A stretch of DNA of 64,000 nucleotides, from positions 1-64,000 of the forward strand of contig JASEFA010000012.1 of NCBI GenBank assembly GCA_030019365.1, read 5' to 3'. The stretch comes from Bacillota bacterium (lineage in GTDB: Bacteria; Bacillota; Sulfobacillia; JACIYH01). Both the position numbers and the translations under genes were made by a program. Each line of letters opens with the position of its first letter. Within the stretch, counting starts at the first letter, position 1. The notes under the pieces were generated by a model. It made no database searches. It had not been told where the DNA came from and saw only the letters and a program-made list of their open reading frames with translations. Below are positions 1-64,000 of this stretch, piece after piece.

Positions 1-533
1 CGCCCCGACACCATGTCCATGGCCACCACCCCCCGGCAGCGGCCCCCGGACACGATCAGATCGAGCATCAGCCACTCTTCGTACACCCGCACATTGCGCT
101 TCACCGCCTGCTCGTACAGGGTGTGCAGCATGGCGTGGCCGGTACGGTCCGCCGCAAAGCACCCCCTGGGAAACCCGGCCCCGCCGAAGGGACGCTGGGC
201 GATCTTGCCCTCCGGGGTCCGCGAAAAGGGGCAGCCCCAGTTTTCCACCTCGTAGATGCGCAGGGGACCGAGGGTGGTGAGCAACTCAACGGCATCCTGA
301 TCGGCCAGATAGTCCGCGCCCTTTATGGTGTCAAAGGCGTGCTTGTCCGGATTGTCGTCCCGGCCCTCGGGATGGTTCCCCAGGGCAGCGTTGATGCCGC
401 CCTGGGCCGCCACCGAGTGCGAGCGCACCGGGTGCACCCGCGTCAGCACCGCCACGTCCTCACCGGCCGCCTCGATGGCCGCCCGCAGCCCGGCCAGTCC
501 CGCTCCCACCACCAGGATGCGATGATATGGCAT
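1..533 (-). CDS. Succinate dehydrogenase/fumarate reductase flavoprotein subunit, 3-prime end outside window
   Basis: Only the first 177 codons are present; the gene runs off the left edge. The protein starts MPYHRILVVGAGLAGLRAA, an FAD-binding Rossmann segment (GAGLAG at residues 10-15). The block RSHSVAAQGGINAAL at about 37-51 contains the His (residue 39) that carries covalent FAD in SdhA/FrdA proteins. Later text (GGAGFPRGCFAADRTGHA) also fits this family. The ATG is preceded by a run of six G. The enzyme would interconvert succinate and fumarate at the membrane, fitting the methylmalonyl-CoA genes nearby. Whether it works as SdhA or FrdA cannot be told from this part. Confidence 0.88.
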   Translation of the reverse strand, partial: MPYHRILVVGAGLAGLRAAIEAAGEDVAVLTRVHPVRSHSVAAQGGINAALGNHPEGRDDNPDKHAFDTIKGADYLADQDAVELLTTLGPLRIYEVENWGCPFSRTPEGKIAQRPFGGAGFPRGCFAADRTGHAMLHTLYEQAVKRNVRVYEEWLMLDLIVSGGRCRGVVAMDMVSG

Positions 534-568
534 GTCAGCTACCCCCCGTCAAGGCCGGTGACGATCCG

Positions 569-1294
569 TCACATGCCCAGGTATGCCGAGCGCACGCGGG
601 GATCGTTGAGGAGCTCCCGCGCACCCCCGGACAGCACGATGCGGCCGCTTTCCAGCACGTAGGCCCGGTCGGCGTTTTCCAGGGCGCCGTAAACGTCCTG
701 CTCCACCAGGAGCACCGTTATGCCGGCATCGCGGATGTCTTTGATGGTGCTGAGGAGATGCTCGACCAGGAGGGGAGCCAGACCCAGGGACATCTCGTCG
801 ATCAGGAGCAGGCGGGGATGGGCCATGAGACCGCGGGCGAGAGCGCACATCTGCTGTTCCCCACCGCTCAGCGTGCCGGCCAGCTGGTTTTCGCGCTCCT
901 TCAGGCGGGGGAACAGCTCATACACCCGTTCCAGATCTGCCGTCACACCCGCCGGCTCCCGCCGCAGGTAGGACCCCATGAGCAGGTTCTCCCGCACGGT
1001 GAGAGCAGCGAACAGGCGCCTCCCCTGGGGGACGAGGGAAATCCCAAGGCCGGCAATCTCCTCGGCCGGCCTTCCCGTGATGTCCTGGCCGGCGAAGGTC
1101 ACCCGGCCCGACAGGGGGGAAAGCAGACCGGCGACTGTCGAGAGGAGAGTGGTCTTGCCCGCCCCGTTGGAACCTATGAGGGCCACCACCTCTCCCTCCG
1201 CCACATCCAGGTCAACGCTCCAGAGCACCTGGCTTGCCCCGTATGCCACGTCCAGGCCCAGGACCGAGAGAAGCACGGCCCGCCACCCCCTCAC
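569..1294 (-). CDS. livF: Branched-chain amino acid ABC transporter, ATPase LivF
   Basis: A 241-residue ABC ATPase. Walker A is GSNGAGKTT (about 41-49), the signature is LSGGEQQM, and Walker B is LLLIDEM with SLGLAP downstream, which is typical of LivF. It would pair with LivG on the cytoplasmic face of the LivHM permease to drive uptake of branched-chain or related amino acids. Its start overlaps the end of livG by 4 bases (ATGA), so the two are translationally coupled. It is the last gene of the five-gene liv operon. Confidence 0.93.
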   Translation of the reverse strand: MRGWRAVLLSVLGLDVAYGASQVLWSVDLDVAEGEVVALIGSNGAGKTTLLSTVAGLLSPLSGRVTFAGQDITGRPAEEIAGLGISLVPQGRRLFAALTVRENLLMGSYLRREPAGVTADLERVYELFPRLKERENQLAGTLSGGEQQMCALARGLMAHPRLLLIDEMSLGLAPLLVEHLLSTIKDIRDAGITVLLVEQDVYGALENADRAYVLESGRIVLSGGARELLNDPRVRSAYLGM

Positions 1295-2055
1295 ATTCCC
1301 GCCAGCCGGCGCGCGTACCGCTCGCCGAAATACGCCGAGATGACGGCCTCGTTCTGCACGATCTCACCGGGAGATCCCTCGGCGATCAGCTGCCCGTGGT
1401 GCAGGACCAGTACCCGCTGGCAGAGGCCCATCACCACCTGCATGATGTGCTCGATCACCAGCAGGGTGATGCCCATCCGGTTGATGTGCCGCACCATCTC
1501 CACAGCTTCCAGCAGCTCCTGCGGGTTGAGGCCAGCCATCACCTCGTCCAGCAACAGCATGCGCGGCTCCATGGCCAGAGCCCGCGCCAGCTGCAGCTTT
1601 TTCTGGTCGAGCAGGGTAACTTCCCGCGCCCGTCGATTCGCCCTGTCACCCAGGCCCACGAAGTCCAGGACCTCCTGAGCCCGCCTGCGGGCGGCCGGCA
1701 GGGGCCGGGAGGACGCCGGCCCGAACAGCCCGCCTATGAGCACGTTGTCCAGCAGGGTCAACTCCCTGAACACCTTCACGATCTGGAAAGTGCGGGCCAC
1801 CCCCAGGTGGGCGATGGCATGGGGGCTGAGGCCATTCAGCGCCCGACCGTCGAGGAGGACCTGCCCCGACGTGATCTTCTCGGTACCGGTGATCACGTTG
1901 ATCATCGTCGTCTTGCCGGCACCGTTGGGCCCGATCAGCCCCAGGATCTCGCCTTCGTACAGGCCGAAGCTGACATCATACAGCGCCAGCAGGCCCCCGA
2001 ACCTCTTGCTCACGCGTTCGGCCTGCAACATAACCCGCCCCTGGTCTGCCGCCAC
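1291..2055 (-). CDS. livG: Branched-chain amino acid ABC transporter, ATPase LivG
   Basis: A 254-residue ABC ATPase with Walker A GPNGAGKTT and Walker B RMLLLDEVMAGLNP. The stretch where the C-loop signature lies reads VTLLDQKKLQLARAL rather than the LSYGQQ form of classical LivG, a variation worth noting but compatible with an active subunit in LIV clusters. It lies between livM and livF and overlaps livF by 4 bases. The role is ATP hydrolysis for amino-acid import with LivF. Confidence 0.93.
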   Translation of the reverse strand: MAADQGRVMLQAERVSKRFGGLLALYDVSFGLYEGEILGLIGPNGAGKTTMINVITGTEKITSGQVLLDGRALNGLSPHAIAHLGVARTFQIVKVFRELTLLDNVLIGGLFGPASSRPLPAARRRAQEVLDFVGLGDRANRRAREVTLLDQKKLQLARALAMEPRMLLLDEVMAGLNPQELLEAVEMVRHINRMGITLLVIEHIMQVVMGLCQRVLVLHHGQLIAEGSPGEIVQNEAVISAYFGERYARRLAGM

Positions 2056-2086
2056 CGGATTCCCCCCTCTGACCGCGCCCGAGCAG

Positions 2087-3040
2087 CTAGACGCGATGAA
2101 CGCTGATGTTCTCCATCACCGCTGCCCACGAAAGCCTCCGTTCGCCCGTCAGGTATTGCATGAGCCCGCGCGGCAGGAACAGGACCACGCCGATCATCAC
2201 CAGGCCGAGCAGAAGCAGGTGTAGCGTCAGGAATTCCCCCCAGAGCACCTGGGTCAGGGACCGCAGGATGAAAGCTCCTAGAACGGGACCCCAGAGGGTA
2301 CCTGCTCCGCCGATCATGGGCATCACCAGCATGGTGACCGAGAAGGCCACGTCGAAGACCATGGGCGGCTCGATGTAACTCATCCAGTACGCATAGGCGC
2401 CGCCCGCCATTCCGCACAAGAAGGCACTCAGCGAGAAGGCCAGCACCTTGTATGCGGCCGTGTTCACCCCCGCGGCCTCGGCTGCCATCTCATCCTCGCG
2501 GATGGCGACAAAGGCATACCCCACCCTGCTCCTGAGCACCCCATACGTGAGCGCGACCGACACGGAAAGCAGACCCAGCATCAGGTAGTAGAAGAAGGCC
2601 GGGCCTTCGCCACCAAGGGGGAGAGAGATCCCCTGCCCTCCCCCCAGGAACCTGAGGTTGGCCACCACCTCGCGGGTCACCTCGGCCAGACCCAGCGTGG
2701 CAATGGCGAAGTAGTGGCCCTTCAGCCGGAGCACGGGGTAGCCGAAAAGGGCCGCGAAGGCGGCTGCCACCGCGCCCGCCACCGGCAGGGTCAGGAGGAC
2801 CGGCAGCGCGGCCCTGCTCATGAGGACGGCCGTAGTGTAGGCGCCCAGGCCCAGGAAGGCCACGTTCCCGAATGCTCCGTACCCGCACAGGCCGCCGATG
2901 AGATTCCATCCGCAGGCCAAACAGGCATACATGTAAAGGTCGGTCGCGAAGCGGAGGGTGAAGCCCCGCATGAAGAGGGGAAGGATCAGGGCCCCCGCCC
3001 CGGCGGCCACCAACACGTACGCACCCCGAGTGCGCGTCAC
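2087..3040 (-). CDS. livM: Branched-chain amino acid ABC transporter, permease LivM
   Basis: A 317-residue polytopic membrane protein. It holds the LivM hallmarks GYGAFGNVAFLGLGAY and LRLKGHYFAIATLGLAE and ends in FLPRGLMQYL. The GTG at 3040 is chosen because it follows AAGGGG with about 8 bases spacing, just past the livH stop; the reading frame stays open further upstream inside livH but shows no family similarity there. It forms the inner-membrane channel with LivH. Confidence 0.92.
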   Translation of the reverse strand: MTRTRGAYVLVAAGAGALILPLFMRGFTLRFATDLYMYACLACGWNLIGGLCGYGAFGNVAFLGLGAYTTAVLMSRAALPVLLTLPVAGAVAAAFAALFGYPVLRLKGHYFAIATLGLAEVTREVVANLRFLGGGQGISLPLGGEGPAFFYYLMLGLLSVSVALTYGVLRSRVGYAFVAIREDEMAAEAAGVNTAAYKVLAFSLSAFLCGMAGGAYAYWMSYIEPPMVFDVAFSVTMLVMPMIGGAGTLWGPVLGAFILRSLTQVLWGEFLTLHLLLLGLVMIGVVLFLPRGLMQYLTGERRLSWAAVMENISVHRV

Positions 3041-3042
3041 CG

Positions 3043-3918
3043 TTACCACCCCTTGCGGCCGAACAACCCGGTGGTGGGCCGGACCAGCAGTACCGCCACC
3101 AGCAGGCCGAAGCTCACCGCGTTGACCCACCCCGCCCCCAGGGCCACCGCGCTGGCCGACTCCACCAGCCCCAACACCAGGCCGCCCAGCAGCGGTCCGT
3201 ACATGTTGCCCAGGCCGCCGAGCACGGTGACCACGAACGACTTTAGAGTCAGCAATCCGCCCATGTCGGGGGTGAAGGGATAGCTGACGCTGTACAGGGA
3301 ACCGGCCGTCCCCGCCAGAGCCGCCCCCAACCCCATGGTCACCGCGTACACGACGGCCGGGCGCACGCCCATCAACCGGGCCGCGTCCAGATCCATGGCC
3401 GTAGCCCGGATGGCACGGCCCAGGCGGGTACGGGACATGAACAGGGCGAGCCCCACCGACAGCGCCACCACCATGGCCAGAGCACCGAGCCTGACGTAGG
3501 GAACGGTGAGGCCCTCCAGCCTTACCCCCATCCCTGCATACTCCGGGCTTATCATGCGGTAGTCGGCATGCCAGATCAGGTGCGCGATGTTGATCAGGCA
3601 GTACTCGATTCCGAAGGTCAGGAGAAGAGTCATGAACACCGGCGCCCGGATGACCAGGTTGATGAGACGGCGCTGGAGGACATAACCGATCAAGAAGAAC
3701 AGCCCCAGATTGAGCGGGACGCTGAGAAAGGGATCGATCCCCAGCCGGCTCCACAGCTCCCAGGCCACATACGATCCCATCAGGATGAGGACGCCATGGG
3801 CCAGGTTGATGATGTTCATGACGCCCCAGATCAGGGAGAAGGCCAGCGCGCTCAGGCCGTAAATGCCGCCCAGCAGAACCCCGTTGATCACGACCTGCAG
3901 GGCAAACAATGAACTCAC
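3043..3918 (-). CDS. livH: Branched-chain amino acid ABC transporter, permease LivH
   Basis: A membrane permease of about 290 residues, with the LivH motifs GGIYGLSALAFSLIWGVMN, NLAHGVLILMGSY and ESASAV near the end. The open frame extends up to an ATG at 3948, but that ATG lies inside a strong hairpin. The GTG at 3918 or the TTG at 3909 (preceded by GGGGGTGAG at good spacing) is more likely the start. It partners LivM. The hairpin separating it from the binding-protein gene probably lowers permease expression relative to the binding protein. Confidence 0.9.
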   Translation of the reverse strand: MSSLFALQVVINGVLLGGIYGLSALAFSLIWGVMNIINLAHGVLILMGSYVAWELWSRLGIDPFLSVPLNLGLFFLIGYVLQRRLINLVIRAPVFMTLLLTFGIEYCLINIAHLIWHADYRMISPEYAGMGVRLEGLTVPYVRLGALAMVVALSVGLALFMSRTRLGRAIRATAMDLDAARLMGVRPAVVYAVTMGLGAALAGTAGSLYSVSYPFTPDMGGLLTLKSFVVTVLGGLGNMYGPLLGGLVLGLVESASAVALGAGWVNAVSFGLLVAVLLVRPTTGLFGRKGW

Positions 3919-3926
3919 CCCCCGGG

Positions 3927-3955
3927 GAGGGGGGTGGGTGTTACCCACCCCCCTC
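3927..3955 (-). promoter_or_regulatory. Intercistronic hairpin between binding-protein gene and livH
   Basis: A perfect 13-bp stem (3927-3939 paired with 3943-3955) closes a 3-base loop in the gap between the binding-protein stop and livH. No U tract follows on the minus strand, so it is more likely an mRNA-stabilising or processing element than a full terminator. Such elements often keep binding-protein mRNA more abundant than permease mRNA. The structure is visible; the function is inferred. Confidence 0.7.
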
Positions 3956-3963
3956 GGCCCGTG

Positions 3964-5196
3964 TTACCGCTGGGACCAGGGTGGAAGAGGATACTTGAAC
4001 GTCTCCGCCGCCACGTCCTTCGGCCACACGGGAACCGGCTGGCCGTTGAGGATCTGGATGGTGGCCACTTCCTTCCCCTCCACCATGCCGTTGGGGGCGT
4101 GGCGGAACCTGCCCCAGAGGAGCTCCACTTCACCCAGCTGGCTGAGGGCCTCGCGCACCTTCTCGGGGTCCGTGCTCCCCGCTTTCTCCAGCCCCATCTG
4201 CAGCAGCTCTGCCGCGGTAGTGGTCCCGGCGGCGTGATAGGAGGGGTCGTGCCCCCATTTCTCCTTGAACAGCTTCACGTAGGTTTGCGTATCCCCGAAC
4301 ACGGGGTCCTTGTACCGGGCAGTGGGCACCCACATGGCGCATCCCAGCACGTACTCGGCGTCCTTTCCCAGGGTCTTGGCGAAATCGGGCACCGGGGGTC
4401 CCACGGTCATGGCGATCATCTGGGGGCAGAAGTCAAGCTCCTTGCAGTTGCGCATCATGATGATGCTCTCGGCCAGGTGGCTCGACCCCAGGAACACGTC
4501 CGGGTTCTTCTGCTTGATGGCCGTGATCTGAGGGGTGAGGTCTTTGGTCCCTACGGGAAAAACATCGTAGTAGACGATCTGCAGCCCCTTGTCCTGGCAG
4601 AACTTCTTTGCCCCCTCCGCCGCCTCCAGGCTGAAGACGTCGTTCTTGGTGAGTATGGCCACCGTCTTCGGCCTGGGCTCCATGGTCACGAGCAGATCGA
4701 CGGTGGCCTTGAAGTAGTCGGAGGACGCCGCGTACACGCCAAAGATGTACTTGTATCCCCGGGTGAAGATGTTGGTGGCCCCGCCGGCGCCCATGATCAT
4801 GGGCACCTTGTACTTCTCGGCCACGGTGCTGGCCGCAAACCCCGCCGGGCTCCCGTAAGGTGCGAACAAAAGCTTGATATTGTCTTCGGTGATCAGCTTC
4901 TCGGTCAGGCGGGCACTGGTTTCCGGCTTGGACTCGTCGTCATAGTACTTGATTTCCACCAGGTACTTCTTGCCACCGATGTTGATGCCACCGCGGTCGT
5001 TGACGTAATCCTTCCAGAGCTCCACTCCCTCTTTGCACATCTGGCCTTCCTTGGCGGTAGACCCGGTAAACGACAGCGGCATGCCGATGACGACCTTCTG
5101 TGGCTGCGCCTCCTGGGCTCCCTTGCTGCATCCTGCCGCCGCTACCAGCACCACGAGCACCGTGGCCAGCACCGCGACAGCCCTGCATGGCCTCAT
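3964..5196 (-). CDS. Branched-chain amino acid ABC transporter, substrate-binding lipoprotein
   Basis: A 410-residue lipoprotein of the periplasmic-binding-protein type 1 (LivK/AmiC-like) family. It has a signal peptide ending in the lipobox VAAAGC, with Cys23 as the lipidated residue. The mature protein opens VVIGMPLSFTGSTAKEG and carries DYVNDRGGINIGGKKY, both typical of the Peripla_BP_6 family. It would capture the substrate outside the membrane and hand it to LivHM. A good Shine-Dalgarno (AAGGAGGG) precedes the ATG. Exact substrate (leucine, isoleucine, valine, amides) cannot be read from the sequence. Confidence 0.92.
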   Translation of the reverse strand: MRPCRAVAVLATVLVVLVAAAGCSKGAQEAQPQKVVIGMPLSFTGSTAKEGQMCKEGVELWKDYVNDRGGINIGGKKYLVEIKYYDDESKPETSARLTEKLITEDNIKLLFAPYGSPAGFAASTVAEKYKVPMIMGAGGATNIFTRGYKYIFGVYAASSDYFKATVDLLVTMEPRPKTVAILTKNDVFSLEAAEGAKKFCQDKGLQIVYYDVFPVGTKDLTPQITAIKQKNPDVFLGSSHLAESIIMMRNCKELDFCPQMIAMTVGPPVPDFAKTLGKDAEYVLGCAMWVPTARYKDPVFGDTQTYVKLFKEKWGHDPSYHAAGTTTAAELLQMGLEKAGSTDPEKVREALSQLGEVELLWGRFRHAPNGMVEGKEVATIQILNGQPVPVWPKDVAAETFKYPLPPWSQR

Positions 5197-5329
5197 GGCA
5201 GACCCTCCTTCAGTTTTGGTCTCCTCGCCTCCACTCCCGCTTCAAACAGCCATCTGTATCCCGGCCTCACCCCCCCCTTTCCCATCTCCTTCCGCCCAGG
5301 CGACCCGGCCCTGGCGCATCCCCCCGCCT

Positions 5330-6046
5330 TCAGTCAGACCCGAGCCTGCTCGCCGCCACCTGCATCAGCGCCGGGAAATCCAGCACCCCGGCTTCCCCGA
5401 GCAACCGCCCGACCGCTTCCCCTGAGGAGCGGATGTGCCGGTACATGAGCCGCCCCGTTCTCTTTCCGTCTCCCGCCCGGGCCGCCTGCAGGATATCCTG
5501 GTGGCACTTCTGACTGTGGAGAGTCCAGTTGGGGACCACTGCCACCGCCACGGGCGGCATGCCATCCCACAGGATGTCCACCAGGCGCAGCAGGCGACGC
5601 CACGGACACCGCGAACGCAAGCAGGCGTGGAACTCCCGGTTGGCGGTGAGAAAGGTGGTAGTGTCCTTGTCCTGCGCCGCTTCCTCCATGGAGCGGTGAT
5701 ACTCGGCCAGGTCCTCCAGATCCTCATCCGATAGCGACGGCACGGACAGAGCCACGGCCTTGGACTCCAGCAGGGCCCGGAGGTAGTACGACTCCACAAT
5801 GTCCTCCCCCGAGAGGGGCCGCACGACCGCGGTCCCGCGTTCGTCCATCTCCACCAGTCCCTCGGTCTGCAACTGCCTGAGCGCATGCCGCACCGGCATC
5901 CTGCTCACGCCCAGCTCGGAACTGAGATCGGCCTGCGAGAGTCGCTCCCCGGGCTTGACGCGGCCCGTCAGGATGGCCTCGCGCACCGCCATGGTGACGC
6001 AGTCTTCCAGCCTGGGGCTACGACGAAGCACGAAACGGCCAGCCAC
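5330..6046 (-). CDS. GntR-family regulator, FCD (FadR) subfamily
   Basis: A 238-residue regulator. The N-terminal winged helix (about 10-75) has LSQADLSSELGVSRMPVRHAL, and the helical FCD domain (about 85-215) has TFLTANREFHACL and LHSQKCHQDIL, whose His/Asp residues commonly bind metal and a carboxylate effector. It is transcribed towards and just ahead of the liv genes, so control of amino-acid transport is likely. Two palindromes upstream of its start could be its own operator. Confidence 0.88.
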   Translation of the reverse strand: MAGRFVLRRSPRLEDCVTMAVREAILTGRVKPGERLSQADLSSELGVSRMPVRHALRQLQTEGLVEMDERGTAVVRPLSGEDIVESYYLRALLESKAVALSVPSLSDEDLEDLAEYHRSMEEAAQDKDTTTFLTANREFHACLRSRCPWRRLLRLVDILWDGMPPVAVAVVPNWTLHSQKCHQDILQAARAGDGKRTGRLMYRHIRSSGEAVGRLLGEAGVLDFPALMQVAASRLGSD

Positions 6047-6067
6047 AATGACCCCCCTATGGCGACC

Positions 6068-6091
6068 CAGGATCCTGTATAACGGGATCCC
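6068..6091. promoter_or_regulatory. Candidate GntR operator, two adjacent palindromes
   Basis: Two short perfect palindromes, CAGGATCCTG (6068-6077) and GGGATCCC (6084-6091), lie 22-45 bases upstream of the FCD-GntR start. Their shared GGATCC cores are 15 bases apart. The position suggests autoregulation. Sequence is seen directly; the link to the regulator is inference. Confidence 0.4.
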
Positions 6092-6227
6092 AGGAGATCA
6101 TAAGGTGGCTTCGACAGCCGCGCGGAAATTCCTGCTTAATCCGGAATTGCGAACCTTCCGCAACCCAGCGACCCCAGCTCCCGCCCGAAGTTCGAGAATG
6201 ATCGCGTCCACGCCCCTCCGCGGCGCC

Positions 6228-6653
6228 TCATCGGGTTGCTGCCGGACCGACGAGGGGGAGCATCTCAACCCGCAGGCGACGGCGGCGCGGCCCGTCGAAC
6301 TCGGCCAGGAAGATGCCCTGCCAGGTGCCCAGGGCGAGGCACCCCCCCGACACGGGCACGGTGACACCGCAACCCACCAGGGCGGCCTTGATGTGGGCGT
6401 GAGCGTTGCCTTCCCGGTGCTGGTAGGGGCCCGTCACCGGGACCAGGCGGTCCAGCTGGTTCAGGATGTCGGAGAGGACGGCCGGGTCGGTGTTCTCGGT
6501 GACCAGGACGCCCGCTGTGGTGTGGGGGCAGAACACCATACACGCCCCGTCGGCCACGCGGGCGCCGCGCACGATCTCGTCCACCAGGGCGGTGATGTCC
6601 ACCATCTCCGCCCGGGCGTGGGTCTGCACCTCAAGCTGCACGCCGCTCACCAC
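6228..6653 (-). CDS. YjbQ/UPF0047 family protein
   Basis: A 141-residue protein of the UPF0047 (YjbQ) family, recognised from FCPHTTAGVLVTENTDP and from HREGNAHAHIKAALVG, which hold conserved His/Glu residues, plus LALGTWQGIFLAEFDGPRRR at the end. Family members have weak thiamine-phosphate synthase activity, but their true role is uncertain. It sits 6 bases downstream of the formyltetrahydrofolate cyclo-ligase gene, so the two are probably co-transcribed. Confidence 0.88.
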   Translation of the reverse strand: MVSGVQLEVQTHARAEMVDITALVDEIVRGARVADGACMVFCPHTTAGVLVTENTDPAVLSDILNQLDRLVPVTGPYQHREGNAHAHIKAALVGCGVTVPVSGGCLALGTWQGIFLAEFDGPRRRRLRVEMLPLVGPAATR

Positions 6654-6659
6654 CGCCTC

Positions 6660-7388
6660 TCAGTTCTCATTCCCCGGAGCCCGCTCGACTGGCCTGCCCA
6701 ACTCCAGGGTGCCTTCTTCCGTGACCAGGATATCCACCGGGAGGTCGTGGGACAGAACGGGCAGCTCGTCCACCACCTGCAGGGAGAAGCCCAGTCCCAC
6801 CCGCACCGCCCGGGGCAGGGACTCGAGCAGCCGGTCGTAGTAGCCTCCCCCGTACCCCAGCCGGAACCCCCGCCGGTCGAACACCACGCCGGGCACCAGC
6901 ACGAGATCGATGACACGGGGGTCAGCGGGCGGGCAGCGGAGAGGATTGGGCTCGGGGATCCCCTGGTAGCCGGGCCCCAGGTCGACCCGGAGGTCCCTCA
7001 CCCGCAGCAGGTCCAGGGACCTGCGCCCCCTGTCCACCCGGGGCAGAACCAGCTCCTTGCCTTCGGCCAGGATCACGGCCAGGAGGGGAAAGGTGTCCAC
7101 CTCGTTACGGAACGATGCGTACCCGAGCACCACCCGGCTCGCCCGCCACACAGGGTGAGAGACCAGGTGAGTCCTAACCCGCTCGCTGAGCCCGGCGATC
7201 AGGGCGGCGGGGAGGGCCAGACGCCGCTCCAGCACCGATTGCCGCAGCCAGGCACGGCGCCCGGCCGCGTCACCCTGGGCACCTGCTTCCCGCCGCCGGC
7301 CCTCGGGAACCGGGACGCCCGGCTCAGTCGGTGACTTCGGAGAAGTGGATGACGGATACGGTCTCATCCGGGGAGATGTCGCGTCCAT
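6660..7388 (-). CDS. 5-formyltetrahydrofolate cyclo-ligase family protein
   Basis: A 242-residue protein of the 5-FTHF cyclo-ligase family, which converts 5-formyl-THF to 5,10-methenyl-THF with ATP. Core motifs are NEVDTFPLL (substrate site), LVLPRVD, VPGVVFDRRGFRLGYGGGYYD (the GxGxGYYD nucleotide loop) and DILVTEE. The open frame starts inside the 3-prime end of the ASCH gene (ATG 7388 or 7367), an overlap of 44-65 bases. The conserved domain only begins around residue 45, so the first 40 residues are probably dispensable. Confidence 0.86.
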   Translation of the reverse strand: MDATSPRMRPYPSSTSPKSPTEPGVPVPEGRRREAGAQGDAAGRRAWLRQSVLERRLALPAALIAGLSERVRTHLVSHPVWRASRVVLGYASFRNEVDTFPLLAVILAEGKELVLPRVDRGRRSLDLLRVRDLRVDLGPGYQGIPEPNPLRCPPADPRVIDLVLVPGVVFDRRGFRLGYGGGYYDRLLESLPRAVRVGLGFSLQVVDELPVLSHDLPVDILVTEEGTLELGRPVERAPGNEN

Positions 7389-7671
7389 AAATGCTCTTCA
7401 GGAAGGCCAGGGCGTCCTCCGGGGACTTCATGTCCGGGCTCTCCCCGCGCAGGTCTTCGGCCCTGAGGGCGGAGATGGGTTTCACCGCCACCCGATCGAT
7501 CACGGCCAGGAACACCTTCTTGCGGGGTTGGAACCGGTTTCCATATGTCACCCAGACCAGATCGCCCTCCTGGTACTTGCCTCTCTTATCTCCCAGCCTG
7601 ATGGTGCAGCACTTCTCCCGGGTGAGCAGGTTGGCATGGTACACGCTGGAGTAGAAATTCAGGGCCCGCAT
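7324..7671 (-). CDS. ASCH-domain protein
   Basis: A 115-residue ASCH-fold protein: NLLTREKCCTIRLGDKRGKY followed by GDLVWVTYG matches the family pattern of a Thr-x-Arg segment and a YxxGD turn. ASCH proteins are predicted RNA-binding beta barrels related to PUA domains, with some acting as amidohydrolases or nucleases. The molecular function here is unknown. It is followed by the overlapping cyclo-ligase gene. Confidence 0.75.
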   Translation of the reverse strand: MRALNFYSSVYHANLLTREKCCTIRLGDKRGKYQEGDLVWVTYGNRFQPRKKVFLAVIDRVAVKPISALRAEDLRGESPDMKSPEDALAFLKSIYGRDISPDETVSVIHFSEVTD

Positions 7672-7765
7672 GATCCTCCCCCCATCACACCGCGGATAAC
7701 CCCGCGGCCGCCGCCACCGCCCCGGACGCCCGGCCGGCCTGCGTCCGGCCGCGAGCGGTCTCTCC

Positions 7766-8293
7766 TTAGCCGCGGGCGATCACCACCAGGGGATCGCCTG
7801 CGTTCACCGGTGCGCCCCTGTCCACCAGCACCTGCCGGACGGTCCCGGCCACCGGAGCCAGGACCTCGTTCTCCATCTTCATGGCCTCCAGCACCAGCAG
7901 CACTTCTCCCGCCGTCACATCCTGCCCGACCGCCACCTTCACGTCCGCGATCACCCCGGGCAGGGGGGCGCGCACCGCCTCCCCTTCGGCCAGGGCCTCG
8001 CGCCCCACCCCCGCTGCCGGTCTGGCCGCCGCGCGGGCGGGAGCCGCCGCTGCCGCCCCCGGCCGCGCTGCCGGACCCGGCGTCGCGGAGACCGAAGGTG
8101 CCGGCGGAGGCCCGACCACGACACCAGCCTGGGCGCCCGGCCGGGGTGCTCCTGCCGCGCCTGCCGTCCCCACCGTCCCCGGCGCCGCCGCTGCCCCTGC
8201 CACCCCCGGCGCGCCTGCCGCCCGGGGCGGCGAGATCTCTTCCACCTCCACCTCGAAAGCCTCTCCGTTCACCACCACCCGGAATTTGCGCAC
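7766..8293 (-). CDS. Biotin carboxyl carrier subunit of acyl-CoA carboxylase/decarboxylase
   Basis: A 175-residue biotin carrier. The C-terminal 70 residues form a biotinyl/lipoyl domain with the biotin-acceptor sequence EAMKMENEV. Residues about 22-95 are an Ala/Pro/Gly-rich flexible linker typical of such carriers. It lies downstream of the carboxyltransferase and a small subunit gene, as in methylmalonyl-CoA decarboxylase and propionyl-CoA carboxylase operons. Biotin carboxylase and the Na+-pumping beta subunit are not in this window. Confidence 0.9.
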   Translation of the reverse strand: MRKFRVVVNGEAFEVEVEEISPPRAAGAPGVAGAAAAPGTVGTAGAAGAPRPGAQAGVVVGPPPAPSVSATPGPAARPGAAAAAPARAAARPAAGVGREALAEGEAVRAPLPGVIADVKVAVGQDVTAGEVLLVLEAMKMENEVLAPVAGTVRQVLVDRGAPVNAGDPLVVIARG

Positions 8294-8309
8294 CTCGGGC
8301 CCACGCTCC

Positions 8310-8597
8310 TTACCTGCATCCTGCTCCTCTGCGACCGTACGTGCTCGCGCGACCTGCCATCAGGTCCAGCCGGCCCGCCAGACCCCAGGGCGCCACCGGC
8401 GCGAGCGGAGGCACGGCCTCAGAGGCACCATATCGCCTCACGTCCACGATGCGGAAGGCACGGCCGCTCAGGGCCTCCGCCTCCAGGAACCCCGCCAGGG
8501 CCGCCGCTATGGCGGCCACGATCTTCCCCGGCACCGGCTCCCGGGCGCTGCGCAGACGAACCTCGGGGGCATCGGCTACCTGTGCCAAAGCATCCAC
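8310..8597 (-). CDS. Small carboxylase-associated protein, OadG-tail-like
   Basis: A 95-residue protein between the carboxyltransferase and biotin carrier genes. The pattern VAAIAAALAGFLE then WGLAGRLDLMAGRA resembles the cytosolic part of OadG/gamma-type decarboxylase subunits in Clostridia, but no membrane helix is visible. It starts at GTG 8597, or possibly TTG 8588 which has a better-placed GGAAGGTGG. Its function, perhaps holding the complex together, is inferred from position. Confidence 0.6.
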   Translation of the reverse strand: MDALAQVADAPEVRLRSAREPVPGKIVAAIAAALAGFLEAEALSGRAFRIVDVRRYGASEAVPPLAPVAPWGLAGRLDLMAGRASTYGRRGAGCR

Positions 8598-8603
8598 CTT
8601 CCG

Positions 8604-10172
8604 CTACACGGGAATGTTGCCGTGTTTCTTGGCCGGCCGCGACTCCCGTTTCTGGCTCAGGGCCTCCAGGGCCCGGGCCACGTGCTCACGCGTGCGGGCG
8701 GGGTCGACCACCACATCCACATAACCCCGGGCGGCCGCCACATAGGGGTTGGCAAACCGCTCCCGGTATTCTGCGATCTTCTCCTGGCGCAGCCGGGCGG
8801 GATCCTCCGCCCGCGAGATCTCATCCCGAAAGATAATGTTGGCTGCTCCCTCGGGACCCATTACCGCGATCTCGGCGGTGGGCCAGGCCAGGGCCTGGTC
8901 GCACCCCAGGGCGCGGGCGCACATGGCCAGGTAAGCCCCGCCATACGCCTTGCGCAGGATTACCGTGATCTTGGGGACTGTGGCCTCCGAGTAAGCATAC
9001 AGCAGCTTGGCCCCATGCCTGATGATGCCCCCATACTCCTGGGCGGTCCCGGGCAGATACCCCGGGGTATCCACCAGGGTGAGGAGGGGGATGTTGAAGG
9101 CGTCGCAGAAGCGCACGAAGCGGGCGGCCTTGTCGGAGGCGTTGATGTCCAGGCACCCCGCCAGAACGCGGGGCTGGTTGGCCACCACCCCCACCACCCG
9201 GCCCCCTATGCGTCCGAAACCCACCGCGATGTTCGCCGCATAGCGGGCGTGCACTTCCAGGAAGTCGCCCCCATCCAGCAGGGACAGGATGACATCGTGG
9301 ACGTCGTAGGGCCGGTTGGGATCGGTGGGGACCACCCCGCGCAGGCCGGGTTCCTCCCTTTCCACCGGATCTCCCGTCAGCACCACTGGGGGATCTTCCA
9401 TGTTGTTGGAGGGCAGGAACGAGAGCAGGCGCCGCACCATCTGCAGGCACTGGGGGTCGTCTTCGGCGAAAAAGTGGGCCACCCCGCTCACCGTGCTATG
9501 GGTGGCGGCTCCCCCGAGCTCCTCCATGCTCACCTCTTCCCCGGTGACGGCCTTGATGACCTGGGGCCCGGTGATGAACATCTGGCTGGTGCCCTGCACC
9601 ATGAAGACGAAATCGGTGAGGGCGGGCGAGTAGACGGCACCCCCGGCGCAGGGGCCCATGATCACCGAGATCTGGGGTACCACCCCCGACGAGACGGTAT
9701 TGCGGAAGAATATCTCCCCGTACCCGTTGAGGGCATCCACCCCTTCCTGGATGCGCGCCCCTCCCGAATCGTTGAGGCCCACGAAGGGGGCGCCCGCCCG
9801 CAGGGCCGTGTCCATGACCTTGGTGATCTTGCGGGCGTGCATCTCCCCCAGGCTGCCGCCGATGACGGTGAAGTCCTGGGAGAAGGCGTAGACGATGCGG
9901 CCGTCCACCCGGCCGTAACCCGTCACCACCCCCTCGCCGGGGGCCTCCACTTCCGGCATACCGAACTCAGTGCAGCGGTGGCGCACGAAGGGATCTAGCT
10001 CCGTGAAAGTCCCGGGGTCAAACAGGAGGTCGAGCCTTTCCCGCGCCGTCAGCTTGCCGGCGCGGTGCTGCTTCTCGATGCGCCCGGGCCCGCCCCCGGC
10101 CTGCACCTTCTCCAGGCGAGAGGCCAGTTCCGCCAGCTTGTGTTCCATCGTAATCTCTGACTGTTCGTTCAT
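8604..10172 (-). CDS. Acyl-CoA carboxyltransferase (methylmalonyl-CoA decarboxylase alpha / propionyl-CoA carboxylase beta)
   Basis: A carboxyltransferase of about 522 residues with both crotonase-like halves. Signatures are GKLTARERLDLLFDPGTF, GGSLGEMHARKI, GPCAGGAVYSPAL and KAYGGAYLAMCARALG near the C terminus. It transfers CO2 between biotin and propionyl-/methylmalonyl-CoA. The ATG at 10172 follows GGGAG at 5 bases; a GTG four codons earlier is an alternative. The neighbouring epimerase and mutase genes make methylmalonyl-CoA the likely substrate. Confidence 0.93.
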   Translation of the reverse strand: MNEQSEITMEHKLAELASRLEKVQAGGGPGRIEKQHRAGKLTARERLDLLFDPGTFTELDPFVRHRCTEFGMPEVEAPGEGVVTGYGRVDGRIVYAFSQDFTVIGGSLGEMHARKITKVMDTALRAGAPFVGLNDSGGARIQEGVDALNGYGEIFFRNTVSSGVVPQISVIMGPCAGGAVYSPALTDFVFMVQGTSQMFITGPQVIKAVTGEEVSMEELGGAATHSTVSGVAHFFAEDDPQCLQMVRRLLSFLPSNNMEDPPVVLTGDPVEREEPGLRGVVPTDPNRPYDVHDVILSLLDGGDFLEVHARYAANIAVGFGRIGGRVVGVVANQPRVLAGCLDINASDKAARFVRFCDAFNIPLLTLVDTPGYLPGTAQEYGGIIRHGAKLLYAYSEATVPKITVILRKAYGGAYLAMCARALGCDQALAWPTAEIAVMGPEGAANIIFRDEISRAEDPARLRQEKIAEYRERFANPYVAAARGYVDVVVDPARTREHVARALEALSQKRESRPAKKHGNIPV

Positions 10173-10208
10173 GCCATCTCCCACTTCTCCCTGCCCCTCC
10201 TGGTCGCG

Positions 10209-10625
10209 CTACCCCGCTCCTCCGGCTCCACCGGCCGGGGCCTGCCACAGCTCCAGGAGGACGCCGTGCAGGCTGCGGGGATGGAGGAAGGCCACCCGGG
10301 CACCGTGGGCCCCCTCCCGGGGCTTCTCGTCCACCGGGCGTATCCCCGCCTCCCGCGCCCGCGCCAGCGCCGCCTCGATGTCGTCCACCTCCAGGCAGAC
10401 GTGGTGGATGCCCTCTCCCCTGCTCTCCAGGAACTTCCCCACGGCCGAATCCTCCCGCAGGGGTTGCAGGAACTCCAGGCGGGCCTCCCCCACGGGCAGG
10501 AAGGCCAGTCTGACGCTCTGCCCGGGGACTTCCTCCTGCCCGCCCGCCTCCAGCCCCAGGGCCCGATACGTCGCCAGGGCCTCCTCCAGGTCCCGCACCG
10601 CTATCCCGACGTGGTGCAGCTTCAC
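10209..10625 (-). CDS. mce: Methylmalonyl-CoA epimerase
   Basis: A 138-residue vicinal-oxygen-chelate protein. It opens [17 protein letters not shown], has [14 protein letters not shown] in the second half and ends in [14 protein letters not shown]. The metal-binding His and Glu residues of the family are in these segments. It interconverts (R)- and (S)-methylmalonyl-CoA, linking the carboxyltransferase to the mutase. Its GTG start overlaps the mutase small-subunit stop by 4 bases (GTGA). Confidence 0.93.
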
Positions 10626-11029
10626 CCGGCCTTCCTCCTCTTTTCCAGCTCGCTGCGGATGTATTCTACCACAACGGAGGTGGACGTCCCGGGGCCGAAC
10701 ACCTCCGCCACCCCGGCCGCCTTCAGGGCGGGCACGTCACCGGCGGGGACTATGCCCCCTCCGACGACCAGTACGTCCTCCAACCCCCTTTCCCGCAGGC
10801 ACTCCACCACCCGCGGGAACAGGGTGCGGTGAGCGCCGGAAAGGGAGCTCAGGCCCACCACGTCCACATCCTCCTGCAGGGCGGTGGCCGCGATCTGGGC
10901 GGGTGTCTGGCGGATGCCGGTGTATATGACCTCCATACCGGCATCCCGCAGGGCCCGGGCCACCACCTTGGCCCCCCGGTCGTGCCCGTCCAGTCCCGGT
11001 TTGGCGATCAACACCCGAACGGGTCGCAC
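10622..11029 (-). CDS. Methylmalonyl-CoA mutase, B12-binding subunit
   Basis: A 135-residue cobalamin-binding domain. The DxHxxG motif is present as LDGHDRGAK (His coordinating cobalt), followed by [11 protein letters not shown] and [11 protein letters not shown], both contacts to the corrin tail. It is encoded apart from the catalytic subunit, as in many Bacillota and archaea. It joins the larger subunit (11100-12800) to isomerise methylmalonyl-CoA to succinyl-CoA. Confidence 0.93.
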
Positions 11030-11099
11030 CGATCATCCCTCCCCAAGCCTCTGTCCGCCCGGCTACAGCCCCGGTGGCGCGGAGACCGGGCCCCGCCCG

Positions 11100-12800
<1,701 letters not shown>

Positions 12801-13094
12801 ATCCCTCACCTTCCCGCCCAAGCCGGCCGGGCCGCCGAGCGCGTCCGGTGCCGGCTTACCCAGTGCATTTCTGCCCTTCCCGTACCATTTCCTGCCCGGC
12901 CCCCTCCCCCGGGGGCCGGGGCGGAGCACCACGGCCGGGGCGGCGTACCACGGCCGCCGCGCCACACCGCGCTGGGCAGCGACGCGGCCGCGCCGCGCCA
13001 CCATGGGAAAAGGGGGGCCTATGCCTCCCAGGCCCCCCGCACAGGCCCTTCGGAGACCCCCCGCACGGGCCTGTCGCACTCACCCCAGCCTCTG
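12801..13094. other. Intergenic gap between gdhA and the mutase gene
   Basis: About 290 bases of GC-rich sequence without a convincing gene. A 7-bp hairpin (12898-12904 with 12911-12917) lies in it but has no T tract, so a terminator call is weak. The mutase promoter presumably lies here. Confidence 0.5.
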
Positions 13095-14348
13095 CTAGCC
13101 CAGCCAGCCCCGCACCCGCATGGCCTGCACCACGCGGTCCACCGCCACCATGAAGGCGGCCTGGCGCATGGGCACCTTCTTATCCCCGTGCATCCGGTAC
13201 ACGGCGCCAAAGGAGCGCTTCATCATCTGCTCCAGGCGGGCGTTGACTTCTTCCTCGGTCCAGTAGAAGTTCTGCAGGTTCTGCACCCACTCGAAGTAAG
13301 ACACGGTCACCCCGCCCGCGGAGGCCAGGATGTCGGGGATGACCAGGATGCCGCGGCCGGCCAGGATCTCGTCCCCCTCCGGAGTGGTGGGGCCGTTGGC
13401 CGCCTCGGACACGATCCTGGCCTTGATCTGACCCGCGTTCTGGCTGGTGATCTGGTTCTCCAGCGCGGCCGGGATCAGGATGTCGCAGTCCAGAGCCAGC
13501 AGGTCGGCGTTGGAGATGTCCCGGGTCCTGGGAGCGCCCTTCACCGTGCCCGTGCGGGCCTTATACTCGCTCACCGCCACCGGATCGAGCCCGTCGGGGC
13601 TGTAAGCTCCGCCCTTGGAGTCGTTGACCGCGATCACCTTCGCACCGGCCTCGTGCATGAGACGGGCGGCCACGCTGCCGGCGTTACCGAATCCCTGTAC
13701 CACCACCCGTGCCCCCTGGGCGGGGATGCCCAGCATGCGGGCGGCCTCCAGGGCCACGATCACGCACCCGCGCCCGGTGGCCTCGCTCCGACCCAGCGAA
13801 CCCCCGATGATGAGGGGTTTGCCGGTCATGAGACCGAAGTTATTGTACCCCCGCAACTGGCTGAACTCGTCCACCATCCAGGCCATGATCTGGGGGTTGG
13901 TGTACACGTCGGGGGCGGGGATGTCCTTCTCCGGCCCCACGATCTGGGCGATGGCCCGGATGAATCCCCTGCTGAGGCGCTCCAGCTCGCCCTTCGACAT
14001 CTCCTTGGGGTTGCACGCGATGGCGCCCTTGCCCCCTCCGTACGGCAGCCCCAGCAGGGAGCACTTGAAGGTCATCCACATGGAAAGAGCCCTGGCCTCG
14101 TCGGCGTGAACGCCGGGGTGGTAGCGGATACCCCCCTTGGTGGGACCCAGGGCATCGTTGTGCTGGGACCGGTAACCCGTGAATACCTTCAGGGTGCCGT
14201 CGTCCATGCGCACGGGAATGGAAACCTCCAGGAACCGCATGGGTTGCTTGAGGATCTCGTAGGCAGCCGGCTCCACCCCCAGGGCATCCACCGCTTCCCT
14301 GATCTGTCTTTGCACTATGTGGTACGGATTGAGCGTCTCCTGTACCAT
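13095..14348 (-). CDS. gdhA: Glutamate dehydrogenase
   Basis: A 417-residue Glu/Leu/Phe/Val dehydrogenase. The N-terminal domain holds GGIRYHPGVHADEARALSMW and PYGGGKGAI with the catalytic Lys; APDVYTNPQIMAWMVDEF follows; the NAD(P)-binding domain has VVQGFGNAGSVAARL. It deaminates glutamate to 2-oxoglutarate, which the adjacent Kor-type oxidoreductase could oxidise. The ATG at 14348 follows GAGGGG at 6 bases. Cofactor preference was not determined. Confidence 0.94.
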   Translation of the reverse strand: MVQETLNPYHIVQRQIREAVDALGVEPAAYEILKQPMRFLEVSIPVRMDDGTLKVFTGYRSQHNDALGPTKGGIRYHPGVHADEARALSMWMTFKCSLLGLPYGGGKGAIACNPKEMSKGELERLSRGFIRAIAQIVGPEKDIPAPDVYTNPQIMAWMVDEFSQLRGYNNFGLMTGKPLIIGGSLGRSEATGRGCVIVALEAARMLGIPAQGARVVVQGFGNAGSVAARLMHEAGAKVIAVNDSKGGAYSPDGLDPVAVSEYKARTGTVKGAPRTRDISNADLLALDCDILIPAALENQITSQNAGQIKARIVSEAANGPTTPEGDEILAGRGILVIPDILASAGGVTVSYFEWVQNLQNFYWTEEEVNARLEQMMKRSFGAVYRMHGDKKVPMRQAAFMVAVDRVVQAMRVRGWLG

Positions 14349-14362
14349 TCGATTCCCCTCCT

Positions 14363-14926
14363 CTACCCCGTCCCATTGATCGCTGCGGCGCTCCTCCCTG
14401 CCGCCAGTCCGGCCTGCAGGGCCCGCCGGTTGAGTTCCTCCGTTCCCCGGGGAACCCGCCCCAGCACTGCCTTCTCCAATATCTCCTCCGGTACCACCCC
14501 CGTGAGGGCCACCAGCACCCCCAGGGCCACGATGTTGGCGACTATCTCCCGGCCCAGCTGTTCCCGCGCGACCCGGGTGATGGGCACCCGGACCGCCCGG
14601 TAGGGCCCCGGGGAGATGTCGTCGACCAGGTCCCTGTCGGCCACCAGCAGCCCACCTTCCCTCAACGACCCCAGGTACCGCCGGCACGCCTCCTGGGTCA
14701 TGACCAGGAGGACGTCCGGGTGGGTCACCTTGGGGTAGTCGATCTCACCGTCGCAAATCACCACTTCCGCCCGCGACGCTCCTCCCCGGGACTCGGGGCC
14801 GTACGATTGGGTCTGCGCCGCGTTGCGCCCGGCCAGGACCGCCGCTTCGGCCAGGATGATGGCAGCCGTGATGAGCCCCTGCCCGCCCGCGCCGGCCAGG
14901 CGAGCCTCCCACCTCTCACCGCTCAT
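14363..14926 (-). CDS. korC: 2-oxoacid:ferredoxin oxidoreductase, gamma subunit
   Basis: A 187-residue gamma subunit with AGAGGQGLITAAIILAEAA at the start and QSYGPESRGGASRAEVVIC, the hallmark of this family. It completes a four-subunit KorABCD/VorABCD enzyme with the upstream genes. The ATG at 14926 follows GGAAGGTG at 6 bases and overlaps korB by 11 bases. Confidence 0.9.
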   Translation of the reverse strand: MSGERWEARLAGAGGQGLITAAIILAEAAVLAGRNAAQTQSYGPESRGGASRAEVVICDGEIDYPKVTHPDVLLVMTQEACRRYLGSLREGGLLVADRDLVDDISPGPYRAVRVPITRVAREQLGREIVANIVALGVLVALTGVVPEEILEKAVLGRVPRGTEELNRRALQAGLAAGRSAAAINGTG

Positions 14927-15746
14927 GGCGGTCACCTTCCCCGCTCAAGCGAGCGATCAGCTCCCGGTAAGACCGGGTGTACTCGGGCACGTCCTCCGTA
15001 CGGTGAAGCTCGCCGATCAGTACCCTGCCCGCCAGCTCCTCGGGCTTCATGCGCCCGGCCTGCGTCACCGTCACCGCCCTCTCCCTGAACCACTCCAGCA
15101 TGCGCACCGGGTCGGCCATACGGTTGCGCCGTCCGAAGTAGGTGGGGCACTGGGAGAGCACCTCCACGAAGGAGAAACCGTCGTGCCCGAGAGCCCGCGT
15201 CACGTACTCGATGGTCTGGTGCACGTGGTAGGTCGTGCTGCGGGCCACGTAGGTCGCCCCCGCCGCCTGCACCAGCCGGCAGAGGTCGAAATCCCGCTCC
15301 AGGTGCCCGTGCGGCGCCGTGGCGGTCCGGAACCCCGCCGGGGTAAGGGGGGAGTACTGCCCGCTGGTCATCCCGTAGATCCCGTTGTTGAAGCACACGC
15401 AGGTGATGCCCATGTTCCTCCGGGCGGCGTGGATGAGGTGGTTCCCACCGATGGCGGCCAGGTCACCGTCCCCGGCCAGCACCACCACCCGCAGGTCGGG
15501 CCGGGCCAGCTTGATGCCGGTGGCGAAGGCCAGCGCCCTGCCATGGGTGGTGTGCAGGGTATCCATATTGAGGTACCCCACGGCGCGGGACGAGCACCCG
15601 ATCCCGGACACCACCACCGTGCGGTCCGGATCCACCCCCGCCCGCAGCATGGCCCGCACCACGGCTCCCAGGACGATGCCGTGGCCGCAGCCGGCACACC
15701 AGATGTGAGGCAGGTGCTCGGTGCGCAGCAAGCGCAGCCCCTCCAT
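14916..15746 (-). CDS. korB: 2-oxoacid:ferredoxin oxidoreductase, beta (TPP-binding) subunit
   Basis: A 276-residue TPP-binding subunit. HIWCAGCGHGIVLGA opens the domain and GDGDLAAIGGNHLIHAARRN plus NNGIYGMTSGQ form the TPP/Mg site. HTTHGRALAFATGIK is also typical. The start ATG follows a GGAGGGGGTG stretch that overlaps the end of korA. The substrate could be 2-oxoglutarate or branched-chain 2-oxoacids; the neighbouring gdhA favours the first and the liv operon the second. Confidence 0.92.
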   Translation of the reverse strand: MEGLRLLRTEHLPHIWCAGCGHGIVLGAVVRAMLRAGVDPDRTVVVSGIGCSSRAVGYLNMDTLHTTHGRALAFATGIKLARPDLRVVVLAGDGDLAAIGGNHLIHAARRNMGITCVCFNNGIYGMTSGQYSPLTPAGFRTATAPHGHLERDFDLCRLVQAAGATYVARSTTYHVHQTIEYVTRALGHDGFSFVEVLSQCPTYFGRRNRMADPVRMLEWFRERAVTVTQAGRMKPEELAGRVLIGELHRTEDVPEYTRSYRELIARLSGEGDRHER

Positions 15747-15748
15747 CC

Positions 15749-16846
15749 CTACACCCCCTCCAGCACGGCCAGCAGCTCCTCGGGCCGGATGAGCTCCGAA
15801 TCCACCCGGCTGTAGCCCACGACCCGGCAGCGGCCGCAGGCGGCCCGCTCTACCTCGCCCACCACCTGGCCCAGGTTCATCTCCGGTACCACGATGACGT
15901 CCACCCGGTGGGAGATCTCCTCCACCTCGCGCCGCGGGAAGGGCCACAGGCACGCCGGCCGCAACATCCCCACCGGACGCCCCCGCTCCCGGGCCAGGCG
16001 CACCGCCCGCAGGGCCGTGCGGGCCGCGCACCCGTAGGCGAGAACCACCACCCGGGCATCGTCCAGATACCAGCGGTCCACCATGGTGAGCTGCTCCCGC
16101 CGGCTTTCCACCTTGCCACACAGCCGCCGGATGAGGCGGTCGGCCTCCCCGGGATCCTCGGTCCAGAAGCCGGAGGGATCGTGGTACAGCCCGGTGACCA
16201 GGACCTTCCTGCCCTCGCCGAAGTGCCTCATGGGAGGCACATCGGCGGGGGCGGTGCCCGCCCGCGGACGCTCCCCCCGGGGAATGGCGCCGGGCTCGGG
16301 CAGCACCACCCGCTCCCGCATGTGACCGATCACCTCGTCCGAGAGCAGGATGACCGGGATGCGCAAGTCGTCGGCGATGGAAAAAGCCTTGATGGTGAGC
16401 ACATATGTCTCCAAGACCGACGAGGGTGAGAGCACCACCACGGGATGATCGCCGTGGGTGCCCCAGCGGGCCTGCATCACATCCCCCTGGGCGGGCGACG
16501 TGGGCATTCCGGTGGATGGCCCCACCCGCTGCACATTCACCACCACGCAGGGAGTCTCCGTAACGGCGGCATAGCCGATGTTCTCCTGCTTCAGGGAAAA
16601 GCCAGGACCCGAGGTGGCGGTCATGGCCCGCACCCCGGCCAGAGAGGCACCGATCACCGCCGCCATGCTCCCGATCTCATCCTCCATTTGAATGAAAACG
16701 CCCCCCACCCGGGGTAGGCGCTCGGCCAGCATCTCGGCGACCTCGGTGGACGGGGTGATGGGATACCCGGCGAAGAAGCGCAACCCTGCTTCCAGGGCCC
16801 CCTCCACGCAAGCCTCGTTACCCTGCATGAGCCGGGGTTGTGGCAT
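15749..16846 (-). CDS. korA: 2-oxoacid:ferredoxin oxidoreductase, alpha subunit
   Basis: A 365-residue alpha subunit. It shows MQGNEACVEGALEAG, FFAGYPITPSTEVAEM, ATSGPGFSLKQENIGYA and VVVNVQRVGPSTGMPT in the expected order. The ATG at 16846 has AGAGGAGG at 6 bases and lies inside the end of the ferredoxin gene, so korD and korA overlap by 29 bases and are coupled. It acts in the cytoplasm with TPP, CoA and ferredoxin. Confidence 0.93.
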   Translation of the reverse strand: MPQPRLMQGNEACVEGALEAGLRFFAGYPITPSTEVAEMLAERLPRVGGVFIQMEDEIGSMAAVIGASLAGVRAMTATSGPGFSLKQENIGYAAVTETPCVVVNVQRVGPSTGMPTSPAQGDVMQARWGTHGDHPVVVLSPSSVLETYVLTIKAFSIADDLRIPVILLSDEVIGHMRERVVLPEPGAIPRGERPRAGTAPADVPPMRHFGEGRKVLVTGLYHDPSGFWTEDPGEADRLIRRLCGKVESRREQLTMVDRWYLDDARVVVLAYGCAARTALRAVRLARERGRPVGMLRPACLWPFPRREVEEISHRVDVIVVPEMNLGQVVGEVERAACGRCRVVGYSRVDSELIRPEELLAVLEGV

Positions 16847-17099
16847 GCCGGGCCTCCTCTCCCGCCTTCCCGCCGGCGACTGCCCCCGTCTCCTCCCCGG
16901 CTTCCTCCACCTCGATGGCGAAGTCGGGGCAGCGCAACTCACAGAGCGTGCACACCGTGCACGCCTCCAGGTTGGCCACACGGGGGACACCGTGGGCATC
17001 GGCCTCCAGTACCCTGGTGGGACAGAAGGCGATGCAAATCCCGCACCGCTTGCACCAGGCATCGTTCACCCTGATCTCGCTCGCCTTTTTCCTGGGCAT
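16818..17099 (-). CDS. korD: 2-oxoacid:ferredoxin oxidoreductase, ferredoxin-like delta subunit
   Basis: A 93-residue protein with two 4Fe-4S motifs: CKRCGICIAFCP (about 16-27) and CTVCTLCELRCP. It is the electron-transfer subunit of the KorABCD complex and the first gene of the korDABC operon. The C-terminal 25 residues are Gly/Ala-rich and are read through the start region of korA. Confidence 0.9.
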   Translation of the reverse strand: MPRKKASEIRVNDAWCKRCGICIAFCPTRVLEADAHGVPRVANLEACTVCTLCELRCPDFAIEVEEAGEETGAVAGGKAGEEARHATTPAHAG

Positions 17100-17201
17100 G
17101 CTATTCCTCCCTGCGGTGAGGAGTCGCGGGCGGCGCGGCGCGCCCTCGCCGCCCCGGCCCAGCCACCTTTGGCGGCCGGACGGGGCGCGCCCGCGCGGCC
17201 C

Positions 17202-18200
17202 TCAGGCGGGGCGCCGCGCATCGAGGAGCGCACTTCGCAACAGATTCAGGGAGCCCGCGTCGGGCCGGTAGACGAACTCGATCACCTCGATGCGCCTGGG
17301 GAGCAACCTCTCCACTTCCCTCCGGCGGCCGGGGGAAACGATGACTGCGCCCAATCCGGACAGGAATGTGGTGAGTTCGGCGGGGTCGCGGCCGGTGGTG
17401 GCGACCAGCTGGATGTGGTCGATACCCGCCGCCTGCAGGGACCGGGCCACCGTGTCGGCAAAGGTCTGGGAAATGCAGACCAGCCCGACTTTCTTCCCCC
17501 GTGGGAGCCGGGCCACCCGCACGATACTGGTGAGGTCCGGGTCCAGCCCTATGGCCAGGATCTGCTTCCCCGCGTTGCCCATCATGGCCCGGACCTCCTG
17601 GAGGTGAAAGAAGGTGGTCACCACCATCTCCACTCCGGCCAGGTCGCGGGCCATGGCTTCCGGCTGGTTCCGCCACTCGTCGAGCAGGACCGGCATCACC
17701 GCCACCCCGGGCCCCAGGTGCATCTCCCGGTGGATCTGGCGGGCGAAGTAGTCCACCTGCTCGCGGTTGCATTCCACGAAGGCGATGCGCACCCGGCGCA
17801 GGTGCTCCTTGCGTTCGCGGGCCCGGGCCTGAGCCAGGGACAGGAACTCGTCCAGGTCGAAACCCAGATTGACCGCCTCTTCCAGGCACACGTCGATGAG
17901 CCGGGCCAGCCTCTCCCGGCGCCCGCCGCTCTGCCAGGCTTCCTCCCCCCGCGCCACGTAGGTACCGCTCCCCTGCCGGCACCTGACGAGCCCCTCCGCT
18001 TCCAGCTGGCGATATGCCAGGCTCACCGTGTTGCGGCTGAGCCCGAGCTGACGGGCCATTTCCCGCTCCGTAGGCAGGCGGTCCCCGGGAGCCAGACCGC
18101 CGGTACGCACCAGGTGCTCCAGGTACCGCTTCAACTGCAGGTACAGGGGCACACCTTCGCACCGATCGAGCTGGAAGTCGAGTTTCGCCAACGGCCTCAC
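17202..18200 (-). CDS. GntR-family regulator with periplasmic-binding-protein-like C-terminal domain
   Basis: A 332-residue regulator. The N-terminal winged helix has PLYLQLKRYLEHLV and DRLPTEREMARQLGLSRNT, typical of GntR. The C-terminal 240 residues are not FCD, UTRA or MocR; runs such as VRIAFVECNREQVDYFARQI and KKVGLVCISQTFADTV suggest a two-lobed ligand-binding domain. GTG 18200 is chosen because AGGAGGTG stands upstream; a TTG at 18224 is possible. It lies just upstream of korDABC on the same strand, so it may control that operon. Confidence 0.8.
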   Translation of the reverse strand: MRPLAKLDFQLDRCEGVPLYLQLKRYLEHLVRTGGLAPGDRLPTEREMARQLGLSRNTVSLAYRQLEAEGLVRCRQGSGTYVARGEEAWQSGGRRERLARLIDVCLEEAVNLGFDLDEFLSLAQARARERKEHLRRVRIAFVECNREQVDYFARQIHREMHLGPGVAVMPVLLDEWRNQPEAMARDLAGVEMVVTTFFHLQEVRAMMGNAGKQILAIGLDPDLTSIVRVARLPRGKKVGLVCISQTFADTVARSLQAAGIDHIQLVATTGRDPAELTTFLSGLGAVIVSPGRRREVERLLPRRIEVIEFVYRPDAGSLNLLRSALLDARRPA

Positions 18201-18221
18201 CCTGCCGGGGGCACCTCCTGG

Positions 18222-18314
18222 CAATTGGACCCCTCGCCAGGTCTATTCGCCATTGGCTGCCTGATTCCTCCCGGCCGCGGGCGCCTATTGGACCCGCAGC
18301 AAGCTCCAATTACC
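18222..18314. promoter_or_regulatory. Repeated ATTGGACCC elements upstream of the GntR gene
   Basis: The 9-mer ATTGGACCC occurs at 18224-18232 and again at 18287-18295, with related sequences CATTGGC (18251-18257) and, inverted, CTCCAATTACC (18304-18314). The spacing of 63 bases is six helical turns. These could be binding sites of the adjacent GntR protein. Repeats are seen; regulation is inferred. Confidence 0.35.
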
Positions 18315-18349
18315 ACCGTGCGGTGCGGCCCGGGCAGGGATCGTCCGCG

Positions 18350-18661
18350 TCACTCCTTGTTTCCTTCCTCTTTGCCCTTCTCTTTCTCCTGGCCGGGGGA
18401 GGACATGACATAGCCCACCCCGCTGCGCTGCAACTCCACCTCTACCCGGTCGGCGATGCGCACCAGGAACGAGTTCTCCCGCACGGCCGTTACCATGCCC
18501 ACGATCCCCCCGGCGGTGACGATGCGGTCGCCCGCCCGGACGGAGGCGATCATCTGCTGGCGGCGCCGCTGCTGCGCCTGCTGGGGCCTGATGAGGAGGA
18601 ACCACATGAGGCCGAACAACAGGACGATCCACAGGATACCCACCATCTGCTGGCTTGCCAC
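18350..18661 (-). CDS. yajC: Preprotein translocase accessory subunit YajC
   Basis: A 103-residue protein with one N-terminal membrane helix (LWIVLLFGLMWFLLI), the RPQQAQQRRRQQM hallmark and GDRIVTAGGIVGMVTAV. It associates with SecDF in the membrane. The C terminus is a short charged tail rich in Lys/Glu. It follows tgt by 2 bases, the usual Bacillota order queA-tgt-yajC. Confidence 0.95.
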   Translation of the reverse strand: MASQQMVGILWIVLLFGLMWFLLIRPQQAQQRRRQQMIASVRAGDRIVTAGGIVGMVTAVRENSFLVRIADRVEVELQRSGVGYVMSSPGQEKEKGKEEGNKE

Positions 18662-18663
18662 GC

Positions 18664-19791
<1,128 letters not shown>

Positions 19792-19985
19792 TTACCGCTT
19801 CCCCCCGGACCAAGGGTCGTGGCCAGATAGACGCAGCCTTCACATCAAGCTTCCCATTACCCGGGATGAAGGTTGCATCCGCGGTTGGGTACCGATTCCT
19901 CGTACTCACACCGTCTCCCTGCACTACCGCACCGGCACGAGGGACAAAGCCCTGCCCGGACCCCTGACGACCCATCCCCACCGGG

Positions 19986-21032
19986 TTAGACGATGAGCAT
20001 GGCGTCCCCGAAGCTGTAGAAACGATACCTCTGGTTCACCGCTTCCCGGTACGCAGCCAGGACGCGGTCGGTGCCGGCCAGGGCACACACCAGCATGAGC
20101 AGCGATGAACGGGGCAGGTGGAAGTTGGTCACCAGAGCGTCCACCACCCGGAACCGGTACCCGGGGTAGATAAAGAGGTCGGTCCATCCTTCCCCCGGTC
20201 GCACCTCGCCCGCGGGAGTGGCTGCCGTCTCCAGGGTGCGCACCACGGTGGTCCCCACCGCCACCACCCGGCTCCCCCGCCGCCGGGCGGCATTGACGGC
20301 GGCGGCCGCCCGCCCCTCCACCCGGTAGTACTCGGCGTGAAGCGAGGCTTCCTCCACCGTCTCCGTGCGAATGGGGCGGAAGGTGCCCAGCCCCACGTGC
20401 AGGGTCAGGTAGCACATCTCCACTCCCCCCGCCCGCAGGTCCTCCAGCAACCCGGGGGTGAAGTGCAGCCCGGCCGTGGGGGCTGCCGCCGATCCCGGGC
20501 GGCGCGCGTAGACGGTCTGATAGCGTTCGCCGTCGGCCAGGGGACGGTGGATGTAAGGGGGCAGGGGGATCTCTCCCGCCTGCTCCAGCACCCGGGCCAG
20601 CGACTCCCCGGCATCCCAGACCAGTTCCACCTGGCGCAGTCCCTCGGGGAGTATCGCCGTCACCACTACCTCCAGCCCGCCCTTTTCACACGCCAGGTGG
20701 GTACCGGCCCGCAGGCGCCGGGCGGGCCGCCCCAGGGCTTCCCACGTCTGGCGTCTCCCTTCCGCCGGGGACAGGGGACGGAGAAGCAGGACCTCCGCCC
20801 TTCCTCCCGTGTCGCAGCGCCTGGCGTGCAGCCGGGCCGGAATCACCCGGGTGTCGTTGAACACCAGCAGGTCCCCCGCCCGCAGGAAGCGGGGCAGATC
20901 CCGGAACCGGTAGTGCCCGGGGGCCTCCGCCCTGCGGTCCAGGACCAGCAGGCGGGAAGCATCCCTGGGCTCGATGGGCTCCTGGGCGATAAGTTCCGGC
21001 GGCAGGCGGTAGTCGAACTCTTCCGGCCTCAT
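19986..21032 (-). CDS. queA: S-adenosylmethionine:tRNA ribosyltransferase-isomerase QueA
   Basis: A 348-residue QueA. FDYRLPPELIAQEPIEPRDA at the start, FNDTRVIPARL, AAPTAGLHFT and VTNFHLPRSSLLMLVCAL are family signatures. It makes epoxyqueuosine on tRNA from preQ1 with SAM. About 190 bases with no convincing gene separate it from tgt, longer than usual, so tgt may have its own promoter. Confidence 0.96.
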   Translation of the reverse strand: MRPEEFDYRLPPELIAQEPIEPRDASRLLVLDRRAEAPGHYRFRDLPRFLRAGDLLVFNDTRVIPARLHARRCDTGGRAEVLLLRPLSPAEGRRQTWEALGRPARRLRAGTHLACEKGGLEVVVTAILPEGLRQVELVWDAGESLARVLEQAGEIPLPPYIHRPLADGERYQTVYARRPGSAAAPTAGLHFTPGLLEDLRAGGVEMCYLTLHVGLGTFRPIRTETVEEASLHAEYYRVEGRAAAAVNAARRRGSRVVAVGTTVVRTLETAATPAGEVRPGEGWTDLFIYPGYRFRVVDALVTNFHLPRSSLLMLVCALAGTDRVLAAYREAVNQRYRFYSFGDAMLIV

Positions 21033-21103
21033 GCTCGAAGGGGGGCCTCTTCCTTCCCAGCCCGCGCCCGGGGCGCGCAGCCCTCTCGGGAGCTCATGCT
21101 CGT

Positions 21104-22783
21104 TCAGGGGACAGGCACGGACTGCGCGGTCACGGTCCCCGTGCCCTGCAAAGTGGTACCCCGGTAGTAGTACTGCAGGATCTGCTGGTAGTTATGCCCA
21201 CGCTCCGCCAGCGCCTTGGCCCCGTATTGGGACATGCCCACGCCGTGACCCCAGCCCGAACCCGCGAAGTGAATGCGGGCGGGCAGGAGTCGCCTTCCCA
21301 CCAGAAACGCCACCAGTTCGGGCTCTGCGGGCGGCGCCGGCGGAGCGGGCGGCGCCGGCGGGGTACCCGGAGGCGGGCCAGGCGGATAAAGCCAGGGAGG
21401 TGCCCCGGGGGGAAGGCTGCCCGCGGTGGGACCCTCGGGCAGGGCGGGTTTCTCCTCTTCCTTGACCGCCGGGGCAGGGGCGGCCCGGCGCAGGACTTCC
21501 TTCAGCGATGCCACGCCCTGCCCCGCGAGCACGGCCGCCTTCCCCAGGTCGAGAGAAGTCAGCCGGCCGGAGGCATCCAGCACCGCCACCACATTCTTGA
21601 GGGGAGCCGGCCGCACGTAGTCGGCCATCCCGGGCTCCCGCGGCTCCATGTCGAACTTGGCACTTCGCAACCCGACCCGCAAGTAGAAGGTACTGGCGGG
21701 CAGCACCACCTGGCCCCGCGAACCTATCACCGCCAGCCTGGTCCACCGTCCCGATACACCGCGGGGGCCGGCCGGTTCCACCCGGTATACCTCGCCCACG
21801 TCGTGACCGGCCGCCGCCATGGCCTGACCGACCTCGGCCAGGCTCACATCCTTCTCCCAGTGCGCCCAAGGAGAATCCTGGTCGAAGTCCGGCACCCCCC
21901 GCAAGTAGGGGACGGGAGACACCCAGACATTCTCCACATTCTCGGTATACCCCCCCGAGGCGGCATGATAGAAGGTACGGGCCAGCGCACCCTGGTAGGT
22001 CAGCACCAGGCCCCGGGTGGCATCCACCGCAGCGTTAGACTTCGGGTCCTCAACCGCGATGCCGCGATAGGCCTGGTGCACCGGGGTGTCCAGCAGGTCG
22101 TACCCGGAACCGGGGCCGCTCGAGCCCAGCCGCCCCACCGCATAGGTGCGGGCCGCCACGGCCTGTGCCTTGAGCGCCTCCGGTGGCCAGGAAGGAGACA
22201 TCTCGATCCCGACCACCCCGCAAAGGTACTCCTCCAGGGGCAGGACGTTGACGGCGGTCAGGCCCTCCCCGTCCCGGTATATCTCGATCTCCCCCCGGTA
22301 GCGGTAACCCTTGCACCACAGGAAACCCGTCTCGGGGATGGCGGGCCCCCTCTCCAGGCCCATGCCGGGGGCAAGGGGAACCGGGACTCCGCCCAGGGCC
22401 ACCGAGGCCTGGTCTGCCGGAGGAGCACCCACCACCTTCACCCGCAGCGGTCCCGAGAACACGCCCTTGACCTGGGGATCGCCCAATATGTCCTGCTGTC
22501 CCGGGGGAGCAGCCACTTTGACCGGGTACAGTACCACCTTGATCCCCTGCGAGACCGGTGTCATCTCCCAGACCGCACCGGTCCCGGCCTGATCCACCCG
22601 GGCGCGGACGGCCAGGTTCCACAGCTCGTGCTGGCCCCGCGCGGTAACCCTTACCTGGGGCTGGGCTACCAGCAGTGCCACCCTCACCGTGCGCGACATG
22701 CGATCCTGCGCAAGGGCCCGGGGCACCACTGCTACCGGGAGGATGACAAATGCTACCAGCAAAGCTGCCACGATCCGCCTCAT
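21104..22783 (-). CDS. SpoIID/LytB-type protein with split domain
   Basis: A 559-residue secreted protein with an N-terminal signal (LLVAFVILPVAVVPRALAQ). The SpoIID domain is recognisable from VNVLPLEEYLCGVVGIEMSP, EALKAQAVAARTYA and YHAASGGYTENVENVW. After about 100 further residues a Pro-rich linker of about 40 residues ([19 protein letters not shown]) interrupts before HFAGSGWGHGVGMSQYGAKA, the normal end of the fold. SpoIID is a lytic transglycosylase used in engulfment. The long insert makes it larger than the usual 330-400 residues; it could be a vegetative paralogue. Confidence 0.87.
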   Translation of the reverse strand: MRRIVAALLVAFVILPVAVVPRALAQDRMSRTVRVALLVAQPQVRVTARGQHELWNLAVRARVDQAGTGAVWEMTPVSQGIKVVLYPVKVAAPPGQQDILGDPQVKGVFSGPLRVKVVGAPPADQASVALGGVPVPLAPGMGLERGPAIPETGFLWCKGYRYRGEIEIYRDGEGLTAVNVLPLEEYLCGVVGIEMSPSWPPEALKAQAVAARTYAVGRLGSSGPGSGYDLLDTPVHQAYRGIAVEDPKSNAAVDATRGLVLTYQGALARTFYHAASGGYTENVENVWVSPVPYLRGVPDFDQDSPWAHWEKDVSLAEVGQAMAAAGHDVGEVYRVEPAGPRGVSGRWTRLAVIGSRGQVVLPASTFYLRVGLRSAKFDMEPREPGMADYVRPAPLKNVVAVLDASGRLTSLDLGKAAVLAGQGVASLKEVLRRAAPAPAVKEEEKPALPEGPTAGSLPPGAPPWLYPPGPPPGTPPAPPAPPAPPAEPELVAFLVGRRLLPARIHFAGSGWGHGVGMSQYGAKALAERGHNYQQILQYYYRGTTLQGTGTVTAQSVPVP

Positions 22784-22945
22784 TCCGGACCACACACCTC
22801 CGGTTTCCGCCCCCGCCTCTACTTCGACAGCATTCGCACGCCTCCTCCCCGATTCGCCCGCCCCGCACAGCCAACCCTCTCGCCCTGCCTGTGCCGGAGC
22901 GAGGGCGGGGCAGGGAACGGGGCGCAGGGGGACGAAGGAGACGAA

Positions 22946-24076
22946 ATGCAGCGGCATCTTCCGGGCGCGGGGAGGGGAGAGCAGGTGGACCGGGGCGAGT
23001 TCGGGTACCTGTGCATCTATTTCCCCGTCGAAGTGGTGATGGCCGCCGGTTATCGGCCGGTGCGCCTGTTGCCCGCCGCTCCTGCGCCCTCTGGAGGGAT
23101 GCTCCCTCCCTTCCTGTGTGCACCCGTACGAGCCTACCTGGCGTCCGCCCTGGCCGGGGAATACCGCCACGTGGCGGGGGTGGGCATCACCCACGCCTGC
23201 GATGCGATGCAGTGCCTGGCTCAGGCCTGGCGTGTACTGGTGAACGAGCCGCCGCTATTCCTCCTCATGTTTCCCACCCGGCGGGACAACGCTGCTCTGG
23301 GTCGCCTGGCGGCAGAGCTGCGGGATCTCGGCGCCCGGCTTCCCGTGCCGGTCAGGGAATCCGCCCTCATCGAGGCCATAGCTGAGGCCCGGGCCCGGAG
23401 ACGGCGGGTGCAGGAAGTACTGCGGCGGCGGGGCGACCTGCAGCCGGAAGCAGTTTGGCGCGTGCTCTCCCAACCCTGGACCGCTGCGGGGGTGGACGCG
23501 GGAGGCGGCGCGGGGGGCGGCGCGCTGGCGGCGGCGGAGACGGGAAGTGGCAGCGTGGCTCGGATCGTGCTGTCGGGGAGCGTCCTCTCTTCGCCCCGCT
23601 TGCTGGAGATGGTGAGCGAGGCGGGAGGAACGGTGGTGGGGGACGACCTCTGCTCGGGAGAGCGCGGGCTGGGGGCCCCGCTACCGGCGCCCCCGGACGG
23701 AGGAACGGCTCCTCACGACGGCGAATCCGCCGTCCAGGGACACGCGCTGGGGGATCCGTGGGGGGTGCTGGCACGCCAGTATCTGGACATGCCGCCCTGT
23801 CCCTGCCGCCATCCTTCCCCGGCTGAGAGGGTGCGACACCTCCTGGAGCTGGTTGCAGCCCGCCGCGCCCGGGGTGTGATCCTGTTGCGGGAGAAGTTCT
23901 GCGACCCCCACCGCTGGGAAGATCACGCGATCATGGGCGAGTTGCGCCAACGGGGTATTGCCGTCCTCGAACTGGAAACCGAGGCGGGTGCCGTGGCCGG
24001 GGAAAGAGACCTCACACGCCTGCAGGCCTTCCTTGAGACCCTGGAGGCGGGACCCGGCGCCCGGGGGGAGTGGTGA
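22946..24076 (+). CDS. 2-hydroxyacyl-CoA dehydratase-like subunit (HgdB/BcrC superfamily), first of a pair
   Basis: A 376-residue protein related to D-component subunits of 2-hydroxyacyl-CoA dehydratases and benzoyl-CoA reductases. Recognisable are YFPVEVVMAAGYRPVRL, GITHACDAMQC, GDDLCSGER and REKFCDPHRWEDHAIMGELR. Its Cys residues are candidates for 4Fe-4S ligation. AAGGAG stands 5 bases before the ATG at 22946. A Gly/Ala-rich insertion (about 185-205) is unusual. The substrate is unknown. Confidence 0.8.
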   Translation: MQRHLPGAGRGEQVDRGEFGYLCIYFPVEVVMAAGYRPVRLLPAAPAPSGGMLPPFLCAPVRAYLASALAGEYRHVAGVGITHACDAMQCLAQAWRVLVNEPPLFLLMFPTRRDNAALGRLAAELRDLGARLPVPVRESALIEAIAEARARRRRVQEVLRRRGDLQPEAVWRVLSQPWTAAGVDAGGGAGGGALAAAETGSGSVARIVLSGSVLSSPRLLEMVSEAGGTVVGDDLCSGERGLGAPLPAPPDGGTAPHDGESAVQGHALGDPWGVLARQYLDMPPCPCRHPSPAERVRHLLELVAARRARGVILLREKFCDPHRWEDHAIMGELRQRGIAVLELETEAGAVAGERDLTRLQAFLETLEAGPGARGEW

Positions 24077-25290
24077 GGACCGTGGACGTGCCCCGCCTGC
24101 GCTGCCTTCCCGCCATGAACCGCATCCTCACCCGCCATTACCTGGGGGCGCGGTACCGCATGCTGCTCCATCCCCTGGACCGCCCGCCCGTAGCCTGGGT
24201 TACCAGCGGAGCCCCGGTTGAGCTACTGCGCGCCATGGGGGTCGTGTGCCTTTACCCGGAGAACTACGCCGCCGTGGTGGCCGCGCGCAAACAGGGGGCC
24301 ACCTTCTGCCAGGTGGCGGAGGATGGCGGCTACTCCCGAGACCTGTGCTCCTATGCCCGCATCCACCTGGGGTCGGTGCTGGAGCCTCGCCGGGCTCCCC
24401 TGGGGGGCCTCCCACGGCCGGACCTATTGCTGGCGTGCAACAACATCTGCGGTACGGTGGTGAAGTGGTATCAGGAACTGAGTCGCCTGCTGGGCGTGCC
24501 TCTCTTCCTGCTGGACGCCCCGTTCCTCTACGGCGATGAAGAGGCGGCAGCGATAGATTGTGTCCGGGTCCAACTGGACGAAATGGTGGGGTGGCTGGAG
24601 AGGGTGACTCGCCGCCGCCTCGACCCCGGGCGGTTGCACCACACGGTGGCACTGGCCGCCCGCACTACTGCCCTGTGGGAGGAGATTCGTCAGCTGGGCC
24701 GCCACCGCCCCTCGCCCCTTAACGTCCCCGACCTCTTCGTCACCATGGGCCCGGTGGTGACGGTAAGGGGGACCCCTCAGGCAGCAGCATTCTACCGCAC
24801 GCTGCTTGGCGAGCTGCAGGGCCGCGTGCGGCAGGGGGTAGCCGCGGTGCCCGGGGAGAAGCTGCGTTTGCTGTGGGACAACATCGCCATCTGGTACCGC
24901 CTGTACCGCTTCTTCCGCCCTTTTGTGGAGCGGGGGGCCTGTTTCGTGGTGGATACCTATACGGCGGGCTGGAGCATGCGCCCGGAAGGCGATGACCCCC
25001 TCGAGGCCCTGGCCCGCGCGTATACCACGGTGTTCCTCAATCAGGGAGTAGGGGCCCGGGCCCGGCAGATCGCACAGATGGTGGAAACCTACCGGGTGGA
25101 CGGGGTGGTCATGCACCACAACCGGTCGTGCAAACCTTATTCCGGCATCCAGCCGGTACTGGCCCGCATGCTCACGGACCGGGGCATCCCGGTCCTCCTG
25201 GTGGAGGCCGACATGGCCGACCCCCGGGTCTACGGTGAAGAAACCACCCGTAACCGCGTGGAGGCTTTCCTGGAGAGGCTCAGTGGATGA
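24073..25290 (+). CDS. 2-hydroxyacyl-CoA dehydratase-like subunit, second of a pair
   Basis: A 405-residue partner subunit. LLACNNICGTVVKWYQ and HHNRSCKPYSGIQPVLARML are the signature cysteine motifs of this superfamily, and VLLVEADMADPRVY matches the end of the domain. The GTG at 24073 overlaps the previous stop (GTGA), so the two subunits are coupled. The ATP-dependent activator (HgdC type) that radical dehydratases need is not in this window. It ends 11 bases inside the convergent L,D-transpeptidase gene. Confidence 0.8.
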   Translation: MRTVDVPRLRCLPAMNRILTRHYLGARYRMLLHPLDRPPVAWVTSGAPVELLRAMGVVCLYPENYAAVVAARKQGATFCQVAEDGGYSRDLCSYARIHLGSVLEPRRAPLGGLPRPDLLLACNNICGTVVKWYQELSRLLGVPLFLLDAPFLYGDEEAAAIDCVRVQLDEMVGWLERVTRRRLDPGRLHHTVALAARTTALWEEIRQLGRHRPSPLNVPDLFVTMGPVVTVRGTPQAAAFYRTLLGELQGRVRQGVAAVPGEKLRLLWDNIAIWYRLYRFFRPFVERGACFVVDTYTAGWSMRPEGDDPLEALARAYTTVFLNQGVGARARQIAQMVETYRVDGVVMHHNRSCKPYSGIQPVLARMLTDRGIPVLLVEADMADPRVYGEETTRNRVEAFLERLSG

Positions 25291-25909
25291 TCACCGGTGT
25301 GCCCGGCGGTATGTTGAGGTAAAACCACTCGGCGTCCTTCAGAGAAAGGCGCACGCAGCCGTGCGAGGCCGGCTGGCCCAGCCGCCCTGCCTCTTCTTCC
25401 AGGATGCGTCCCTCCCGGTCCATGGGCACGGAGTGAAACAGATACTCCCCCCAGTTGTGGAAGGAAACCCACCACTTCCCACCCTGCTTGTATTTCTCAC
25501 TGAAGAACCAGGTGCCCCGGTTCTCGATCCTGAACTCGCCCAGGGGGGTGGGCTTGTCCGGCGTACCGGTGGAACACACCATGGCGCGGGCCGGTTTCCC
25601 GTCCCGGTAGACGTACACCTTCTGGGCGGCCACATCCACCACCACCCCCCACCCCTCTTTGGTCACGGCAACGGGTGCGGGGGGCACTTCTTCTCCCGTC
25701 TCGCGGCCACCCTCACAGCCGCCCTCGGTACCGGCATCACTCCCGGAACCTGCCCCTGGGGCCGGCCCGTGCCCGTTCACGGCCGGAGGAGCCTCCCGTC
25801 CGTTCAGAGGGGAAAAAACCGGACCGCCCGCGACCGCCCAGGCCAGCCAGGCGGCCAGGAGCACGAGCGCCAGCCACGCTGAGATCGATTGTCTTGGCAC
25901 CTCTCCCAC
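25280..25909 (-). CDS. L,D-transpeptidase (YkuD domain) with N-terminal anchor
   Basis: A 209-residue protein with an N-terminal membrane helix (WLALVLLAAWLAWAV), a 40-residue Gly/Pro/Glu linker and a YkuD domain from about 85. The catalytic motif is HSVPM then ASHGCVRLSLKDAEWFY with the active Cys. It would crosslink peptidoglycan peptides in the wall or spore cortex. It overlaps the convergent dehydratase-like gene by 11 bases and lies next to rsgI-sigI. Confidence 0.92.
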   Translation of the reverse strand: MGEVPRQSISAWLALVLLAAWLAWAVAGGPVFSPLNGREAPPAVNGHGPAPGAGSGSDAGTEGGCEGGRETGEEVPPAPVAVTKEGWGVVVDVAAQKVYVYRDGKPARAMVCSTGTPDKPTPLGEFRIENRGTWFFSEKYKQGGKWWVSFHNWGEYLFHSVPMDREGRILEEEAGRLGQPASHGCVRLSLKDAEWFYLNIPPGTPVIIH

Positions 25910-25929
25910 CCTGTCCGGGCCTGTCTACT

Positions 25930-27402
25930 CTACCTGTCCCCGGACTTCTTCTGCTCCCCGGACTGTTCTTTCTCGTGAACGCCCGGCGCGAGGAACTTCT
26001 TCATGAGACCGGGCAGTTCCTTTTCGACCCGGGTCTTCTCCCACACCTTCTCCAGCAACTCGCGGGGGGAGATGGTCTCCTCCTCCCCTTCCTTCAACTC
26101 CAGCCCGGGGAACAGGGGCGGGGAGGGAAGGCCGAGCCCCGGACCCTCGCCCGGCTTCCCTCCCAACCCCGGCAGACCTTGACCTTCCCGAGTACCGGTT
26201 CCCTGCTTCTCACCCGGGCCTTCCCCCCCCGGCAGAGTAGCCCGGTCGGGGGCGGCACCACCGGGGGCGGGACCGCTGGCTCCGGGCCGGATCTTACCCC
26301 CGGGGACGGTCTTGTCACCTCCGGGGGGCGTGGATTTCCCAGACACCCCCGCACCGCCTTCCGGTGCCGCCTTCCCTTCCGTCCCGTTCGTTTCCCGTTC
26401 GCCCTGCCCGGCTGCTTCCGGCTCCAGCCCGGCACCACCCGGCTCGCCCTCCCCCTCGGCGGAGGGCCCCTGTGACCTGGCCTTCTTCACCTGGATGTCC
26501 CATGCCTGCCGCAGCACCTGAGCCACCGGCCCCTTGCGCAACTGATCCAGGGTGACTTCGATCCCCGCTTCCCGGGCCGCCAGATACAGGGCCAGCCGCC
26601 CCGGCGAGATGTCCAGGCGCGCGGCCTCGTCGCGCACCTCCGGTCCGGCCGCCAGGCCCTTGACCAGGGACGGCAGGCCCCGTTCGTGCAGGAGCCGGGC
26701 GGTGACCATCACCGCCTCATCCTTCACCCGGGCGGGGTCAAGGGACGGTAGCCCGGACCGCGAGGGCTTCGGCGCAGGCCGGGAGACCCCCGGCGCACCC
26801 GCCTGGCCGGGGCCGCCCGCACCGTCCGGAGCACCACCCGCACCCGGAGAAGGAGCCGGACCCGTACCCGGGGAAGGCGCTCCCCCTGCTGTGACGGGAG
26901 GCGCCGCAGAGCCGGACGGCGTTGATTGGCCGGCAGGGGTAACCGTGACCAGCACGGCTCCGGGGCGGTCTCCGGACAGGTACCCGTGCTCTACGGCCCG
27001 CACAGTGAGATCGGACAGCACTCTATCGAGGGTCCGGCGCCGGTAGGGGAGCCCGGTCAGCAGTTTCTCCCCGTCGGCGTTCAAGGCCCGCGCCATGCAC
27101 ACCCGCTCGCGGGCATCAATGCCCAGCTCCAGGCTGGGGTTGATGTCCACCGACACGTACGCCACCACCGGGCCCAGGGCCCAGTAGTGCTGATATGCCA
27201 GCCCGCCCGGCAAAAGGAGCATCAGGAGCACGCAGGCCAGGGCAAGGGCCGGGCGCAGGTACCCTGCTCGCCCGCGCTCCCAGGTCACCTCTTCCCCGGG
27301 CCGCCATCCCTCCCGGGGAACGCGCATGCGCAGGAACCGGCCATCGGGCGTGAGCACGGTGGCCATTTTCCCCTCTATCTCGAGCACAATCCCCCGCTTC
27401 AC
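25930..27402 (-). CDS. rsgI: Anti-sigma factor RsgI-like
   Basis: A 490-residue membrane protein. The N-terminal cytosolic domain (1-50, MKRGIVLEIEGKMATVLTPD) binds SigI; a membrane helix at about 51-70 follows; then AYVSVDINPSLELGIDAR, the conserved RsgI extracytoplasmic motif. The last 300 residues are low-complexity Gly/Pro/Glu with two helical patches (LGRxx-like DPARVKDEAVMVTARLLHE and REAGIEVTLDQLRKG). It would hold SigI until regulated proteolysis. The polysaccharide-sensing modules known in Clostridium thermocellum are absent. Confidence 0.88.
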   Translation of the reverse strand: MKRGIVLEIEGKMATVLTPDGRFLRMRVPREGWRPGEEVTWERGRAGYLRPALALACVLLMLLLPGGLAYQHYWALGPVVAYVSVDINPSLELGIDARERVCMARALNADGEKLLTGLPYRRRTLDRVLSDLTVRAVEHGYLSGDRPGAVLVTVTPAGQSTPSGSAAPPVTAGGAPSPGTGPAPSPGAGGAPDGAGGPGQAGAPGVSRPAPKPSRSGLPSLDPARVKDEAVMVTARLLHERGLPSLVKGLAAGPEVRDEAARLDISPGRLALYLAAREAGIEVTLDQLRKGPVAQVLRQAWDIQVKKARSQGPSAEGEGEPGGAGLEPEAAGQGERETNGTEGKAAPEGGAGVSGKSTPPGGDKTVPGGKIRPGASGPAPGGAAPDRATLPGGEGPGEKQGTGTREGQGLPGLGGKPGEGPGLGLPSPPLFPGLELKEGEEETISPRELLEKVWEKTRVEKELPGLMKKFLAPGVHEKEQSGEQKKSGDR

Positions 27403-27415
27403 TTCCCTATCCCCT

Positions 27416-28141
27416 CTACGGGAGGCCCCGCGCGCTGTCCCGCAGGTAATCCTGCAGGTAGGGGAAGTCCTCCAGCAACACCAGGGTCATGGCCAGAATA
27501 TACTTGCGATTGCGCTCCAGCATCTTGCGCCCCAGCCCCAGATTCGCCTCCAGTTCCCGCACCGGTAACTCCCCCCGCTCCAGCACCTGCCTGCCCAGCC
27601 CGGGGCGACCGGCCAGGTAACGCGCCGCCCGCAGGGCCCGCTGCCTGGCGTCCCGGTGGCGGGGGGAAATCCGCACCAGTTCCCGCAGGCTCAACCCGAT
27701 CTCCTTCAACCTGGTGCCGAACCTGGTCACCTCTTCTCGCCTCTCCCAGGTCTCCACATAAGCCTGGTGGGCCGCCCGGGCGGCCTCCACCTCGACCGGT
27801 GCGTATACGCTGCCTTCCTCGTCTTCTTCCTGCAGGGTAGATAGCGGGATCTCCCGCGCTCTCCGTACCTCCCGCCGGTAGTGGTCTATGAGCCGGCGTC
27901 TGATCACCGTCTCGCAGAAGGTGAGAAACGCCACTCCCCGGTCGGGCCGGTAACTATCGATGGCCTCGTTGAAGGCCACCAGGCCTATCGACGCCTCTTC
28001 GCTGGACCCCGTCACATATCCCCCCTGTACTCGCGACACCACCCGCAACACAAAGGGCTGGTAATCCCGCAGGAGGACCTCCCGGGCACCCTCGTCCCCG
28101 GCCTGGGCCTGAGCCACCAGGTCGTCAGGGCTGGGATGCAC
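27416..28141 (-). CDS. sigI: RNA polymerase sigma factor SigI
   Basis: A 241-residue sigma-70-type factor. Region 2 is seen in DYQPFVLRVVSRV and AFNEAIDSYRPDRGVAFLTF, with RRRLIDHYRRE; the C-terminal SigI-specific region includes RKMLERNRKYILAMTL. The upstream partner rsgI-like gene lies 13 bases downstream in the same operon, the standard sigI-rsgI order. It probably answers heat or envelope stress. Confidence 0.9.
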   Translation of the reverse strand: MHPSPDDLVAQAQAGDEGAREVLLRDYQPFVLRVVSRVQGGYVTGSSEEASIGLVAFNEAIDSYRPDRGVAFLTFCETVIRRRLIDHYRREVRRAREIPLSTLQEEDEEGSVYAPVEVEAARAAHQAYVETWERREEVTRFGTRLKEIGLSLRELVRISPRHRDARQRALRAARYLAGRPGLGRQVLERGELPVRELEANLGLGRKMLERNRKYILAMTLVLLEDFPYLQDYLRDSARGLP

Positions 28142-28215
28142 CTCCTACCACATCCTTTCGCAGCATCAGTCCCGGTTGCGTCCAAACGGGGCTCGGGTGC
28201 GGCCGCAGGAAACGC

Positions 28216-28437
28216 TCAGCGACGCGACAGCAGGAATCCCAGCAGGGTGAGCAGGAGGCTGAGCACTATACCGGTCATGAGGGGGAAGTAAAGGGTAAGA
28301 CCGTCCCGGCGGATCACGATGTCACCCGGCAATCTCCCCAGGGGCAGCACGCGCGCCCCGAAGGTCAGGATCAGTCCGAGGACCACCAGCACCAGCCCGA
28401 ACAGAAGCAGCATGCGCCCGACCTGCTCCAACGTCAT
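28216..28437 (-). CDS. DUF2905 family small membrane protein
   Basis: A 73-residue protein with two membrane helices separated by LPLGRLPGDIVIRRDGLTLY, the DUF2905 hallmark. The family is common next to ruvB and queH in Bacillota; function is unknown. The start ATG overlaps the queH stop (ATGA), indicating coupling. Confidence 0.9.
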   Translation of the reverse strand: MTLEQVGRMLLLFGLVLVVLGLILTFGARVLPLGRLPGDIVIRRDGLTLYFPLMTGIVLSLLLTLLGFLLSRR

Positions 28438-28997
28438 CCCCCCCTGCGAGCGGCGCGGTAGTAACGCTCCCGCTCGCTGAACAGGCACCCGCAGTACCCC
28501 TGCCGGTACATGCCCAGCTCCCTGGAGATACGCACGGCCTGCTTCCAGCCCGGGCGAAAGTCACGGTAATAGAAGGAAACCCCCCGCACTTCTCCCGCCT
28601 CCCGGCCCGCCCGGGCCACCGCCCCGTGATCCTGATAGGGGCTCACCAGCAGGGTGGTGGTGAAGGCATCGTATCCGCCGGCCGCAGCCCGCCGCGCCAC
28701 CTCGTCCAGCCGGATGCGGTAGCACACGGGACAGCGCCGGGCGGGGTCGTCGGCACACGGGAGCACCGCTTCCAGGTAAGCCTTCAGGTCGTAACGGTCA
28801 TCCACTTCCAGGTCGGCGCCCACCCGGCCCAGGTAGTCCCGCAGGGTCAGGAGTCGCCTTTCCCATTCCCGGTAGGGGTGGATGTTGGGGTTGCAGTAAC
28901 ACGCGGTCACCGCGTGGCCCTCCTCGCGCAGGGCATCCAGGGGGAAGATGCTGCAGGGGCCGCAGCAGGTGTGCAGGAGCAAACGCATCCGCTTCAT
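28434..28997 (-). CDS. queH: Epoxyqueuosine reductase QueH
   Basis: A 187-residue QueH (DUF208). [18 protein letters not shown] holds the first Cys pair, [17 protein letters not shown] follows, then [27 protein letters not shown] and [17 protein letters not shown]. These Cys/Asp residues bind a 4Fe-4S cluster and a second metal. It makes queuosine from epoxyqueuosine, complementing queA and tgt in this window. The ATG (28997 or 28988) overlaps the ruvB stop. Confidence 0.94.
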
Positions 28998-30037
28998 CCT
29001 CGAGCGAAGAACTCCAGCTGCCGCGCGGGCGGCTCCAGTCCCAGGTGACGGTAAGCCAGGGCGGTCACCGCCCGCCCCCGGGGAGTGCGCTGCAGAAAGC
29101 CCGCCTTGAGGAGATAGGGCTCGCACACTTCTTCGATGGTATCGGGCTCTTCCCCCACGGCGGCCGCCAGCGTGCTCAGGCCCACCGGCCCTCCCCCGTA
29201 CTTAGAGATTATGGCGCGCAGCATCTCCTGGTCAACCCGGTCGAGCCCGGCCTCGTCCACCTCCAGGAGCCGCAATCCTTCCCGGGCCACCTCCATGGTG
29301 ATGACCCCATCCGCCCGCACCTGGGCGTAGTCCCGCAACCGGCGCAGCAGGCGGTTGGCCACCCGGGGCGTTCCCCGCGATCGCCTCGCCACTTCGCGGG
29401 CTGCTTCATCTTCGATCTCGACCCCCAGGATGGATGCCGCCCGCACCACGATCTGGGTCAGCTCCCGGGCGTGATAGAAGTCCAGGTGCACGATGATGCC
29501 GAACCTGTCCCGCAGGGGCGAGGTGAGCAACCCCGCCCGGGTGGTCGCCCCCACCAGGGTGAAAGGGTGGAGCCGGATGCGGTTGGTGCGGGCGGTGGGA
29601 CCCTTGCCGGAAACCCAATCGAACATGAAGTCCTCCACGGCCGGGTACAGGGTCTCCTCGGCCTTGCGGTTGAGGCGGTGGATCTCATCTATGAACAGGA
29701 TCTCTTTCTCCTGCAGGTTGGTGAGGATGGCCACCATGTCGCCGGCCCGCTCGATGGCAGGTCCGGAGGTGGCCCTTATACCCACGCCCATCTCGGCCGC
29801 CAGAATGTAAGCCAGGGTGGTCTTGCCCAGGCCCGGCGGTCCGTAAAGCAGGACGTGGTCGAGATGCTCATCCCGCCCCCGGCACGCCTCCAGGAAAATG
29901 GAAAGGCGCTCCTTCACCATTGGCTGCCCCACGAACTCGGTCAGGGTGCGGGGCCGCAGGCTCTGCTCGAACAGCTTTTCTTCCTCGCGCGCCCGCCCGC
30001 TCACCAGCCGCGCGGCAAAGGCCTCCTCAGACAACAA
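28994..30037 (-). CDS. ruvB: Holliday junction branch-migration helicase RuvB
   Basis: A 347-residue AAA+ ATPase. [12 protein letters not shown], Walker [13 protein letters not shown], Walker [11 protein letters not shown], sensor [18 protein letters not shown] and the C-terminal winged helix ([13 protein letters not shown]) are all present. It drives branch migration with RuvA and resolves with RuvC, all adjacent. Confidence 0.97.
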
Positions 30038-30041
30038 CCGC

Positions 30042-30752
30042 TCACTCCTCCGTCAGGCGTCCCTGGCGACCGAGCCAACGCAGGGCCGCCACGATGACAT
30101 CGTCGGCGGTAACCTCTGGGCCCGCGGCCTCCAGGGCAGCGGCAACGGCCTCGGCCGCCTCCCGGTGGGAATACCCCAGGGCAGAGAGAGCGTCACGGGC
30201 CTGGTCCCTCGCGGCAGCCAGCTCGCTCCCGTCCGCCGTGACCGTCCCCCCGGCCGCTGCAACCGCGCTCGCGGCCGCGGGCCCCGGTACAGTCTCTCCC
30301 GCTGCGGCCGGCCCGGCGGCCGCTGCCGCCTGGACGGCCCGCGCGGCCGCTGCCGGCACCCGATCCCGCAGCTCGACCAGCAGGCGGCTCACCGTCTTCC
30401 TGCCCACTCCCGAAATCCCCCCCAGGAGGGAGGCATCCTGGCGGAGTACGGCCTGCCAGAAACGCGCGGGAGGGCACCCGCCCACGATGGCCAGGGCCAG
30501 CCGGGGGCCCACCCCCGACACCCCCTGCAGGGTGCGGAACAACTCCCGTTCGGCCGCGGTGGCAAATCCATAAAGAGAGATCTCGTCCTCCCGGATGTGG
30601 AGGTGAGTGTAGAGGGTGACCGTCTCGCCGGGGGCGGGCAGGGCCTGAGCCGCACCCGCGGGCACCTTCACTTCCAGCCCCACTCCCCCCACTTCCACCA
30701 CCGCGTGGCCGGGCCCGTTCTCCAGAAGGCGCCCCTTGAGGTGAGAGATCAT
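30042..30752 (-). CDS. ruvA: Holliday junction DNA-binding protein RuvA
   Basis: A 236-residue RuvA. It has MISHLKGRL at the start, [19 protein letters not shown], and the helix-hairpin-helix motifs [12 protein letters not shown] and [17 protein letters not shown] long Ala/Gly-rich linker (about 140-180) separates the RuvB-binding C-terminal domain ([19 protein letters not shown]), making it longer than the usual 200. The ATG overlaps the ruvC stop. Confidence 0.95.
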
Positions 30753-31351
30753 TCCTCCCCCACCTCCGCCCGGCCCCAAGGGCCGGCCCCCGCCCGGCCC
30801 TCCTCTGCCATGCCCGCCTCCTCGACGCGGGACAGGGTCTGCCGGTTGAGCAAGCAGCACACCGCCACCCCCAGGGCGTCGGCGGCATCCTGAGGACGGG
30901 GGTGGGACTCCAGGCCCAAACCGCGGGCCACCATGTCCTGCACCTGGGTCTTGGTGGCCCTGCCGTATCCCACCACCGCCATCTTCACCTGCAGGGGGGA
31001 ATACTCGTAGACGGGCAGCCCGGCTTCGGCCGCCGCCAGCAACGCCACCGCCCGGGCCTGCCCCACCGCGAAGGCGCTGCGCTGGTTGCGGCAGAAGAAT
31101 ATCTCCTCAACAGCAACGGCGGAGGGAACATACTCCCTCACCACCTGCTGCAGGCTCCGGTAGAGACGGAGCAGCCGCTCGGCCAGGGGTATCCCGGCGG
31201 GCGTGTGCAGGCAACCGTATCCGGCGCAGGCCAGTGCTCCTTCCCGTTCTTCCACCACGCCGTACCCCAGGGCAGCCGTCCCGGGATCGATTCCCAATAC
31301 GCGCAAAGGCAATCCCTCGATATGCCCCGTTTCGACGACCGGTCCATCCAA
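30749..31351 (-). CDS. ruvC: Crossover junction endonuclease RuvC
   Basis: A 200-residue resolvase. RVLGIDPGTAALGYG carries the first catalytic Asp, VAVEEIFFCRNQRSA a catalytic Glu, and SHPRPQDAADALGVAVC the C-terminal Asp/His pair. The N terminus runs about 17 residues longer than typical; an internal start is possible. It cuts Holliday junctions with RuvAB. Confidence 0.95.
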   Translation of the reverse strand: MDGPVVETGHIEGLPLRVLGIDPGTAALGYGVVEEREGALACAGYGCLHTPAGIPLAERLLRLYRSLQQVVREYVPSAVAVEEIFFCRNQRSAFAVGQARAVALLAAAEAGLPVYEYSPLQVKMAVVGYGRATKTQVQDMVARGLGLESHPRPQDAADALGVAVCCLLNRQTLSRVEEAGMAEEGRAGAGPWGRAEVGEE

Positions 31352-31369
31352 TCCTCCCCACCGGGCGGG

Positions 31370-31894
31370 TCAGTCCCCCAGCCCCTCCAGGAAGCGGGTC
31401 ACCTCGCCGTCGCCCTCCACCAGCACGCCCTGCTGCAGCAGCTCCCGGTCTTCCGGGAGCAGGGTCCGGGCATCCACCGGCGTCACCTCCTTGAGCAGAA
31501 GGTGATCGCGACTGCGCCCGTAGTACACGGCCACCTTGCCGTCCGAGATGGTGAGGAAGCGATAGCTGACCATGTCCGGGCAAATGGCCTCCACCTGGCG
31601 CTCCAGTTCGATGCGGGTGGGACTGAAGGAAAGCAGGGTCCACCCCGGGTGGTGCTTCATGAACTCCTCCTGGGTGCAGCCCACCAGCTCCGGCCACACG
31701 GCAGCCTCCCGCTCCTCACGGTAGCCGCACAGCAGGTAGGTGGTACGGTACAGCACCGTCGCCCCTTCCCCCACCACGGGGGAGCGGTCCACTGCCCGAT
31801 CGTGACCCCGGTAAAAGGGGGACAGCACGAGAACCGTGGTGAGCACCGCGGCTGCCACGCCCAGGACGATGAGATACCGTTTCGCCCTCAACAA
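31370..31894 (-). CDS. bofC: BofC-like forespore protein
   Basis: A protein of about 174 residues with one N-terminal membrane helix (YLIVLGVAAAVLTTVLVL). It fits BofC in YLLCGYREEREA, LVGCTQEEFMKHHPGW, CPDMVSYRFLTISDGKVAVYYG and PVDARTLLPEDRELLQQGVLV. BofC restrains SpoIVB signalling in the intermembrane space of the developing spore. The TTG at 31894 is preferred, with GGGGG 8 bases upstream; that G run is part of a hairpin. Confidence 0.8.
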   Translation of the reverse strand: MLRAKRYLIVLGVAAAVLTTVLVLSPFYRGHDRAVDRSPVVGEGATVLYRTTYLLCGYREEREAAVWPELVGCTQEEFMKHHPGWTLLSFSPTRIELERQVEAICPDMVSYRFLTISDGKVAVYYGRSRDHLLLKEVTPVDARTLLPEDRELLQQGVLVEGDGEVTRFLEGLGD

Positions 31895-31902
31895 AGCCAG
31901 AA

Positions 31903-31930
31903 CCCCCGGCAAACCTAGTTTGCCCGGGGG
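31903..31930 (-). terminator. Terminator-like hairpin between yebC and bofC
   Basis: On the minus strand a 12-bp stem with one bulged base (31930-31918 with 31914-31903) is followed by the T-rich stretch TTCTGGCTTTGTT. It could terminate the yebC transcript or act as an attenuator, since the start codon of bofC lies in the T-rich tail. The structure is visible; efficiency is unknown. Confidence 0.6.
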
Positions 31931-31943
31931 CTTATCCTCATAT

Positions 31944-32693
31944 TCAGACGGCCAGGCGGCGCATCTCCTCGGGTGCCATATCGAAGTTGGAGAACACCCG
32001 CTGCACGTCATCGTGCTCGGACAGGGCATCCACCAGGCGTAACACCTGCTCGGCTTCCTTGCCCGACACGCGCACCGTCGTCTGGGGCACCATGGTGACC
32101 TCGGCGACCTCCGGGCGCATCCCGCTCTGTTCCAGGGCCGCCTTCACCCGGCCCACATCCTCGGGAGCGGTGATCACCTCGTAAGACTCCTCATCGCTCT
32201 GGAAGTCCTCCGCCCCCGCTTCCAGGGCCACGGCGAGGATGGCGTCCTCGCCCCCCACGCTGCGGTCCAGAGAGATGTACCCGCGCTTGCGGAACATCCA
32301 GCTGACGCACCCGGTCTCACCCAGGCTCCCGCCATGCCGGGAGAACAGATACCGCAACTCGCTGGTGGTGCGGTTGCGATTGTCCGTGACCACCTCCAGC
32401 ATGATGGCCACGCCGCCTGGTCCGTAACCTTCGTAGGTGAGCTCCTCGTAGGTCACGCCCTCCAGTTCGCCGGTTCCCCTCTTGATGAGCCTGGTTATGT
32501 TGTCGGCAGGCATGTTGGCGTCGCGGGCCTTCTCCACGGCGATCCGCAGCCGGGTGTTGGCGTCCAGGTTGCCGCCGCCGTGGCGAGCACCCACGATGAT
32601 CTCCCGGGCCAGCCTGGAGAACAGGTTTCCGCGCTCGGCATCCTTCCTGGCCTTGGTATGCTTGATGTTGGCCCACTTGCTGTGGCCGGACAT
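31944..32693 (-). CDS. yebC: YebC/PmpR family transcriptional/translational regulator
   Basis: A 249-residue YebC. It begins MSGHSKWANIKHTKARKDAE and includes NTRLRIAVEKARDANMPADN, YEGYGPGGVAIMLEVVTDN and ETGCVSWMFRKRG. The family includes DNA-binding regulators and, in some bacteria, a ribosome-associated factor for proline-rich peptides, which would suit a proteome with as many Pro runs as seen here. Confidence 0.96.
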   Translation of the reverse strand: MSGHSKWANIKHTKARKDAERGNLFSRLAREIIVGARHGGGNLDANTRLRIAVEKARDANMPADNITRLIKRGTGELEGVTYEELTYEGYGPGGVAIMLEVVTDNRNRTTSELRYLFSRHGGSLGETGCVSWMFRKRGYISLDRSVGGEDAILAVALEAGAEDFQSDEESYEVITAPEDVGRVKAALEQSGMRPEVAEVTMVPQTTVRVSGKEAEQVLRLVDALSEHDDVQRVFSNFDMAPEEMRRLAV

Positions 32694-32711
32694 GCCCTCA
32701 CCTCGCTCTCA

Positions 32712-32873
32712 TCAGTAGTCTACTTTCTGCACCACTCCCACTACCCCGTAACGGCTGCGTACCAGCCAGCGGACGATCACCAGCTGTCCCCCTGCTCTGT
32801 GCACCACCCGCCACCCGCGCAGGCGGCCGTGCCGGATACGGTTGCGGGAGCGCGATCCCCGTTGCATGCTCAT
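32712..32873 (-). CDS. Small basic protein of 53 residues, unknown
   Basis: A 53-residue ORF with a strong Shine-Dalgarno (AAGGGGGA) before ATG 32873. Its start overlaps the stop of the E1-like gene (ATGA), indicating translational coupling. The N-terminal third is Arg-rich (MSMQRGSRSRNRIRHGR); the rest forms a predicted beta-rich stretch (GWRVVHRAGGQLVIVRWLV). It does not end in Gly-Gly, so it is not an obvious ubiquitin-like partner. No family is recognised. Confidence 0.55.
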   Translation of the reverse strand: MSMQRGSRSRNRIRHGRLRGWRVVHRAGGQLVIVRWLVRSRYGVVGVVQKVDY

Positions 32874-33598
32874 TCCCCCTTTTGGCCGGAACAGTAGGGA
32901 CATCCGGGATCGGTGTGACATTCCACCTCGCGAAAGCGTCCGGTCATACCGTCAAAGGAGAGGTACCGCCCGGACAGCAGATCTCCCAGATCGAGCAGGA
33001 TCTTCAGGGCGAGGGCGGCCTGCAATACCCCCATGGCCCCCGCCACCAGGATCCCGAGGCCCCCGGTGATCGGGCCGTCGGAGTCGTCCGGAAAGGCGCA
33101 GTTCCAGCACGGCCCCTCTCCGGGTACCACGGTGAGTACCCGTCCTTCCCACCCCCGTACCGTCGCCCCCACCAGGGGCTTGCCGCCGGCCAGGCACAGC
33201 CGGTTCAGTTCCTGCCGCCATCTGGCCGAGCCGACGCACCCCACTATAACATCGTACCTGGGCACCAGGCCGGCAATGTCCGTCCCGACGTACTCATCGA
33301 CGTCCACGGCCGGGTTGAGAGCCCGCAGGCGGCGCGATGCACCCCTTCCGGCCACGTCCCCTCCCCACGCCGGGTAGTGGACGTGAGCGAGGCTCTCCCC
33401 CTCCTCCGGGTCCACCAGACCCAGGCGGCCCACACCGGCGGCAGCCAGGTAGAGGGAAGCCGCCAGGCCCTGGCGGCCCAAACCCACCACCACAGCAGCA
33501 GACCGCAGCAGGCGGCGCTGCCCCTCCACCCCGAAACCGGGGAGGAGGAGGTGCCGACCATATCTCTCCATGTCCTCCCGAGTGAGTACCGGCGTCAT
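32870..33598 (-). CDS. E1-like ThiF/MoeB-family protein, catalytically degenerate copy
   Basis: A 242-residue E1-like protein. It has the N-terminal MoeB segment ERYGRHLLLPGFGVEGQ (with the Arg that in MoeB reaches into the partner site) and structural zinc pairs CWNC and CPYC. The adenylation site is degenerate: the nucleotide loop is GLGRQG, the usual SNLxRQ is ESLAHVHYP, the Lys after GRP is missing, the acidic DxxDN is GCVGS, and the catalytic Cys is absent. It probably does not adenylate by itself. It lies 60 bases downstream of the intact copy. Confidence 0.82.
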   Translation of the reverse strand: MTPVLTREDMERYGRHLLLPGFGVEGQRRLLRSAAVVVGLGRQGLAASLYLAAAGVGRLGLVDPEEGESLAHVHYPAWGGDVAGRGASRRLRALNPAVDVDEYVGTDIAGLVPRYDVIVGCVGSARWRQELNRLCLAGGKPLVGATVRGWEGRVLTVVPGEGPCWNCAFPDDSDGPITGGLGILVAGAMGVLQAALALKILLDLGDLLSGRYLSFDGMTGRFREVECHTDPGCPYCSGQKGE

Positions 33599-33658
33599 GA
33601 ACTCCTCCGGCTTCGTCCTCCCCCAGCCCCCCGCTCGCCGCGGAGTGCACCCCGCCCC

Positions 33659-34378
33659 TCAGCAGGTGCCGTAATCATCCGCCAGGCGGGTGATGCGGGG
33701 CCCGTCCCCGCACACGGGGCAGCGGGGGTCACGGCTCAGGGCCACCTCGTCCCAGGTCATGAGGCGGGCATCATAGAGAAGCAGCCTGCCCCGGTAGGTC
33801 TCCCCCCGCCCGGTCAGGTAACGCATGACGTCCATGGCCTGCAGGCAACCGATGAGCCCCGGCACCGGACCGAATATCCCGGCTTCCCGGCAGGTGGGTA
33901 CCGACCCCGCGGGCGGAGGTTCCGGGAAAAGACAACGCAGGCACGGCCCCTCTCCGGGGAAGAACAGGCTGGCCTGACCCTCGAAGCGGAACACCGCACC
34001 GTACGATAGGGGCTTCCCCAGCAGGTGGCAGGCATCGTTCAGGAGATACCTGGTGGCGAAGTTGTCGCAGGCGTCCACCACCACGCCGTACGGGGCCAGG
34101 ACAGATTCGGCGTTATCCCTGGTGAGCCGTACGGGGTAGAGGTCGATCTCGAGATCGGGTCGAACCTCTCTCAGCCTGTCGGCGGCTGACTCCACCTTGG
34201 GTCGCCCCAGGTCGGGCGTGGAGTGAATCACCTGGCGCTGCAGATTCGACATCTCCACCGCGTCGCCGTCCACCAAACCCAGCCTGCCGATGCCCGCCAG
34301 GGCCAGATACAGGCTGGAAGCAGAGCCCAGGCCGCCGGCCCCCACCACCACTGCTGAAGCCTGCCGGAGGTACTCCAT
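33659..34378 (-). CDS. E1-like ThiF/MoeB-family adenylyltransferase, catalytically intact copy
   Basis: A 239-residue E1-like protein with all active-site parts: GAGGLG (13-18), Asp37, SNLQRQ with Arg48, GRPK with Lys61, DACDN with Asp105, and the conserved Cys163 in PTCREAGIFGPVPG. Zinc pairs are CLRC (146-149) and CPVC (220-223). It lacks the N-terminal RYxRQ segment of MoeB; the ATG has AGGAGG at 5 bases, so this start is real. It ends YGTC. Such enzymes adenylate a ubiquitin-like sulfur carrier or peptide; no ThiS/MoaD gene lies nearby. Confidence 0.85.
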   Translation of the reverse strand: MEYLRQASAVVVGAGGLGSASSLYLALAGIGRLGLVDGDAVEMSNLQRQVIHSTPDLGRPKVESAADRLREVRPDLEIDLYPVRLTRDNAESVLAPYGVVVDACDNFATRYLLNDACHLLGKPLSYGAVFRFEGQASLFFPGEGPCLRCLFPEPPPAGSVPTCREAGIFGPVPGLIGCLQAMDVMRYLTGRGETYRGRLLLYDARLMTWDEVALSRDPRCPVCGDGPRITRLADDYGTC

Positions 34379-34439
34379 GCCTACCTCCTGACAGCACGTC
34401 CCGTGCCGTGCTCTATCGTAGCAATGTGCAGGAGGCCTG

Positions 34440-35147
34440 TCAACGCGGGGTGTACAGCATTCCCGGAGGTACCTCTCCCACGATGACGGTCTGGGCCACG
34501 GGAATGGAGCAGGTGGTTTCCACCCACCGGCTCCAGAAGGGGCTGGCCACGGTCACCCCCAGCACCACGTGCAGGTACAGGGCGTACCGGGTCTGGTTGA
34601 TCCCCGCCCCCTCGAAGCTGTCCCGGAAATCTATCCGCGCCGTCCCCACCGGGCTCACCCGTACCGGAATGCGGGGGCCCCACCCCGCCCACAGACCGTT
34701 GCCCAGGAGCTGGCCCAGCGGAATGTACAACAGCCAGTGATCCTGCCGGCGGATCTCTTCCTGCAGGGCGGCCAGCACCCCGGCTGCCATGCGCTGCATC
34801 GTGGCAATGTCGGGCTGCACGTACCGCACCTGACCCCCGTCCCCCGGCTGTACCCGGATCAGGTCCCGGCCCGCATACTCCGCCATTACCTGATCCAGGG
34901 CCCGGTAGACGGCCTGGTTGGTCAGCAGGACCGCTTCCCCCTCGGCCCGAGCCCACAGAGAAGCCATCACCTGCCCGGCGCCCGCCCAGCCCACCAGGGC
35001 CAGGATGACGAGGCAGCTTGCGACCGCCGCCGTCCACCTCCGCCGCCGGGAAGAGCGCGGCCGCGTTCGTCCCCCCGCACTGCCCCTCCCCCGGCTCCGC
35101 CACCTGGGGTAGAGGAGGGAGCGGTACCACCAGCCGCGGAGACTCAC
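34440..35147 (-). CDS. yunB: Sporulation protein YunB
   Basis: A 235-residue protein with an N-terminal membrane helix (AAVASCLVILALVGWAGAG) and the YunB domain: LLYIPLGQLLGNGLWAGWGP, then GINQTRYALYLHVVLGVTV and AQTVIVGEVPPGMLY. YunB is expressed in the mother cell under SigE and is needed for efficient sporulation. GTG 35147 is chosen for GAGG at 8 bases; the upstream frame is Arg/Ala-rich and unlike a protein. Confidence 0.85.
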   Translation of the reverse strand: MSLRGWWYRSLLYPRWRSRGRGSAGGRTRPRSSRRRRWTAAVASCLVILALVGWAGAGQVMASLWARAEGEAVLLTNQAVYRALDQVMAEYAGRDLIRVQPGDGGQVRYVQPDIATMQRMAAGVLAALQEEIRRQDHWLLYIPLGQLLGNGLWAGWGPRIPVRVSPVGTARIDFRDSFEGAGINQTRYALYLHVVLGVTVASPFWSRWVETTCSIPVAQTVIVGEVPPGMLYTPR

Positions 35148-35301
35148 GGTATCATCCTCGCCCAGCCAGCTTATGCCCGCACGGCGGTGGCGGTGCGCGC
35201 GGAGGGGGCGCGCGCGGCGGTGGTGCGGCCGCGCGCGGACGCTGCAGGCTGCGCGCAGGTCACGCGGGACGCGGCGGCGGGCGCGAAGCGGGCAGAATAT
35301 G

Positions 35302-36594
35302 TTATGGGGCCCAGCGCACGCGCACGAAGCGCCGCCAGCCCACCTGCAGGACACTCTCGTTGGGAACCTCGCAGGACGCCTCCGGGTCGGTCACCTGCAG
35401 CCCGTTGAGCCGCACCCCACCCTGCTCGATGAGACGGCGCCCTTCGCTGTGGGATGAGGCCAGGCCTGCCAGCACCAGCAACCGGGGCAACCACACCCGC
35501 ACAGGAGCCTCGCCTGCGGGCGCATCCGCCGCGCCCTTGGCCGCTGCCCGGCCCGGCCCGGTTACGGGCCCCAGAGAGGGGAGGTCCGATACGCCTGCCT
35601 CGCGGAGGGAAACGGTCCTTTCAGGTACGTCGGCGGGGATCTCCCGCCGGGAGAATACGCGCACGAAGCGTTCTTCCGCCACCCGCGCTGCCCTGGCCCC
35701 GTGGTAGATGGTGACGACCTCGCGGGCCAGCCGCATCTTGGCCTGGCGCGGGTTGAGCTGACCCGCCTCCATGTCCCGCATCATCGCTCTTACCTCTGCC
35801 ATGGGCACGTCGGTGCACAGCTCGAAGTATGCGCCGAGTAAGCTGTCCGGAACGGACATGGTCTTACCGTACATCTGGTCGGGCGGTTCGGTGATCCCGA
35901 TGTAATTGCCCAGGGACTTGGACATCTTCTGGACTCCGTCCAGGCCCACCAGGAGGGGCATGGTGAGCACCACCTGGGGGATCAAACCGTACTCCCGCAT
36001 CACGTCCCGGGTGAGGAGGAAATTGAAGGTCTGGTCGGTTCCCCCGAGCTCCACGTCGGTGCGGGTGGCAATGGAGTCGTAAGCCTGGGCCAGGGGGTAG
36101 AGGAGCTCGTGCACGCTGATGGGCCGACCCTCCCGGAAGCGGGCGGCGAACTCATCCCGCTCCAGCATGCGGGCCACCGTGTAACGGGAGCACAGCTCCA
36201 CCACTTGATAGAAGTCCAAGCGGCCCAGCCAGTGGGAGTTGAAGAGGATCTCGGTGCGCCCGGGATCCAGGATGCGGTACACCTGCTCCTCGTACGTGCG
36301 GGCGTTGGCCCGCACCTCCTCCTCGGTGAGCGGCTTGCGCGTCTCCGAACGACCGGAGGGGTCTCCGATCCGCCCCGTGAAGTCGCCCACGATGAACATC
36401 ACCTGGTGCCCCATATCCTGGAACTGGCGCAGCTTGCGCAGCACCACCGCGTGCCCCAGGTGGATGTCGGGAGCGCTGGGGTCGGCACCCAGCTTCACCC
36501 GCAGGGCGCGCCCGTTCTCCGCTGCCTCCTTGAGCTTGCCCTCCAGCTCCTCGGGCAACCACACCGCTGCGGCTCCCCGCAGCAGCGTCTCCAT
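35302..36594 (-). CDS. tyrS: Tyrosyl-tRNA synthetase
   Basis: A 430-residue class I synthetase of the TyrZ type. The HIGH-like motif is DIHLGHAVVL, KMSKS is QKMSKSLGNYIGI, and GGTDQTFNFLL binds tyrosine. The C-terminal S4-like domain has LLVLAGLASSHSEGRRLIEQ. The ATG at 36594 is the conserved start; a TTG 21 bases upstream is a possible alternative. No T-box leader was recognised upstream; an extended -10 (TGGTACAAT) lies at about 36656-36648. Confidence 0.95.
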   Translation of the reverse strand: METLLRGAAAVWLPEELEGKLKEAAENGRALRVKLGADPSAPDIHLGHAVVLRKLRQFQDMGHQVMFIVGDFTGRIGDPSGRSETRKPLTEEEVRANARTYEEQVYRILDPGRTEILFNSHWLGRLDFYQVVELCSRYTVARMLERDEFAARFREGRPISVHELLYPLAQAYDSIATRTDVELGGTDQTFNFLLTRDVMREYGLIPQVVLTMPLLVGLDGVQKMSKSLGNYIGITEPPDQMYGKTMSVPDSLLGAYFELCTDVPMAEVRAMMRDMEAGQLNPRQAKMRLAREVVTIYHGARAARVAEERFVRVFSRREIPADVPERTVSLREAGVSDLPSLGPVTGPGRAAAKGAADAPAGEAPVRVWLPRLLVLAGLASSHSEGRRLIEQGGVRLNGLQVTDPEASCEVPNESVLQVGWRRFVRVRWAP

Positions 36595-36898
36595 TTGGTC
36601 GCGCGTGCCGTTCAACTCTTTCCCACTCCCCGTTTCTACCTCGCGCCATTGTACCACGTGCCCGCGCCCGCCCGCCAGAGGCTCACCTGCGGACTGAGGG
36701 CCACCGCCTGCCAGAGAGGCTACTGGTCCCTGCCGGATCACCGCCGGTAGAACATCGGTGCGATTTATCGAAAGCATGTGACTATGGGGTAACATACATA
36801 AAATGAGTATCACTATGAGAGTATATTTGTACAGGTCTTGGGGAGGAAGCCGGGTATGCAGTGACGAATCAGGGAATCACGAAGGGAGTTTCGCCTGC
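36595..36898. other. Divergent intergenic region between tyrS and the PBP gene
   Basis: About 300 bases. On the minus strand an extended -10 element (TGGTACAAT, 36656-36648) could drive tyrS. On the plus strand an AT-rich stretch (about 36,775-36,835) breaks the GC-rich background and probably holds the PBP promoter. An in-frame ATG at 36803 lies here without a Shine-Dalgarno. Confidence 0.5.
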
Positions 36899-39148
36899 GT
36901 GCGCGTTGTGGTTCGTGTCGGAGCAGCATCGCTGGTCCTCTTTCTGGCCCTCATCCTGGGTACGGGTGCAGGGTTCCTGGCCGCGGGCATCTACCGGGTG
37001 CGCCCGGTGCTGGCCGCCATGGAACCGGACCCCGCCCTGTCCAGCCTGATCTACGATGCCAGCGGCAACCTGGTGACCGCCATCCCCGGGCGGGAGAAAC
37101 GCATCTACGTGGACCTCAAGGAAATCCCCACCCACGTGCAGGACGCTTTCCTGGCGGCAGAGGACGCCCGCTTCCGTTACCACGCCGGAGTGGACCTGCG
37201 CGCCATCGGGAGGGCCCTGTGGGAGGACGTCACCACCGGCCGTATCGCCCAGGGGGGGAGCACCATCACCCAGCAGCTGGCCCGCAACGCCTTCCTCACC
37301 CAGGAGCGCACCCTCAGTCGCAAGGTGCAGGAAGCCATCCTGGCCGTCATGCTGGAGCGGGAGTATACCAAGAATCAGATCCTGGAGATGTACCTGAACC
37401 AGATATTCCTGGGGCACGGGGTGTACGGGGTGCAGGCGGCGGCCCAGCTGTACTTCGGTAAGGACGCCCGCGATCTCACCGTGGCGGAGGGCGCCATGCT
37501 GGCCGGCATCACCAGGGCGCCCAACCTGTACTCGCCGTACGTAAACTTCTCCCTGGCGAAGCAGATGCAGTCGGTGGTCCTCGACCAGATGGTCAAGTAT
37601 GGCTTTCTGGACCGTGCCGCCGCGGACAAAGCAGCGGCCCAGCCCATCAAGCTGGTGGGCCTGGAAAACGCCCAGGCGTATCCGGCCCCCTGGTTCGTGG
37701 ATTACGTGCTGGACTACCTGCTGGCCCGCTATCCGGCCGATCAGGTGTTCCACGGCGGGCTCAAGGTCTACACCACCCTGGACACCCGCATCCAGAAGGC
37801 AGCGGAGCGGGCCGTCAAGCTGCTGGATCGTCCCTTCCCCCTCAAAGAAGGCCAGCCCTCGGTGCAGGCGTCGGTGGTAGTCATGGATACCCAGACGGGG
37901 TACCTGCGGGCCATCGTGGGGGGCCGGGACCACCGCAAGCTGCGGGAGTTCAACCGCATCCTGGCCAAGAGGCAACCGGGGTCTGCCTTCAAGCCGGTGA
38001 TCGACTACGCTGCCGCCTTCGAGGCCGGGTGGGGGACGGGCACCATCCTGGACGATGCTCCCGCAGCCTGGCCCGATCCCTATTCCGAGACCGGCTTCTT
38101 CCGTCCCGAGAACTACGACTACAAGTTCCTGGGACTCATCACGGCGCGACGGGCCCTGGAGCAGTCCCGCAACGTGCCCGCGGTGAAGGTGCTGGACGCC
38201 ATGGGCGTAAAGACCGGGGTGGAGATGGCCGAGAAGCTGGGGATCACCACCCTGGTCACCTCCGGCAAGCACAACGACATGGGCCTGGCCACCGCCCTGG
38301 GCGGCGTGACCGAAGGAGTGCGGCCCCTGGACATGGCGGTGGCCTTCTCCGCCTTCTCCAACGGAGGAGTCAAGGTGCAACCCCTGGCCGTCCTCAAGGT
38401 GGTGGACCGGGACGACAACGTGCTGGAGCAGTCCGGGCCCCAGCGCGAGGTGGTGATCTCTCCGGAAACTGCGTACATGATGACAGATTGTCTGAAGGGG
38501 GTGATGACCAAACCGTGGGGAACGGGACGGGCCGCGGCCATCGGCCGACCCGCCGCAGGGAAGACGGGAACCACCAGCGACTGGCGGGACGCCTGGTTCG
38601 TGGGGTACACGCCCCAGCTGGTGACCGCGGTGTGGATGGGGTACGACCAGGAGAAGACCATGCCCCCCGGGACCACCGGAGGAGGCTACCCCGCCCGCAT
38701 GTGGAGGGAGCTGATGAGCGAAGCCAGCCGCGACCTGCCCCCTGCCGACTGGGAAAGGCCTGCCGGCCTGGTGTCGCTGCCCATCTGCAACAAGTCGGGC
38801 AAGCTCCCCTCGTCCCTGTGCCCGGACGACCAGGTCACCCAGGAGCTATTCCGCCGGGGTACCGAACCCACGACCACCTGCGACGTGCACGTCCTGGTCA
38901 CCGTCTGCCCCGACAGCGGCCAGCTGGCCACCCCGTTCTGCCCCAACGCGCAGGAGAAAGTGATGATCCGGCGTCCCCAACCATATCCCCCCGATCCCAA
39001 GGGGAGAGTGCCGCTCGATGCGGCGGAAGAGGCACCCCGGGAATACTGCCAGGTACACGCTCCGGGCGTACCCCTGCTTCCCGGAGTTCCTCCTGCAGTT
39101 CCCCCTCCCAGTTCACCTCCCAGTTCACCTCCCAGTTCACCTCCGTAA
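36899..39148 (+). CDS. Class A penicillin-binding protein (PBP1A-like)
   Basis: A bifunctional murein synthase of about 749 residues from GTG 36899 (GAAGGGAG upstream), or 781 from ATG 36803. It has a membrane helix, a glycosyltransferase domain (FLAAEDARFRYHAGVD; GGSTITQQLARN; MYLNQIFLGHGVYGVQAAA) and a transpeptidase domain with PGSAFKPV (active Ser), SRN and KTGTTSDWRDAWFVGYTP. Cys pairs near the end (CNKSGKLPSSLCP, CPDSGQLATPFC) are typical of clostridial PBPs. The tail is a Ser-Pro repeat. It polymerises and crosslinks peptidoglycan outside the membrane. Confidence 0.93.
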   Translation: MRVVVRVGAASLVLFLALILGTGAGFLAAGIYRVRPVLAAMEPDPALSSLIYDASGNLVTAIPGREKRIYVDLKEIPTHVQDAFLAAEDARFRYHAGVDLRAIGRALWEDVTTGRIAQGGSTITQQLARNAFLTQERTLSRKVQEAILAVMLEREYTKNQILEMYLNQIFLGHGVYGVQAAAQLYFGKDARDLTVAEGAMLAGITRAPNLYSPYVNFSLAKQMQSVVLDQMVKYGFLDRAAADKAAAQPIKLVGLENAQAYPAPWFVDYVLDYLLARYPADQVFHGGLKVYTTLDTRIQKAAERAVKLLDRPFPLKEGQPSVQASVVVMDTQTGYLRAIVGGRDHRKLREFNRILAKRQPGSAFKPVIDYAAAFEAGWGTGTILDDAPAAWPDPYSETGFFRPENYDYKFLGLITARRALEQSRNVPAVKVLDAMGVKTGVEMAEKLGITTLVTSGKHNDMGLATALGGVTEGVRPLDMAVAFSAFSNGGVKVQPLAVLKVVDRDDNVLEQSGPQREVVISPETAYMMTDCLKGVMTKPWGTGRAAAIGRPAAGKTGTTSDWRDAWFVGYTPQLVTAVWMGYDQEKTMPPGTTGGGYPARMWRELMSEASRDLPPADWERPAGLVSLPICNKSGKLPSSLCPDDQVTQELFRRGTEPTTTCDVHVLVTVCPDSGQLATPFCPNAQEKVMIRRPQPYPPDPKGRVPLDAAEEAPREYCQVHAPGVPLLPGVPPAVPPPSSPPSSPPSSPP
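39108..39143 (+). repeat. Three tandem 12-bp repeats at the 3-prime end of the PBP gene
   Basis: The unit CCCAGTTCACCT occurs three times in a row and encodes (S)SPP repeats at the very C terminus. In-frame slippage would lengthen or shorten the tail without a frameshift. Confidence 0.85.
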
Positions 39149-39187
39149 GGGCCATGTGAGCATATTCCCGCAGGGAGATGTCACACC

Positions 39188-39916
39188 ATGAGTGTAGATC
39201 CCAGGATCTCTGCTCTGGCGACCGTGGGAGAGCTTGCGGCCACTGTGGTGCATGAGATAAAGGGTCCCCTCGCCGTGGCGGACGGGTACATACAGCTCCT
39301 GCACAACCGAATTCCGGACGAACGGGACCGGGAAATCTGCCAGAGGGTAAGGAACCAGCTGGAGCACATCGACCATCTGGTGCAGGGGCTCCTCTTTCTG
39401 GCCCGGCCCCAGCGCCCGCACCTGAAGAAATGCCGGCCTGACGAAATCATCAAGAACGCCATCAGCCTGATCCAGGCCACGGCTGTGGCCCGCGGCGTGG
39501 AGATTCGCATGACCGGGCCGGCCCGGGTGCCCGAGATATGTGCCGACCCGGGCCAGATCACCCACCTCATCCTGAACCTGCTCCTCAACGCCCTGGAAGC
39601 CATGCCTTCCGGGGGCATCGTCTGGGTGCGGCTCCGTCATCTGGAATCATCGGGCAGCCTCGTCATCACCGTGGCCGACAAGGGCCCGGGTATTCCCGAA
39701 GAGATCAAAGGCAGGCTGTTCCAACCCTTTGTGACCACCAAGGAAAGGGGAAGCGGGCTGGGACTGGCCATATGCCGCAACATAGTCACCCAGCACGGGG
39801 GAGACATCCGCATTCGCAGCACCGCCAAGGGCACCACCGTGCGGGTGACTCTGCCCCTGCTGGCCCCCGGGGCAGCCATCCCCGAACGCCCGGTCGCCCC
39901 GGTCGCCGGCGCCTGA
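39188..39916 (+). CDS. Sensorless cytosolic histidine kinase
   Basis: A 242-residue kinase made only of a HisKA dimerisation helix pair (H-box AATVVHEIKGPLAVADGYIQ) and an HATPase domain (N-box NLLLNALEAM; VADKGPGIPEEIKGRLF; GSGLGLAICRNIV). No sensor or membrane segment is present. GGGAGATG precedes the ATG. No response regulator is adjacent. The shape is like orphan sporulation kinases that feed Spo0F/Spo0A, but this link is only inference. Confidence 0.88.
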   Translation: MSVDPRISALATVGELAATVVHEIKGPLAVADGYIQLLHNRIPDERDREICQRVRNQLEHIDHLVQGLLFLARPQRPHLKKCRPDEIIKNAISLIQATAVARGVEIRMTGPARVPEICADPGQITHLILNLLLNALEAMPSGGIVWVRLRHLESSGSLVITVADKGPGIPEEIKGRLFQPFVTTKERGSGLGLAICRNIVTQHGGDIRIRSTAKGTTVRVTLPLLAPGAAIPERPVAPVAGA

Positions 39917-39921
39917 AGGAA

Positions 39922-40962
39922 GTGCCCGCGCACCCGGGTGTCTCGGTCATCATACCGGTGGCGGCCCGGGACTCTCCGCCGGCAGGTGCAGATCCGCCCG
40001 CCGTCCGCAGCGCGGCGGGACAGCAATACCCGGGATCCCTGGAGACGGTGGTGGTGGCCTCCATCCCCCCGGAGCAGCAGCCCGCGGAAGGGCAGCCGCC
40101 GACAGCGCAGGCGGCGGAAGATCTGCCCGGGGCCACCGATAAGGTGCGCAGACTCCATGCCGGGGTGGGAAAGGCCCGCTACCCCGTCCTGGCCTTCTGG
40201 GATGCCGACGTCCGGGCTCCGGCGGGACTGCTGGCCCGGCTGGTCCGCGCCCTCGACCGGCCGGGGGTGGGACTGGCCTACGCGCTACCCTGCTGGACGG
40301 GTGCGCAGACGCTCCCCGGCCTGCTCCTGCAGGCCTGGGCCAACGCCCAGGTGGGCACGTTCCTGCTCCCCATCGCCAGTTATGGACGGCGACAGCCCGT
40401 CACCGGGGCGCTGGTCCTGGTCCACCGCCACGTCCTCCAGGAAGTGGGGGGAATGGCGGCTCTGGCCGGGTACCTGGCAGACGACGCCCGGCTGGGGGAA
40501 CTGGTGCAGGCATCAGGTTACCGGGCGGTGCCCTGCGGCTGGGTGAGGGTGGGATGCGGCCGGCGGGCGTGGGGGGAGGCCCTCTCCACCTTCCTGCGCT
40601 GGCTTCTCACCCTGCGCCATCACACCCCCCGCGCGTATGCCCTGTCGTACCTCACCCACCCCGTAGCGGCGGCCCTGGTCTGGGGCCTGGCGATGCATCT
40701 CCAGGGCGCACCGCTCCTGCCGGCCTGGGCCCCCGTCCTGGCCGTCGCGCTCGTCCGGGTGCTGGCTGCCTCCCTGCCACCCCGGCTGGCGGGTGCCTCC
40801 GATCCCTGGGTGGCGGTGCTGGCACCCGTGGCCGACCTGGTGGCGGCGGTGCTCTGGCCCGCGCCGCTTCTCGTCCGCCGGGTGACCTGGGCGGGCACCA
40901 CCTACCGCATCCTGGGGGGTGGCCGGGTCACGAAACGAAACGCCTCCCGAAAACGTCAGTAA
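39922..40962 (+). CDS. GT2/GT21-like membrane glycosyltransferase
   Basis: About 346 residues. VSVIIPVAARD opens a GT-A fold; VLAFWDADVRAPAGLLARLV gives the DxD motif, YLADDARLGELV the third Asp, and ALSTFLRWLLTLR the RW motif, the pattern of GT21 (ceramide glucosyltransferase/HpnI type). Three or four C-terminal membrane helices follow. The GTG at 39922 has GAAGGA only one base away, so the exact start is uncertain. Acceptor lipid unknown. Confidence 0.72.
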   Translation: MPAHPGVSVIIPVAARDSPPAGADPPAVRSAAGQQYPGSLETVVVASIPPEQQPAEGQPPTAQAAEDLPGATDKVRRLHAGVGKARYPVLAFWDADVRAPAGLLARLVRALDRPGVGLAYALPCWTGAQTLPGLLLQAWANAQVGTFLLPIASYGRRQPVTGALVLVHRHVLQEVGGMAALAGYLADDARLGELVQASGYRAVPCGWVRVGCGRRAWGEALSTFLRWLLTLRHHTPRAYALSYLTHPVAAALVWGLAMHLQGAPLLPAWAPVLAVALVRVLAASLPPRLAGASDPWVAVLAPVADLVAAVLWPAPLLVRRVTWAGTTYRILGGGRVTKRNASRKRQ

Positions 40963-40993
40963 TGGCGGAACTCACCCGAAGGGAGCCCTCGCT

Positions 40994-43141
40994 TTGGTCA
41001 CACCCAGACACCGCGCACCGTACGTCAGCCTGCTCCTCCTCGCAGTCGTCCTCGTCGCCCTCTCCGCCACCCAGGCGTGGCTCCTCCCTCCTCCCGGCGG
41101 GCCCTCCCTCCCCGGTCCCGCCGCCACCCCCAACGGGTCCGCTCCTCCGTCTGGCGGGCCCGGCCCCGGCACCCCCGGCCCGGGGGAGCAACCCGGCCCC
41201 GGTTCGCCCGGCTATGCTTTCCCGGCGCAGCAAGGCCCGCCCGCACCGGTGCGCGCCCGGGGGATATACCTGACCTCCTACGTGGCGGGGATGCCTCAAC
41301 GCCTTCAGCAGCTGGTGGACCACGTCCAGGGGACGGGGCTCAACGCCATGGTGATCGACCTCAAGGACAACTCCGGTACCGTTCCCTATCCCCTGCCCCT
41401 CCCCCTGCTCGGGGAAATCGGAGCGGTACGACCCCGCATGGCCGATCTGCCCGCCCTGGTGCGGGACCTGAAGTCGCGGGGTATCTACCTCATCGCCCGC
41501 ATCGTGGTGTTCCAGGACCCGGTACTGGCCAAAGCCCGTCCCGAGTGGGCCATCCGCGACCACCAGGGCAAGCCGTGGCGGGATCACAGCGGCATGTACT
41601 GGACGAACCCTTACTCGCGCGAGGTCTGGAGGTACAACGTGGACCTGGCCGAGCAGGCGGTGAAGCTGGGGTTCGACGAAGTCCAGTTCGACTACGTGCG
41701 CTTCCCCGACAACCCCCAGCGCGTGGCCAGGACCGCCGTGCTGGACAACCCGGAGGGCCTCAGCCAAATCCAGGCCATCCTGAAGTTCCTGCGGCTGGCG
41801 CAGGAGAAGCTGGCCGGCCGCGCCTTCCTTTCCGCCGACGTGTTCGGACTCACCACCACCACCGCCGACGACATGGGCATTGGCCAGGATTTCTCCGCCA
41901 TCTGCCAGGTGGTGGACTACATCTCCCCCATGGTCTACCCCTCCCACTATTTCAATCCCGGCATATACGGCCTGCCCGTACCCGAGGCCAACCCCTACCA
42001 GGTGGTGAAGCGGGCCCTGGAGGACGCCAAGGCCAAGGCGCGCGGCAGCCGGGCCATCATCCGCCCCTGGCTGCAGGACTTCAGCCTGGGCATCCATTAC
42101 GGGCGCGCGGAAGTGGAGGCGCAGATCCGCGCCGCCCACGAAGAGGGCATCGACCAGTGGCTGCTCTGGAACCCCGCCAACGTTTACACCGCCGGGGTGG
42201 ACTATCGGGCCGGCCTGCCCGAACCCGCCCCCGCCAACGAGCTGGGCAGGGTGCTCATCCTGGAGTACCACAACATCGGGGCCGAGGAAGGCCGGTGGAC
42301 CCGCACCCCCGCCAACTTCCGGGCCGACCTGGAACGCCTCTACCGGGAAGGATACCGCCTGATCAGCCTCACCGACTACCTGCGGGGCAGGATCGACATC
42401 CCCGCCGGCTTTTCGCCCGCGGTCCTCACCTTCGACGATTCCTCGCGCGGCCAGTTCCGCTTGCTCGATCCCGGCCAGGAACCGCCTCCACCCCCTCACC
42501 GCGAGGGGCCCCCTCCCCACCCCCTCAAGGTCGGCGATCGCTACATCGACCCCAGCTGTGCCGTGGGAGTGCTCCTTGACTTCTGCGCCCAACACCCCGA
42601 CTTCGGCCGGGCCGCCACGTTCTACGTACTCTTCCCCACTCCCTTCGGACAGCCCGACTGCTGGAAGGATAAGCTCGCCTTCCTCCAGGAGATGGGCATG
42701 GAGATCGGCAACCATACTCTCAGTCACGCCAGCCTGAAGAAGATGGGTCCGGAGGAGATCCAGCGCGAGCTGGCCCTCCCCCAGGCCCGGGTGCGCCAGG
42801 TCCTGCCCGGTTACGAGATGACGTCCCTGGCCCTGCCCTTCGGGGAGGCTCCCGCGGAACGCCACCTTCTCCTGGCCGGCGAGTACGAGGGCACCGCCTA
42901 CCAGCACCTGGGAGTGATGCTGGTGGGCGCCGAGCCCGCGCCCGCTCCGGCTTCCCGCTCCTTCCGCCCCGAAGCCGTACCCCGGGTGCAGGCATTCGGC
43001 GAGGATCTGGACAAATGGTTCTCCTTCCTGGCAAAGCACCACCAGGACAGGTACGTCTCCGACGGCGACCCTGCCACCCTCTCCTTCCCGCCCGCCCTGG
43101 CCGACCGCCTCAATCCCGGCTGGGGACAACAGGTAAGATGA
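40994..43141 (+). CDS. Fusion of DUF4015 glycoside-hydrolase-like domain and NodB polysaccharide deacetylase domain
   Basis: A 715-residue exported protein. After a signal/anchor (VSLLLLAVVLVALSATQAW) and a Pro/Gly linker comes a DUF4015 domain (about 90-400): GIYLTSYVAGMPQRLQQLV, NAMVIDLKDNSGTVPY, GFDEVQFDYVRFP, YISPMVYPSHYFNPGIYG. A deacetylase domain follows (about 405-715): VLILEYHNIGAEEG, SPAVLTFDDSSRGQFR, GNHTLSHASLKKM. TTG 40994 is chosen for AAGGGAG 8 bases upstream. It may trim and deacetylate an envelope polysaccharide. Confidence 0.85.
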   Translation: MVTPRHRAPYVSLLLLAVVLVALSATQAWLLPPPGGPSLPGPAATPNGSAPPSGGPGPGTPGPGEQPGPGSPGYAFPAQQGPPAPVRARGIYLTSYVAGMPQRLQQLVDHVQGTGLNAMVIDLKDNSGTVPYPLPLPLLGEIGAVRPRMADLPALVRDLKSRGIYLIARIVVFQDPVLAKARPEWAIRDHQGKPWRDHSGMYWTNPYSREVWRYNVDLAEQAVKLGFDEVQFDYVRFPDNPQRVARTAVLDNPEGLSQIQAILKFLRLAQEKLAGRAFLSADVFGLTTTTADDMGIGQDFSAICQVVDYISPMVYPSHYFNPGIYGLPVPEANPYQVVKRALEDAKAKARGSRAIIRPWLQDFSLGIHYGRAEVEAQIRAAHEEGIDQWLLWNPANVYTAGVDYRAGLPEPAPANELGRVLILEYHNIGAEEGRWTRTPANFRADLERLYREGYRLISLTDYLRGRIDIPAGFSPAVLTFDDSSRGQFRLLDPGQEPPPPPHREGPPPHPLKVGDRYIDPSCAVGVLLDFCAQHPDFGRAATFYVLFPTPFGQPDCWKDKLAFLQEMGMEIGNHTLSHASLKKMGPEEIQRELALPQARVRQVLPGYEMTSLALPFGEAPAERHLLLAGEYEGTAYQHLGVMLVGAEPAPAPASRSFRPEAVPRVQAFGEDLDKWFSFLAKHHQDRYVSDGDPATLSFPPALADRLNPGWGQQVR

Positions 43142-43159
43142 TGCCAGGAAGGGAATCAT

Positions 43160-44200
43160 ATGGTACCGGAGGGGATGACCGGCATGGCCCGTCGCTGGTT
43201 GCTCGTCATCCTGGGACTGCTGGGCACGGCCCTGGCCGTAACCTACGTTCTGTGGCCCCAGCCCCCTCTCCACCCCACCGGTTACACCTACCTGGTGCGG
43301 GGCGGGTTTGCCGGGTTTGACCTGGCCCTTGACGTGGACGCCGCCGGTAGCTGGACGTACCGGGACGGCAAGGATCCCTCGCGCCAGGCATCGGGCCGGC
43401 TTACCCCCGAACAGGCCACCACCCTTACCCGGCTGGCCCAGGAGGTGGACTGGCCCCACCTCCCGGAGCGGTTCGCCAGCCAGCCTCAGCCCGCCGACGA
43501 GCTCTTCCGCACCGTGGAGGTGCGCGCCCCCGACCGCCGCTATCGGGTGACCGTGGGCAGCGTGTCCCCCATCCCGGAGCCCCTGACCAACCTGCTCAAC
43601 TTCCTGGAGGGCGTGCGCCGGGACGCCGAGGCCACCCTGCCCCCGCGGTTCAGCCTGGTGGCGGAAGGGCCAACCCTCTATCTGACCGGGGGTACCGGCC
43701 AGAAGATCAAACTGCTGGAACTGGCCCAGTTGCCGGCCACCTTCCGGCCCCAGGGGAGCCAGGCCGATTTCGGGGTGGGGAAGGACGGCTTCGGCCCCTG
43801 TGCCCTTTCGCCCGGGGGTAACCGGGTGGCGTGGACGACGGCGGGCCTCCATCCCCTGATCGGCTACCTCAACCTGCGGGATCGCCGCCCCGTTGCTCTC
43901 GACCTGTACTTCGAAGGCGGCATCGGAGCGCTCTCATGGGCCCCCGGGGACGGCTACCTGGTGGTGCAGGTGCTCTCACCCGCCGGGGGCACGACCCTGT
44001 CGGCGTATGCCATACCCCGGGGCACGCGTATCCCTTTCCCTGCCATGAACCAGTTCCCTCCTTCCGCCTGCCGGATATCCATCACGGGCTGGAAAGACAA
44101 TCACACCCTCCTGTTCCGGGTGGAGGGCCTTCCCGGCACACCTCCCCTTGAGGCCAGGGAACGGTGGTGGGACCTCAAGGACGGCAAAATTGGTCCTTAG
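43160..44200 (+). CDS. Membrane-anchored protein of unknown function
   Basis: A 346-residue protein with an N-terminal anchor (RRWLLVILGLLGTALAVTYVLW). The first domain contains YRDGKDPSRQASGRLTPEQATTLTRLA, resembling small protease-inhibitor-like/envelope domains; the second has repeats such as CALSPGGNRVAWTT and GALSWAPGDGYLVVQV that look like beta-propeller blades. AAGGGA precedes the ATG. No confident family. It may be co-transcribed with the deacetylase fusion 18 bases upstream. Confidence 0.6.
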   Translation: MVPEGMTGMARRWLLVILGLLGTALAVTYVLWPQPPLHPTGYTYLVRGGFAGFDLALDVDAAGSWTYRDGKDPSRQASGRLTPEQATTLTRLAQEVDWPHLPERFASQPQPADELFRTVEVRAPDRRYRVTVGSVSPIPEPLTNLLNFLEGVRRDAEATLPPRFSLVAEGPTLYLTGGTGQKIKLLELAQLPATFRPQGSQADFGVGKDGFGPCALSPGGNRVAWTTAGLHPLIGYLNLRDRRPVALDLYFEGGIGALSWAPGDGYLVVQVLSPAGGTTLSAYAIPRGTRIPFPAMNQFPPSACRISITGWKDNHTLLFRVEGLPGTPPLEARERWWDLKDGKIGP

Positions 44201-44229
44201 TTGTGTTGCAACTTTGCCTGTGATACAAT
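44201..44229 (+). promoter_or_regulatory. Extended -10 SigA-type promoter
   Basis: TTGTGT (44201-44206) and TACAAT (44224-44229) are separated by 17 bases, and TG precedes the -10 at the extended position (TGATACAAT). It lies 90-118 bases upstream of the beta-lactamase-like gene start. A weak -35 with an extended -10 is a common combination. Confidence 0.65.
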
Positions 44230-44317
44230 TGTGTCGACCCATCGGCATATGCGGCCCGGCTTCCCGCCGGGCCATTGTGTGCGTGCCGAACGCGAGAGAA
44301 TCGAGGTGAGCATCATA

Positions 44318-45199
44318 ATGAAAAGACGCATCCTGTTCAGCCTGATGCTGATCATGCTGCCGGTTGCCCTGGTTATCACCACCGCCGGCGCACCCCTGGC
44401 GGCGCCGGGCGGGACGATGCCCAAATGGCAACCCGCATACGAGCCCCTGCGGGAACAGATCCAGGGCTACCTGGCCGGCGATCCCGCCACCTACGCCGTC
44501 TACTTCCTGGACCTGCAGTCGGGGCGGGACTTCGGCATCAACGCCGACCTGCCCATCCCCCAGGCCAGCACGGTGAAGGTGCCCATCGTGCTCTACGTCA
44601 ATCACCTGGTGGCGCAGGGTAGAGCAAGCTGGGCCGACCGGGTGGCCTACCAGCCCGCCACGGACTACCGCACGGGCGCCGGCGCCCTGCAGTTCTTCGC
44701 CGGGGACGGCCAGACGTACTCCCTGCGGGTGCTCTCCAACCTGGCCATCACCCTCTCGGATAACGTGGCCAAGGCCATGCTGGTGCGGCACCTGGGAGCA
44801 GACAACATCCGGCAGTTCGCGGCCTCCCTGGGGGCTTCGCACCCCAACCTGGACGGCGGTGAACCCACCACCGCCCGGGACATGGCCATCTACCTGCAGG
44901 CCGTGCTGCGGCTGGCCCGCGAGAACCCTGAACTGGGCTGGAGGATGATCGACGACCTCTCCCACACCATCTGGCACGTGGGTCTGCCCGGACAGCTACC
45001 GCCCGGGCTGCAGGTAGCCCACAAGGAAGGGGACATCACCGGGGTGTCGAACGACGTGGGCATCGTGTTCTCGTCCCACCCCTACATCCTCTGCATCCTC
45101 TCGCAGGGTCAGCAGGATATCGAGGCCGGGTTCAGAAAGATATCCGAGATCTCCCGGCTGGTGTATGACTACCAGGAGCAGGTATACCGCGGTCGCTGA
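44318..45199 (+). CDS. Class A beta-lactamase-like serine hydrolase
   Basis: A 293-residue exported protein with a signal peptide. ASTVKVPIVLYV holds the SxxK nucleophile, LSDNVAKAML the SDN motif, and DGGEPTTARDMA a Glu region. In place of KTG it has HKEGDITGVSNDVGIV (KEG). The family includes beta-lactamases and non-lactamase peptidases; the altered KTG argues for a peptidoglycan-related esterase or peptidase. GAGGTG lies 9 bases before the ATG. Confidence 0.82.
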   Translation: MKRRILFSLMLIMLPVALVITTAGAPLAAPGGTMPKWQPAYEPLREQIQGYLAGDPATYAVYFLDLQSGRDFGINADLPIPQASTVKVPIVLYVNHLVAQGRASWADRVAYQPATDYRTGAGALQFFAGDGQTYSLRVLSNLAITLSDNVAKAMLVRHLGADNIRQFAASLGASHPNLDGGEPTTARDMAIYLQAVLRLARENPELGWRMIDDLSHTIWHVGLPGQLPPGLQVAHKEGDITGVSNDVGIVFSSHPYILCILSQGQQDIEAGFRKISEISRLVYDYQEQVYRGR

Positions 45200-45327
45200 G
45201 ACGTCACCCCGCCGGCATCCAGACCGGCCGCCTGCACCCCTCGGCGCCCGCCCCCGTCCTTCACCGGACGCCCACATCCCTCACCGGCGGCCTGCACCTC
45301 GCCGCCCACCCGGAGGTGGACCCGACC

Positions 45328-45750
45328 GTGCACCCTGACGAACTCCGCGAACGCATCAACGACTCCCCCTTCTATCGCCTGATGGGCATCCGCCTGGTGG
45401 AGATTGCCCCCGGCCGTTCCCGCCTGGAGGTGGACGTGGATAACACCCACCTCAACGTATACGGCACCGCCCACGGCGGCCTGTGCGCCGCCCTGGTGGA
45501 CTGTGCCGTGGGCACGGCCCTCATCGGCGACCTGGCCCAGGTGAGCAGGCCTTCCCCGACGATCGAGATGAAGGTGAACTACCTGGCGCCCGTAAGTGAA
45601 GGCAGGCTGGTGGCCGAGGGCCGCCTGGTGCACCGGGGGCGTACCCTGGCGGTAGGGATGGCCGAAGTGAGGAATGGCGAGGGAACCCTGGTGGCCGTGG
45701 GCACCGCCACCTACCTGTCGGGGGGAAAGGAACCCAGCACCTTCAGGTAG
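45328..45750 (+). CDS. PaaI-type hotdog thioesterase
   Basis: A 140-residue single hotdog domain: NTHLNVYGTAHGGLCAALVD has the HGG catalytic segment, and TIEMKVNYLAPVSEG and VAVGTATYL follow. It would hydrolyse acyl-CoA, perhaps aromatic, in the cytoplasm. GTG 45328 is preferred because GGAGG stands 11 bases upstream; an earlier GTG at 45316 overlaps that site. Its 3-prime end overlaps the convergent pheA by 40 bases. Confidence 0.85.
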   Translation: MHPDELRERINDSPFYRLMGIRLVEIAPGRSRLEVDVDNTHLNVYGTAHGGLCAALVDCAVGTALIGDLAQVSRPSPTIEMKVNYLAPVSEGRLVAEGRLVHRGRTLAVGMAEVRNGEGTLVAVGTATYLSGGKEPSTFR

Positions 45751-46628
45751 GTGGTGAGTTGCCCGAGGTCGGCCAGCGTCTCCGCGAGGGCCGGGTCATC
45801 GACGTGGCCCTCGCAATCTACATAAAAGATGTATTCCCAGGGACGGGCCCGGGAGGGCCGCGACTCCAGGCGGGTGAGGTTGAGGCCCCGCCGGGCGAAC
45901 GCCCCCAGGGAGGTATAGAGCGCCCCTGGCCGGTGGGCGGTCCCCATGATGAGGGTAGTCTTGGCCGGCCCGGCAAACCGGAGTGGCTCTCTCCCGATGA
46001 CGAAGAACCTGGTCTGGTTGTCCGGCCGGTCCTCTATCCCCTCGGCCAGCACCTCCAGCCCGTAGATCTCCGCCGCGTGCCCGCTGGCGATCGCCCCCGC
46101 CCCGCGCAGGCCCCCTTCGCGGATGAGGCGGGCGCTTCCCGCCGTGTCGGCGGCCGCCACTGCTTCCAGGGCGTGGCGCCGAATGAAGTCACTGCACTGG
46201 GCCAGGGCCTGGGGGTGGGAGTAGACCCGGCGGATCTCCTGCAGGCGCTGGCCGGGCAGGGCCAGCAGGCAGTGGCGGACGGGCAGGATCACTTCCCCCC
46301 GTACATACAGCGGAAAGCTACGCAGAAAGTCGCTGGTCTCGTTGATGGACCCGGCATAGGAGTTCTCCACCGGGACCACCCCCAGTTCGGCCCGGCCATC
46401 CTGGACGGTCCGGAACACCTCTTCGACCGTGATACAGGGCACCAGCCTGGGCTCGACCCCGGCGCCCCGGTCCTCCGCTCGCTCGCGCCCCGCGCCCCCG
46501 TCCTCGGCGGGCGCCTTCACGGCATCGCGGCCCTGGCCGTGCTCCGTCGCTGCACCCCACCTCTGCCAGTACCGCCATATAGCCTCTTCGCTGAACGCCC
46601 CCGGCTCGCCCTGGAAAGCAACCCGCAC
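45711..46628 (-). CDS. pheA: Prephenate dehydratase
   Basis: A 305-residue PheA. It opens RVAFQGEPGAFSEEAI, has GVVPVENSYAGSINET, VYSHPQALAQCSDFIR, DNQTRFFVIG and a C-terminal ACT domain (HRPGALYTSLGAFARRGLNL; LTRLESRPSR) that binds phenylalanine. It makes phenylpyruvate. A charged insertion of about 35 residues (about 27-62) interrupts the first lobe between the first strand and the next helix. The start is a GTG after AGGAGG. Confidence 0.94.
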   Translation of the reverse strand: MRVAFQGEPGAFSEEAIWRYWQRWGAATEHGQGRDAVKAPAEDGGAGRERAEDRGAGVEPRLVPCITVEEVFRTVQDGRAELGVVPVENSYAGSINETSDFLRSFPLYVRGEVILPVRHCLLALPGQRLQEIRRVYSHPQALAQCSDFIRRHALEAVAAADTAGSARLIREGGLRGAGAIASGHAAEIYGLEVLAEGIEDRPDNQTRFFVIGREPLRFAGPAKTTLIMGTAHRPGALYTSLGAFARRGLNLTRLESRPSRARPWEYIFYVDCEGHVDDPALAETLADLGQLTTYLKVLGSFPPDR

Positions 46629-46821
46629 CAGATCTCAGACCTCCTCTTGCTTTTCCCCAGCATAGCGGCCCGCCTCCCGCGGTGTCAACCGTGCCCACAG
46701 TTGCTGCGCGTGACCACCACGGGCACGGTCCCACCTCGCGCGGGGGACGCCGCGGGCGCAGGGGACGGATCGCCCCCATATACTGGCCGGAGAGGAGGCC
46801 GGGGAGAAGGAGGCTGCAGGG

Positions 46822-48342
46822 ATGGAGACCATGACCCTTACTGCCACCCCGCTGGTGGACGCCCTGACTGAGTATGCCCGCCAGGGGGTGATCAGGTTCC
46901 ATATGCCCGGGCACCGGGGAGGCCGGGCCTGCCCGGATCTGCTGCGCGACTGGCTGGGAGAGGCCATGCGCGTGGATGCCACCGGGGTGCTGGGCCTGGA
47001 CGACCTGCACCAGCCGGGCGGGGTGCTGCAGATGGCCCAGGAGCTGGCCGCCCGCTGTTTCGGAGCCGATCACACCTTCTTCCTGGTGAACGGGACCTCC
47101 GCGGGGGTCCACGCCATGGTGCTGGCCACCTGCGGCCCCGGGGAGAAGATCGTAGTGGCCCGCAATCTGCACAAGTCCGCCCTGGCGGGGCTGATCCTGT
47201 CCGGGGCCCACCCGGTGTACGTGCAGCCGGAGCTCGACGCGGAGTTCGGCATCGGCATGGGGGTGGAGGCGGCCACCATCGCCGCCGCGCTGGAGGCCCA
47301 CCCCGGGGTGCGGGCCGTGCTGGTGGTGAACCCCACCTACTACGGGGTCACGGCCGACCTGCAGGCCATCGCCGCCGTGACCCACCGCCACGACATCCCC
47401 CTGCTGGTCGATGAGGCCCACGGGCCCCACTTCCGCTTTCACCCCGCTCTCCCCACCCCCGCCCTGGAAGCCGGTGCCGATGCCGCCGCCCAGGGTGTCC
47501 ACAAGATCCTGTCGGGGCTGACCCAGGCCTCCCTCCTTCACCTGCGCGGACCCCGGGTGGACGCCACCCACATGGGAGACGTCCTCCGGGTGCTGCAGAG
47601 TACCAGTGCCTCCTACCTGCTCATGGCTTCCCTGGATGCCGCCCGCGCCCAGATGGTCCGGGAGGGGAGGCACCTGTGGGACCGTGCCCTGGAACTGGCC
47701 GGGCTCCTGCGGGAGGGGGTGGCGGCCATCCCCGGCCTCAGGACCTTCGGGCGCGAGCGCGCGGGCACCCCGGGCTTTTGCGACCTGGACCCGACCAAGG
47801 TCACCGTGCGGGTGACCGGCACGGGGCTAACCGGTCCGGAAGCGGAGCACCTCCTGCGCTACCGTCACGGCATCCAGGCGGAGATGTCCGATCTGTTCAA
47901 CCTGCTCTTCATCGTGGGATACGGTAACACCAGGGAGGAGGTCCTCCACCTCCTCGACGCCCTGGCCGCCCTGGCCCGCCAGGGGGGCAGACACGGCTCA
48001 AGCGGGTTCCCGCCCGAGGGCACGCGCCAGCCGGACGACCGTGTGAGGGGGCAGCTATCGGCCGCACCCCTTGCCGCCGTACCGCCCCTGCCCCCCATAC
48101 CTCCGCTCCAGGCATTGCCGCGGGAGGCTTTCTTCCGCCCCTCCCGGAGCGTGCCTCTGGAAAGATCGCGCGGCTGCATCTCGGCGGAGACGGTCACCTG
48201 CTACCCGCCCGGCATACCGGTGCTGGGCCCGGGCGAGGTGGTGACCCCCGAGGTGCTGGACTACCTGCTCGCCATCCGCAGCGCGGGACTGCGTATCTCG
48301 GGCCCGGCCGACGCCGATCTCCGCCACCTGCGGGTGCTCTAG
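46822..48342 (+). CDS. PLP-dependent Orn/Lys/Arg decarboxylase
   Basis: A 506-residue fold-type I decarboxylase of the short (YaaO/SpeA) type. RFHMPGHRGG, FFLVNGTSAGVHAMVLA, LVDEAHGPHFRF and AAQGVHKILSGLTQAS with the PLP-binding Lys are present. It would make agmatine, cadaverine or putrescine. The linker between the large and C-terminal domains (about 395-430) is Pro-rich. AAGGAGG precedes the ATG. Confidence 0.92.
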   Translation: METMTLTATPLVDALTEYARQGVIRFHMPGHRGGRACPDLLRDWLGEAMRVDATGVLGLDDLHQPGGVLQMAQELAARCFGADHTFFLVNGTSAGVHAMVLATCGPGEKIVVARNLHKSALAGLILSGAHPVYVQPELDAEFGIGMGVEAATIAAALEAHPGVRAVLVVNPTYYGVTADLQAIAAVTHRHDIPLLVDEAHGPHFRFHPALPTPALEAGADAAAQGVHKILSGLTQASLLHLRGPRVDATHMGDVLRVLQSTSASYLLMASLDAARAQMVREGRHLWDRALELAGLLREGVAAIPGLRTFGRERAGTPGFCDLDPTKVTVRVTGTGLTGPEAEHLLRYRHGIQAEMSDLFNLLFIVGYGNTREEVLHLLDALAALARQGGRHGSSGFPPEGTRQPDDRVRGQLSAAPLAAVPPLPPIPPLQALPREAFFRPSRSVPLERSRGCISAETVTCYPPGIPVLGPGEVVTPEVLDYLLAIRSAGLRISGPADADLRHLRVL

Positions 48343-48456
48343 CAGCTGCGGACGCCACCGGCCTCCCCTGCCCGCAGCCGCTGTGGCTCCCTCAGGCCCG
48401 GACGTGTGTCATGCCTGCCCGACGCCAGGCAGCATATAGATTAGCCGGGGGAGCAA

Positions 48457-50034
48457 ATGGACGCCCTGTTGACCAACGTCTGGACCACGGTCAGGTCCAG
48501 CCCCAGCGGGCAGGCCTTGGTTTCCGCCGTGGTGCTGGAAGCCACCCGGCCTCCCGCCCGCTGGCGGGTGGAAGCACAGCGGCAGGGGCCAGCACCGGGA
48601 TCACTGGAAGCTGATCTCATCGTGGAAGGGCTGAATCCGAACTTCCCGCCCGTGCGCATCGCCGCCCTGGACGGTCTGGTGCAGGAGGTGGCGGTAGCGC
48701 CGAAGGATGGCGCTCTCGCAGCCACCATCCGCCTGGAGCATCCCGTCCCGCCCACTCTGGCGCTGGAAGGCGACGGGCCTTATCGGCTGGTATGCTGGTT
48801 CGACCGTTCCCTCTTCCGGCACATCATGGCCGGGGTGACCGTCCTGGTTGACCCCGGCCACGGCGGCAAAGACACGGGCGGCCGGGGCCCCATCAACCTG
48901 CTGGAGAAGGACGTCACCCTGAAGCTTGCGCGCCACCTCGTCAGCGAATTACGGGCCTGGGGAGCGGTGCCCCTCGTCACCCGGCACGACGACCGGGATG
49001 TCCCGACCGGCGTCCGCTTTCTGGCTGCCCGCCAGGGTCAGGCCAGCATGGTGGTCAGCCTCCACACCGATCACCTGCGGGATCCCGAGGTGCGCGGCAT
49101 ACGCAGCCTGCCCTGGTCCTCGCACCCGGGCAGCCGCGACCTGGCCCTACACATCCACCGCTGCCTGCTGGAACGTACCGGCTTCCCCGACCGCGGCGTG
49201 CGTCAGACCGCGCCCCCCGACCGTAGGGTAGTGGTGCCAGCCGTGACCCTCGAAGTGGTCTGCATCAGCAACCTCCTTGACGAAGCCTGGCTGCGCAGTA
49301 CCACCTTCCTGGCCCGTACGGCCCAGGCCATCACCCGGGGCATCAAGGACTACCTCTCCACGGCCGCCCCCCCGTCCCATGTCCCGCAGCCGGCCGCCCT
49401 TGCGGCAATCCCCGTGCGGACTCACCTCCTCACCGAGCACGACGACATGGTGGAGGTGGTGGCCCGGTACACGAAGGGGGTCGCCGAACCCGGCGATGTC
49501 ATCTGCGTGGCCGAGTCGCCCCTGGCGGTGACGCAGGGTCGGGCCATCCCCTCCTCGCAGGTGAAGGCCGGGCTGGTTGCCCGCGTACTGAGCAAGTTCC
49601 CCGACCCGGACGGCAGCCTGGGGACTCCGCAGGCCATGCAGCTGGCCATTTCCGAGGTGGGGCTGGGCCGTATCCTCCTGGGGGGCGTGGCCGCTGCGGT
49701 GGGCCGGGCGGCGGGGCGCCGGGGCGACTTCTTCCGGGTGGCGGGGCAACCCCTCGCCCTCATCGATGACATCGCCGGCACCATGCCGCCGTACGACCGC
49801 CACGTGGTGCTGGGTCCCCGTCATCCCCAGAAGGTGGCCGAATCCATCAAACGGGCCACCGGCGTGGACGCCCTTGTCGCCGACGTCAACGACATCCGCT
49901 GCGTGGACATCCTCGCCTCCACCACAGGTTACTCTGTAGACGCCCTGGTGGAAGCCCTGCGCGACAACCCATTCGGCAATGACGATCAGTGCACGCCCAT
50001 CGTGGTGCTCAAGCCCCTCCGCCGCGACCGCTGA
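48457..50034 (+). CDS. Fusion of N-acetylmuramoyl-L-alanine amidase and F420-0:gamma-glutamyl-ligase-like domain
   Basis: A 525-residue fusion. Residues about 126-300 form an Amidase_3 domain with zinc/catalytic residues His135 (VDPGHGGKD), Glu150 (LLEKDVTL), His203 (SLHTDH) and Glu266 (TLEVV). Residues about 316-523 resemble CofE-type ligases: HDDMVEVVARYTKG, AESPLAVTQGRAIP, LGTPQAMQLAISEVGLGRIL, VADVNDIR and DNPFGNDDQCTPIVVLKP. No signal peptide is visible; the first 125 residues are unrecognised. It could act on a gamma-glutamyl link in peptidoglycan peptides. Confidence 0.85.
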   Translation: MDALLTNVWTTVRSSPSGQALVSAVVLEATRPPARWRVEAQRQGPAPGSLEADLIVEGLNPNFPPVRIAALDGLVQEVAVAPKDGALAATIRLEHPVPPTLALEGDGPYRLVCWFDRSLFRHIMAGVTVLVDPGHGGKDTGGRGPINLLEKDVTLKLARHLVSELRAWGAVPLVTRHDDRDVPTGVRFLAARQGQASMVVSLHTDHLRDPEVRGIRSLPWSSHPGSRDLALHIHRCLLERTGFPDRGVRQTAPPDRRVVVPAVTLEVVCISNLLDEAWLRSTTFLARTAQAITRGIKDYLSTAAPPSHVPQPAALAAIPVRTHLLTEHDDMVEVVARYTKGVAEPGDVICVAESPLAVTQGRAIPSSQVKAGLVARVLSKFPDPDGSLGTPQAMQLAISEVGLGRILLGGVAAAVGRAAGRRGDFFRVAGQPLALIDDIAGTMPPYDRHVVLGPRHPQKVAESIKRATGVDALVADVNDIRCVDILASTTGYSVDALVEALRDNPFGNDDQCTPIVVLKPLRRDR

Positions 50035-50161
50035 AACCGTTGGCGCTCAAGGCTTCTCGCAGTCGCCCGCTGGAACGTCCTGGCAGCGGAGGCCGTTTTG
50101 CTAACCGTTTGCCAGCGCGGCAGCTTCCGACCGCCTGCGACGACCAGACCAATGACCCGCG

Positions 50162-50284
50162 CCGTGGCATGGCGCATTGCATGTCCATCACCAGGGCGTC
50201 CACCGCCCCGGTGGCCAGCGCCAGCTCGACCCCCAGGATGTTAGTTACGGGCGGGATACCATAGCGGTAGGTATATCCCATCAC
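50162..50284 (-). pseudogene. CooS-like carbon-monoxide dehydrogenase fragment
   Basis: About 40 codons read YGIPPVTNILGVELALATG followed by AVDALVMDMQCAMP, which matches the C-cluster Cys region of Ni-CODH catalytic subunits. Downstream the frame degrades (to stop at 50009) and upstream it runs into the RelE fragment. It is a remnant, not a working gene. The match is by eye. Confidence 0.6.
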
Positions 50285-50436
50285 AGGCCCCGGTACACTT
50301 CCTTCCGGCGCCTTACCCGGTACACGATGACCCGAAACGCCGCGTCATCGACCTCATACACCACCCTGTAGTCTCCGACGCGCACACGCCAGGCGTTTCT
50401 GATCCGGCTATCTTTCTCGCCCCGGGCACCCTGGGA
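50281..50436 (-). pseudogene. RelE/ParE toxin C-terminal fragment
   Basis: Fifty-one codons ending AFRVIVYRVRRRKEVYRGL, with NAWRVRVGDYRVVYEVDD before, match the C-terminal half of RelE/ParE toxins. A TAA lies just upstream and no start codon is available, so the N-terminal half is lost. No antitoxin is seen. Confidence 0.7.
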
Positions 50437-50636
50437 TTATGGGCCAGACTCCGGACGCAGGTCCCATGGCATCACCCCCTCCCGGGATGCCCCGGGGCGT
50501 GGTTCCACCCATCCCATTCGGGCCGCCAGGAGCAGGATTCGCCCCCTCCCCGAAGGCCTCTCCCTGATGACCAGCTACGCCCGAGCAGGATTTACCACCA
50601 CCCTGGGGCGAACCAACTAGATAAGACGTGGTCGCC
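50437..50636. other. Intergenic decayed DNA upstream of the nrf genes
   Basis: No credible gene, repeat or hairpin found in this 200-base stretch. It should contain the nrf promoter, but no TTGAC-N4-GTCAA box is present here. Confidence 0.5.
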
Positions 50637-50666
50637 ATGCGGAGGGCTACCATGCGGAGGGCTACC
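50637..50666 (+). repeat. Tandem duplication of a 15-bp start/Shine-Dalgarno unit before nrfH
   Basis: ATGCGGAGGGCTACC occurs twice back to back, followed by a third ATG at 50667. Each unit carries a start codon and a GGAGG placed 6 bases before the next ATG, giving three in-frame starts. Confidence 0.85.
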
Positions 50667-51092
50667 ATGTGCGGGTACGTCCCTACCATGGCTGCCGGGC
50701 TCGCGGCTCTCGGCATACTGACCTTAGGGCTCCTGAACCTACCCGTGGTGAGCCGCACCCTGGACAGTCCGTCATTTTGTGCTTCCTGCCACGCCATGTC
50801 ACCCCAGGTGGAATCCCACCTCCGCTCCTCCCACCGGGACGTCCCCTGCGGCCACTGCCACCTTCCCCGCAGCACGCTCAGGTACCCGATCGCCAAGGCC
50901 TACTCCGGAAGCAAAGACGTACTGGTCTTCCTGTCGGGTGCCACGCCGCCCGCCATCCGCCTCGCCCCCGGAGGCAGGCGCGTCGTCCAGCAGAACTGCC
51001 TGGGCTGCCACGGCGCCATGGTACCCAACGCGGCGGCCAGAGGAGGACCTTACTGCCTGGACTGCCACCGGCGGGTTCCCCACGGTCCCTGA
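50667..51092 (+). CDS. nrfH: NrfH-type tetraheme cytochrome c quinol dehydrogenase
   Basis: A 141-residue membrane cytochrome with an N-terminal helix (TMAAGLAALGILTLGLL) and four CxxCH motifs: CASCH, CGHCH, CLGCH and CLDCH. It passes electrons from menaquinol to NrfA. Longer forms from ATG 50652 or 50637 are possible because of the duplicated start unit. It heads a short operon with a siroheme reductase gene and nrfA. Confidence 0.92.
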   Translation: MCGYVPTMAAGLAALGILTLGLLNLPVVSRTLDSPSFCASCHAMSPQVESHLRSSHRDVPCGHCHLPRSTLRYPIAKAYSGSKDVLVFLSGATPPAIRLAPGGRRVVQQNCLGCHGAMVPNAAARGGPYCLDCHRRVPHGP

Positions 51093-51174
51093 CCACCTCC
51101 TACCGCTGGCTCAGGGCACTCCGGTCTTTCCGACAGCCTCAACCACAAAAGCGCGCCGAGAGGAGGAAAGAACC

Positions 51175-51855
51175 GTGGAGGTGCCGCGCGAAGCCATATT
51201 GCAGAGGGACGGCAAGACGTACGCCTTCATCGCCAGGCTGCCGACCGCAGGCCTGCTCACTCCCCAGATCCTGCGGCGTCTGGCCGATGTGGCCGAGAAG
51301 TACGCCATCCCCGCCATCAAGCTCAGTTCCGCCCAGCGCGTGGTGCTGGCGGGGGTCAAACCCGAGGACATCCCCGCCATCCAGCAGGACCTGGGGACGG
51401 GACTGGCACCGGCGCTGGGACCCTGCGTGCACTACGTCAAGGCCTGCCCCGGCACCACTCTCTGCCGCCTCGGACAGCAGGATTCCCTGGCCCTGGCCGC
51501 CCGGCTGGACGAGATGTTCATCGGTAAGCTCGACCTTCCCCACAAATTCAAGTTCGGTATCTCGGGTTGCCCCATGAACTGCTCGGAGTCCTACACCCTG
51601 GACTTCGGCGCATTCGGCAAAGCCAGGGGCTGGACGGTGGTGGTGGGCGGCAAGGGCGGAGCGCGTCCCCGCCTGGGCCAGGTGCTGACCGAAAACACGA
51701 GCAGCGACGAGGTGGTCGACCTGGCCGGGCGGGTAATCGCCGCCTACCGGGCCCTGGGATCCGGCCGCGAGCGCCTGGCGCGTACCATCGAGAGGGTGGG
51801 CTTCGAGAGATTCCGTGCCACGGTGCTCGAACCCGGGGAGGCGGGTAGCTCATGA
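51175..51855 (+). CDS. Single-domain siroheme/4Fe-4S reductase (small sulfite/nitrite reductase type)
   Basis: A 226-residue protein. Cysteine motifs ACPGTTLCRLG (C-x5-C) and SGCPMNCSES (C-x3-C) are those binding the coupled siroheme and 4Fe-4S cluster. The size fits low-molecular-weight assimilatory-type sulfite reductases. GTG 51175 follows AGAGGAGG. It overlaps nrfA by 4 bases, so it is expressed with it. The substrate could be sulfite or nitrite. Confidence 0.85.
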   Translation: MEVPREAILQRDGKTYAFIARLPTAGLLTPQILRRLADVAEKYAIPAIKLSSAQRVVLAGVKPEDIPAIQQDLGTGLAPALGPCVHYVKACPGTTLCRLGQQDSLALAARLDEMFIGKLDLPHKFKFGISGCPMNCSESYTLDFGAFGKARGWTVVVGGKGGARPRLGQVLTENTSSDEVVDLAGRVIAAYRALGSGRERLARTIERVGFERFRATVLEPGEAGSS

Positions 51856-53147
51856 CTCCGGCCAGGCTGAGGTCCATCACCCTCCTCCTGCTGGCCGGGC
51901 TGGTGCTGGTGGCGGTCGCCCTGGCGGGCTGGTCCCTGTGGACCATGCGCAACCTGGAATCGCGCGCCGTGGCCATCAGTGCCCAGATCGCCCCCGACGA
52001 GACGGACCCGACTGCCTTCGGCAGGTACTATCCGCTCGAGTACGACAGTTACCGCGAGAACTCCCAGATGTCGCGTGGCCCCAGTAAGTACGGGGGATCG
52101 GAGCCGTACGACCGGCTGGCCGAGTACCCCTACATGAAGACTCTCTGGAAGGGTTACTCCTTCGAAAAGGGATACAACGAGGACCGGGGCCACGTCTACT
52201 CACTGGAAGACGTGAATTCCACCCCCCGCAGCCCTACCCAGGCGGTGTGCCTGACCTGTAAGAGTGCGGACGTCCCCGGCCTGATAAGGAAGTACGACGA
52301 GAAGTATTACAGCATGCCCTTCGCTCATCTGTCCGCCGAGGCCACCCACCCCATCGGCTGCAGTGACTGCCATGACCCCCGCACCATGGAATTGCGCATC
52401 ACCCGCCCCGCCTTCCGGGAAGCCATGGCGCGCCGTGGGGTGGACGTGGACCGGGCCACCCGCCGGGAAATGCGCACCTACGTGTGCGCCCAGTGCCACG
52501 TGGAGTACTACTTCCAGCCCGGCACCAGCAAACTGACCTTCCCGTGGGACAAGGGCTTCGACCCCGAAGAGGAATACGCCTGCTACCAGGACCTGGGATT
52601 CCACGACTGGGTCCACCCCGGTGCGGGCACGCCGCTTCTCAAGGCCCAGCACCCTGACTTCGAAGTCTTCCAGGGCAGCGTCCACCAGGCGGCAGGGCTG
52701 GCCTGTGCCGACTGCCACATGCCCTACCGGCGGGAAGGGAACGTGAAGGCCACTTCTCACTGGTGGACCAGTCCCCTGCGCCACCTGGATGGGACCTGCA
52801 CCGTATGCCACACCGAGGACGCAGAACTCCTCAAGCAGCGGGTGTTTTACACCCAGGACCGCGTCAAGGACCTCCTGGACCGCGCCGGCCGGGCCCTGGT
52901 GGCCGCCATCGACGCCATGGAGCGGGCCACCGCGCTGCCTGACGCTGACGCAGAGGCCATCCGGAAGGCGAGAGACCTGCACCGCGAGGCCCAGTGGTAC
53001 TGGGACTGGTGCTCGGCTGAGAACTCCACCGGGTTCCACAATCCCCAAAAGATCATGGCCACCCTGGGCAAGGCCATCGACCTGGCCCACCAGGCCCGCG
53101 CGGCCGCCCTTGCTGCCGTCCACGCCGAGGCTTCCCGGGGCCGCTGA
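51852..53147 (+). CDS. nrfA: Ammonia-forming cytochrome c nitrite reductase NrfA
   Basis: A 431-residue pentaheme cytochrome with an N-terminal anchor helix. Heme 1 is the active-site CLTCK (CxxCK), then CSDCH, CAQCH, CADCH and CTVCH. QGSVHQAAGLACADCHMPY holds the distal His. It reduces nitrite (and NO, hydroxylamine) to ammonium outside the membrane. The N terminus is an uncleaved helix, as in Gram-positive NrfA. Its ATG overlaps the previous stop (ATGA). Confidence 0.96.
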   Translation: MTPARLRSITLLLLAGLVLVAVALAGWSLWTMRNLESRAVAISAQIAPDETDPTAFGRYYPLEYDSYRENSQMSRGPSKYGGSEPYDRLAEYPYMKTLWKGYSFEKGYNEDRGHVYSLEDVNSTPRSPTQAVCLTCKSADVPGLIRKYDEKYYSMPFAHLSAEATHPIGCSDCHDPRTMELRITRPAFREAMARRGVDVDRATRREMRTYVCAQCHVEYYFQPGTSKLTFPWDKGFDPEEEYACYQDLGFHDWVHPGAGTPLLKAQHPDFEVFQGSVHQAAGLACADCHMPYRREGNVKATSHWWTSPLRHLDGTCTVCHTEDAELLKQRVFYTQDRVKDLLDRAGRALVAAIDAMERATALPDADAEAIRKARDLHREAQWYWDWCSAENSTGFHNPQKIMATLGKAIDLAHQARAAALAAVHAEASRGR

Positions 53148-53257
53148 GGGAGTCCTGGGGGCAGCCGGCACGCCCAACAGCACCCCGCACGCGGACGGGC
53201 TACGCACCCACTGCATCCGACTTCGGTCCCCGCCGGCACTGCGGCGTCTGTGCCAGG

Positions 53258-53385
53258 ATGATCCCGCGCACCGCGGCGCCTGCGCCCCGATCACCACCCG
53301 AATCGAGGCGCCTGCGCCCCGATCACCCCCCGAATCGAGGCGCCTCCGCCCCGGTCACCCCCCGGATCGAGGCACCTACGCCCCG
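53258..53385. repeat. 32-bp tandem repeat, cluster A (four units)
   Basis: Four contiguous 32-bp units at 53258-53289, 53290-53321, 53322-53353 and 53354-53385. Units 2 and 3 differ at 2 positions. Conserved core is GGCGCCTGCGCCCCGATCAC. A degenerate unit may precede at 53226-53257. It lies between the convergent nrfA and ctaB genes. A related cluster is at 57794-57954. Confidence 0.9.
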
Positions 53386-53436
53386 ATCTGGGCGGCGGGG
53401 TCATTACAGGCAGGGCGCAGGGGGCGACCTGGGGGG

Positions 53437-54360
53437 TTAGATGACGGGGCGTAGGGAGACAAGGAGGAAGAGGGCGGCCAGATACGGGCTGCTCAGCTTG
53501 AACAGGAGCCAGGCCCGCTCAGCGGTGGGCCTGAGCATCACCAGCGCGCTCACCACCAGCACGGGAGCCTGCAACAGGGCCAGGGCCACGGTGGCCCCGG
53601 GGCCGAGGTGCACCACGCGGGGCAGGGCTGACGCCAGCGCGCACAGGGCCAGGGCGGACCATCCCACGCACCGCGCCGCCTGCTCCACCCCGATGACCGC
53701 GGGGAGCATGGGGACCCCCGCGCGGCGGTAGTCGTCCACGTAGCGGATGGTCAGGCTCCACACGTGGATGGGGGTCCAGGCCACCACCAGCGCGGCCAGC
53801 AAAAGTGACGAAGCGCTGACCGCCAGGCCGCTCACCGCCGACGCCACCACCATCACCGGTGCCCCGCCTCCCGGCGATCCCAGGATCACATTCCAGGGAG
53901 TCCTGGGCTTGGACCACCCGTTGTAGATGAGGGCCACGTCCACCACCCCGAAGAGCAGCCAGAAGGTGCTCCAGGGATGCCCGGTGAGTAGGGTGAGCCC
54001 GACCGCGACTGCAACCAGAGTCATGCCGAGCCCCAGGCTCTCCTCCGGTGCCAGGCGGCCCGACGGCACCGGGCGGTGCCTGGTACGGCTCATGATGGCG
54101 TCCATGCGCCGGTCCACGTAGCCGGTGATGGCGTTGATCCCCATGCTGCCGGCCAGCACCGCCAGGGTTCCCAGCAAGAGACGCCAGGAAGCGCCGGCCC
54201 GCGCGGCGGCGGGGACTTCACCGAAGAGGACGTAGATCCCTGCTGCCAGCCCTACGAAGGTGAGCAGCACCACCGAGCGCAGCTTGGTGGCCTCCACCAT
54301 GGCCACCGCCCGGTGCGTCCACCTCACCCGCCCGGCGAGCACGGCAGTCTCACCGTTCAT
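53437..54360 (-). CDS. ctaB: Protoheme IX farnesyltransferase (heme O synthase)
   Basis: A 307-residue UbiA-family membrane enzyme. NAITGYVDRRMDAIMSRTRH gives the Asp-rich farnesyl site, followed by RPVPSG, and YNGWSKPRTPWNVILGSPGG plus WSLTIRYVDDYRRAGVPMLP the second. ATG 54360 has GGAGGTG at 6 bases; the frame extends further upstream but only as low-complexity sequence antisense-like to its neighbour. It would make heme O for a heme-copper-type enzyme, presumably the adjacent gene. Confidence 0.9.
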   Translation of the reverse strand: MNGETAVLAGRVRWTHRAVAMVEATKLRSVVLLTFVGLAAGIYVLFGEVPAAARAGASWRLLLGTLAVLAGSMGINAITGYVDRRMDAIMSRTRHRPVPSGRLAPEESLGLGMTLVAVAVGLTLLTGHPWSTFWLLFGVVDVALIYNGWSKPRTPWNVILGSPGGGAPVMVVASAVSGLAVSASSLLLAALVVAWTPIHVWSLTIRYVDDYRRAGVPMLPAVIGVEQAARCVGWSALALCALASALPRVVHLGPGATVALALLQAPVLVVSALVMLRPTAERAWLLFKLSSPYLAALFLLVSLRPVI

Positions 54361-55924
54361 CTGCTTCACCTCCCGCCCGTACGGTCCGGTCTGCTGGTGC
54401 GGGGCTGCTCCCGGCTTGTGTGAGGGTACCTGCTGCGGGCGCGGGGGCACTCCCCGCTTGTGCGGGGGCACCTGCTCCCGGTGCCAGGGCAGCGGCCGCT
54501 TGCGGGGCACGGCCAGCCTGACTCAAGTGTAGATACCATTCGCCCCGGGGTCGGAACAGGTCCACCAGCCGCCATCCCAGGAAGACGGCCAGCACGATGA
54601 GGAAAGTGCCCAGGCCCACGTCGATGAACCACCAGGTCCAGGTCATATCCACGCCCGGAGGTCCGAACATGTAAACCACGGCGAAGGCGAAGGCTAAGTC
54701 GGCACCCAGCAGCACACCCCAGCCCAGGGTCCGCCGGATCCACCCCCGCTGCCCCAGATAGTCGGCCACCAGGAAAAGCACGATGGTGGCGCACAGGGTG
54801 GCGAGTACGTGCCAGTGACCGCTCAGGAACCGCCGCTCGTACTCGGCGGGGATCACCCGGAAGTACTCATCGAGGTTGAAGGCCACGTACATGCCCGGGA
54901 AGGTCACCACGAAGTTGACGTAGATCTGCTGGAACAGCATCCCGAAGCGTAAGGGGTCTCCCACCGCCGCGGCCAACCGTCGCCCCGGCGGCGCTCCCCG
55001 CGCGACCTCCGTCCACGCGTATATGACCAGCAGCAACGCCGCCGGCAATACCAGGGACGCGCCCACGTAGATGGCAGTGTGGGCCCCCTCCCACACCGTC
55101 ACCGACCAGCAGGCCAGGGCCATGATGCTGCTGCCCACGATGGCGATGGGCATGGCCACCGCGTGCAGTACGCCCTTGAAGTCCACGTAGCGCCCCACCA
55201 CCAGCATGATGGCCACGGCGATGAGCGCCAGCATGATGTGCAGGTGCCCGATGATGGCAAGCTGTGCCACGGTGTGGTGGGGTGCGCGGATGGCGTCCTC
55301 GGCCAGGAAAGCCTCGAATCCGTTACCGAAGTACGCTGCGGCCCCGGCGCCCAGCGCGGCCGAACCCAGGGTGAGGACCGCCACGGTGAAGAAGGCCACC
55401 CGCTCCAGGGAAATGCGGCCCCAGTGGGCGTAAGCGGGATCGGTGTTGGGATGGCGGGCCGGCCACAGCCCGTGGGCCAGCACCACGCCGGCATAGAACA
55501 CCAGGGTGAGGCCGGCCACGAAGAGGCCGTGCAGGATCCAGCTCCTGTACAGGTAGGCGAACGCCAGCCCACAGAGGCTGCTCACCATGTACCCGGTCGT
55601 GATGGTGGTCCGCACGGTGCGCACGTGCCAGGGGCTGGTGGGCACCAGTTCGAGTATGAAATACGTGATGGCCGCCGCAAAGGGCATGGCCAGGGCGTGA
55701 TACAGCATGATCTTACGCCCCACCGCCTCCGCCTCCACCAGGCGGAGGGGCAGGGCGGCGGCGATGCCCAGGTCACGGAGCGGCCCGGAGAGAGTCGACA
55801 GCACGGCCACCAGCAGCGCATCCCAGGCGGTGGCCATCAGTACCAGTCCCCGCGTGGTCCCGAAGAGGTAGCGAAGCCGCTTGCTCAGTCCCGCCAAGGA
55901 GATCGCCCCCGCTACATACGACAT
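54350..55924 (-). CDS. Polytopic His-rich membrane protein resembling heme-copper oxidase/NO reductase subunit I
   Basis: A 524-residue protein with about 12 membrane helices. His residues lie in helices: MLYHALAMPF (76), LHGLFVAG (132), APHHTVAQLAIIGHLHIML (216, 217, 227, 229), LHAVAMPI (254) and SGHWHVLATL (370, 372). This pattern recalls subunit I of heme-copper enzymes but the canonical WxxGHPxVY or NOR motifs are not present. The C-terminal 60 residues are Ala/Pro repeats. It is coupled to ctaB (11-base overlap). A palindromic FNR-type box lies 38-51 bases upstream. No clear Shine-Dalgarno; the start is uncertain. Confidence 0.6.
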   Translation of the reverse strand: MSYVAGAISLAGLSKRLRYLFGTTRGLVLMATAWDALLVAVLSTLSGPLRDLGIAAALPLRLVEAEAVGRKIMLYHALAMPFAAAITYFILELVPTSPWHVRTVRTTITTGYMVSSLCGLAFAYLYRSWILHGLFVAGLTLVFYAGVVLAHGLWPARHPNTDPAYAHWGRISLERVAFFTVAVLTLGSAALGAGAAAYFGNGFEAFLAEDAIRAPHHTVAQLAIIGHLHIMLALIAVAIMLVVGRYVDFKGVLHAVAMPIAIVGSSIMALACWSVTVWEGAHTAIYVGASLVLPAALLLVIYAWTEVARGAPPGRRLAAAVGDPLRFGMLFQQIYVNFVVTFPGMYVAFNLDEYFRVIPAEYERRFLSGHWHVLATLCATIVLFLVADYLGQRGWIRRTLGWGVLLGADLAFAFAVVYMFGPPGVDMTWTWWFIDVGLGTFLIVLAVFLGWRLVDLFRPRGEWYLHLSQAGRAPQAAAALAPGAGAPAQAGSAPAPAAGTLTQAGSSPAPADRTVRAGGEADER

Positions 55925-55961
55925 CTGATGTTACCCTAAACGACGGGACCGTGCCGACTCA

Positions 55962-55975
55962 TTGACTATGGTCAA
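55962..55975. promoter_or_regulatory. FNR/CRP-family operator TTGAC-N4-GTCAA
   Basis: TTGACTATGGTCAA is a perfect palindrome of the FNR/DNR class. Its centre is 44.5 bases upstream of the ATG of the oxidase-like gene, close to where a class II activator site would be for a short leader. The regulator gene (56170-56955) is next door. Confidence 0.75.
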
Positions 55976-56040
55976 TTTGCACGCCGGCCAGCCCGGCCGG
56001 GTCGACTATGCTGAGTTCCATGTGGTTGTGCCTCCCCCGG

Positions 56041-56138
56041 CCGATCTCTGCGGGCCAATCCCCGGCGGCTGACCCCTGCAGGCTGACGCCTGCGGGCCGA
56101 TCCGTGCGGGCTGATCCCTGCGGGCCCATCCGTGCGGG
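56041..56138. repeat. Seven tandem 14-bp repeats
   Basis: Seven contiguous units with consensus C(T/C)GATCC(C/G)TGCGGG, for example 56111-56124 CTGATCCCTGCGGG. They sit between the regulator gene and the FNR-type box ahead of the oxidase-like gene. Units differ at 1-5 positions. No reading frame uses them. Confidence 0.9.
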
Positions 56139-56169
56139 CTGGCCGGTCGGCACCTCCCCTCGCTGCGCC

Positions 56170-56955
56170 TCAGTTGAGGCCGGCGAGACGCCGCAACGCA
56201 GGCAGGTCTCTGATCGTAATGGCCTGACCGCGTGTCTCCACCACCCCGGTGGCCTTGAGGGAAGTGAGGGCGCGCACCGCCGTCTCCTTGGTAACGCCCA
56301 GGATATCCGCCATGCGCTGACGGTGCAGCCGTATCACCACCCCTCCCCCGCCCCCGTCACCACCGTCACCGCCCGGTTCCCCCTCGGCGAGGCGCACCAG
56401 CAAACGTGCCAGTCGCTGCCGGCAGTTGGTGGTGGCCAGTTCCCGCAGGCGCACGTAAGACTCGTCCAGCAGGTCGGCCATCACGTCCAGCAGAGCCCGC
56501 GCCAGGTCCGGACAGCGGGCCAGCAACTCGTCGTGAATCCCCGCGGGAAAATGACATACTTCACAATCACTGACGGCCAGCACGCTGTAGCAACTGGACC
56601 GCCGTGCCCCGTTGAACTGGCAGCCCCCGATCACCTCACCGGGATGGGCGTAGCGGACGGTGTGCTCCCGCCCCTCCTCGTCCGACAGGAAAACGCGCGC
56701 CGTACCCTCGCGGAGGACGTACAGGCCGTCCACCGGCTCCCCTTCCCGCAGGATGAACTCACCCGCACGGAAGTGGCGCAGCAGCGAGCAACTGGCCAGC
56801 GGTTCCACCTGGCCATCCCTGAGCACGAAGTGAAACGGGCGGCCCGGCAGGGCAGCCGGGCAATTGCTGCAGCGGGCCGGTCCCCTGCTGCGCACCAGCG
56901 CATCCCCCCTGTGTGCTCCCTTCGACACAAAGGGGGATGTGTCCTGGCGCGCCAC
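56170..56955 (-). CDS. CRP/FNR-family regulator
   Basis: A 261-residue regulator with a cyclic-nucleotide-type beta roll (FILREGEPVDGLYVLREGTA; HPGEVIGGCQF) and a C-terminal HTH (MADILGVTKETAVRALTSLK). Cysteines C29, C32, C56, C112, C122, C131 and C134 make an iron-sulfur or other thiol sensor plausible; the FNR N-terminal spacing is only partly kept. The recognition helix has E-x2-VR where FNR has E-x2-SR. A Gly-rich insert (GGDGGDGGGG) precedes the HTH. It likely controls the two membrane-protein genes through TTGAC-N4-GTCAA. Confidence 0.88.
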   Translation of the reverse strand: MARQDTSPFVSKGAHRGDALVRSRGPARCSNCPAALPGRPFHFVLRDGQVEPLASCSLLRHFRAGEFILREGEPVDGLYVLREGTARVFLSDEEGREHTVRYAHPGEVIGGCQFNGARRSSCYSVLAVSDCEVCHFPAGIHDELLARCPDLARALLDVMADLLDESYVRLRELATTNCRQRLARLLVRLAEGEPGGDGGDGGGGGVVIRLHRQRMADILGVTKETAVRALTSLKATGVVETRGQAITIRDLPALRRLAGLN

Positions 56956-56987
56956 TCCCCGACGCGCCCGCGGCCGCCCCTTGTGGG

Positions 56988-57617
56988 TTACGCTTGCCCT
57001 GCCGACCTGCTCCTCGTGAATCCCAGGGCGAAGCTGAGGGTCATGAGGAATAGGACGGGAGCGAGTATGGCGAAGATGAAGCTAGCCGGGAGAATCGGTC
57101 TGCCCGCCTTGAGGAAGGCCAGGGCAATCCCCCCGATCCCGATCAGCGTGCCGCCCACGGTGACCAGGGCGAACGGCGGCCTCGCCCGACCCCGCCGGAT
57201 GGCTGCCAGGGGCAGGAAGAAGATGGTGAGGCCGGCCGCGGAATGCACGATGGCGAGCACGGCGGTCCCCAGGCCAGCAGGTCCCACGAAGCGGGTGGCG
57301 GCAATGCCCAGCAGCCCAACCACGGCGAAGGTCAGGTACGTGACCCGGTAGCTGGGGAAGTGCTGGGCCACCAGACCCGTGGCCAGGGCCAGGGGGATCA
57401 GGGCCGCCACGATCACCACCAGGGGGCTGGCCAGGACACCGTAGCCAAAGGCGATGAGCAGCAGCCCGGCCACCAGGAGAACACCAAATGACAGCGTGTA
57501 GTAAACGTTGTGGCTGGCCTCGCCCCCCGCCCGGCGGTGCTCTCCGGCGAAGAACCACACCAGGTAGGCAGCCACCAGGCCGGTGGCAAGCAGAACCACC
57601 CTGTCGAACCCGCCCAT
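56988..57617 (-). CDS. Six-helix membrane protein of unknown function
   Basis: A 209-residue membrane protein with about 6 helices. Histidines in or near helices are in GEASHNVYYTLSFG, LVAQHFPSYRV and AIVHSAAGLTIF, which could ligate heme or metal. No family is recognised. ATG 57617 follows AAGGAGGG at 7 bases. A TTGAC-N4-GTCAA box 76-89 bases upstream places it in the same regulon as the oxidase-like gene. Confidence 0.7.
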   Translation of the reverse strand: MGGFDRVVLLATGLVAAYLVWFFAGEHRRAGGEASHNVYYTLSFGVLLVAGLLLIAFGYGVLASPLVVIVAALIPLALATGLVAQHFPSYRVTYLTFAVVGLLGIAATRFVGPAGLGTAVLAIVHSAAGLTIFFLPLAAIRRGRARPPFALVTVGGTLIGIGGIALAFLKAGRPILPASFIFAILAPVLFLMTLSFALGFTRSRSAGQA

Positions 57618-57692
57618 AGGAAAACCCTCCTTCCCGAATGGGGGTGGCACTCGCCCCCACCCTCAGCTTAGGGAGAACACCCTCCCCCGGCA

Positions 57693-57706
57693 TTGACGAA
57701 CGTCAA
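57693..57706. promoter_or_regulatory. FNR/CRP-family operator TTGAC-N4-GTCAA
   Basis: TTGACGAACGTCAA is a second perfect palindrome with the same half-site as 55962-55975. It lies upstream of the six-helix membrane protein gene; a weak -10 (TAAGCT, 57670-57665) is at the right distance for class II activation. Confidence 0.75.
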
Positions 57707-57793
57707 CGGCGCCACCACCCGCCCTCGCGCCGGGGCTGGAAGGTGGGGGTGGAATCCGCACCCGGGCGGCGGGGACGCGAGGATCCCAGGGGG

Positions 57794-57954
57794 GTCCGCC
57801 GTACCCACCGGGGTCTATACACCCACGATCGCCGCCGGACCAGGGTGTATACACCCCAATCGCCACCCGGATCGCGGTCCCTGCACCCCGATCACCGCAC
57901 GCACCCGGGTCTATGCACCGCGATCACCACCCCAATTGGGGTGCCTGCACCGCG
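57794..57954. repeat. 32-bp tandem repeat, cluster B (five units)
   Basis: Units at 57794-57827 (34 bp), 57828-57858 (31), 57859-57890 (32), 57891-57922 (32) and 57923-57954 (32). They share the (A/G)TCACC...CCTGCACC(C/G)CG frame of cluster A. The last unit has a perfect 14-bp palindrome ACCCCAATTGGGGT in its centre. Located just upstream of the MarR promoter. Confidence 0.85.
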
Positions 57955-57977
57955 ATCGGGTTTGCTGAAGGGGGGTA

Positions 57978-58012
57978 TTGACAGGACCGATTAACAGGGT
58001 TATATTTTAACC
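57978..58012 (+). promoter_or_regulatory. SigA promoter with overlapping inverted repeat, upstream of marR-type gene
   Basis: TTGACA (57978-57983) and TATATT (58001-58006) with 17 bases spacing make a near-consensus SigA promoter. The inverted repeat GGTTA-N5-TAACC (57998-58012) covers the -10, a good place for a MarR autorepressor. A 5-prime leader of about 45 bases follows. Confidence 0.8.
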
Positions 58013-58058
58013 AGGTTCATGGCTCTGGAACGCCGTCGAGGAAGGAGGCCGGGATCGG

Positions 58059-58877
58059 ATGCCAGGGACCCCATCCCCCGACGCCACCACCGTGCAGACC
58101 AGGCTGACGGAACTCTTCTCCCGCGTGCTGCCCCATGCCGGCGATGGGAACGCCCGGATCTCGGCCAGCCAGCTCGCCTGTCTTCACTACCTAGGCACTC
58201 ACCCCGGAAGCACGGTCACGGACGTGGCGGGAGGGCTCCGCATCAGCAATCCCGCTGCCACCAAACTGGTGGACCGCCTGGAAGCCCACGGCCTGGTGGT
58301 GCGCCTACCCCGTACGGGCGACCGCCGCCAGGTACGCCCGGCCCTCACCCCGCGCGGGCGGGAAACCCTCGTCGAAGCCACCCGCAAGCGTGACCTGGCC
58401 CTGCGCCGCGTCCTCGAACGCATGGACCCCGAGGCCAGGCGGGCACTGGAGGCAGGGCTCCGCGGCTTCCTTGAGGCGGCCCTTCAGGAGCCGGCTGACC
58501 TGGAGCGGGTGTGCCTGCAGTGCGGGACCGAGCACGTCCCCTGGTGCCCGCTGAACGAACTCCACGCACAGCTCACCGGCCGCACCCTGCCGGCAGAGGC
58601 ATCGTCCGCGGACTCGCCCAGCAAACAGGGCGAGCTGAAGAGGCCGAGGAAGGGCGACCCGACGAGGCCGGCGGGAGATCATCGGACGAGGCCGGAGGAG
58701 GCTCACCCGACGAGGCCGGCGGGGTCGATGAGGCCCGAGGAGGGCCGCCCGAAGAGGCGAGGGGAGGGCGACCCCACGACGCCGAGCGAGGGCCAGCAGA
58801 AGAGGCCGGGGGAGGGCCGCCCGATGAGGCCGGGGGAGGGCCGCCCGATGAGGCCGGAGGAGGAGGCGAGGACATGA
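58059..58877 (+). CDS. MarR-family regulator with Cys motif and long repetitive tail
   Basis: A 272-residue protein. Residues 1-145 are a MarR winged helix (SASQLACLHYLGTHPG; RISNPAATKLVDRLEAHGLV; RTGDRRQVRPALTPRG). VCLQCGTEHVPWCPLNEL (C152, C155, C163) may bind a metal or cluster. The last 90 residues are Arg/Pro/Glu/Gly repeats (RPGEGRPMRPGEGRPM) encoded by 24-bp DNA repeats. GGAAGGAGG precedes the ATG. It overlaps the Rrf2 gene by 4 bases. Confidence 0.85.
   Translation: MPGTPSPDATTVQTRLTELFSRVLPHAGDGNARISASQLACLHYLGTHPGSTVTDVAGGLRISNPAATKLVDRLEAHGLVVRLPRTGDRRQVRPALTPRGRETLVEATRKRDLALRRVLERMDPEARRALEAGLRGFLEAALQEPADLERVCLQCGTEHVPWCPLNELHAQLTGRTLPAEASSADSPSKQGELKRPRKGDPTRPAGDHRTRPEEAHPTRPAGSMRPEEGRPKRRGEGDPTTPSEGQQKRPGEGRPMRPGEGRPMRPEEEART
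58640..58873 (+). repeat. Imperfect tandem repeats in the marR-type gene tail, 24-bp unit at the end
   Basis: GA-rich imperfect repeats built on GAGGCCGG(G/A)GGAGG, with two exact 24-bp units at 58802-58825 and 58826-58849. In the MarR frame they read RPGEGRPM; in the +2 frame they read PDEAGG and run directly into the Rrf2 protein. Confidence 0.8.
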
Positions 58878-59296
58878 GGCTGAGCAGGCAGTCTGACTAT
58901 GCCATCCGGCTGGTCCTCGACCTCGCCCGGCAGCCCGACCACAGCGGAGACATCAAAGGGGTGGCCGCCCGTCAGGGTGCGCCGGCGCCCTACCTGGCCA
59001 AGATCACCCAGGCCCTGGCCCGGGCCGGCCTGGTCGTGGCTACCCGCGGGGCCCGAGGAGGAATCCGGCTCGCCCGCCCTCCCGCCCGTATCACCCTGCA
59101 CGATGTCGTGGAGGCAGTGGAGGGCCCCATCGTCTACAACCGGTGCCTGCTGTGGCCCGGCGAATGCGACCCCTCCCGGCCCTGCCCCCTGCACCCCGTG
59201 CTCGGGGGACTGGCGCGGGCGGTATCGGACTACCTCAAATCGATCGACTTCGCCCATCTGGCCTCCCTCCACCGGGGGTCGCAGGAAGGACGGTGA
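58874..59296 (+). CDS. Rrf2-family regulator, NsrR-like
   Basis: A 140-residue Rrf2 protein: MRLSRQSDYAIRLVLDLA, GAPAPYLAKITQALARAGLV, TRGARGGIRLAR and LHDVVEAVEG. Three Cys are arranged as CLLWPGECDPSRPC (C-x6-C-x5-C), close to the cluster-binding pattern in NsrR and IscR. NsrR senses NO. The adjacent NO-related genes (hemerythrin, possible NOR remnant) favour NsrR. Start has GGAGGAGG upstream and overlaps the MarR stop (ATGA). Confidence 0.85.
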   Translation: MRLSRQSDYAIRLVLDLARQPDHSGDIKGVAARQGAPAPYLAKITQALARAGLVVATRGARGGIRLARPPARITLHDVVEAVEGPIVYNRCLLWPGECDPSRPCPLHPVLGGLARAVSDYLKSIDFAHLASLHRGSQEGR

Positions 59297-59367
59297 GGAG
59301 GATGGGTTAGTCTTTCAGCTAAAAGAGGACAAAGACGTCCAGAAAGTACGGAAGGAGGAACCCTCAA

Positions 59368-59454
59368 ATGGAAGTTCGGTCTCTCTGCTGTGGCTGCGCG
59401 TCCTGCCGGACACCACCTTCATCGTGCTGGGAGTGGTCCCCCTGCTGTACGTAG
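59368..59454 (+). CDS. Possible 28-residue Cys-rich peptide
   Basis: ATG 59368 follows GGAAGGAGGA at 8 bases and opens a 28-codon frame with eight Cys (MEVRSLCCGCASCRTPP then SSCWEWSPCCT). It may be a real small metal-binding peptide or the accidental out-of-frame reading of a decayed gene; the second is more likely because another frame looks like a NOR end. Confidence 0.25.
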   Translation: MEVRSLCCGCASCRTPPSSCWEWSPCCT

Positions 59455-59493
59455 CCCTGCGCGCCTACCGTCACCGTCGCCCCGCCACCCTGC
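59373..59493 (+). pseudogene. Possible quinol NO reductase 3-prime remnant
   Basis: One frame reads VSLLWLRVLPDTTFIVLGVV then PLLYVALRAYRHRRPATL, which looks like the last membrane helix and tail of qNOR (the WLRxPGDxxF region, here with the Gly changed). No start or upstream NOR sequence exists. It stands where NsrR operons often carry norZ. Identification is by eye. Confidence 0.4.
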
Positions 59494-59535
59494 TTCCCGA
59501 GCGAGCCAAACAAGTACGGAAAGGAGGATACGCTC

Positions 59536-59895
59536 ATGGAGGTCATCAGAATGGAGTCGGTGGAGGCTGCCCGTACCCCCCGCGGGGTCACGGGCCGCAA
59601 GCTGGTAGACATCCCCGCCGTCCACGTCATGAACCTCATCCTGCAGCCCGGCGAGGAGGTCCCCTTCCACGTGACGCCGGTGGACGTGCTGTTCTACGTG
59701 GTGAAAGGCGAGGGCACCGTCCTCATCAGGGACGAAAGCACCCCCGTGGGGGAGACCGACCTGGCGGTGAGCCCCAGGGAGATCCCCCACGCCCTGCGGG
59801 CCGACCGCGGGGAGGCCTTCCAGGTACTGGTGATCAAGACGCCCAGCCCCGCTCACCTGGCGCCCCCAGCCGACAAGGCACGGGTGAGTGGCTGA
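59536..59895 (+). CDS. Small cupin protein
   Basis: A 119-residue single cupin: LQPGEEVPFHVTPVDVLFYV is cupin motif 1 with a His, and LAVSPREIPHALRADRGE is motif 2 with another. Only some of the usual metal ligands are kept (no HxH). AAAGGAGG precedes the ATG. Co-transcription with the hemerythrin gene 55 bases downstream is likely. Function unknown; perhaps a metal-bound sensor or thiol/NO-related protein. Confidence 0.85.
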   Translation: MEVIRMESVEAARTPRGVTGRKLVDIPAVHVMNLILQPGEEVPFHVTPVDVLFYVVKGEGTVLIRDESTPVGETDLAVSPREIPHALRADRGEAFQVLVIKTPSPAHLAPPADKARVSG

Positions 59896-59950
59896 CAGAC
59901 AATGGTGAAACGGCGCACAGACAGCCCGTGACTTCAAGGAGCGTGCGAAA

Positions 59951-60700
59951 ATGGAGAAAGTCGAACGTCTCACGGAGGTACTGCGCAACCTGAACACTCC
60001 CGGCGCGGCCGAGGCCGTGCGGGAGGAGGCCAGGGCGCTCTTGCGGGAGATCAATCCGGCCGAACTCTCCCTGGCCGAGCAGAAGCTGATCGAGGAGGGT
60101 GTCGATCCCCAGCAGTTGCGGCACCTGTGTGCCGTCCACCTGGAGGTGCTGGACGACCAACTGCGGGACGTCCGGGGCAGGCTCACACCGGGCCACGTGC
60201 TGGACACCTTCTACCGGGAGCACGACGAGATCCTGCACTTCCTGGACCTGCTCGATAGCGTGAACGAACGCATCCAAAAGGAGAAGGAGTACGACCTGGC
60301 CAACCCTGCCTACGAGATGCTCCGCCACCTGGCCGAGCACCTGGTGGCGGCGGAAAAGCACCACGCCCGCGAGGAAGAGGTGCTCTTCCCGGAACTGGAG
60401 AAGCGGGGTATCACCGGACCGCCGCGCATCATGAGGCTGGAGCACAACGACCTCCGTCCCCGCAAGCACCGCCTGCTCGAGCTGGCCGAGGCCGCGCCCG
60501 GGATGGAGTTCGCCCGTCTCCGCGAGGAGCTGGCCCAACTGACCGCCTACGTGGGCTTCCACCTGCGCGACCACATCTTCAAGGAAAACACCATCCTCTA
60601 CCCCACCGCCCTGGAGGTCATCACCGACGATGCCACCTGGGCCGAAATGAAGTCCAGGTGCGACGCCATCGGGTACTGCTGCTTCACCCCCGCCCATTGA
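59951..60700 (+). CDS. DUF438-hemerythrin (HHE) protein
   Basis: A 249-residue protein. The N-terminal DUF438-like part (about 1-62) has LSLAEQKLIEEGVDPQQLRH then LCAVH. The HHE domain follows: YREHDEILHFLDLL, HLAEHLVAAEKHHAREEEVL, RLEHNDLRPRKHRLLEL and FHLRDHIFKENTILYP with the His/Glu ligands of a diiron site. Relatives repair nitrosylated iron centres or bind NO/O2. AAGGAG precedes the ATG. The C-terminal GYCCF may be redox active. Confidence 0.87.
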   Translation: MEKVERLTEVLRNLNTPGAAEAVREEARALLREINPAELSLAEQKLIEEGVDPQQLRHLCAVHLEVLDDQLRDVRGRLTPGHVLDTFYREHDEILHFLDLLDSVNERIQKEKEYDLANPAYEMLRHLAEHLVAAEKHHAREEEVLFPELEKRGITGPPRIMRLEHNDLRPRKHRLLELAEAAPGMEFARLREELAQLTAYVGFHLRDHIFKENTILYPTALEVITDDATWAEMKSRCDAIGYCCFTPAH

Positions 60701-60756
60701 GCGCCGGTGGGCGTCGACAGAGGCCGGTCGATGTTCGCATGCTGGACGCACGCTGT

Positions 60757-61140
60757 TCAGGGGCATTCGCCGGCTTCTGTCGCCAGCACCACCACCTTCG
60801 CCGCCTCACCCCGGGTGGCACCGTCTAGGGGGCGGAAGGCCCCTGAGGGGTCGCCCACCATGATCCCCACGTCTCTGACCGCGGTTACGTATCCCCGTGC
60901 CACTCCGGGAATATCCGCTTCATCCCTGAAGCCGCCCGGCCCCCCGGGCGACAGCCTGAGGGCCTTCGCCACCAGGACCGCCATCTCCCACCGTGCTATG
61001 GGCTGGTCGGGCAGGAACCCCTGCGGGTAATGGCCACCGGAGAAGAATCTCCAGGCCGCTCGAGGTACCAGGGCAGCGAGACCAGCTCCCGGTACCGTCC
61101 CAAGAACGGCTGGTTGTCGGTGAGGCAGTAATTCGACCAC
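60757..61140 (-). pseudogene. SLH-domain fragment, 3-prime part of a frameshifted glycoside hydrolase
   Basis: From about codon 30 the frame encodes one partial and one full S-layer homology unit: FLPDQPIARWEMAVLVAKAL and GYVTAVRDVGIMVGDPSGAF then RPLDGATRGEAAKVVVL. SLH units anchor proteins to wall polymers. It is out of frame with the glycoside hydrolase that overlaps its start, so the two were probably one gene. Confidence 0.7.
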
Positions 61141-61922
61141 CTGTTGTCCGCCGGGTAGCAGGGTGAACCCTGGTCGACACTGTAGTAGAACACCGCTTTC
61201 ACGCGCGGGAAGCGCAAGGGCAGGTTGCCGTAGAGCATCCCCAGTTGCGACATCCCCCAGGAGGTCACGTCCTCCCCCGTCGTCACGGAACGGTGCGCGG
61301 CGCCGATCTCGCAGATCATCACGGGCTTACGGTTAGCATACTTCGCGTAGACATAGTCCAGCTTCTCCAGGGGCGAAGCCAGGCGGCCCTGGTGGTGCAC
61401 GTATTGCGAGGGCAAGGGTTCTGACGGTCTACCGTTCATGTAGTAGTCACTGTAAAAGTTAAGCCCCACCCAGTCCACGTAGTCGTCGCCCGGGTAATAC
61501 TGGGCGATGTTGTCTTCGGGGGCAGAGTTGGGGCACCACACCACTGCCACATTATTCGCCTTGCGCGCCGCCCTGGCCACCAGGCGGAACTTCTCGACGA
61601 AGACCGCGAGGTCCCCCGACCAAGCCGTCCAGTCTCCGTTCATTTCCGCCCCAAAGCGCAGGAAGACCGGCACCCCCAGCCCAGCCAGATTGCTCACCAG
61701 CCCCTGCAGGTAGGGGGCATCAGACACCACTTGCAGCCCCTGTAGCGGTTGCAACGCCACCTGCAGGGCGTACGCTTTGCGCGCAGCGGTTAACGCCCAT
61801 CCTGGCAGCGGTTGCCCCAGTCCACGTACACCAGAACGGCTGCGTGCCGCCTCCCCCAGGTAGCTCCAGGCCCGGGCCTCTTCCGCGTACGCCCGGACCG
61901 CCTGTTCGTACCGGCCCAGCAT
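60996..61922 (-). pseudogene. Glycoside hydrolase (GH26-like) with TPR-like N terminus, disrupted
   Basis: The open frame gives 308 residues from ATG 61922, with VFLRFGAEMNGDWTAWSGD (likely acid/base Glu), NNVAVVWCPNSAPEDN, DDYVDWVGLNFYSDYY and KPVMICEIGAAHRSV (likely nucleophile Glu). The frame continues upstream to about 62,115 through a TPR-like part (TFWRKIGRTCDMLGRYEQA) and a Gly-rich linker but has no start codon there. At the 3-prime end a frameshift near 61,050-61,110 separates it from SLH units. It is probably a broken surface enzyme. Confidence 0.65.
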
Positions 61923-62177
61923 GTCGCAGGTCCGGCCAATCTTCCGCCAGAACGTCCCCAGACGGAGAAGGCCAGTCTCGTCGCCATACTTCTCTTCTAT
62001 GGCGATGATCTCTCGCCACAGGGGTAAAACCCCAGGCTGTGGGCCGCCCGACCCTCCACCCGCTCCGGATGGTGAGTTTCCTCTCCGCTGAACGTAATGG
62101 TTCCTTCCTGGCCCAGATCAGCGGGGATTTGCGCTCAGCCACTGAGCGGCGTCCCGACGGCGCCACCGGCCGAGACG

Positions 62178-62405
62178 TCACTCGCGGAAGTTCCCGAGGC
62201 GGCGGGCCACTTCCGTGATGCGCCCCCCCAGGTATCGGGCCACGGCCAGATTCACCTCTTCCGGCTCGTTGGTGGCTACGGCTCCGTAGTAGGAGCCATA
62301 GCGGTCCAGGCCTTCGACCGAGGCCGGGATGCCGACCAGGATCATGCCGTGGGCGAGGAGGGGGGGAATCATGGAGAGGAGGGCTGCCTCCTTACCGCAA
62401 TGCAC
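62178..62405 (-). pseudogene. WrbA-like flavodoxin-family fragment
   Basis: Seventy-five codons (HCGKEAALLSMIPPLLAHGM; ILVGIPASVEGLDRYGSYYG; EEVNLAVARYLGGRITEVAR) match the C-terminal half of WrbA/flavodoxin-type NAD(P)H oxidoreductases. The N-terminal half is absent, so it is a remnant. Confidence 0.65.
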
Positions 62406-62476
62406 CAGCCAGATAGCCCCGGGCCTGACGGTCGACTGTTACGAGGGACCGCTTGCGCGCGACGTCTGTCTCCCGG

Positions 62477-63559
62477 TCAACCCAGCGTACCCGAGTAAAA
62501 GAGTTCCAGGAACACTTCCGCCAGCGCGGGGTCGAATTGACTGCCCGCGCCCTCACTGATGTTCGCAGCCGCCCGTTCCGGCTCCATGGCCCCACGATAA
62601 GGCCGGCTGGAAGTCATGGCGTCATACGCATCGGCAACGGCGATTATCCGCGAAGCGAGCGGGATCTGATCTCCCCCCAGCCGGTCCGGGTAACCGGTCC
62701 CGTCGAAGCGTTCGTGGTGGTGCCGGACGATCCTGGCAACCGAGTCCAGATACGGCAGGGAGGCCACGATTCTCTCCCCGATCAATGGATGCTCTCTGAT
62801 GTGGCTCATCTCTTCGTCGGCTAGCTTCCCGGGCTTGCTCAGCACAACATCCCGGATGCCCACTTTGCCGATGTCGTGGAGTTGCGCAGCAACCGCTACC
62901 TCCTTGCTCACCCGGCTCACCCCGTAAAGGTGCTCGGCCATCTTCACGGCTAGCTCGTACACCCGCAGGGAATGGCCCTTCGTATACGGGTCCCTGGCCT
63001 CCAGCACGGTCACCAGACTGACCAGCGACGCCATGACCGCATCCTCGAATTCCCGCCTCGCCTGCTCGAGCTTCTCCTCCAGGCGCAGAGTGTAAGTCAA
63101 CCGCTCCTCTTCGGCCCTCACCCTCTCGGTGATATCGGCCGTGACCACCATCGCTCCCAGGTGATTGCCACTTTCGTCGCGCAGCGCCACGTACGTGTTC
63201 TCCCACCGCCGGTCCCGCCGGGTGTCCACCACCATGCGCCGGAAAGCAGCGCCCTCCCGGCCGCGCAGGAAGGCAAGCGCCCGCTGCACCTTCTCGCGCG
63301 ACTTCTCGGGATGGCAAAGCAGCACGTGCTTCCCCATTATCTCGCCGGCCCGTATGCCCCGCGTCTCCTCCGCCGCCCGGTTGGCAAGAACTATGCGATC
63401 CTGCCCGTCGACCAGGATAACCCCGATCGGCAGAGCGGCAAGCGCGGCCTCAAGAAGAGCAGTATCGCAACACGCCACAGCCGTCCCCCCCCAACCCCCA
63501 ACCATAATATCGCGCACCCGCTCTATGCCCGCGATGAGCAGGTCAGGGGTCTCGCGCAC
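62477..63559 (-). CDS. PAS-HD-GYP cyclic-di-GMP phosphodiesterase
   Basis: A 360-residue cytosolic signalling protein. A PAS domain (about 33-150: LPIGVILVDGQDRIVLANRA; MVVTADITERVRAEEERL), a short coiled coil and an HD-GYP domain (about 170-355) with GHSLRVYELAVKMA, QLHDIGKVGI, HHHERFDGTGYPDRLGGDQI and ADAYDAMTSSRPYR. All metal and GYP residues are present. It would degrade cyclic di-GMP in response to a PAS signal. Its end overlaps decayed DNA but the gene itself looks intact. Confidence 0.93.
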   Translation of the reverse strand: MRETPDLLIAGIERVRDIMVGGWGGTAVACCDTALLEAALAALPIGVILVDGQDRIVLANRAAEETRGIRAGEIMGKHVLLCHPEKSREKVQRALAFLRGREGAAFRRMVVDTRRDRRWENTYVALRDESGNHLGAMVVTADITERVRAEEERLTYTLRLEEKLEQARREFEDAVMASLVSLVTVLEARDPYTKGHSLRVYELAVKMAEHLYGVSRVSKEVAVAAQLHDIGKVGIRDVVLSKPGKLADEEMSHIREHPLIGERIVASLPYLDSVARIVRHHHERFDGTGYPDRLGGDQIPLASRIIAVADAYDAMTSSRPYRGAMEPERAAANISEGAGSQFDPALAEVFLELFYSGTLG

Positions 63560-63602
63560 TTTCGCAGCACGTCCGATGCCTCAGCCAGCCACCTCTGCCA
63601 GA

Positions 63603-63968
63603 TCACACACGCAGGCGCTCCTCGCCCGTCACACGGCACCGGGATGGGCCCGCATGGCCCACCGGCTCCTTCCACCACTCAAGCAGCCGCCGCTCAAGCT
63701 CGCTGAGGCCAGGGTTCGCCTTCACGAAACGGTCGATGAAGGTGTCCCCGTTCCGGAACCGGTGCCAGTGTATGAACCAGTCCGCACAGTCCACCTCGTC
63801 GATGGGGACGTCCCTTCGCCGTATCCTCAACTCCGGGCACCATCCTACCCCTCCCACGCACCTGCCCGCTGCCGGCGCACACCCGCACCGCAAACGGATT
63901 CGACGGGGACGAGCCTTCTCCCCGTGCGCCCGGCGTCCGACCGCGCTCTCTGGCCCCCGGACGGCCAC
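63603..63968 (-). CDS. Unrecognised protein, perhaps truncated
   Basis: A 121-residue frame. Only residues about 52-103 look like protein: DVPIDEVDCADWFIHWHRFR, DTFIDRFVKANPGLSELERR, LLEWWKEPV. This resembles short segments in uncharacterised Bacillota proteins. The N-terminal half is Arg-rich and not convincing, so the real start may be internal or the gene may be broken. Confidence 0.4.
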   Translation of the reverse strand: MAVRGPESAVGRRAHGEKARPRRIRLRCGCAPAAGRCVGGVGWCPELRIRRRDVPIDEVDCADWFIHWHRFRNGDTFIDRFVKANPGLSELERRLLEWWKEPVGHAGPSRCRVTGEERLRV

Positions 63969-64000
63969 CGTGCCTTACCTTCCCGATGCCATCACCGGCG

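What the first reader, a model, noticed from the sequence alone, without database searches (positions are those of the whole stretch)
32870..34378. Two adjacent E1-like proteins with complementary losses, suggesting a bacterial heterodimeric E1
Seen: the upstream copy (33659-34378) keeps GAGGLG, Asp37, Arg48, Lys61, Asp105 and Cys163 but lacks the N-terminal RYxRQ segment; the downstream copy (32870-33598) keeps ERYGRHLLLP but has lost the Arg, Lys and Asp of the ATP site and the Cys. Known: in MoeB dimers an N-terminal Arg reaches into the partner ATP site, and in eukaryotic NAE1-UBA3 and SAE1-UBA2 an inactive subunit supplies that Arg. Inference: the pair works as an obligate active/inactive heterodimer, evolved separately from the eukaryotic ones.
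Basis: partly seen in the sequence, partly recalled or inferred. Interest (0 to 1): 0.78.

Follow-up and report, generated by a model that had tools for sequence, protein, structure and literature searches.

The report
Bacterial two-part E1 (ubiquitin-type activating) enzyme
Two neighbouring bacterial genes encode one working and one worn-out copy of a ubiquitin-activating-type enzyme, each keeping exactly the part the other has lost, so the enzyme very probably works only as a mixed pair, an arrangement otherwise known as separate subunits only from eukaryotes.

Summary
A (33659-34378, -) keeps every MoeB adenylation residue but has no N-terminal RYxRQ arm. B (32870-33598, -) keeps the arm and Zn cysteines but lost the ATP-site Gly/Asn/Arg/Lys/Asp and the Cys. 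A's start is sound: a conserved promoter and ribosome site lie just upstream and no in-frame start exists.

The pair recurs, in the same order beside tyrS-yunB, in 8 genomes of 3 families of the class. All 8 A lack the arm and all 8 B carry Arg11/Arg14. By contrast, 56 of 56 intact class/phylum relatives and 80 of 80 from other phyla keep the arm. B is under purifying selection. In four genomes, one a single 3.6-Mb contig, A and B are the only ThiF-family proteins although 5-7 ThiS-type carriers are present. AlphaFold2 of the A-linker-B read-through, given an alignment with arm-bearing MoeBs, takes the canonical E1 pseudo-dimer layout (about 400 residues, 3.5-4 Å, Z 26-29).

Best reading: an obligate active/inactive heterodimeric E1 for sulfur-carrier proteins, evolved inside the bacterial MoeB family, independently of NAE1-UBA3 and SAE1-UBA2. 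Single-chain BilD is the only bacterial active/inactive precedent I found. Neither heterodimerisation nor activity has been shown experimentally.

The parts
33659..34378 (-). A: armless, catalytically intact MoeB-type adenylyltransferase (239 aa), predicted active subunit
   Evidence: PF00899 E 6.2e-75; best solved match MoeB 1jw9 E 1.4e-50 from MoeB residue 27 on; residue table; dN/dS 0.09-0.14 in the genus
32870..33598 (-). B: arm-bearing, catalytically degenerate paralogue (242 aa), predicted inactive subunit
   Evidence: PF00899 E 1.7e-35; arm R12/R15/H16 invariant in 8 genomes; ATP-site residues lost; dN/dS 0.19-0.30 in the genus
33551..33565 (-). codons of the N-terminal arm motif RYGRH (residues 12-16) inside B
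   Evidence: sequence; aligned to E. coli MoeB R11-Q15
34415..34443 (-). sigma-A type promoter TTGACA-17-TACGAT in front of A
   Evidence: 10 of 12 matches; 0.2 expected; conserved in three congeners
34383..34389 (-). ribosome-binding site AGGAGGT before A's ATG
   Evidence: sequence; conserved in G001 and G002
33599..33658 (-). 60-nt spacer; A and B share one frame with only A's TGA between them, so reading TGA as Trp gives a single A-linker-B chain
   Evidence: used for the fusion models

Best explanation
A and B form an obligate active/inactive heterodimeric E1. [quoted passage not shown] Its own N-terminal arm is gone, so the arm that completes its ATP pocket across the dimer (with the MoeB Arg14 equivalent, B Arg15) must come from B. 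B has lost ATP and adenylate chemistry and keeps only the fold, the Zn site, the dimer face and the arm. The pair arose by duplication of a MoeB at the tyrS-yunB-MoeB-JAB-(yebC) locus in this class, followed by complementary loss, separately from the eukaryotic heterodimers. Shown by computation: residue complementarity, co-conservation, selection on B, the pair being the sole E1 in four genomes, and the E1-like fusion model. Inferred: physical heterodimer, obligacy, arm acting in trans. Inferred with lower confidence: that the product feeds cysteine or related sulfur-carrier pathways.
For: (1) Residue table: all 8 A have the G41, D62, D64, N70, R73, Q74, K86, D130, C187 equivalents and no R11/R14; all 8 B have R11 and R14 and none has N70, D130 or C187; R14, R73, K86 and D130 are all present in 56 of 56 intact relatives. 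(2) 80 of 80 intact E1s from other phyla keep the arm. (3) B was found only beside an armless A, in the same order and locus, in 8 of 154 class genomes across 3 families; none further in a 398-genome phylum sample. (4) A and B overlap by 4 bp (ATGA/GTGA) in five genomes. (5) A and B trees show the same branching. (6) dN/dS of B 0.19-0.41; cross-family identity of B is 56% in the arm but 24% in the vestigial ATP loop, while A is even at 51-64%. (7) In G024, G055, G142 and G036, A and B are the only PF00899 proteins, yet 5-7 ThiS-family carriers exist. (8) AlphaFold2 of the A-B read-through without templates: pLDDT 79, pTM 0.70; both halves together align to Uba1/UBA6/UBA7 over about 400 residues at 3.5-4 A, Z 26-29. 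(9) The B profile matches the inactive half of UBA1/UBA7 and the inactive SUMO subunit SAE1, while A matches active halves and UBA3/UBA2.
Against: No experiment. The arginine finger of MoeB and ThiF is reported as non-essential, and E. coli TcdA lacks it (PMC13139853), so an armless A homodimer could have some activity. The first fusion model, with a shallower alignment, did not give the E1 arrangement. Any two ThiF domains on one chain may be drawn into the MoeB dimer, so the model shows compatibility, not preference over homodimers. The 8 pairs are not phylogenetically independent: they may be one origin (monophyly of A not rejected, p-AU 0.37). G000-G002 and G140 have other E1s that could also partner A.
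Confidence: 0.8

Rival explanations
1. A works as an armless homodimer (or with another E1 of the cell), and B is a pseudoenzyme with a separate role, for example binding or regulating a carrier protein.
For: The arm Arg of MoeB/ThiF is described as non-essential (PMC13139853); B keeps its own fold and Zn cysteines; three congeners and G140 have further E1 proteins.
Against: Arm loss in A is strictly tied to the presence of B (8 of 8, against 0 of 136 without B); the arm is among the best-kept parts of B although B's own pocket is gone; in four genomes no third ThiF protein exists; 4-bp overlap of the genes in five genomes.
Confidence: 0.13
2. B is simply a decaying pseudogene after duplication, and A's short N-terminus is a chance truncation.
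For: B diverges faster than A (dN 0.188 against 0.057 between G000 and G001).
Against: B is an open frame in all 8 genomes over very deep divergence (35% identity) with dN/dS well under 1 and an invariant arm; A's truncation is present in all three lineages.
Confidence: 0.02
3. A has a normal arm that was missed because of a mis-called start or a frameshift.
For: The frame upstream of A is open for some 50 codons, and one stretch faintly recalls the arm (HCYDRARHG, read from the DNA).
Against: No start codon in that frame; promoter -10 box 37 bp before the ATG and strong SD site; 1-nt indel between congeners in that stretch; armless A in five other genomes with unrelated leaders.
Confidence: 0.02

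Closest known systems
MoeB / ThiF (E. coli), homodimeric sulfur-carrier adenylyltransferases
   Same: Fold, ATP-site residues (A), arm RYxR[QH] and Zn CxxC...CxxC (B); A 50-56% identical to bacterial MoeB-type proteins; best solved matches 1jw9 and 1zud.
   Different: MoeB and ThiF are homodimers with two equal active sites (PMC12355090); here the features are divided between two genes.
NAE1-UBA3 and SAE1-UBA2 (canonical heterodimeric E1s of eukaryotes)
   Same: Separate active and inactive ThiF subunits; the B profile hits SAE1 and A hits UBA3/UBA2. That the inactive subunit supplies the Arg is from general knowledge.
   Different: No catalytic-Cys domain, FCCH or UFD: A and B are 239 and 242 aa. 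A is far closer to bacterial MoeB (50-56% identity) than to UBA3 (about 25%).
BilD (bacterial Bil antiviral operon); solved bacterial E1 chain 8tz0_A
   Same: Bacterial pseudo-dimer of an inactive and an active adenylation domain (PMC11354881); the fusion model aligns to 8tz0_A, titled bacterial E1-E2-Ubl complex, over 351 residues, Z 27.5, 2.9 A. That 8tz0 is BilD is my assumption.
   Different: BilD is one polypeptide with a Cys domain and works with an E2 and an ISG15-like protein; here there are two genes, no Cys domain and no E2 seen in the neighbourhood, and the setting is sulfur-carrier genes.
Yeast Tcd1-Tcd2 (ThiF-fold tRNA ct6A dehydratases)
   Same: Heterodimer in which the inactive paralogue (Tcd1) supplies an arginine finger (Arg59) to the active one (PMC13139853).
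   Different: Eukaryotic, tRNA substrate, extra C-terminal domain; the finger there is reported as non-essential.

Membership tests
MoeB/ThiF homodimeric sulfur-carrier E1 | ATP-site Gly/Asp/Arg/Lys/Asp set in the chain | tested here: met
   A: all present in 8 of 8; B: lost
MoeB/ThiF homodimeric sulfur-carrier E1 | N-terminal arm with RYxRQ/H in the same chain as the ATP site | tested here: not met
   absent from A in 8 of 8, present in 56 of 56 and 80 of 80 relatives
MoeB/ThiF homodimeric sulfur-carrier E1 | four Zn-binding cysteines | tested here: met
   A 8 of 8; B 7 of 8 complete
Canonical heterodimeric E1 (NAE1-UBA3, SAE1-UBA2) | separate active (armless) and inactive (arm-bearing) adenylation subunits | tested here: met
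   subunit-specific matches
Canonical heterodimeric E1 (NAE1-UBA3, SAE1-UBA2) | catalytic-Cys domain and C-terminal ubiquitin-fold domain | tested here: not met
   A is 239 aa and almost wholly covered by PF00899
Canonical heterodimeric E1 (NAE1-UBA3, SAE1-UBA2) | physical 1:1 heterodimer | not testable with these tools
   only a read-through single-chain model
BilD-type bacterial E1 | inactive and active domains in one polypeptide, with a Cys domain | tested here: not met
   two ORFs separated by a TGA and 60 nt, no extra domain
CysO/Hcy-type sulfur-carrier pathway (E1 + JAB + ThiS + CysK/M) | E1 encoded with JAB protease, ThiS-like carrier and cysteine synthase | tested here: inconclusive
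   single-copy relatives at this locus have JAB, ThiS and cysK; the pair has JAB in G036 and cysK plus a PAPS-reductase-like gene in G140; no such neighbours in the window genome

The most novel reading that the evidence does not exclude
A split active/inactive heterodimeric E1 evolved inside the bacterial MoeB family, independently of eukaryotes and of BilD, and in Symbiobacterium-like bacteria it is the only E1 of the cell, serving all ThiS/MoaD-type carriers.
Probability: 0.65. Interest if true: 0.8.

Novelty: new variant of a known kind. Interest (0 to 1): 0.73.

Why it matters
How eukaryotic E1s went from symmetric MoeB-type homodimers to one active and one inactive half is usually argued from eukaryotic end points only. 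Here the step seems to have happened separately in bacteria. Single-copy and near-tandem intact MoeB states exist among relatives (single copies at the same yunB/yebC locus), so the path can be reconstructed and tested with small soluble proteins. It would also show that pocket loss in one subunit and arm loss in the other can fix an obligate heterodimer without Cys domains, E2s or protein conjugation.

Tried and rejected
Mis-annotated start for A: rejected. Pseudogene B: rejected. Wider occurrence of degenerate B: the top-scoring hits in a 398-genome phylum sample were all intact. Naming carriers with genome contigs: the B query found nothing and the A profile returned MoeBs of other phyla, useful only as an arm control. 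First fusion model, with B rows plus one A row: both halves fold but not in an E1 arrangement. Literature: no report of a two-gene bacterial active/inactive E1 found in the held library; this library misses most subscription papers, and the primary BilD paper was not held.

Full report
**What is there.** The window lies on a 68.2-kb contig of a 2.94-Mb genome. On the minus strand, between yunB (34440-35354, Spore_YunB) and yebC (31944-32693, identified by eye), are two ThiF-family ORFs: A 33659-34378 (239 aa) and B 32870-33598 (242 aa). Aligned to E. coli MoeB, A has every adenylation residue: D37, D39, N45, R48, Q49, K61, D105, C163 for MoeB D62, D64, N70, R73, Q74, K86, D130, C187. It begins only at about MoeB residue 26, so it has no RYxRQ arm. 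B has the arm (R12, Y13, R15, H16, G26, Q27) but has R42, a gap, L70, A83, G123 and P176 at MoeB G41, N70, R73, K86, D130 and C187. Both keep the four Zn cysteines.

**Is the short start of A real?** Yes. There is no ATG, GTG or TTG upstream in frame. The ATG follows AGGAGGT. A TTGACA-17-TACGAT promoter ends about 37 bp before it (0.2 expected by chance). In two congeners promoter, leader and SD are nearly identical, and a 1-nt deletion in the leader of one would break any upstream frame.

**Co-conservation.** Related genomes show the pair adjacent and in the same order in two congeners (G001, G002), in four genomes of family f23 (G024, G055, G142, G140) and in one of f31 (G036). G024's single contig of 3,566,135 bp matches, from my own memory, Symbiobacterium thermophilum; I could not confirm this with the tools. 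The flanking order tyrS-yunB-A-B is kept in all 8. In G024, G055, G142, G140 and G036 the stop of A overlaps the start of B by 4 bp (ATGA or GTGA), as expected for coupled translation of partners. Across all 154 genomes searched in the class no other degenerate B was found, and none in a 398-genome phylum sample, where the highest-scoring other hits were all intact.

**Complementary loss is exact.** In a joint alignment 8 of 8 A have no residue at R11, Y12 or R14 and have G41, D62, D64, N70, R73, Q74, K86, D130 and C187. All 8 B have R11, R14, G25 and Q26. None has N70, D130 or C187, one has an Arg at R73, and four have Arg at K86. All 56 intact relatives used for the tree have R14, R73, K86 and D130. 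A further 80 intact MoeB-type proteins from other phyla all keep the arm. Arm loss was therefore seen only where B is next door. The 8 cases share ancestry, so this is not 8 independent events. In the tree B is one group (99/88) and the A rows branch in the same order as the B rows within each lineage. One clade for A is not rejected (p-AU 0.37).

**B is selected for its arm.** dN/dS (Nei-Gojobori) is 0.09-0.14 for A and 0.19-0.30 for B in the genus; in the Symbiobacterium-like group it is 0.15-0.23 for A and 0.25-0.41 for B. Between families B is 56% identical in the arm and 59% in the following beta-alpha unit, but 24% in the former ATP loop and the next segment. A is even, 51-64%, throughout. 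A chain that has lost its own pocket but keeps the arm so strongly is what an in-trans arm predicts.

**The pair as sole E1.** In G024 (one contig), G055, G142 and G036 the only PF00899 proteins are A and B, while each genome has 5-7 ThiS-family matches and one or two JAB proteases. Some of the ThiS-like proteins end in Gly-Gly. If these carriers are activated at all, this pair is the only candidate found. The window genome, its congeners and G140 also have other E1s.

**Model.** A and B share one frame with only A's TGA between them, so table 4 gives an uninterrupted 502-residue A-linker-B chain. With B rows and one A row, AlphaFold2 gave pLDDT 67, pTM 0.54, two ThiF folds but no E1 arrangement. 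With 56 MoeB rows added on the B half it gave pLDDT 79, pTM 0.70. VIA-align then superposed both halves at once on UBA7 (404 residues, 3.8 Å, Z 28.6), Uba1 (406, 3.6 Å, Z 26.6), UBA6 (412, 3.8 Å, Z 26.9) and the bacterial E1 chain 8tz0_A (351, 2.9 Å, Z 27.5). This shows that A and B can take the E1 pseudo-dimer form. It does not show preference over homodimers, and the sequential aligner necessarily pairs A with the N-terminal half. I could not read coordinates to measure B Arg15 to ATP. By sequence, the B profile matches the inactive N-terminal half of UBA1/UBA7 and SAE1, whereas A matches the active half, UBA3 and UBA2.

**Function.** Relatives at the corresponding locus have a single intact MoeB followed by a JAB protease and, nearby, TusA, a ThiS-like carrier and cysK (L080), or JAB, a ThiS-cysK ORF and yebC (L091); G019 has two intact MoeBs with JAB, ThiS and yebC (several of these identified by eye). 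The pair itself is followed by JAB in G036 and by cysK and a PAPS-reductase-like gene in G140. I infer an E1 that loads a sulfur carrier, most simply in a CysO-like cysteine pathway. This step is about 55% likely and the actual carrier is unknown.

**Known systems.** MoeB and ThiF are homodimers (PMC12355090). Separate active and inactive subunits are known in NAE1-UBA3 and SAE1-UBA2, and in yeast Tcd1-Tcd2, where the inactive Tcd1 gives an arginine finger (PMC13139853). The same paper notes that the finger of MoeB and ThiF is not essential, so obligacy may rest on the dimer face and arm as a whole. In bacteria BilD holds inactive and active domains in one chain with a Cys domain (PMC11354881). 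I found no report of a two-gene bacterial form, within a library that lacks most subscription papers. Hence: a new variant of a known kind.

Noticed in passing
window 32712-32867, strand -: Small, very basic ORF (51 aa, MQRGSRSRN...VVQKVDY) starting 2 nt after B's stop and conserved in three congeners (dN/dS about 0.17 between two of them); no Pfam match.
   Followed up: partly
G000 contigs C16, C9, C4, C6, C2, C17, C1: The window genome has about 11 ThiS/MoaD-family matches over the Pfam cut-off, which looks like a large set of sulfur-carrier-like proteins.
   Followed up: no
G000:C10:9523-9774 (-) and 15486-15638 (+): Two partial ThiF-family matches about 6 kb apart on opposite strands, possibly remnants of a broken or rearranged E1 gene.
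   Followed up: no
L039:3648-5597 (+): Group II intron-type reverse transcriptase ORF lying between yunB and A in G024 (read by eye).
   Followed up: no
L091:3387-4514 (-): A ThiS-like domain and a cysteine synthase read as one ORF, next to MoeB and JAB: a possible carrier-enzyme fusion.
   Followed up: no
L045:3896-4729 and 5508-6320 (-): Two intact, arm-bearing MoeB copies near each other beside JAB, ThiS and yebC; a possible tandem-duplicate state, although the two copies fall in different tree clades.
   Followed up: partly
window 34394-34411, strand -: The leader of A holds a short GCACG...CGTGC inverted repeat between promoter and ribosome site, conserved in three congeners; possible operator or leader hairpin.
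   Followed up: no

What the first reader, a model, noticed from the sequence alone, without database searches (positions are those of the whole stretch)
53437..57706. Unrecognised heme-copper-oxidase-like membrane protein in a nitrite/NO regulon
Seen: a 12-helix protein with paired GHLHIM and GHWHVL motifs and other helix His, coupled to a heme O synthase gene, next to an FNR-type regulator, a six-helix His-containing membrane protein, nrfHA, an NsrR-like regulator and a hemerythrin. Canonical oxidase or NOR motifs are missing. Inference: a new type of NO- or O2-reacting heme enzyme needing heme O, possibly replacing a lost qNOR.
Basis: partly seen in the sequence, partly recalled or inferred. 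Interest (0 to 1): 0.72.

Follow-up and report, generated by a model that had tools for sequence, protein, structure and literature searches.

The report
Hidden heme-copper-oxidase-like nitrite-stress protein family
A bacterial membrane protein that no database family recognises folds like the enzymes that burn oxygen or nitric oxide, carries seven unchanging metal-binding histidines in a new pattern, travels with its own heme-making gene, and may be an overlooked nitric-oxide-handling enzyme, shared mainly by one large group of uncultured bacteria.

Summary
The 524-aa protein at 54350-55924(-) matches no usable Pfam, NCBIfam or PDB sequence, and HMM-HMM comparison sees neither oxidases nor NnrS, although the same comparison links NnrS to oxidases. 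Its AlphaFold model is nevertheless a heme-copper oxidase (HCO) fold (Z 25.8 to cbb3 CcoN, 396 residues, 3.5 A, 10% identity). At least 114 relatives exist, mostly in Anaerolineae. Seven histidines are invariant: helix II, the start of IV, two in VI, the start of VIII, HxH in X. One His of the canonical CuB pair is lost. Helix VI and the III-IV loop gain one each, possibly an extra site in the normally empty pore A. Heme O synthase follows the gene in 72 of 80 loci. This genome has no other HCO and no heme A synthase, so heme O most likely serves this protein. A conserved FNR-type box precedes it. The setting is nitrite/NO: nrfHA, an NsrR-like regulator, DUF438-hemerythrin. The sister species' intact qNOR is deleted here by exactly 2.2 kb. 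Thermanaerothrix daxensis (NirS plus NrfA, no known NOR) also carries it. Most likely a heme-O NO-consuming membrane enzyme; substrate and cofactors are untested.

The parts
54350..55924 (-). HCO-fold membrane protein (524 aa): 12 TM; invariant H76 (TM2), H132 (start of TM4), H227+H229 (TM6), H282 (start of TM8), H370+H372 (TM10)
   Evidence: no usable Pfam/NCBIfam/PDB sequence match
53437..54360 (-). heme O synthase (CtaB/CyoE-like UbiA prenyltransferase), start overlapping the end of the HCO-like gene
   Evidence: PF01040 E 3.5e-40; TIGR01473 179 bits against cut-off 210.3; a homologue lies downstream in 72 of 80 loci, always same strand
56170..56955 (-). Crp/FNR-family regulator with CxxC and further Cys (C29, C32, C112, C122, also seen in L013); likely Fe-S sensor (inferred)
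   Evidence: PF00027 and PF13545; homologue within 60 of 80 loci
56988..57617 (-). six-TM protein with one invariant His (H136 of the 220-aa ORF); possible partner subunit or assembly factor
   Evidence: homologues in 57 of 80 loci, same strand; H136 in 83/83 sequences; no Pfam match
55962..55975 (.). Crp/FNR-type palindrome TTGACTATGGTCAA, 38 bp upstream of the HCO-like gene
   Evidence: same kind of box upstream in 20 of 81 relatives, 0.35 expected
57693..57706 (.). Crp/FNR-type palindrome TTGACGAACGTCAA upstream of the six-TM gene
   Evidence: one of only four exact sites in the whole genome
50628..51092 (+). nrfH, small subunit of ammonia-forming nitrite reductase
   Evidence: TIGR03153 E 2e-33
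51852..53147 (+). nrfA, pentaheme nitrite reductase
   Evidence: PF02335 E 1.8e-131
58871..59296 (+). Rrf2-family regulator with three Cys (NsrR/IscR type)
   Evidence: PF02082, TIGR00738
59369..59507 (+). scar of a deleted qNOR gene: first codons joined to the last ~40 codons; breakpoint 59382/59383
   Evidence: blastn against sister species G002 shows 2,200 bp missing; intact qNOR 778 aa in L122
59951..60700 (+). DUF438-hemerythrin protein (RIC/YtfE-like)
   Evidence: PF04282 and PF01814

Best explanation
The protein is the catalytic-type subunit of an unrecognised, deeply divergent family of HCO-fold membrane proteins. It most likely binds heme O made by the coupled ctaB, and most likely consumes nitric oxide (NO reductase or detoxification, electrons probably from quinol) when an FNR-type regulator senses low oxygen or NO. 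Proposed chemistry: H370 binds a catalytic heme (as the first His of helix X does in HCOs). H282 and a helix VI His (most likely H229) hold a metal facing it. H372 and probably H76 bind a second, electron-donating heme. H227 and H132 are extra and may form another site in pore A. Shown here by computation: fold, invariant His, operon, promoter boxes, absence of other HCO and of heme A synthase in this genome, the qNOR deletion, nitrite/NO gene context. Inferred: cofactors, electron donor, substrate. Rough likelihoods: HCO-fold heme protein about 0.93, heme O about 0.8, NO as main substrate about 0.45.
For: Fold: model pLDDT 86.7, pTM 0.86; the top PDB matches are HCO/NOR chains, Z 25.8 cbb3, 23.7 cNOR, 23.2 aa3. 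His: 7 of 7 invariant in 86 sequences and 13 more loci. Fragment model 222-460: canonical CuB His of A-, B- and C-type structures falls at position 230, 229 in one cbb3 structure. Heme O: ctaB in 72/80 loci, same strand 72/72; own genome has no PF00115 and no CtaA. Regulation: box upstream in 20/81 loci against 0.35 expected; one of the four genomic boxes precedes an AhbD-type heme b synthase. NO context: nrfHA, Rrf2, DUF438-HHE; intact qNOR in the sister locus, deleted here; a divergent relative beside a flavodiiron NO reductase-like protein, another beside DUF438-HHE and a PF00115 protein. In 301 Chloroflexota genomes full-length NrfA occurs in 10/13 carriers and 11/288 others, strong NirS hits in 6/13 and 2/288. 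T. daxensis has NirS and NrfA and only an A-type HCO (PMC4653793).
Against: No NO or O2 chemistry can be tested here. The NOR-defining helix VI Glu/Gln/Asn/Asp is absent and the helix VII-VIII HH pair is A281-H282. Six of 13 carriers already have an eNOR-type enzyme. Two NirS genomes (G563, G675) have neither this family nor a recognised NOR. Co-occurrence is not corrected for kinship. Sequence profiles do not connect the family to HCOs. No coordinates were available, so no ligand distances were measured.
Confidence: 0.5

Rival explanations
1. An oxygen-reducing or oxygen-scavenging enzyme of HCO type, protecting anaerobes from micro-oxic stress; NO neighbours are there only because FNR-type regulators control both.
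For: HCO fold; FNR-type box and regulator; several carriers have no other HCO (G000, G001, G531, G455, G459); H282-xxx-Y286 has the His/Tyr spacing of the oxidase cross-link and Tyr is in 84/86.
Against: No Tyr at the canonical helix VI position; most Chloroflexota carriers already have an A-type oxidase; neighbours in the divergent lineages are NO-type; the most divergent relatives lack Y286.
Confidence: 0.2
2. A non-catalytic heme protein: NO/nitrite sensor, NO-tolerance factor or heme carrier, working like NnrS rather than like an oxidase.
For: One CuB His is lost; NnrS is a known HCO-related 12-TM protein of the NO response (recalled); no cytochrome c, CuA or quinone-site subunit is evident in the operon.
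Against: All seven His and a dedicated ctaB are kept over great divergence; NnrS-like proteins keep about two His and are not known to need heme O; no sequence link to NnrS.
Confidence: 0.2
3. The operon's product acts on another small molecule (nitrite, hydroxylamine, N2O or sulfur species), with the SUMF1-like lipoprotein as extracytoplasmic partner in Chloroflexota.
For: SUMF1-like lipoprotein in 76/80 loci, fused to the HCO-like protein in G186; active-site pattern unlike any known NOR or oxidase.
Against: The SUMF1 protein is not found near the gene in the window's genus; no known HCO-fold enzyme acts on these substrates (general knowledge).
Confidence: 0.1

Closest known systems
Heme-copper oxidase/NOR catalytic subunit (PF00115): cbb3 CcoN, cNOR NorB, aa3 subunit I
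   Same: 12-TM fold and helix order (Z 22-26); His in helix II, helix VI, the VII-VIII loop and HxH in helix X at similar spacing; linked heme O synthase
   Different: No sequence-profile match; helix VII-VIII HH is A281-H282; extra invariant H227 and H132; no Tyr/Glu/Gln/Asn/Asp at the helix VI active-site position; no CuA or cytochrome c subunit
qNOR (quinol-dependent NO reductase)
   Same: Single-chain membrane protein in a nitrite/NO locus; the sister species has both side by side
   Different: No N-terminal cytochrome-like domain; NOR Glu and HLWVE/HHYY motifs absent; no PF00115 match
NnrS / 'HCO homology' proteins (Pei et al. 2014, recalled; paper not held)
   Same: 12-TM relatives of HCOs tied to NO and denitrification
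   Different: No PF05940 match and no HMM-HMM link; NnrS-like sequences fetched here are linked to HCOs at 97.8% probability (E 8e-13) and keep about two His, against seven; heme O synthase coupling
eNOR/sNOR/gNOR/CuANOR (divergent NORs)
   Same: HCO-fold enzymes for NO, some in Anaerolineae
   Different: Those keep the HH pair and carry Q/N/D in helix VI (Table A4 of PMC8756737); here Met231 or Ala233 falls there

Membership tests
HCO superfamily (PF00115) | 12-TM catalytic-subunit fold | tested here: met
   AlphaFold pLDDT 86.7; VIA-align Z 25.8, 396 residues, 3.5 A; Foldseek top 10 all HCO/NOR but E 6e-3 and weaker
HCO superfamily (PF00115) | match to the family sequence profile | tested here: not met
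   (50 members); hhalign probability at most about 3%
HCO superfamily (PF00115) | heme ligands: His in helix II and HxH in helix X | tested here: met
   H76 in TM2, H370-x-H372 in TM10, invariant; exact helix II register not measured
HCO superfamily (PF00115) | three CuB/FeB His (helix VI plus HH in the VII-VIII loop) | tested here: not met
   A281-H282 in place of HH in all relatives aligned; helix VI has two His (H227, H229)
HCO superfamily (PF00115) | active-site Tyr (oxidases) or E/Q/N/D (NORs) at helix VI His+4 | tested here: not met
   Met231 (H227+4) or Ala233 (H229+4); criteria from Table A4 of PMC8756737
HCO superfamily (PF00115) | bound hemes and CuB or FeB | not testable with these tools
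   needs spectroscopy or structure
NnrS | PF05940 profile match | tested here: not met
   hhalign to fetched NnrS-like sequences 0.5% probability
qNOR/cNOR | helix VI Glu, HH pair, cytochrome c(-like) domain or subunit | tested here: not met
   sequence against the sister qNOR
Heme O synthase (CtaB/CyoE), linked gene | UbiA fold profile and heme o synthase equivalog | tested here: inconclusive
   PF01040 met; TIGR01473 is best but under cut-off: 179 of 210.3 in the window, 210.0 in T. daxensis

The most novel reading that the evidence does not exclude
An HCO-fold enzyme with a third cofactor site. Besides the usual pore B site (H370, H229, H282) and the electron-donor heme (H372, perhaps H76), the invariant H227 and H132 sit at the pseudo-threefold equivalents of H370 and H282 and would place a further heme or metal in pore A, empty in every HCO known to me. 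It would be a three-site heme-O NO-handling enzyme, possibly the missing NO reductase of NirS-bearing Anaerolineae such as T. daxensis.
Probability: 0.27. Interest if true: 0.9.

Novelty: new variant of a known kind. Interest (0 to 1): 0.74.

Why it matters
HCOs and NORs underlie aerobic respiration and denitrification, and gene surveys find them by sequence profile. A whole family with the same fold, a different His pattern and its own heme O synthase has escaped those profiles. If it reduces NO it would fill the missing step in NirS-carrying Anaerolineae such as T. daxensis and change N2O or NO budgets inferred from metagenomes. The altered ligand set (one CuB His lost, two gained in pore A) would test how much of the binuclear centre is really needed and how the threefold HCO fold evolved.

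Tried and rejected
Ordinary PF00115, NnrS or other known family: no profile match for it or for 50 relatives. The weak Pfam hits (DUF6368, DUF1269, DUF898) are below cut-offs and differ between members. HMM-HMM alignment to oxidase, cbb3-type and NOR sets gave no significant hit in local or global mode. NnrS-like proteins worked as a positive control for the method (HCO link E 8e-13) but are not linked to this family. Deciding the helix VI ligand and the helix II register by coordinates failed because no model coordinates are given out. A fragment fold was used to read the register: 230 plus or minus 1, nearer H229 than H227. Internal-repeat alignment links units 2 and 3 clearly (E 7e-7, H227/H229 onto H370/H372) but unit 1 only weakly and with H76 at the 'second His' position, so H76 could face pore A instead of pore C; left open. 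No paper found describes the family; Pei et al. 2014 on HCO-homology proteins, which might mention it, is not held.

Full report
Observation. The 524-aa protein at 54350-55924(-) has no usable match in Pfam, NCBIfam or PDB sequences, alone or as a 50-member family. The start of the heme O synthase gene overlaps its end.

Family. One sister species carries a 95% identical copy and another an 81% copy; one further relative within the class carries two homologues, at 44% and 30%. A scan of 84,980 species genomes matched at least 114 loci, mostly Chloroflexota (Anaerolineae), with a few Bacillota; one locus titled Bacteroidota may be a binning error. In even samples the family was in 4 of 398 genomes of the window's phylum and 13 of 301 Chloroflexota genomes. 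Seven His (H76, H132, H227, H229, H282, H370, H372) are present in all 86 aligned sequences and in all 13 later loci, including ones only distantly related.

Fold. AlphaFold with 50 relatives gives pLDDT 86.7 and pTM 0.86. The best PDB matches are HCOs and NORs. The in-house aligner gives Z 25.8 to cbb3 CcoN over 396 residues at 3.5 A, 23.7 to cNOR and 23.2 to aa3, far above the range the tool warns about for helical bundles. His order and spacing follow the HCO pattern: helix II 76, helix VI 227/229, VII-VIII loop 282, helix X 370/372. A separately folded fragment (222-460) puts the canonical CuB His of A-, B- and C-type enzymes at position 230, and at 229 in one cbb3 structure (canonical numbers H240 bovine, H284 R. 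sphaeroides, H233 ba3, H207 cbb3 are from general knowledge). H229 is therefore the likelier metal ligand, but a one-residue uncertainty remains.

What differs. The canonical HH pair is A281-H282. The helix VI residue that is Y in oxidases, E in cNOR/qNOR, Q in eNOR, N or D in others (Table A4 of PMC8756737) is Met231 or Ala233 here. H227 and H132 have no counterpart in HCOs known to me. Units 2 and 3 of the protein align with each other at E 7e-7, mapping H227/H229 onto H370/H372. H132 maps onto H282 in the weaker unit 1/unit 2 alignment. By the threefold symmetry of the HCO fold (general knowledge) H227 and H132 would line pore A. Helices III-VI are as conserved as those around pores B and C (1.33, 1.31, 1.35 bits). 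This is inference, not measurement.

Relation to known families. HMM-HMM comparison detects no link to HCOs or NnrS. The same test links NnrS-like proteins to HCOs at E 8e-13. So the family lies further in sequence from HCOs than NnrS does, while keeping far more of the ligand His.

Heme O. In 72 of 80 loci a CtaB-type prenyltransferase lies downstream on the same strand. This genome (97.8% complete) has no PF00115 protein and no CtaA, so its heme O synthase has no other known client. A second species of the genus also lacks PF00115. Other conserved neighbours: SUMF1-like lipoprotein 76/80 (not in the window), Crp/FNR regulator 60/80, a homologue of the window's six-TM protein 57/80.

Regulation. 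Perfect palindromes TTGAC-N4-GTCAA precede the HCO-like gene and the six-TM gene. Only four exact sites exist in the genome, against two for the reversed control pattern. One of the other two precedes an AhbD-type heme b synthase. Boxes of this type lie within 400 bp upstream of the invariant R16 codon in 20 of 81 relatives, 0.35 expected from the rest of the same loci.

Nitrogen context. The window has nrfHA, an Rrf2 regulator and DUF438-hemerythrin. The sister species has an intact 778-aa qNOR between the last two; here exactly 2,200 bp of it are gone, breakpoint 59382/59383. A divergent relative sits next to a flavodiiron protein (best NCBIfam model: anaerobic NO reductase flavorubredoxin, under cut-off) and another next to DUF438-hemerythrin and a PF00115 protein. 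Among 301 Chloroflexota genomes, full-length NrfA is in 10 of 13 carriers against 11 of 288 others and strong NirS hits in 6 of 13 against 2 of 288 (Fisher p 6e-11 and 5e-8; kinship not corrected). T. daxensis, an isolate, has NirS and NrfA, and its genome paper names an A-family HCO and bd oxidase but no NOR (PMC4653793); its only PF00115 protein carries the oxidase motif HPAVY. Against a simple gap-filling story: six carriers have an eNOR-type HPAQQ enzyme too, and two NirS genomes have neither.

Conclusion. An unrecognised HCO-fold family is well supported; heme O use is likely; NO consumption is the best guess at about 0.45; the pore A site is a striking but unmeasured possibility. It is filed as a new variant of the HCO kind and not as a member of PF00115, NOR or NnrS, because the profile, the HH pair and the active-site residue were tested and not met.

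Noticed in passing
window 53202-53436 and 57796-57985: Two arrays with a 32-bp period, the only two found in the 64-kb window with that test, flank the operon exactly (convergent gap after nrfA, divergent gap before the six-TM gene) and look related.
   Followed up: partly
window 56048-56141: A degenerate 14/28-bp tandem array lies in the gap upstream of the HCO-like gene.
   Followed up: no
window 51130-51855(+): A small siroheme-type nitrite/sulfite reductase-like protein (NIR_SIR domains) sits between nrfH and nrfA.
   Followed up: no
L125 (G001:C17) 8418-10071: A third species has a decayed second copy of the locus (intact six-TM gene, fragments of the HCO-like gene and nrfA) plus an intact HCO-like gene elsewhere (C6).
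   Followed up: partly
L090 583-2994(-): In G186 the HCO-like protein and the SUMF1-like lipoprotein are one 804-aa open frame.
   Followed up: no
L141 2977-4314(-): The PF00115 protein beside a divergent relative reads GLDMVADGN where the helix VI metal His is expected, possibly Asp for His; HH and HxH are kept.
   Followed up: no
L175 1501-2624(+): An AhbD-type radical-SAM heme b synthase in this genome is preceded by one of four TTGAC-N4-GTCAA boxes, suggesting a small heme regulon.
   Followed up: partly
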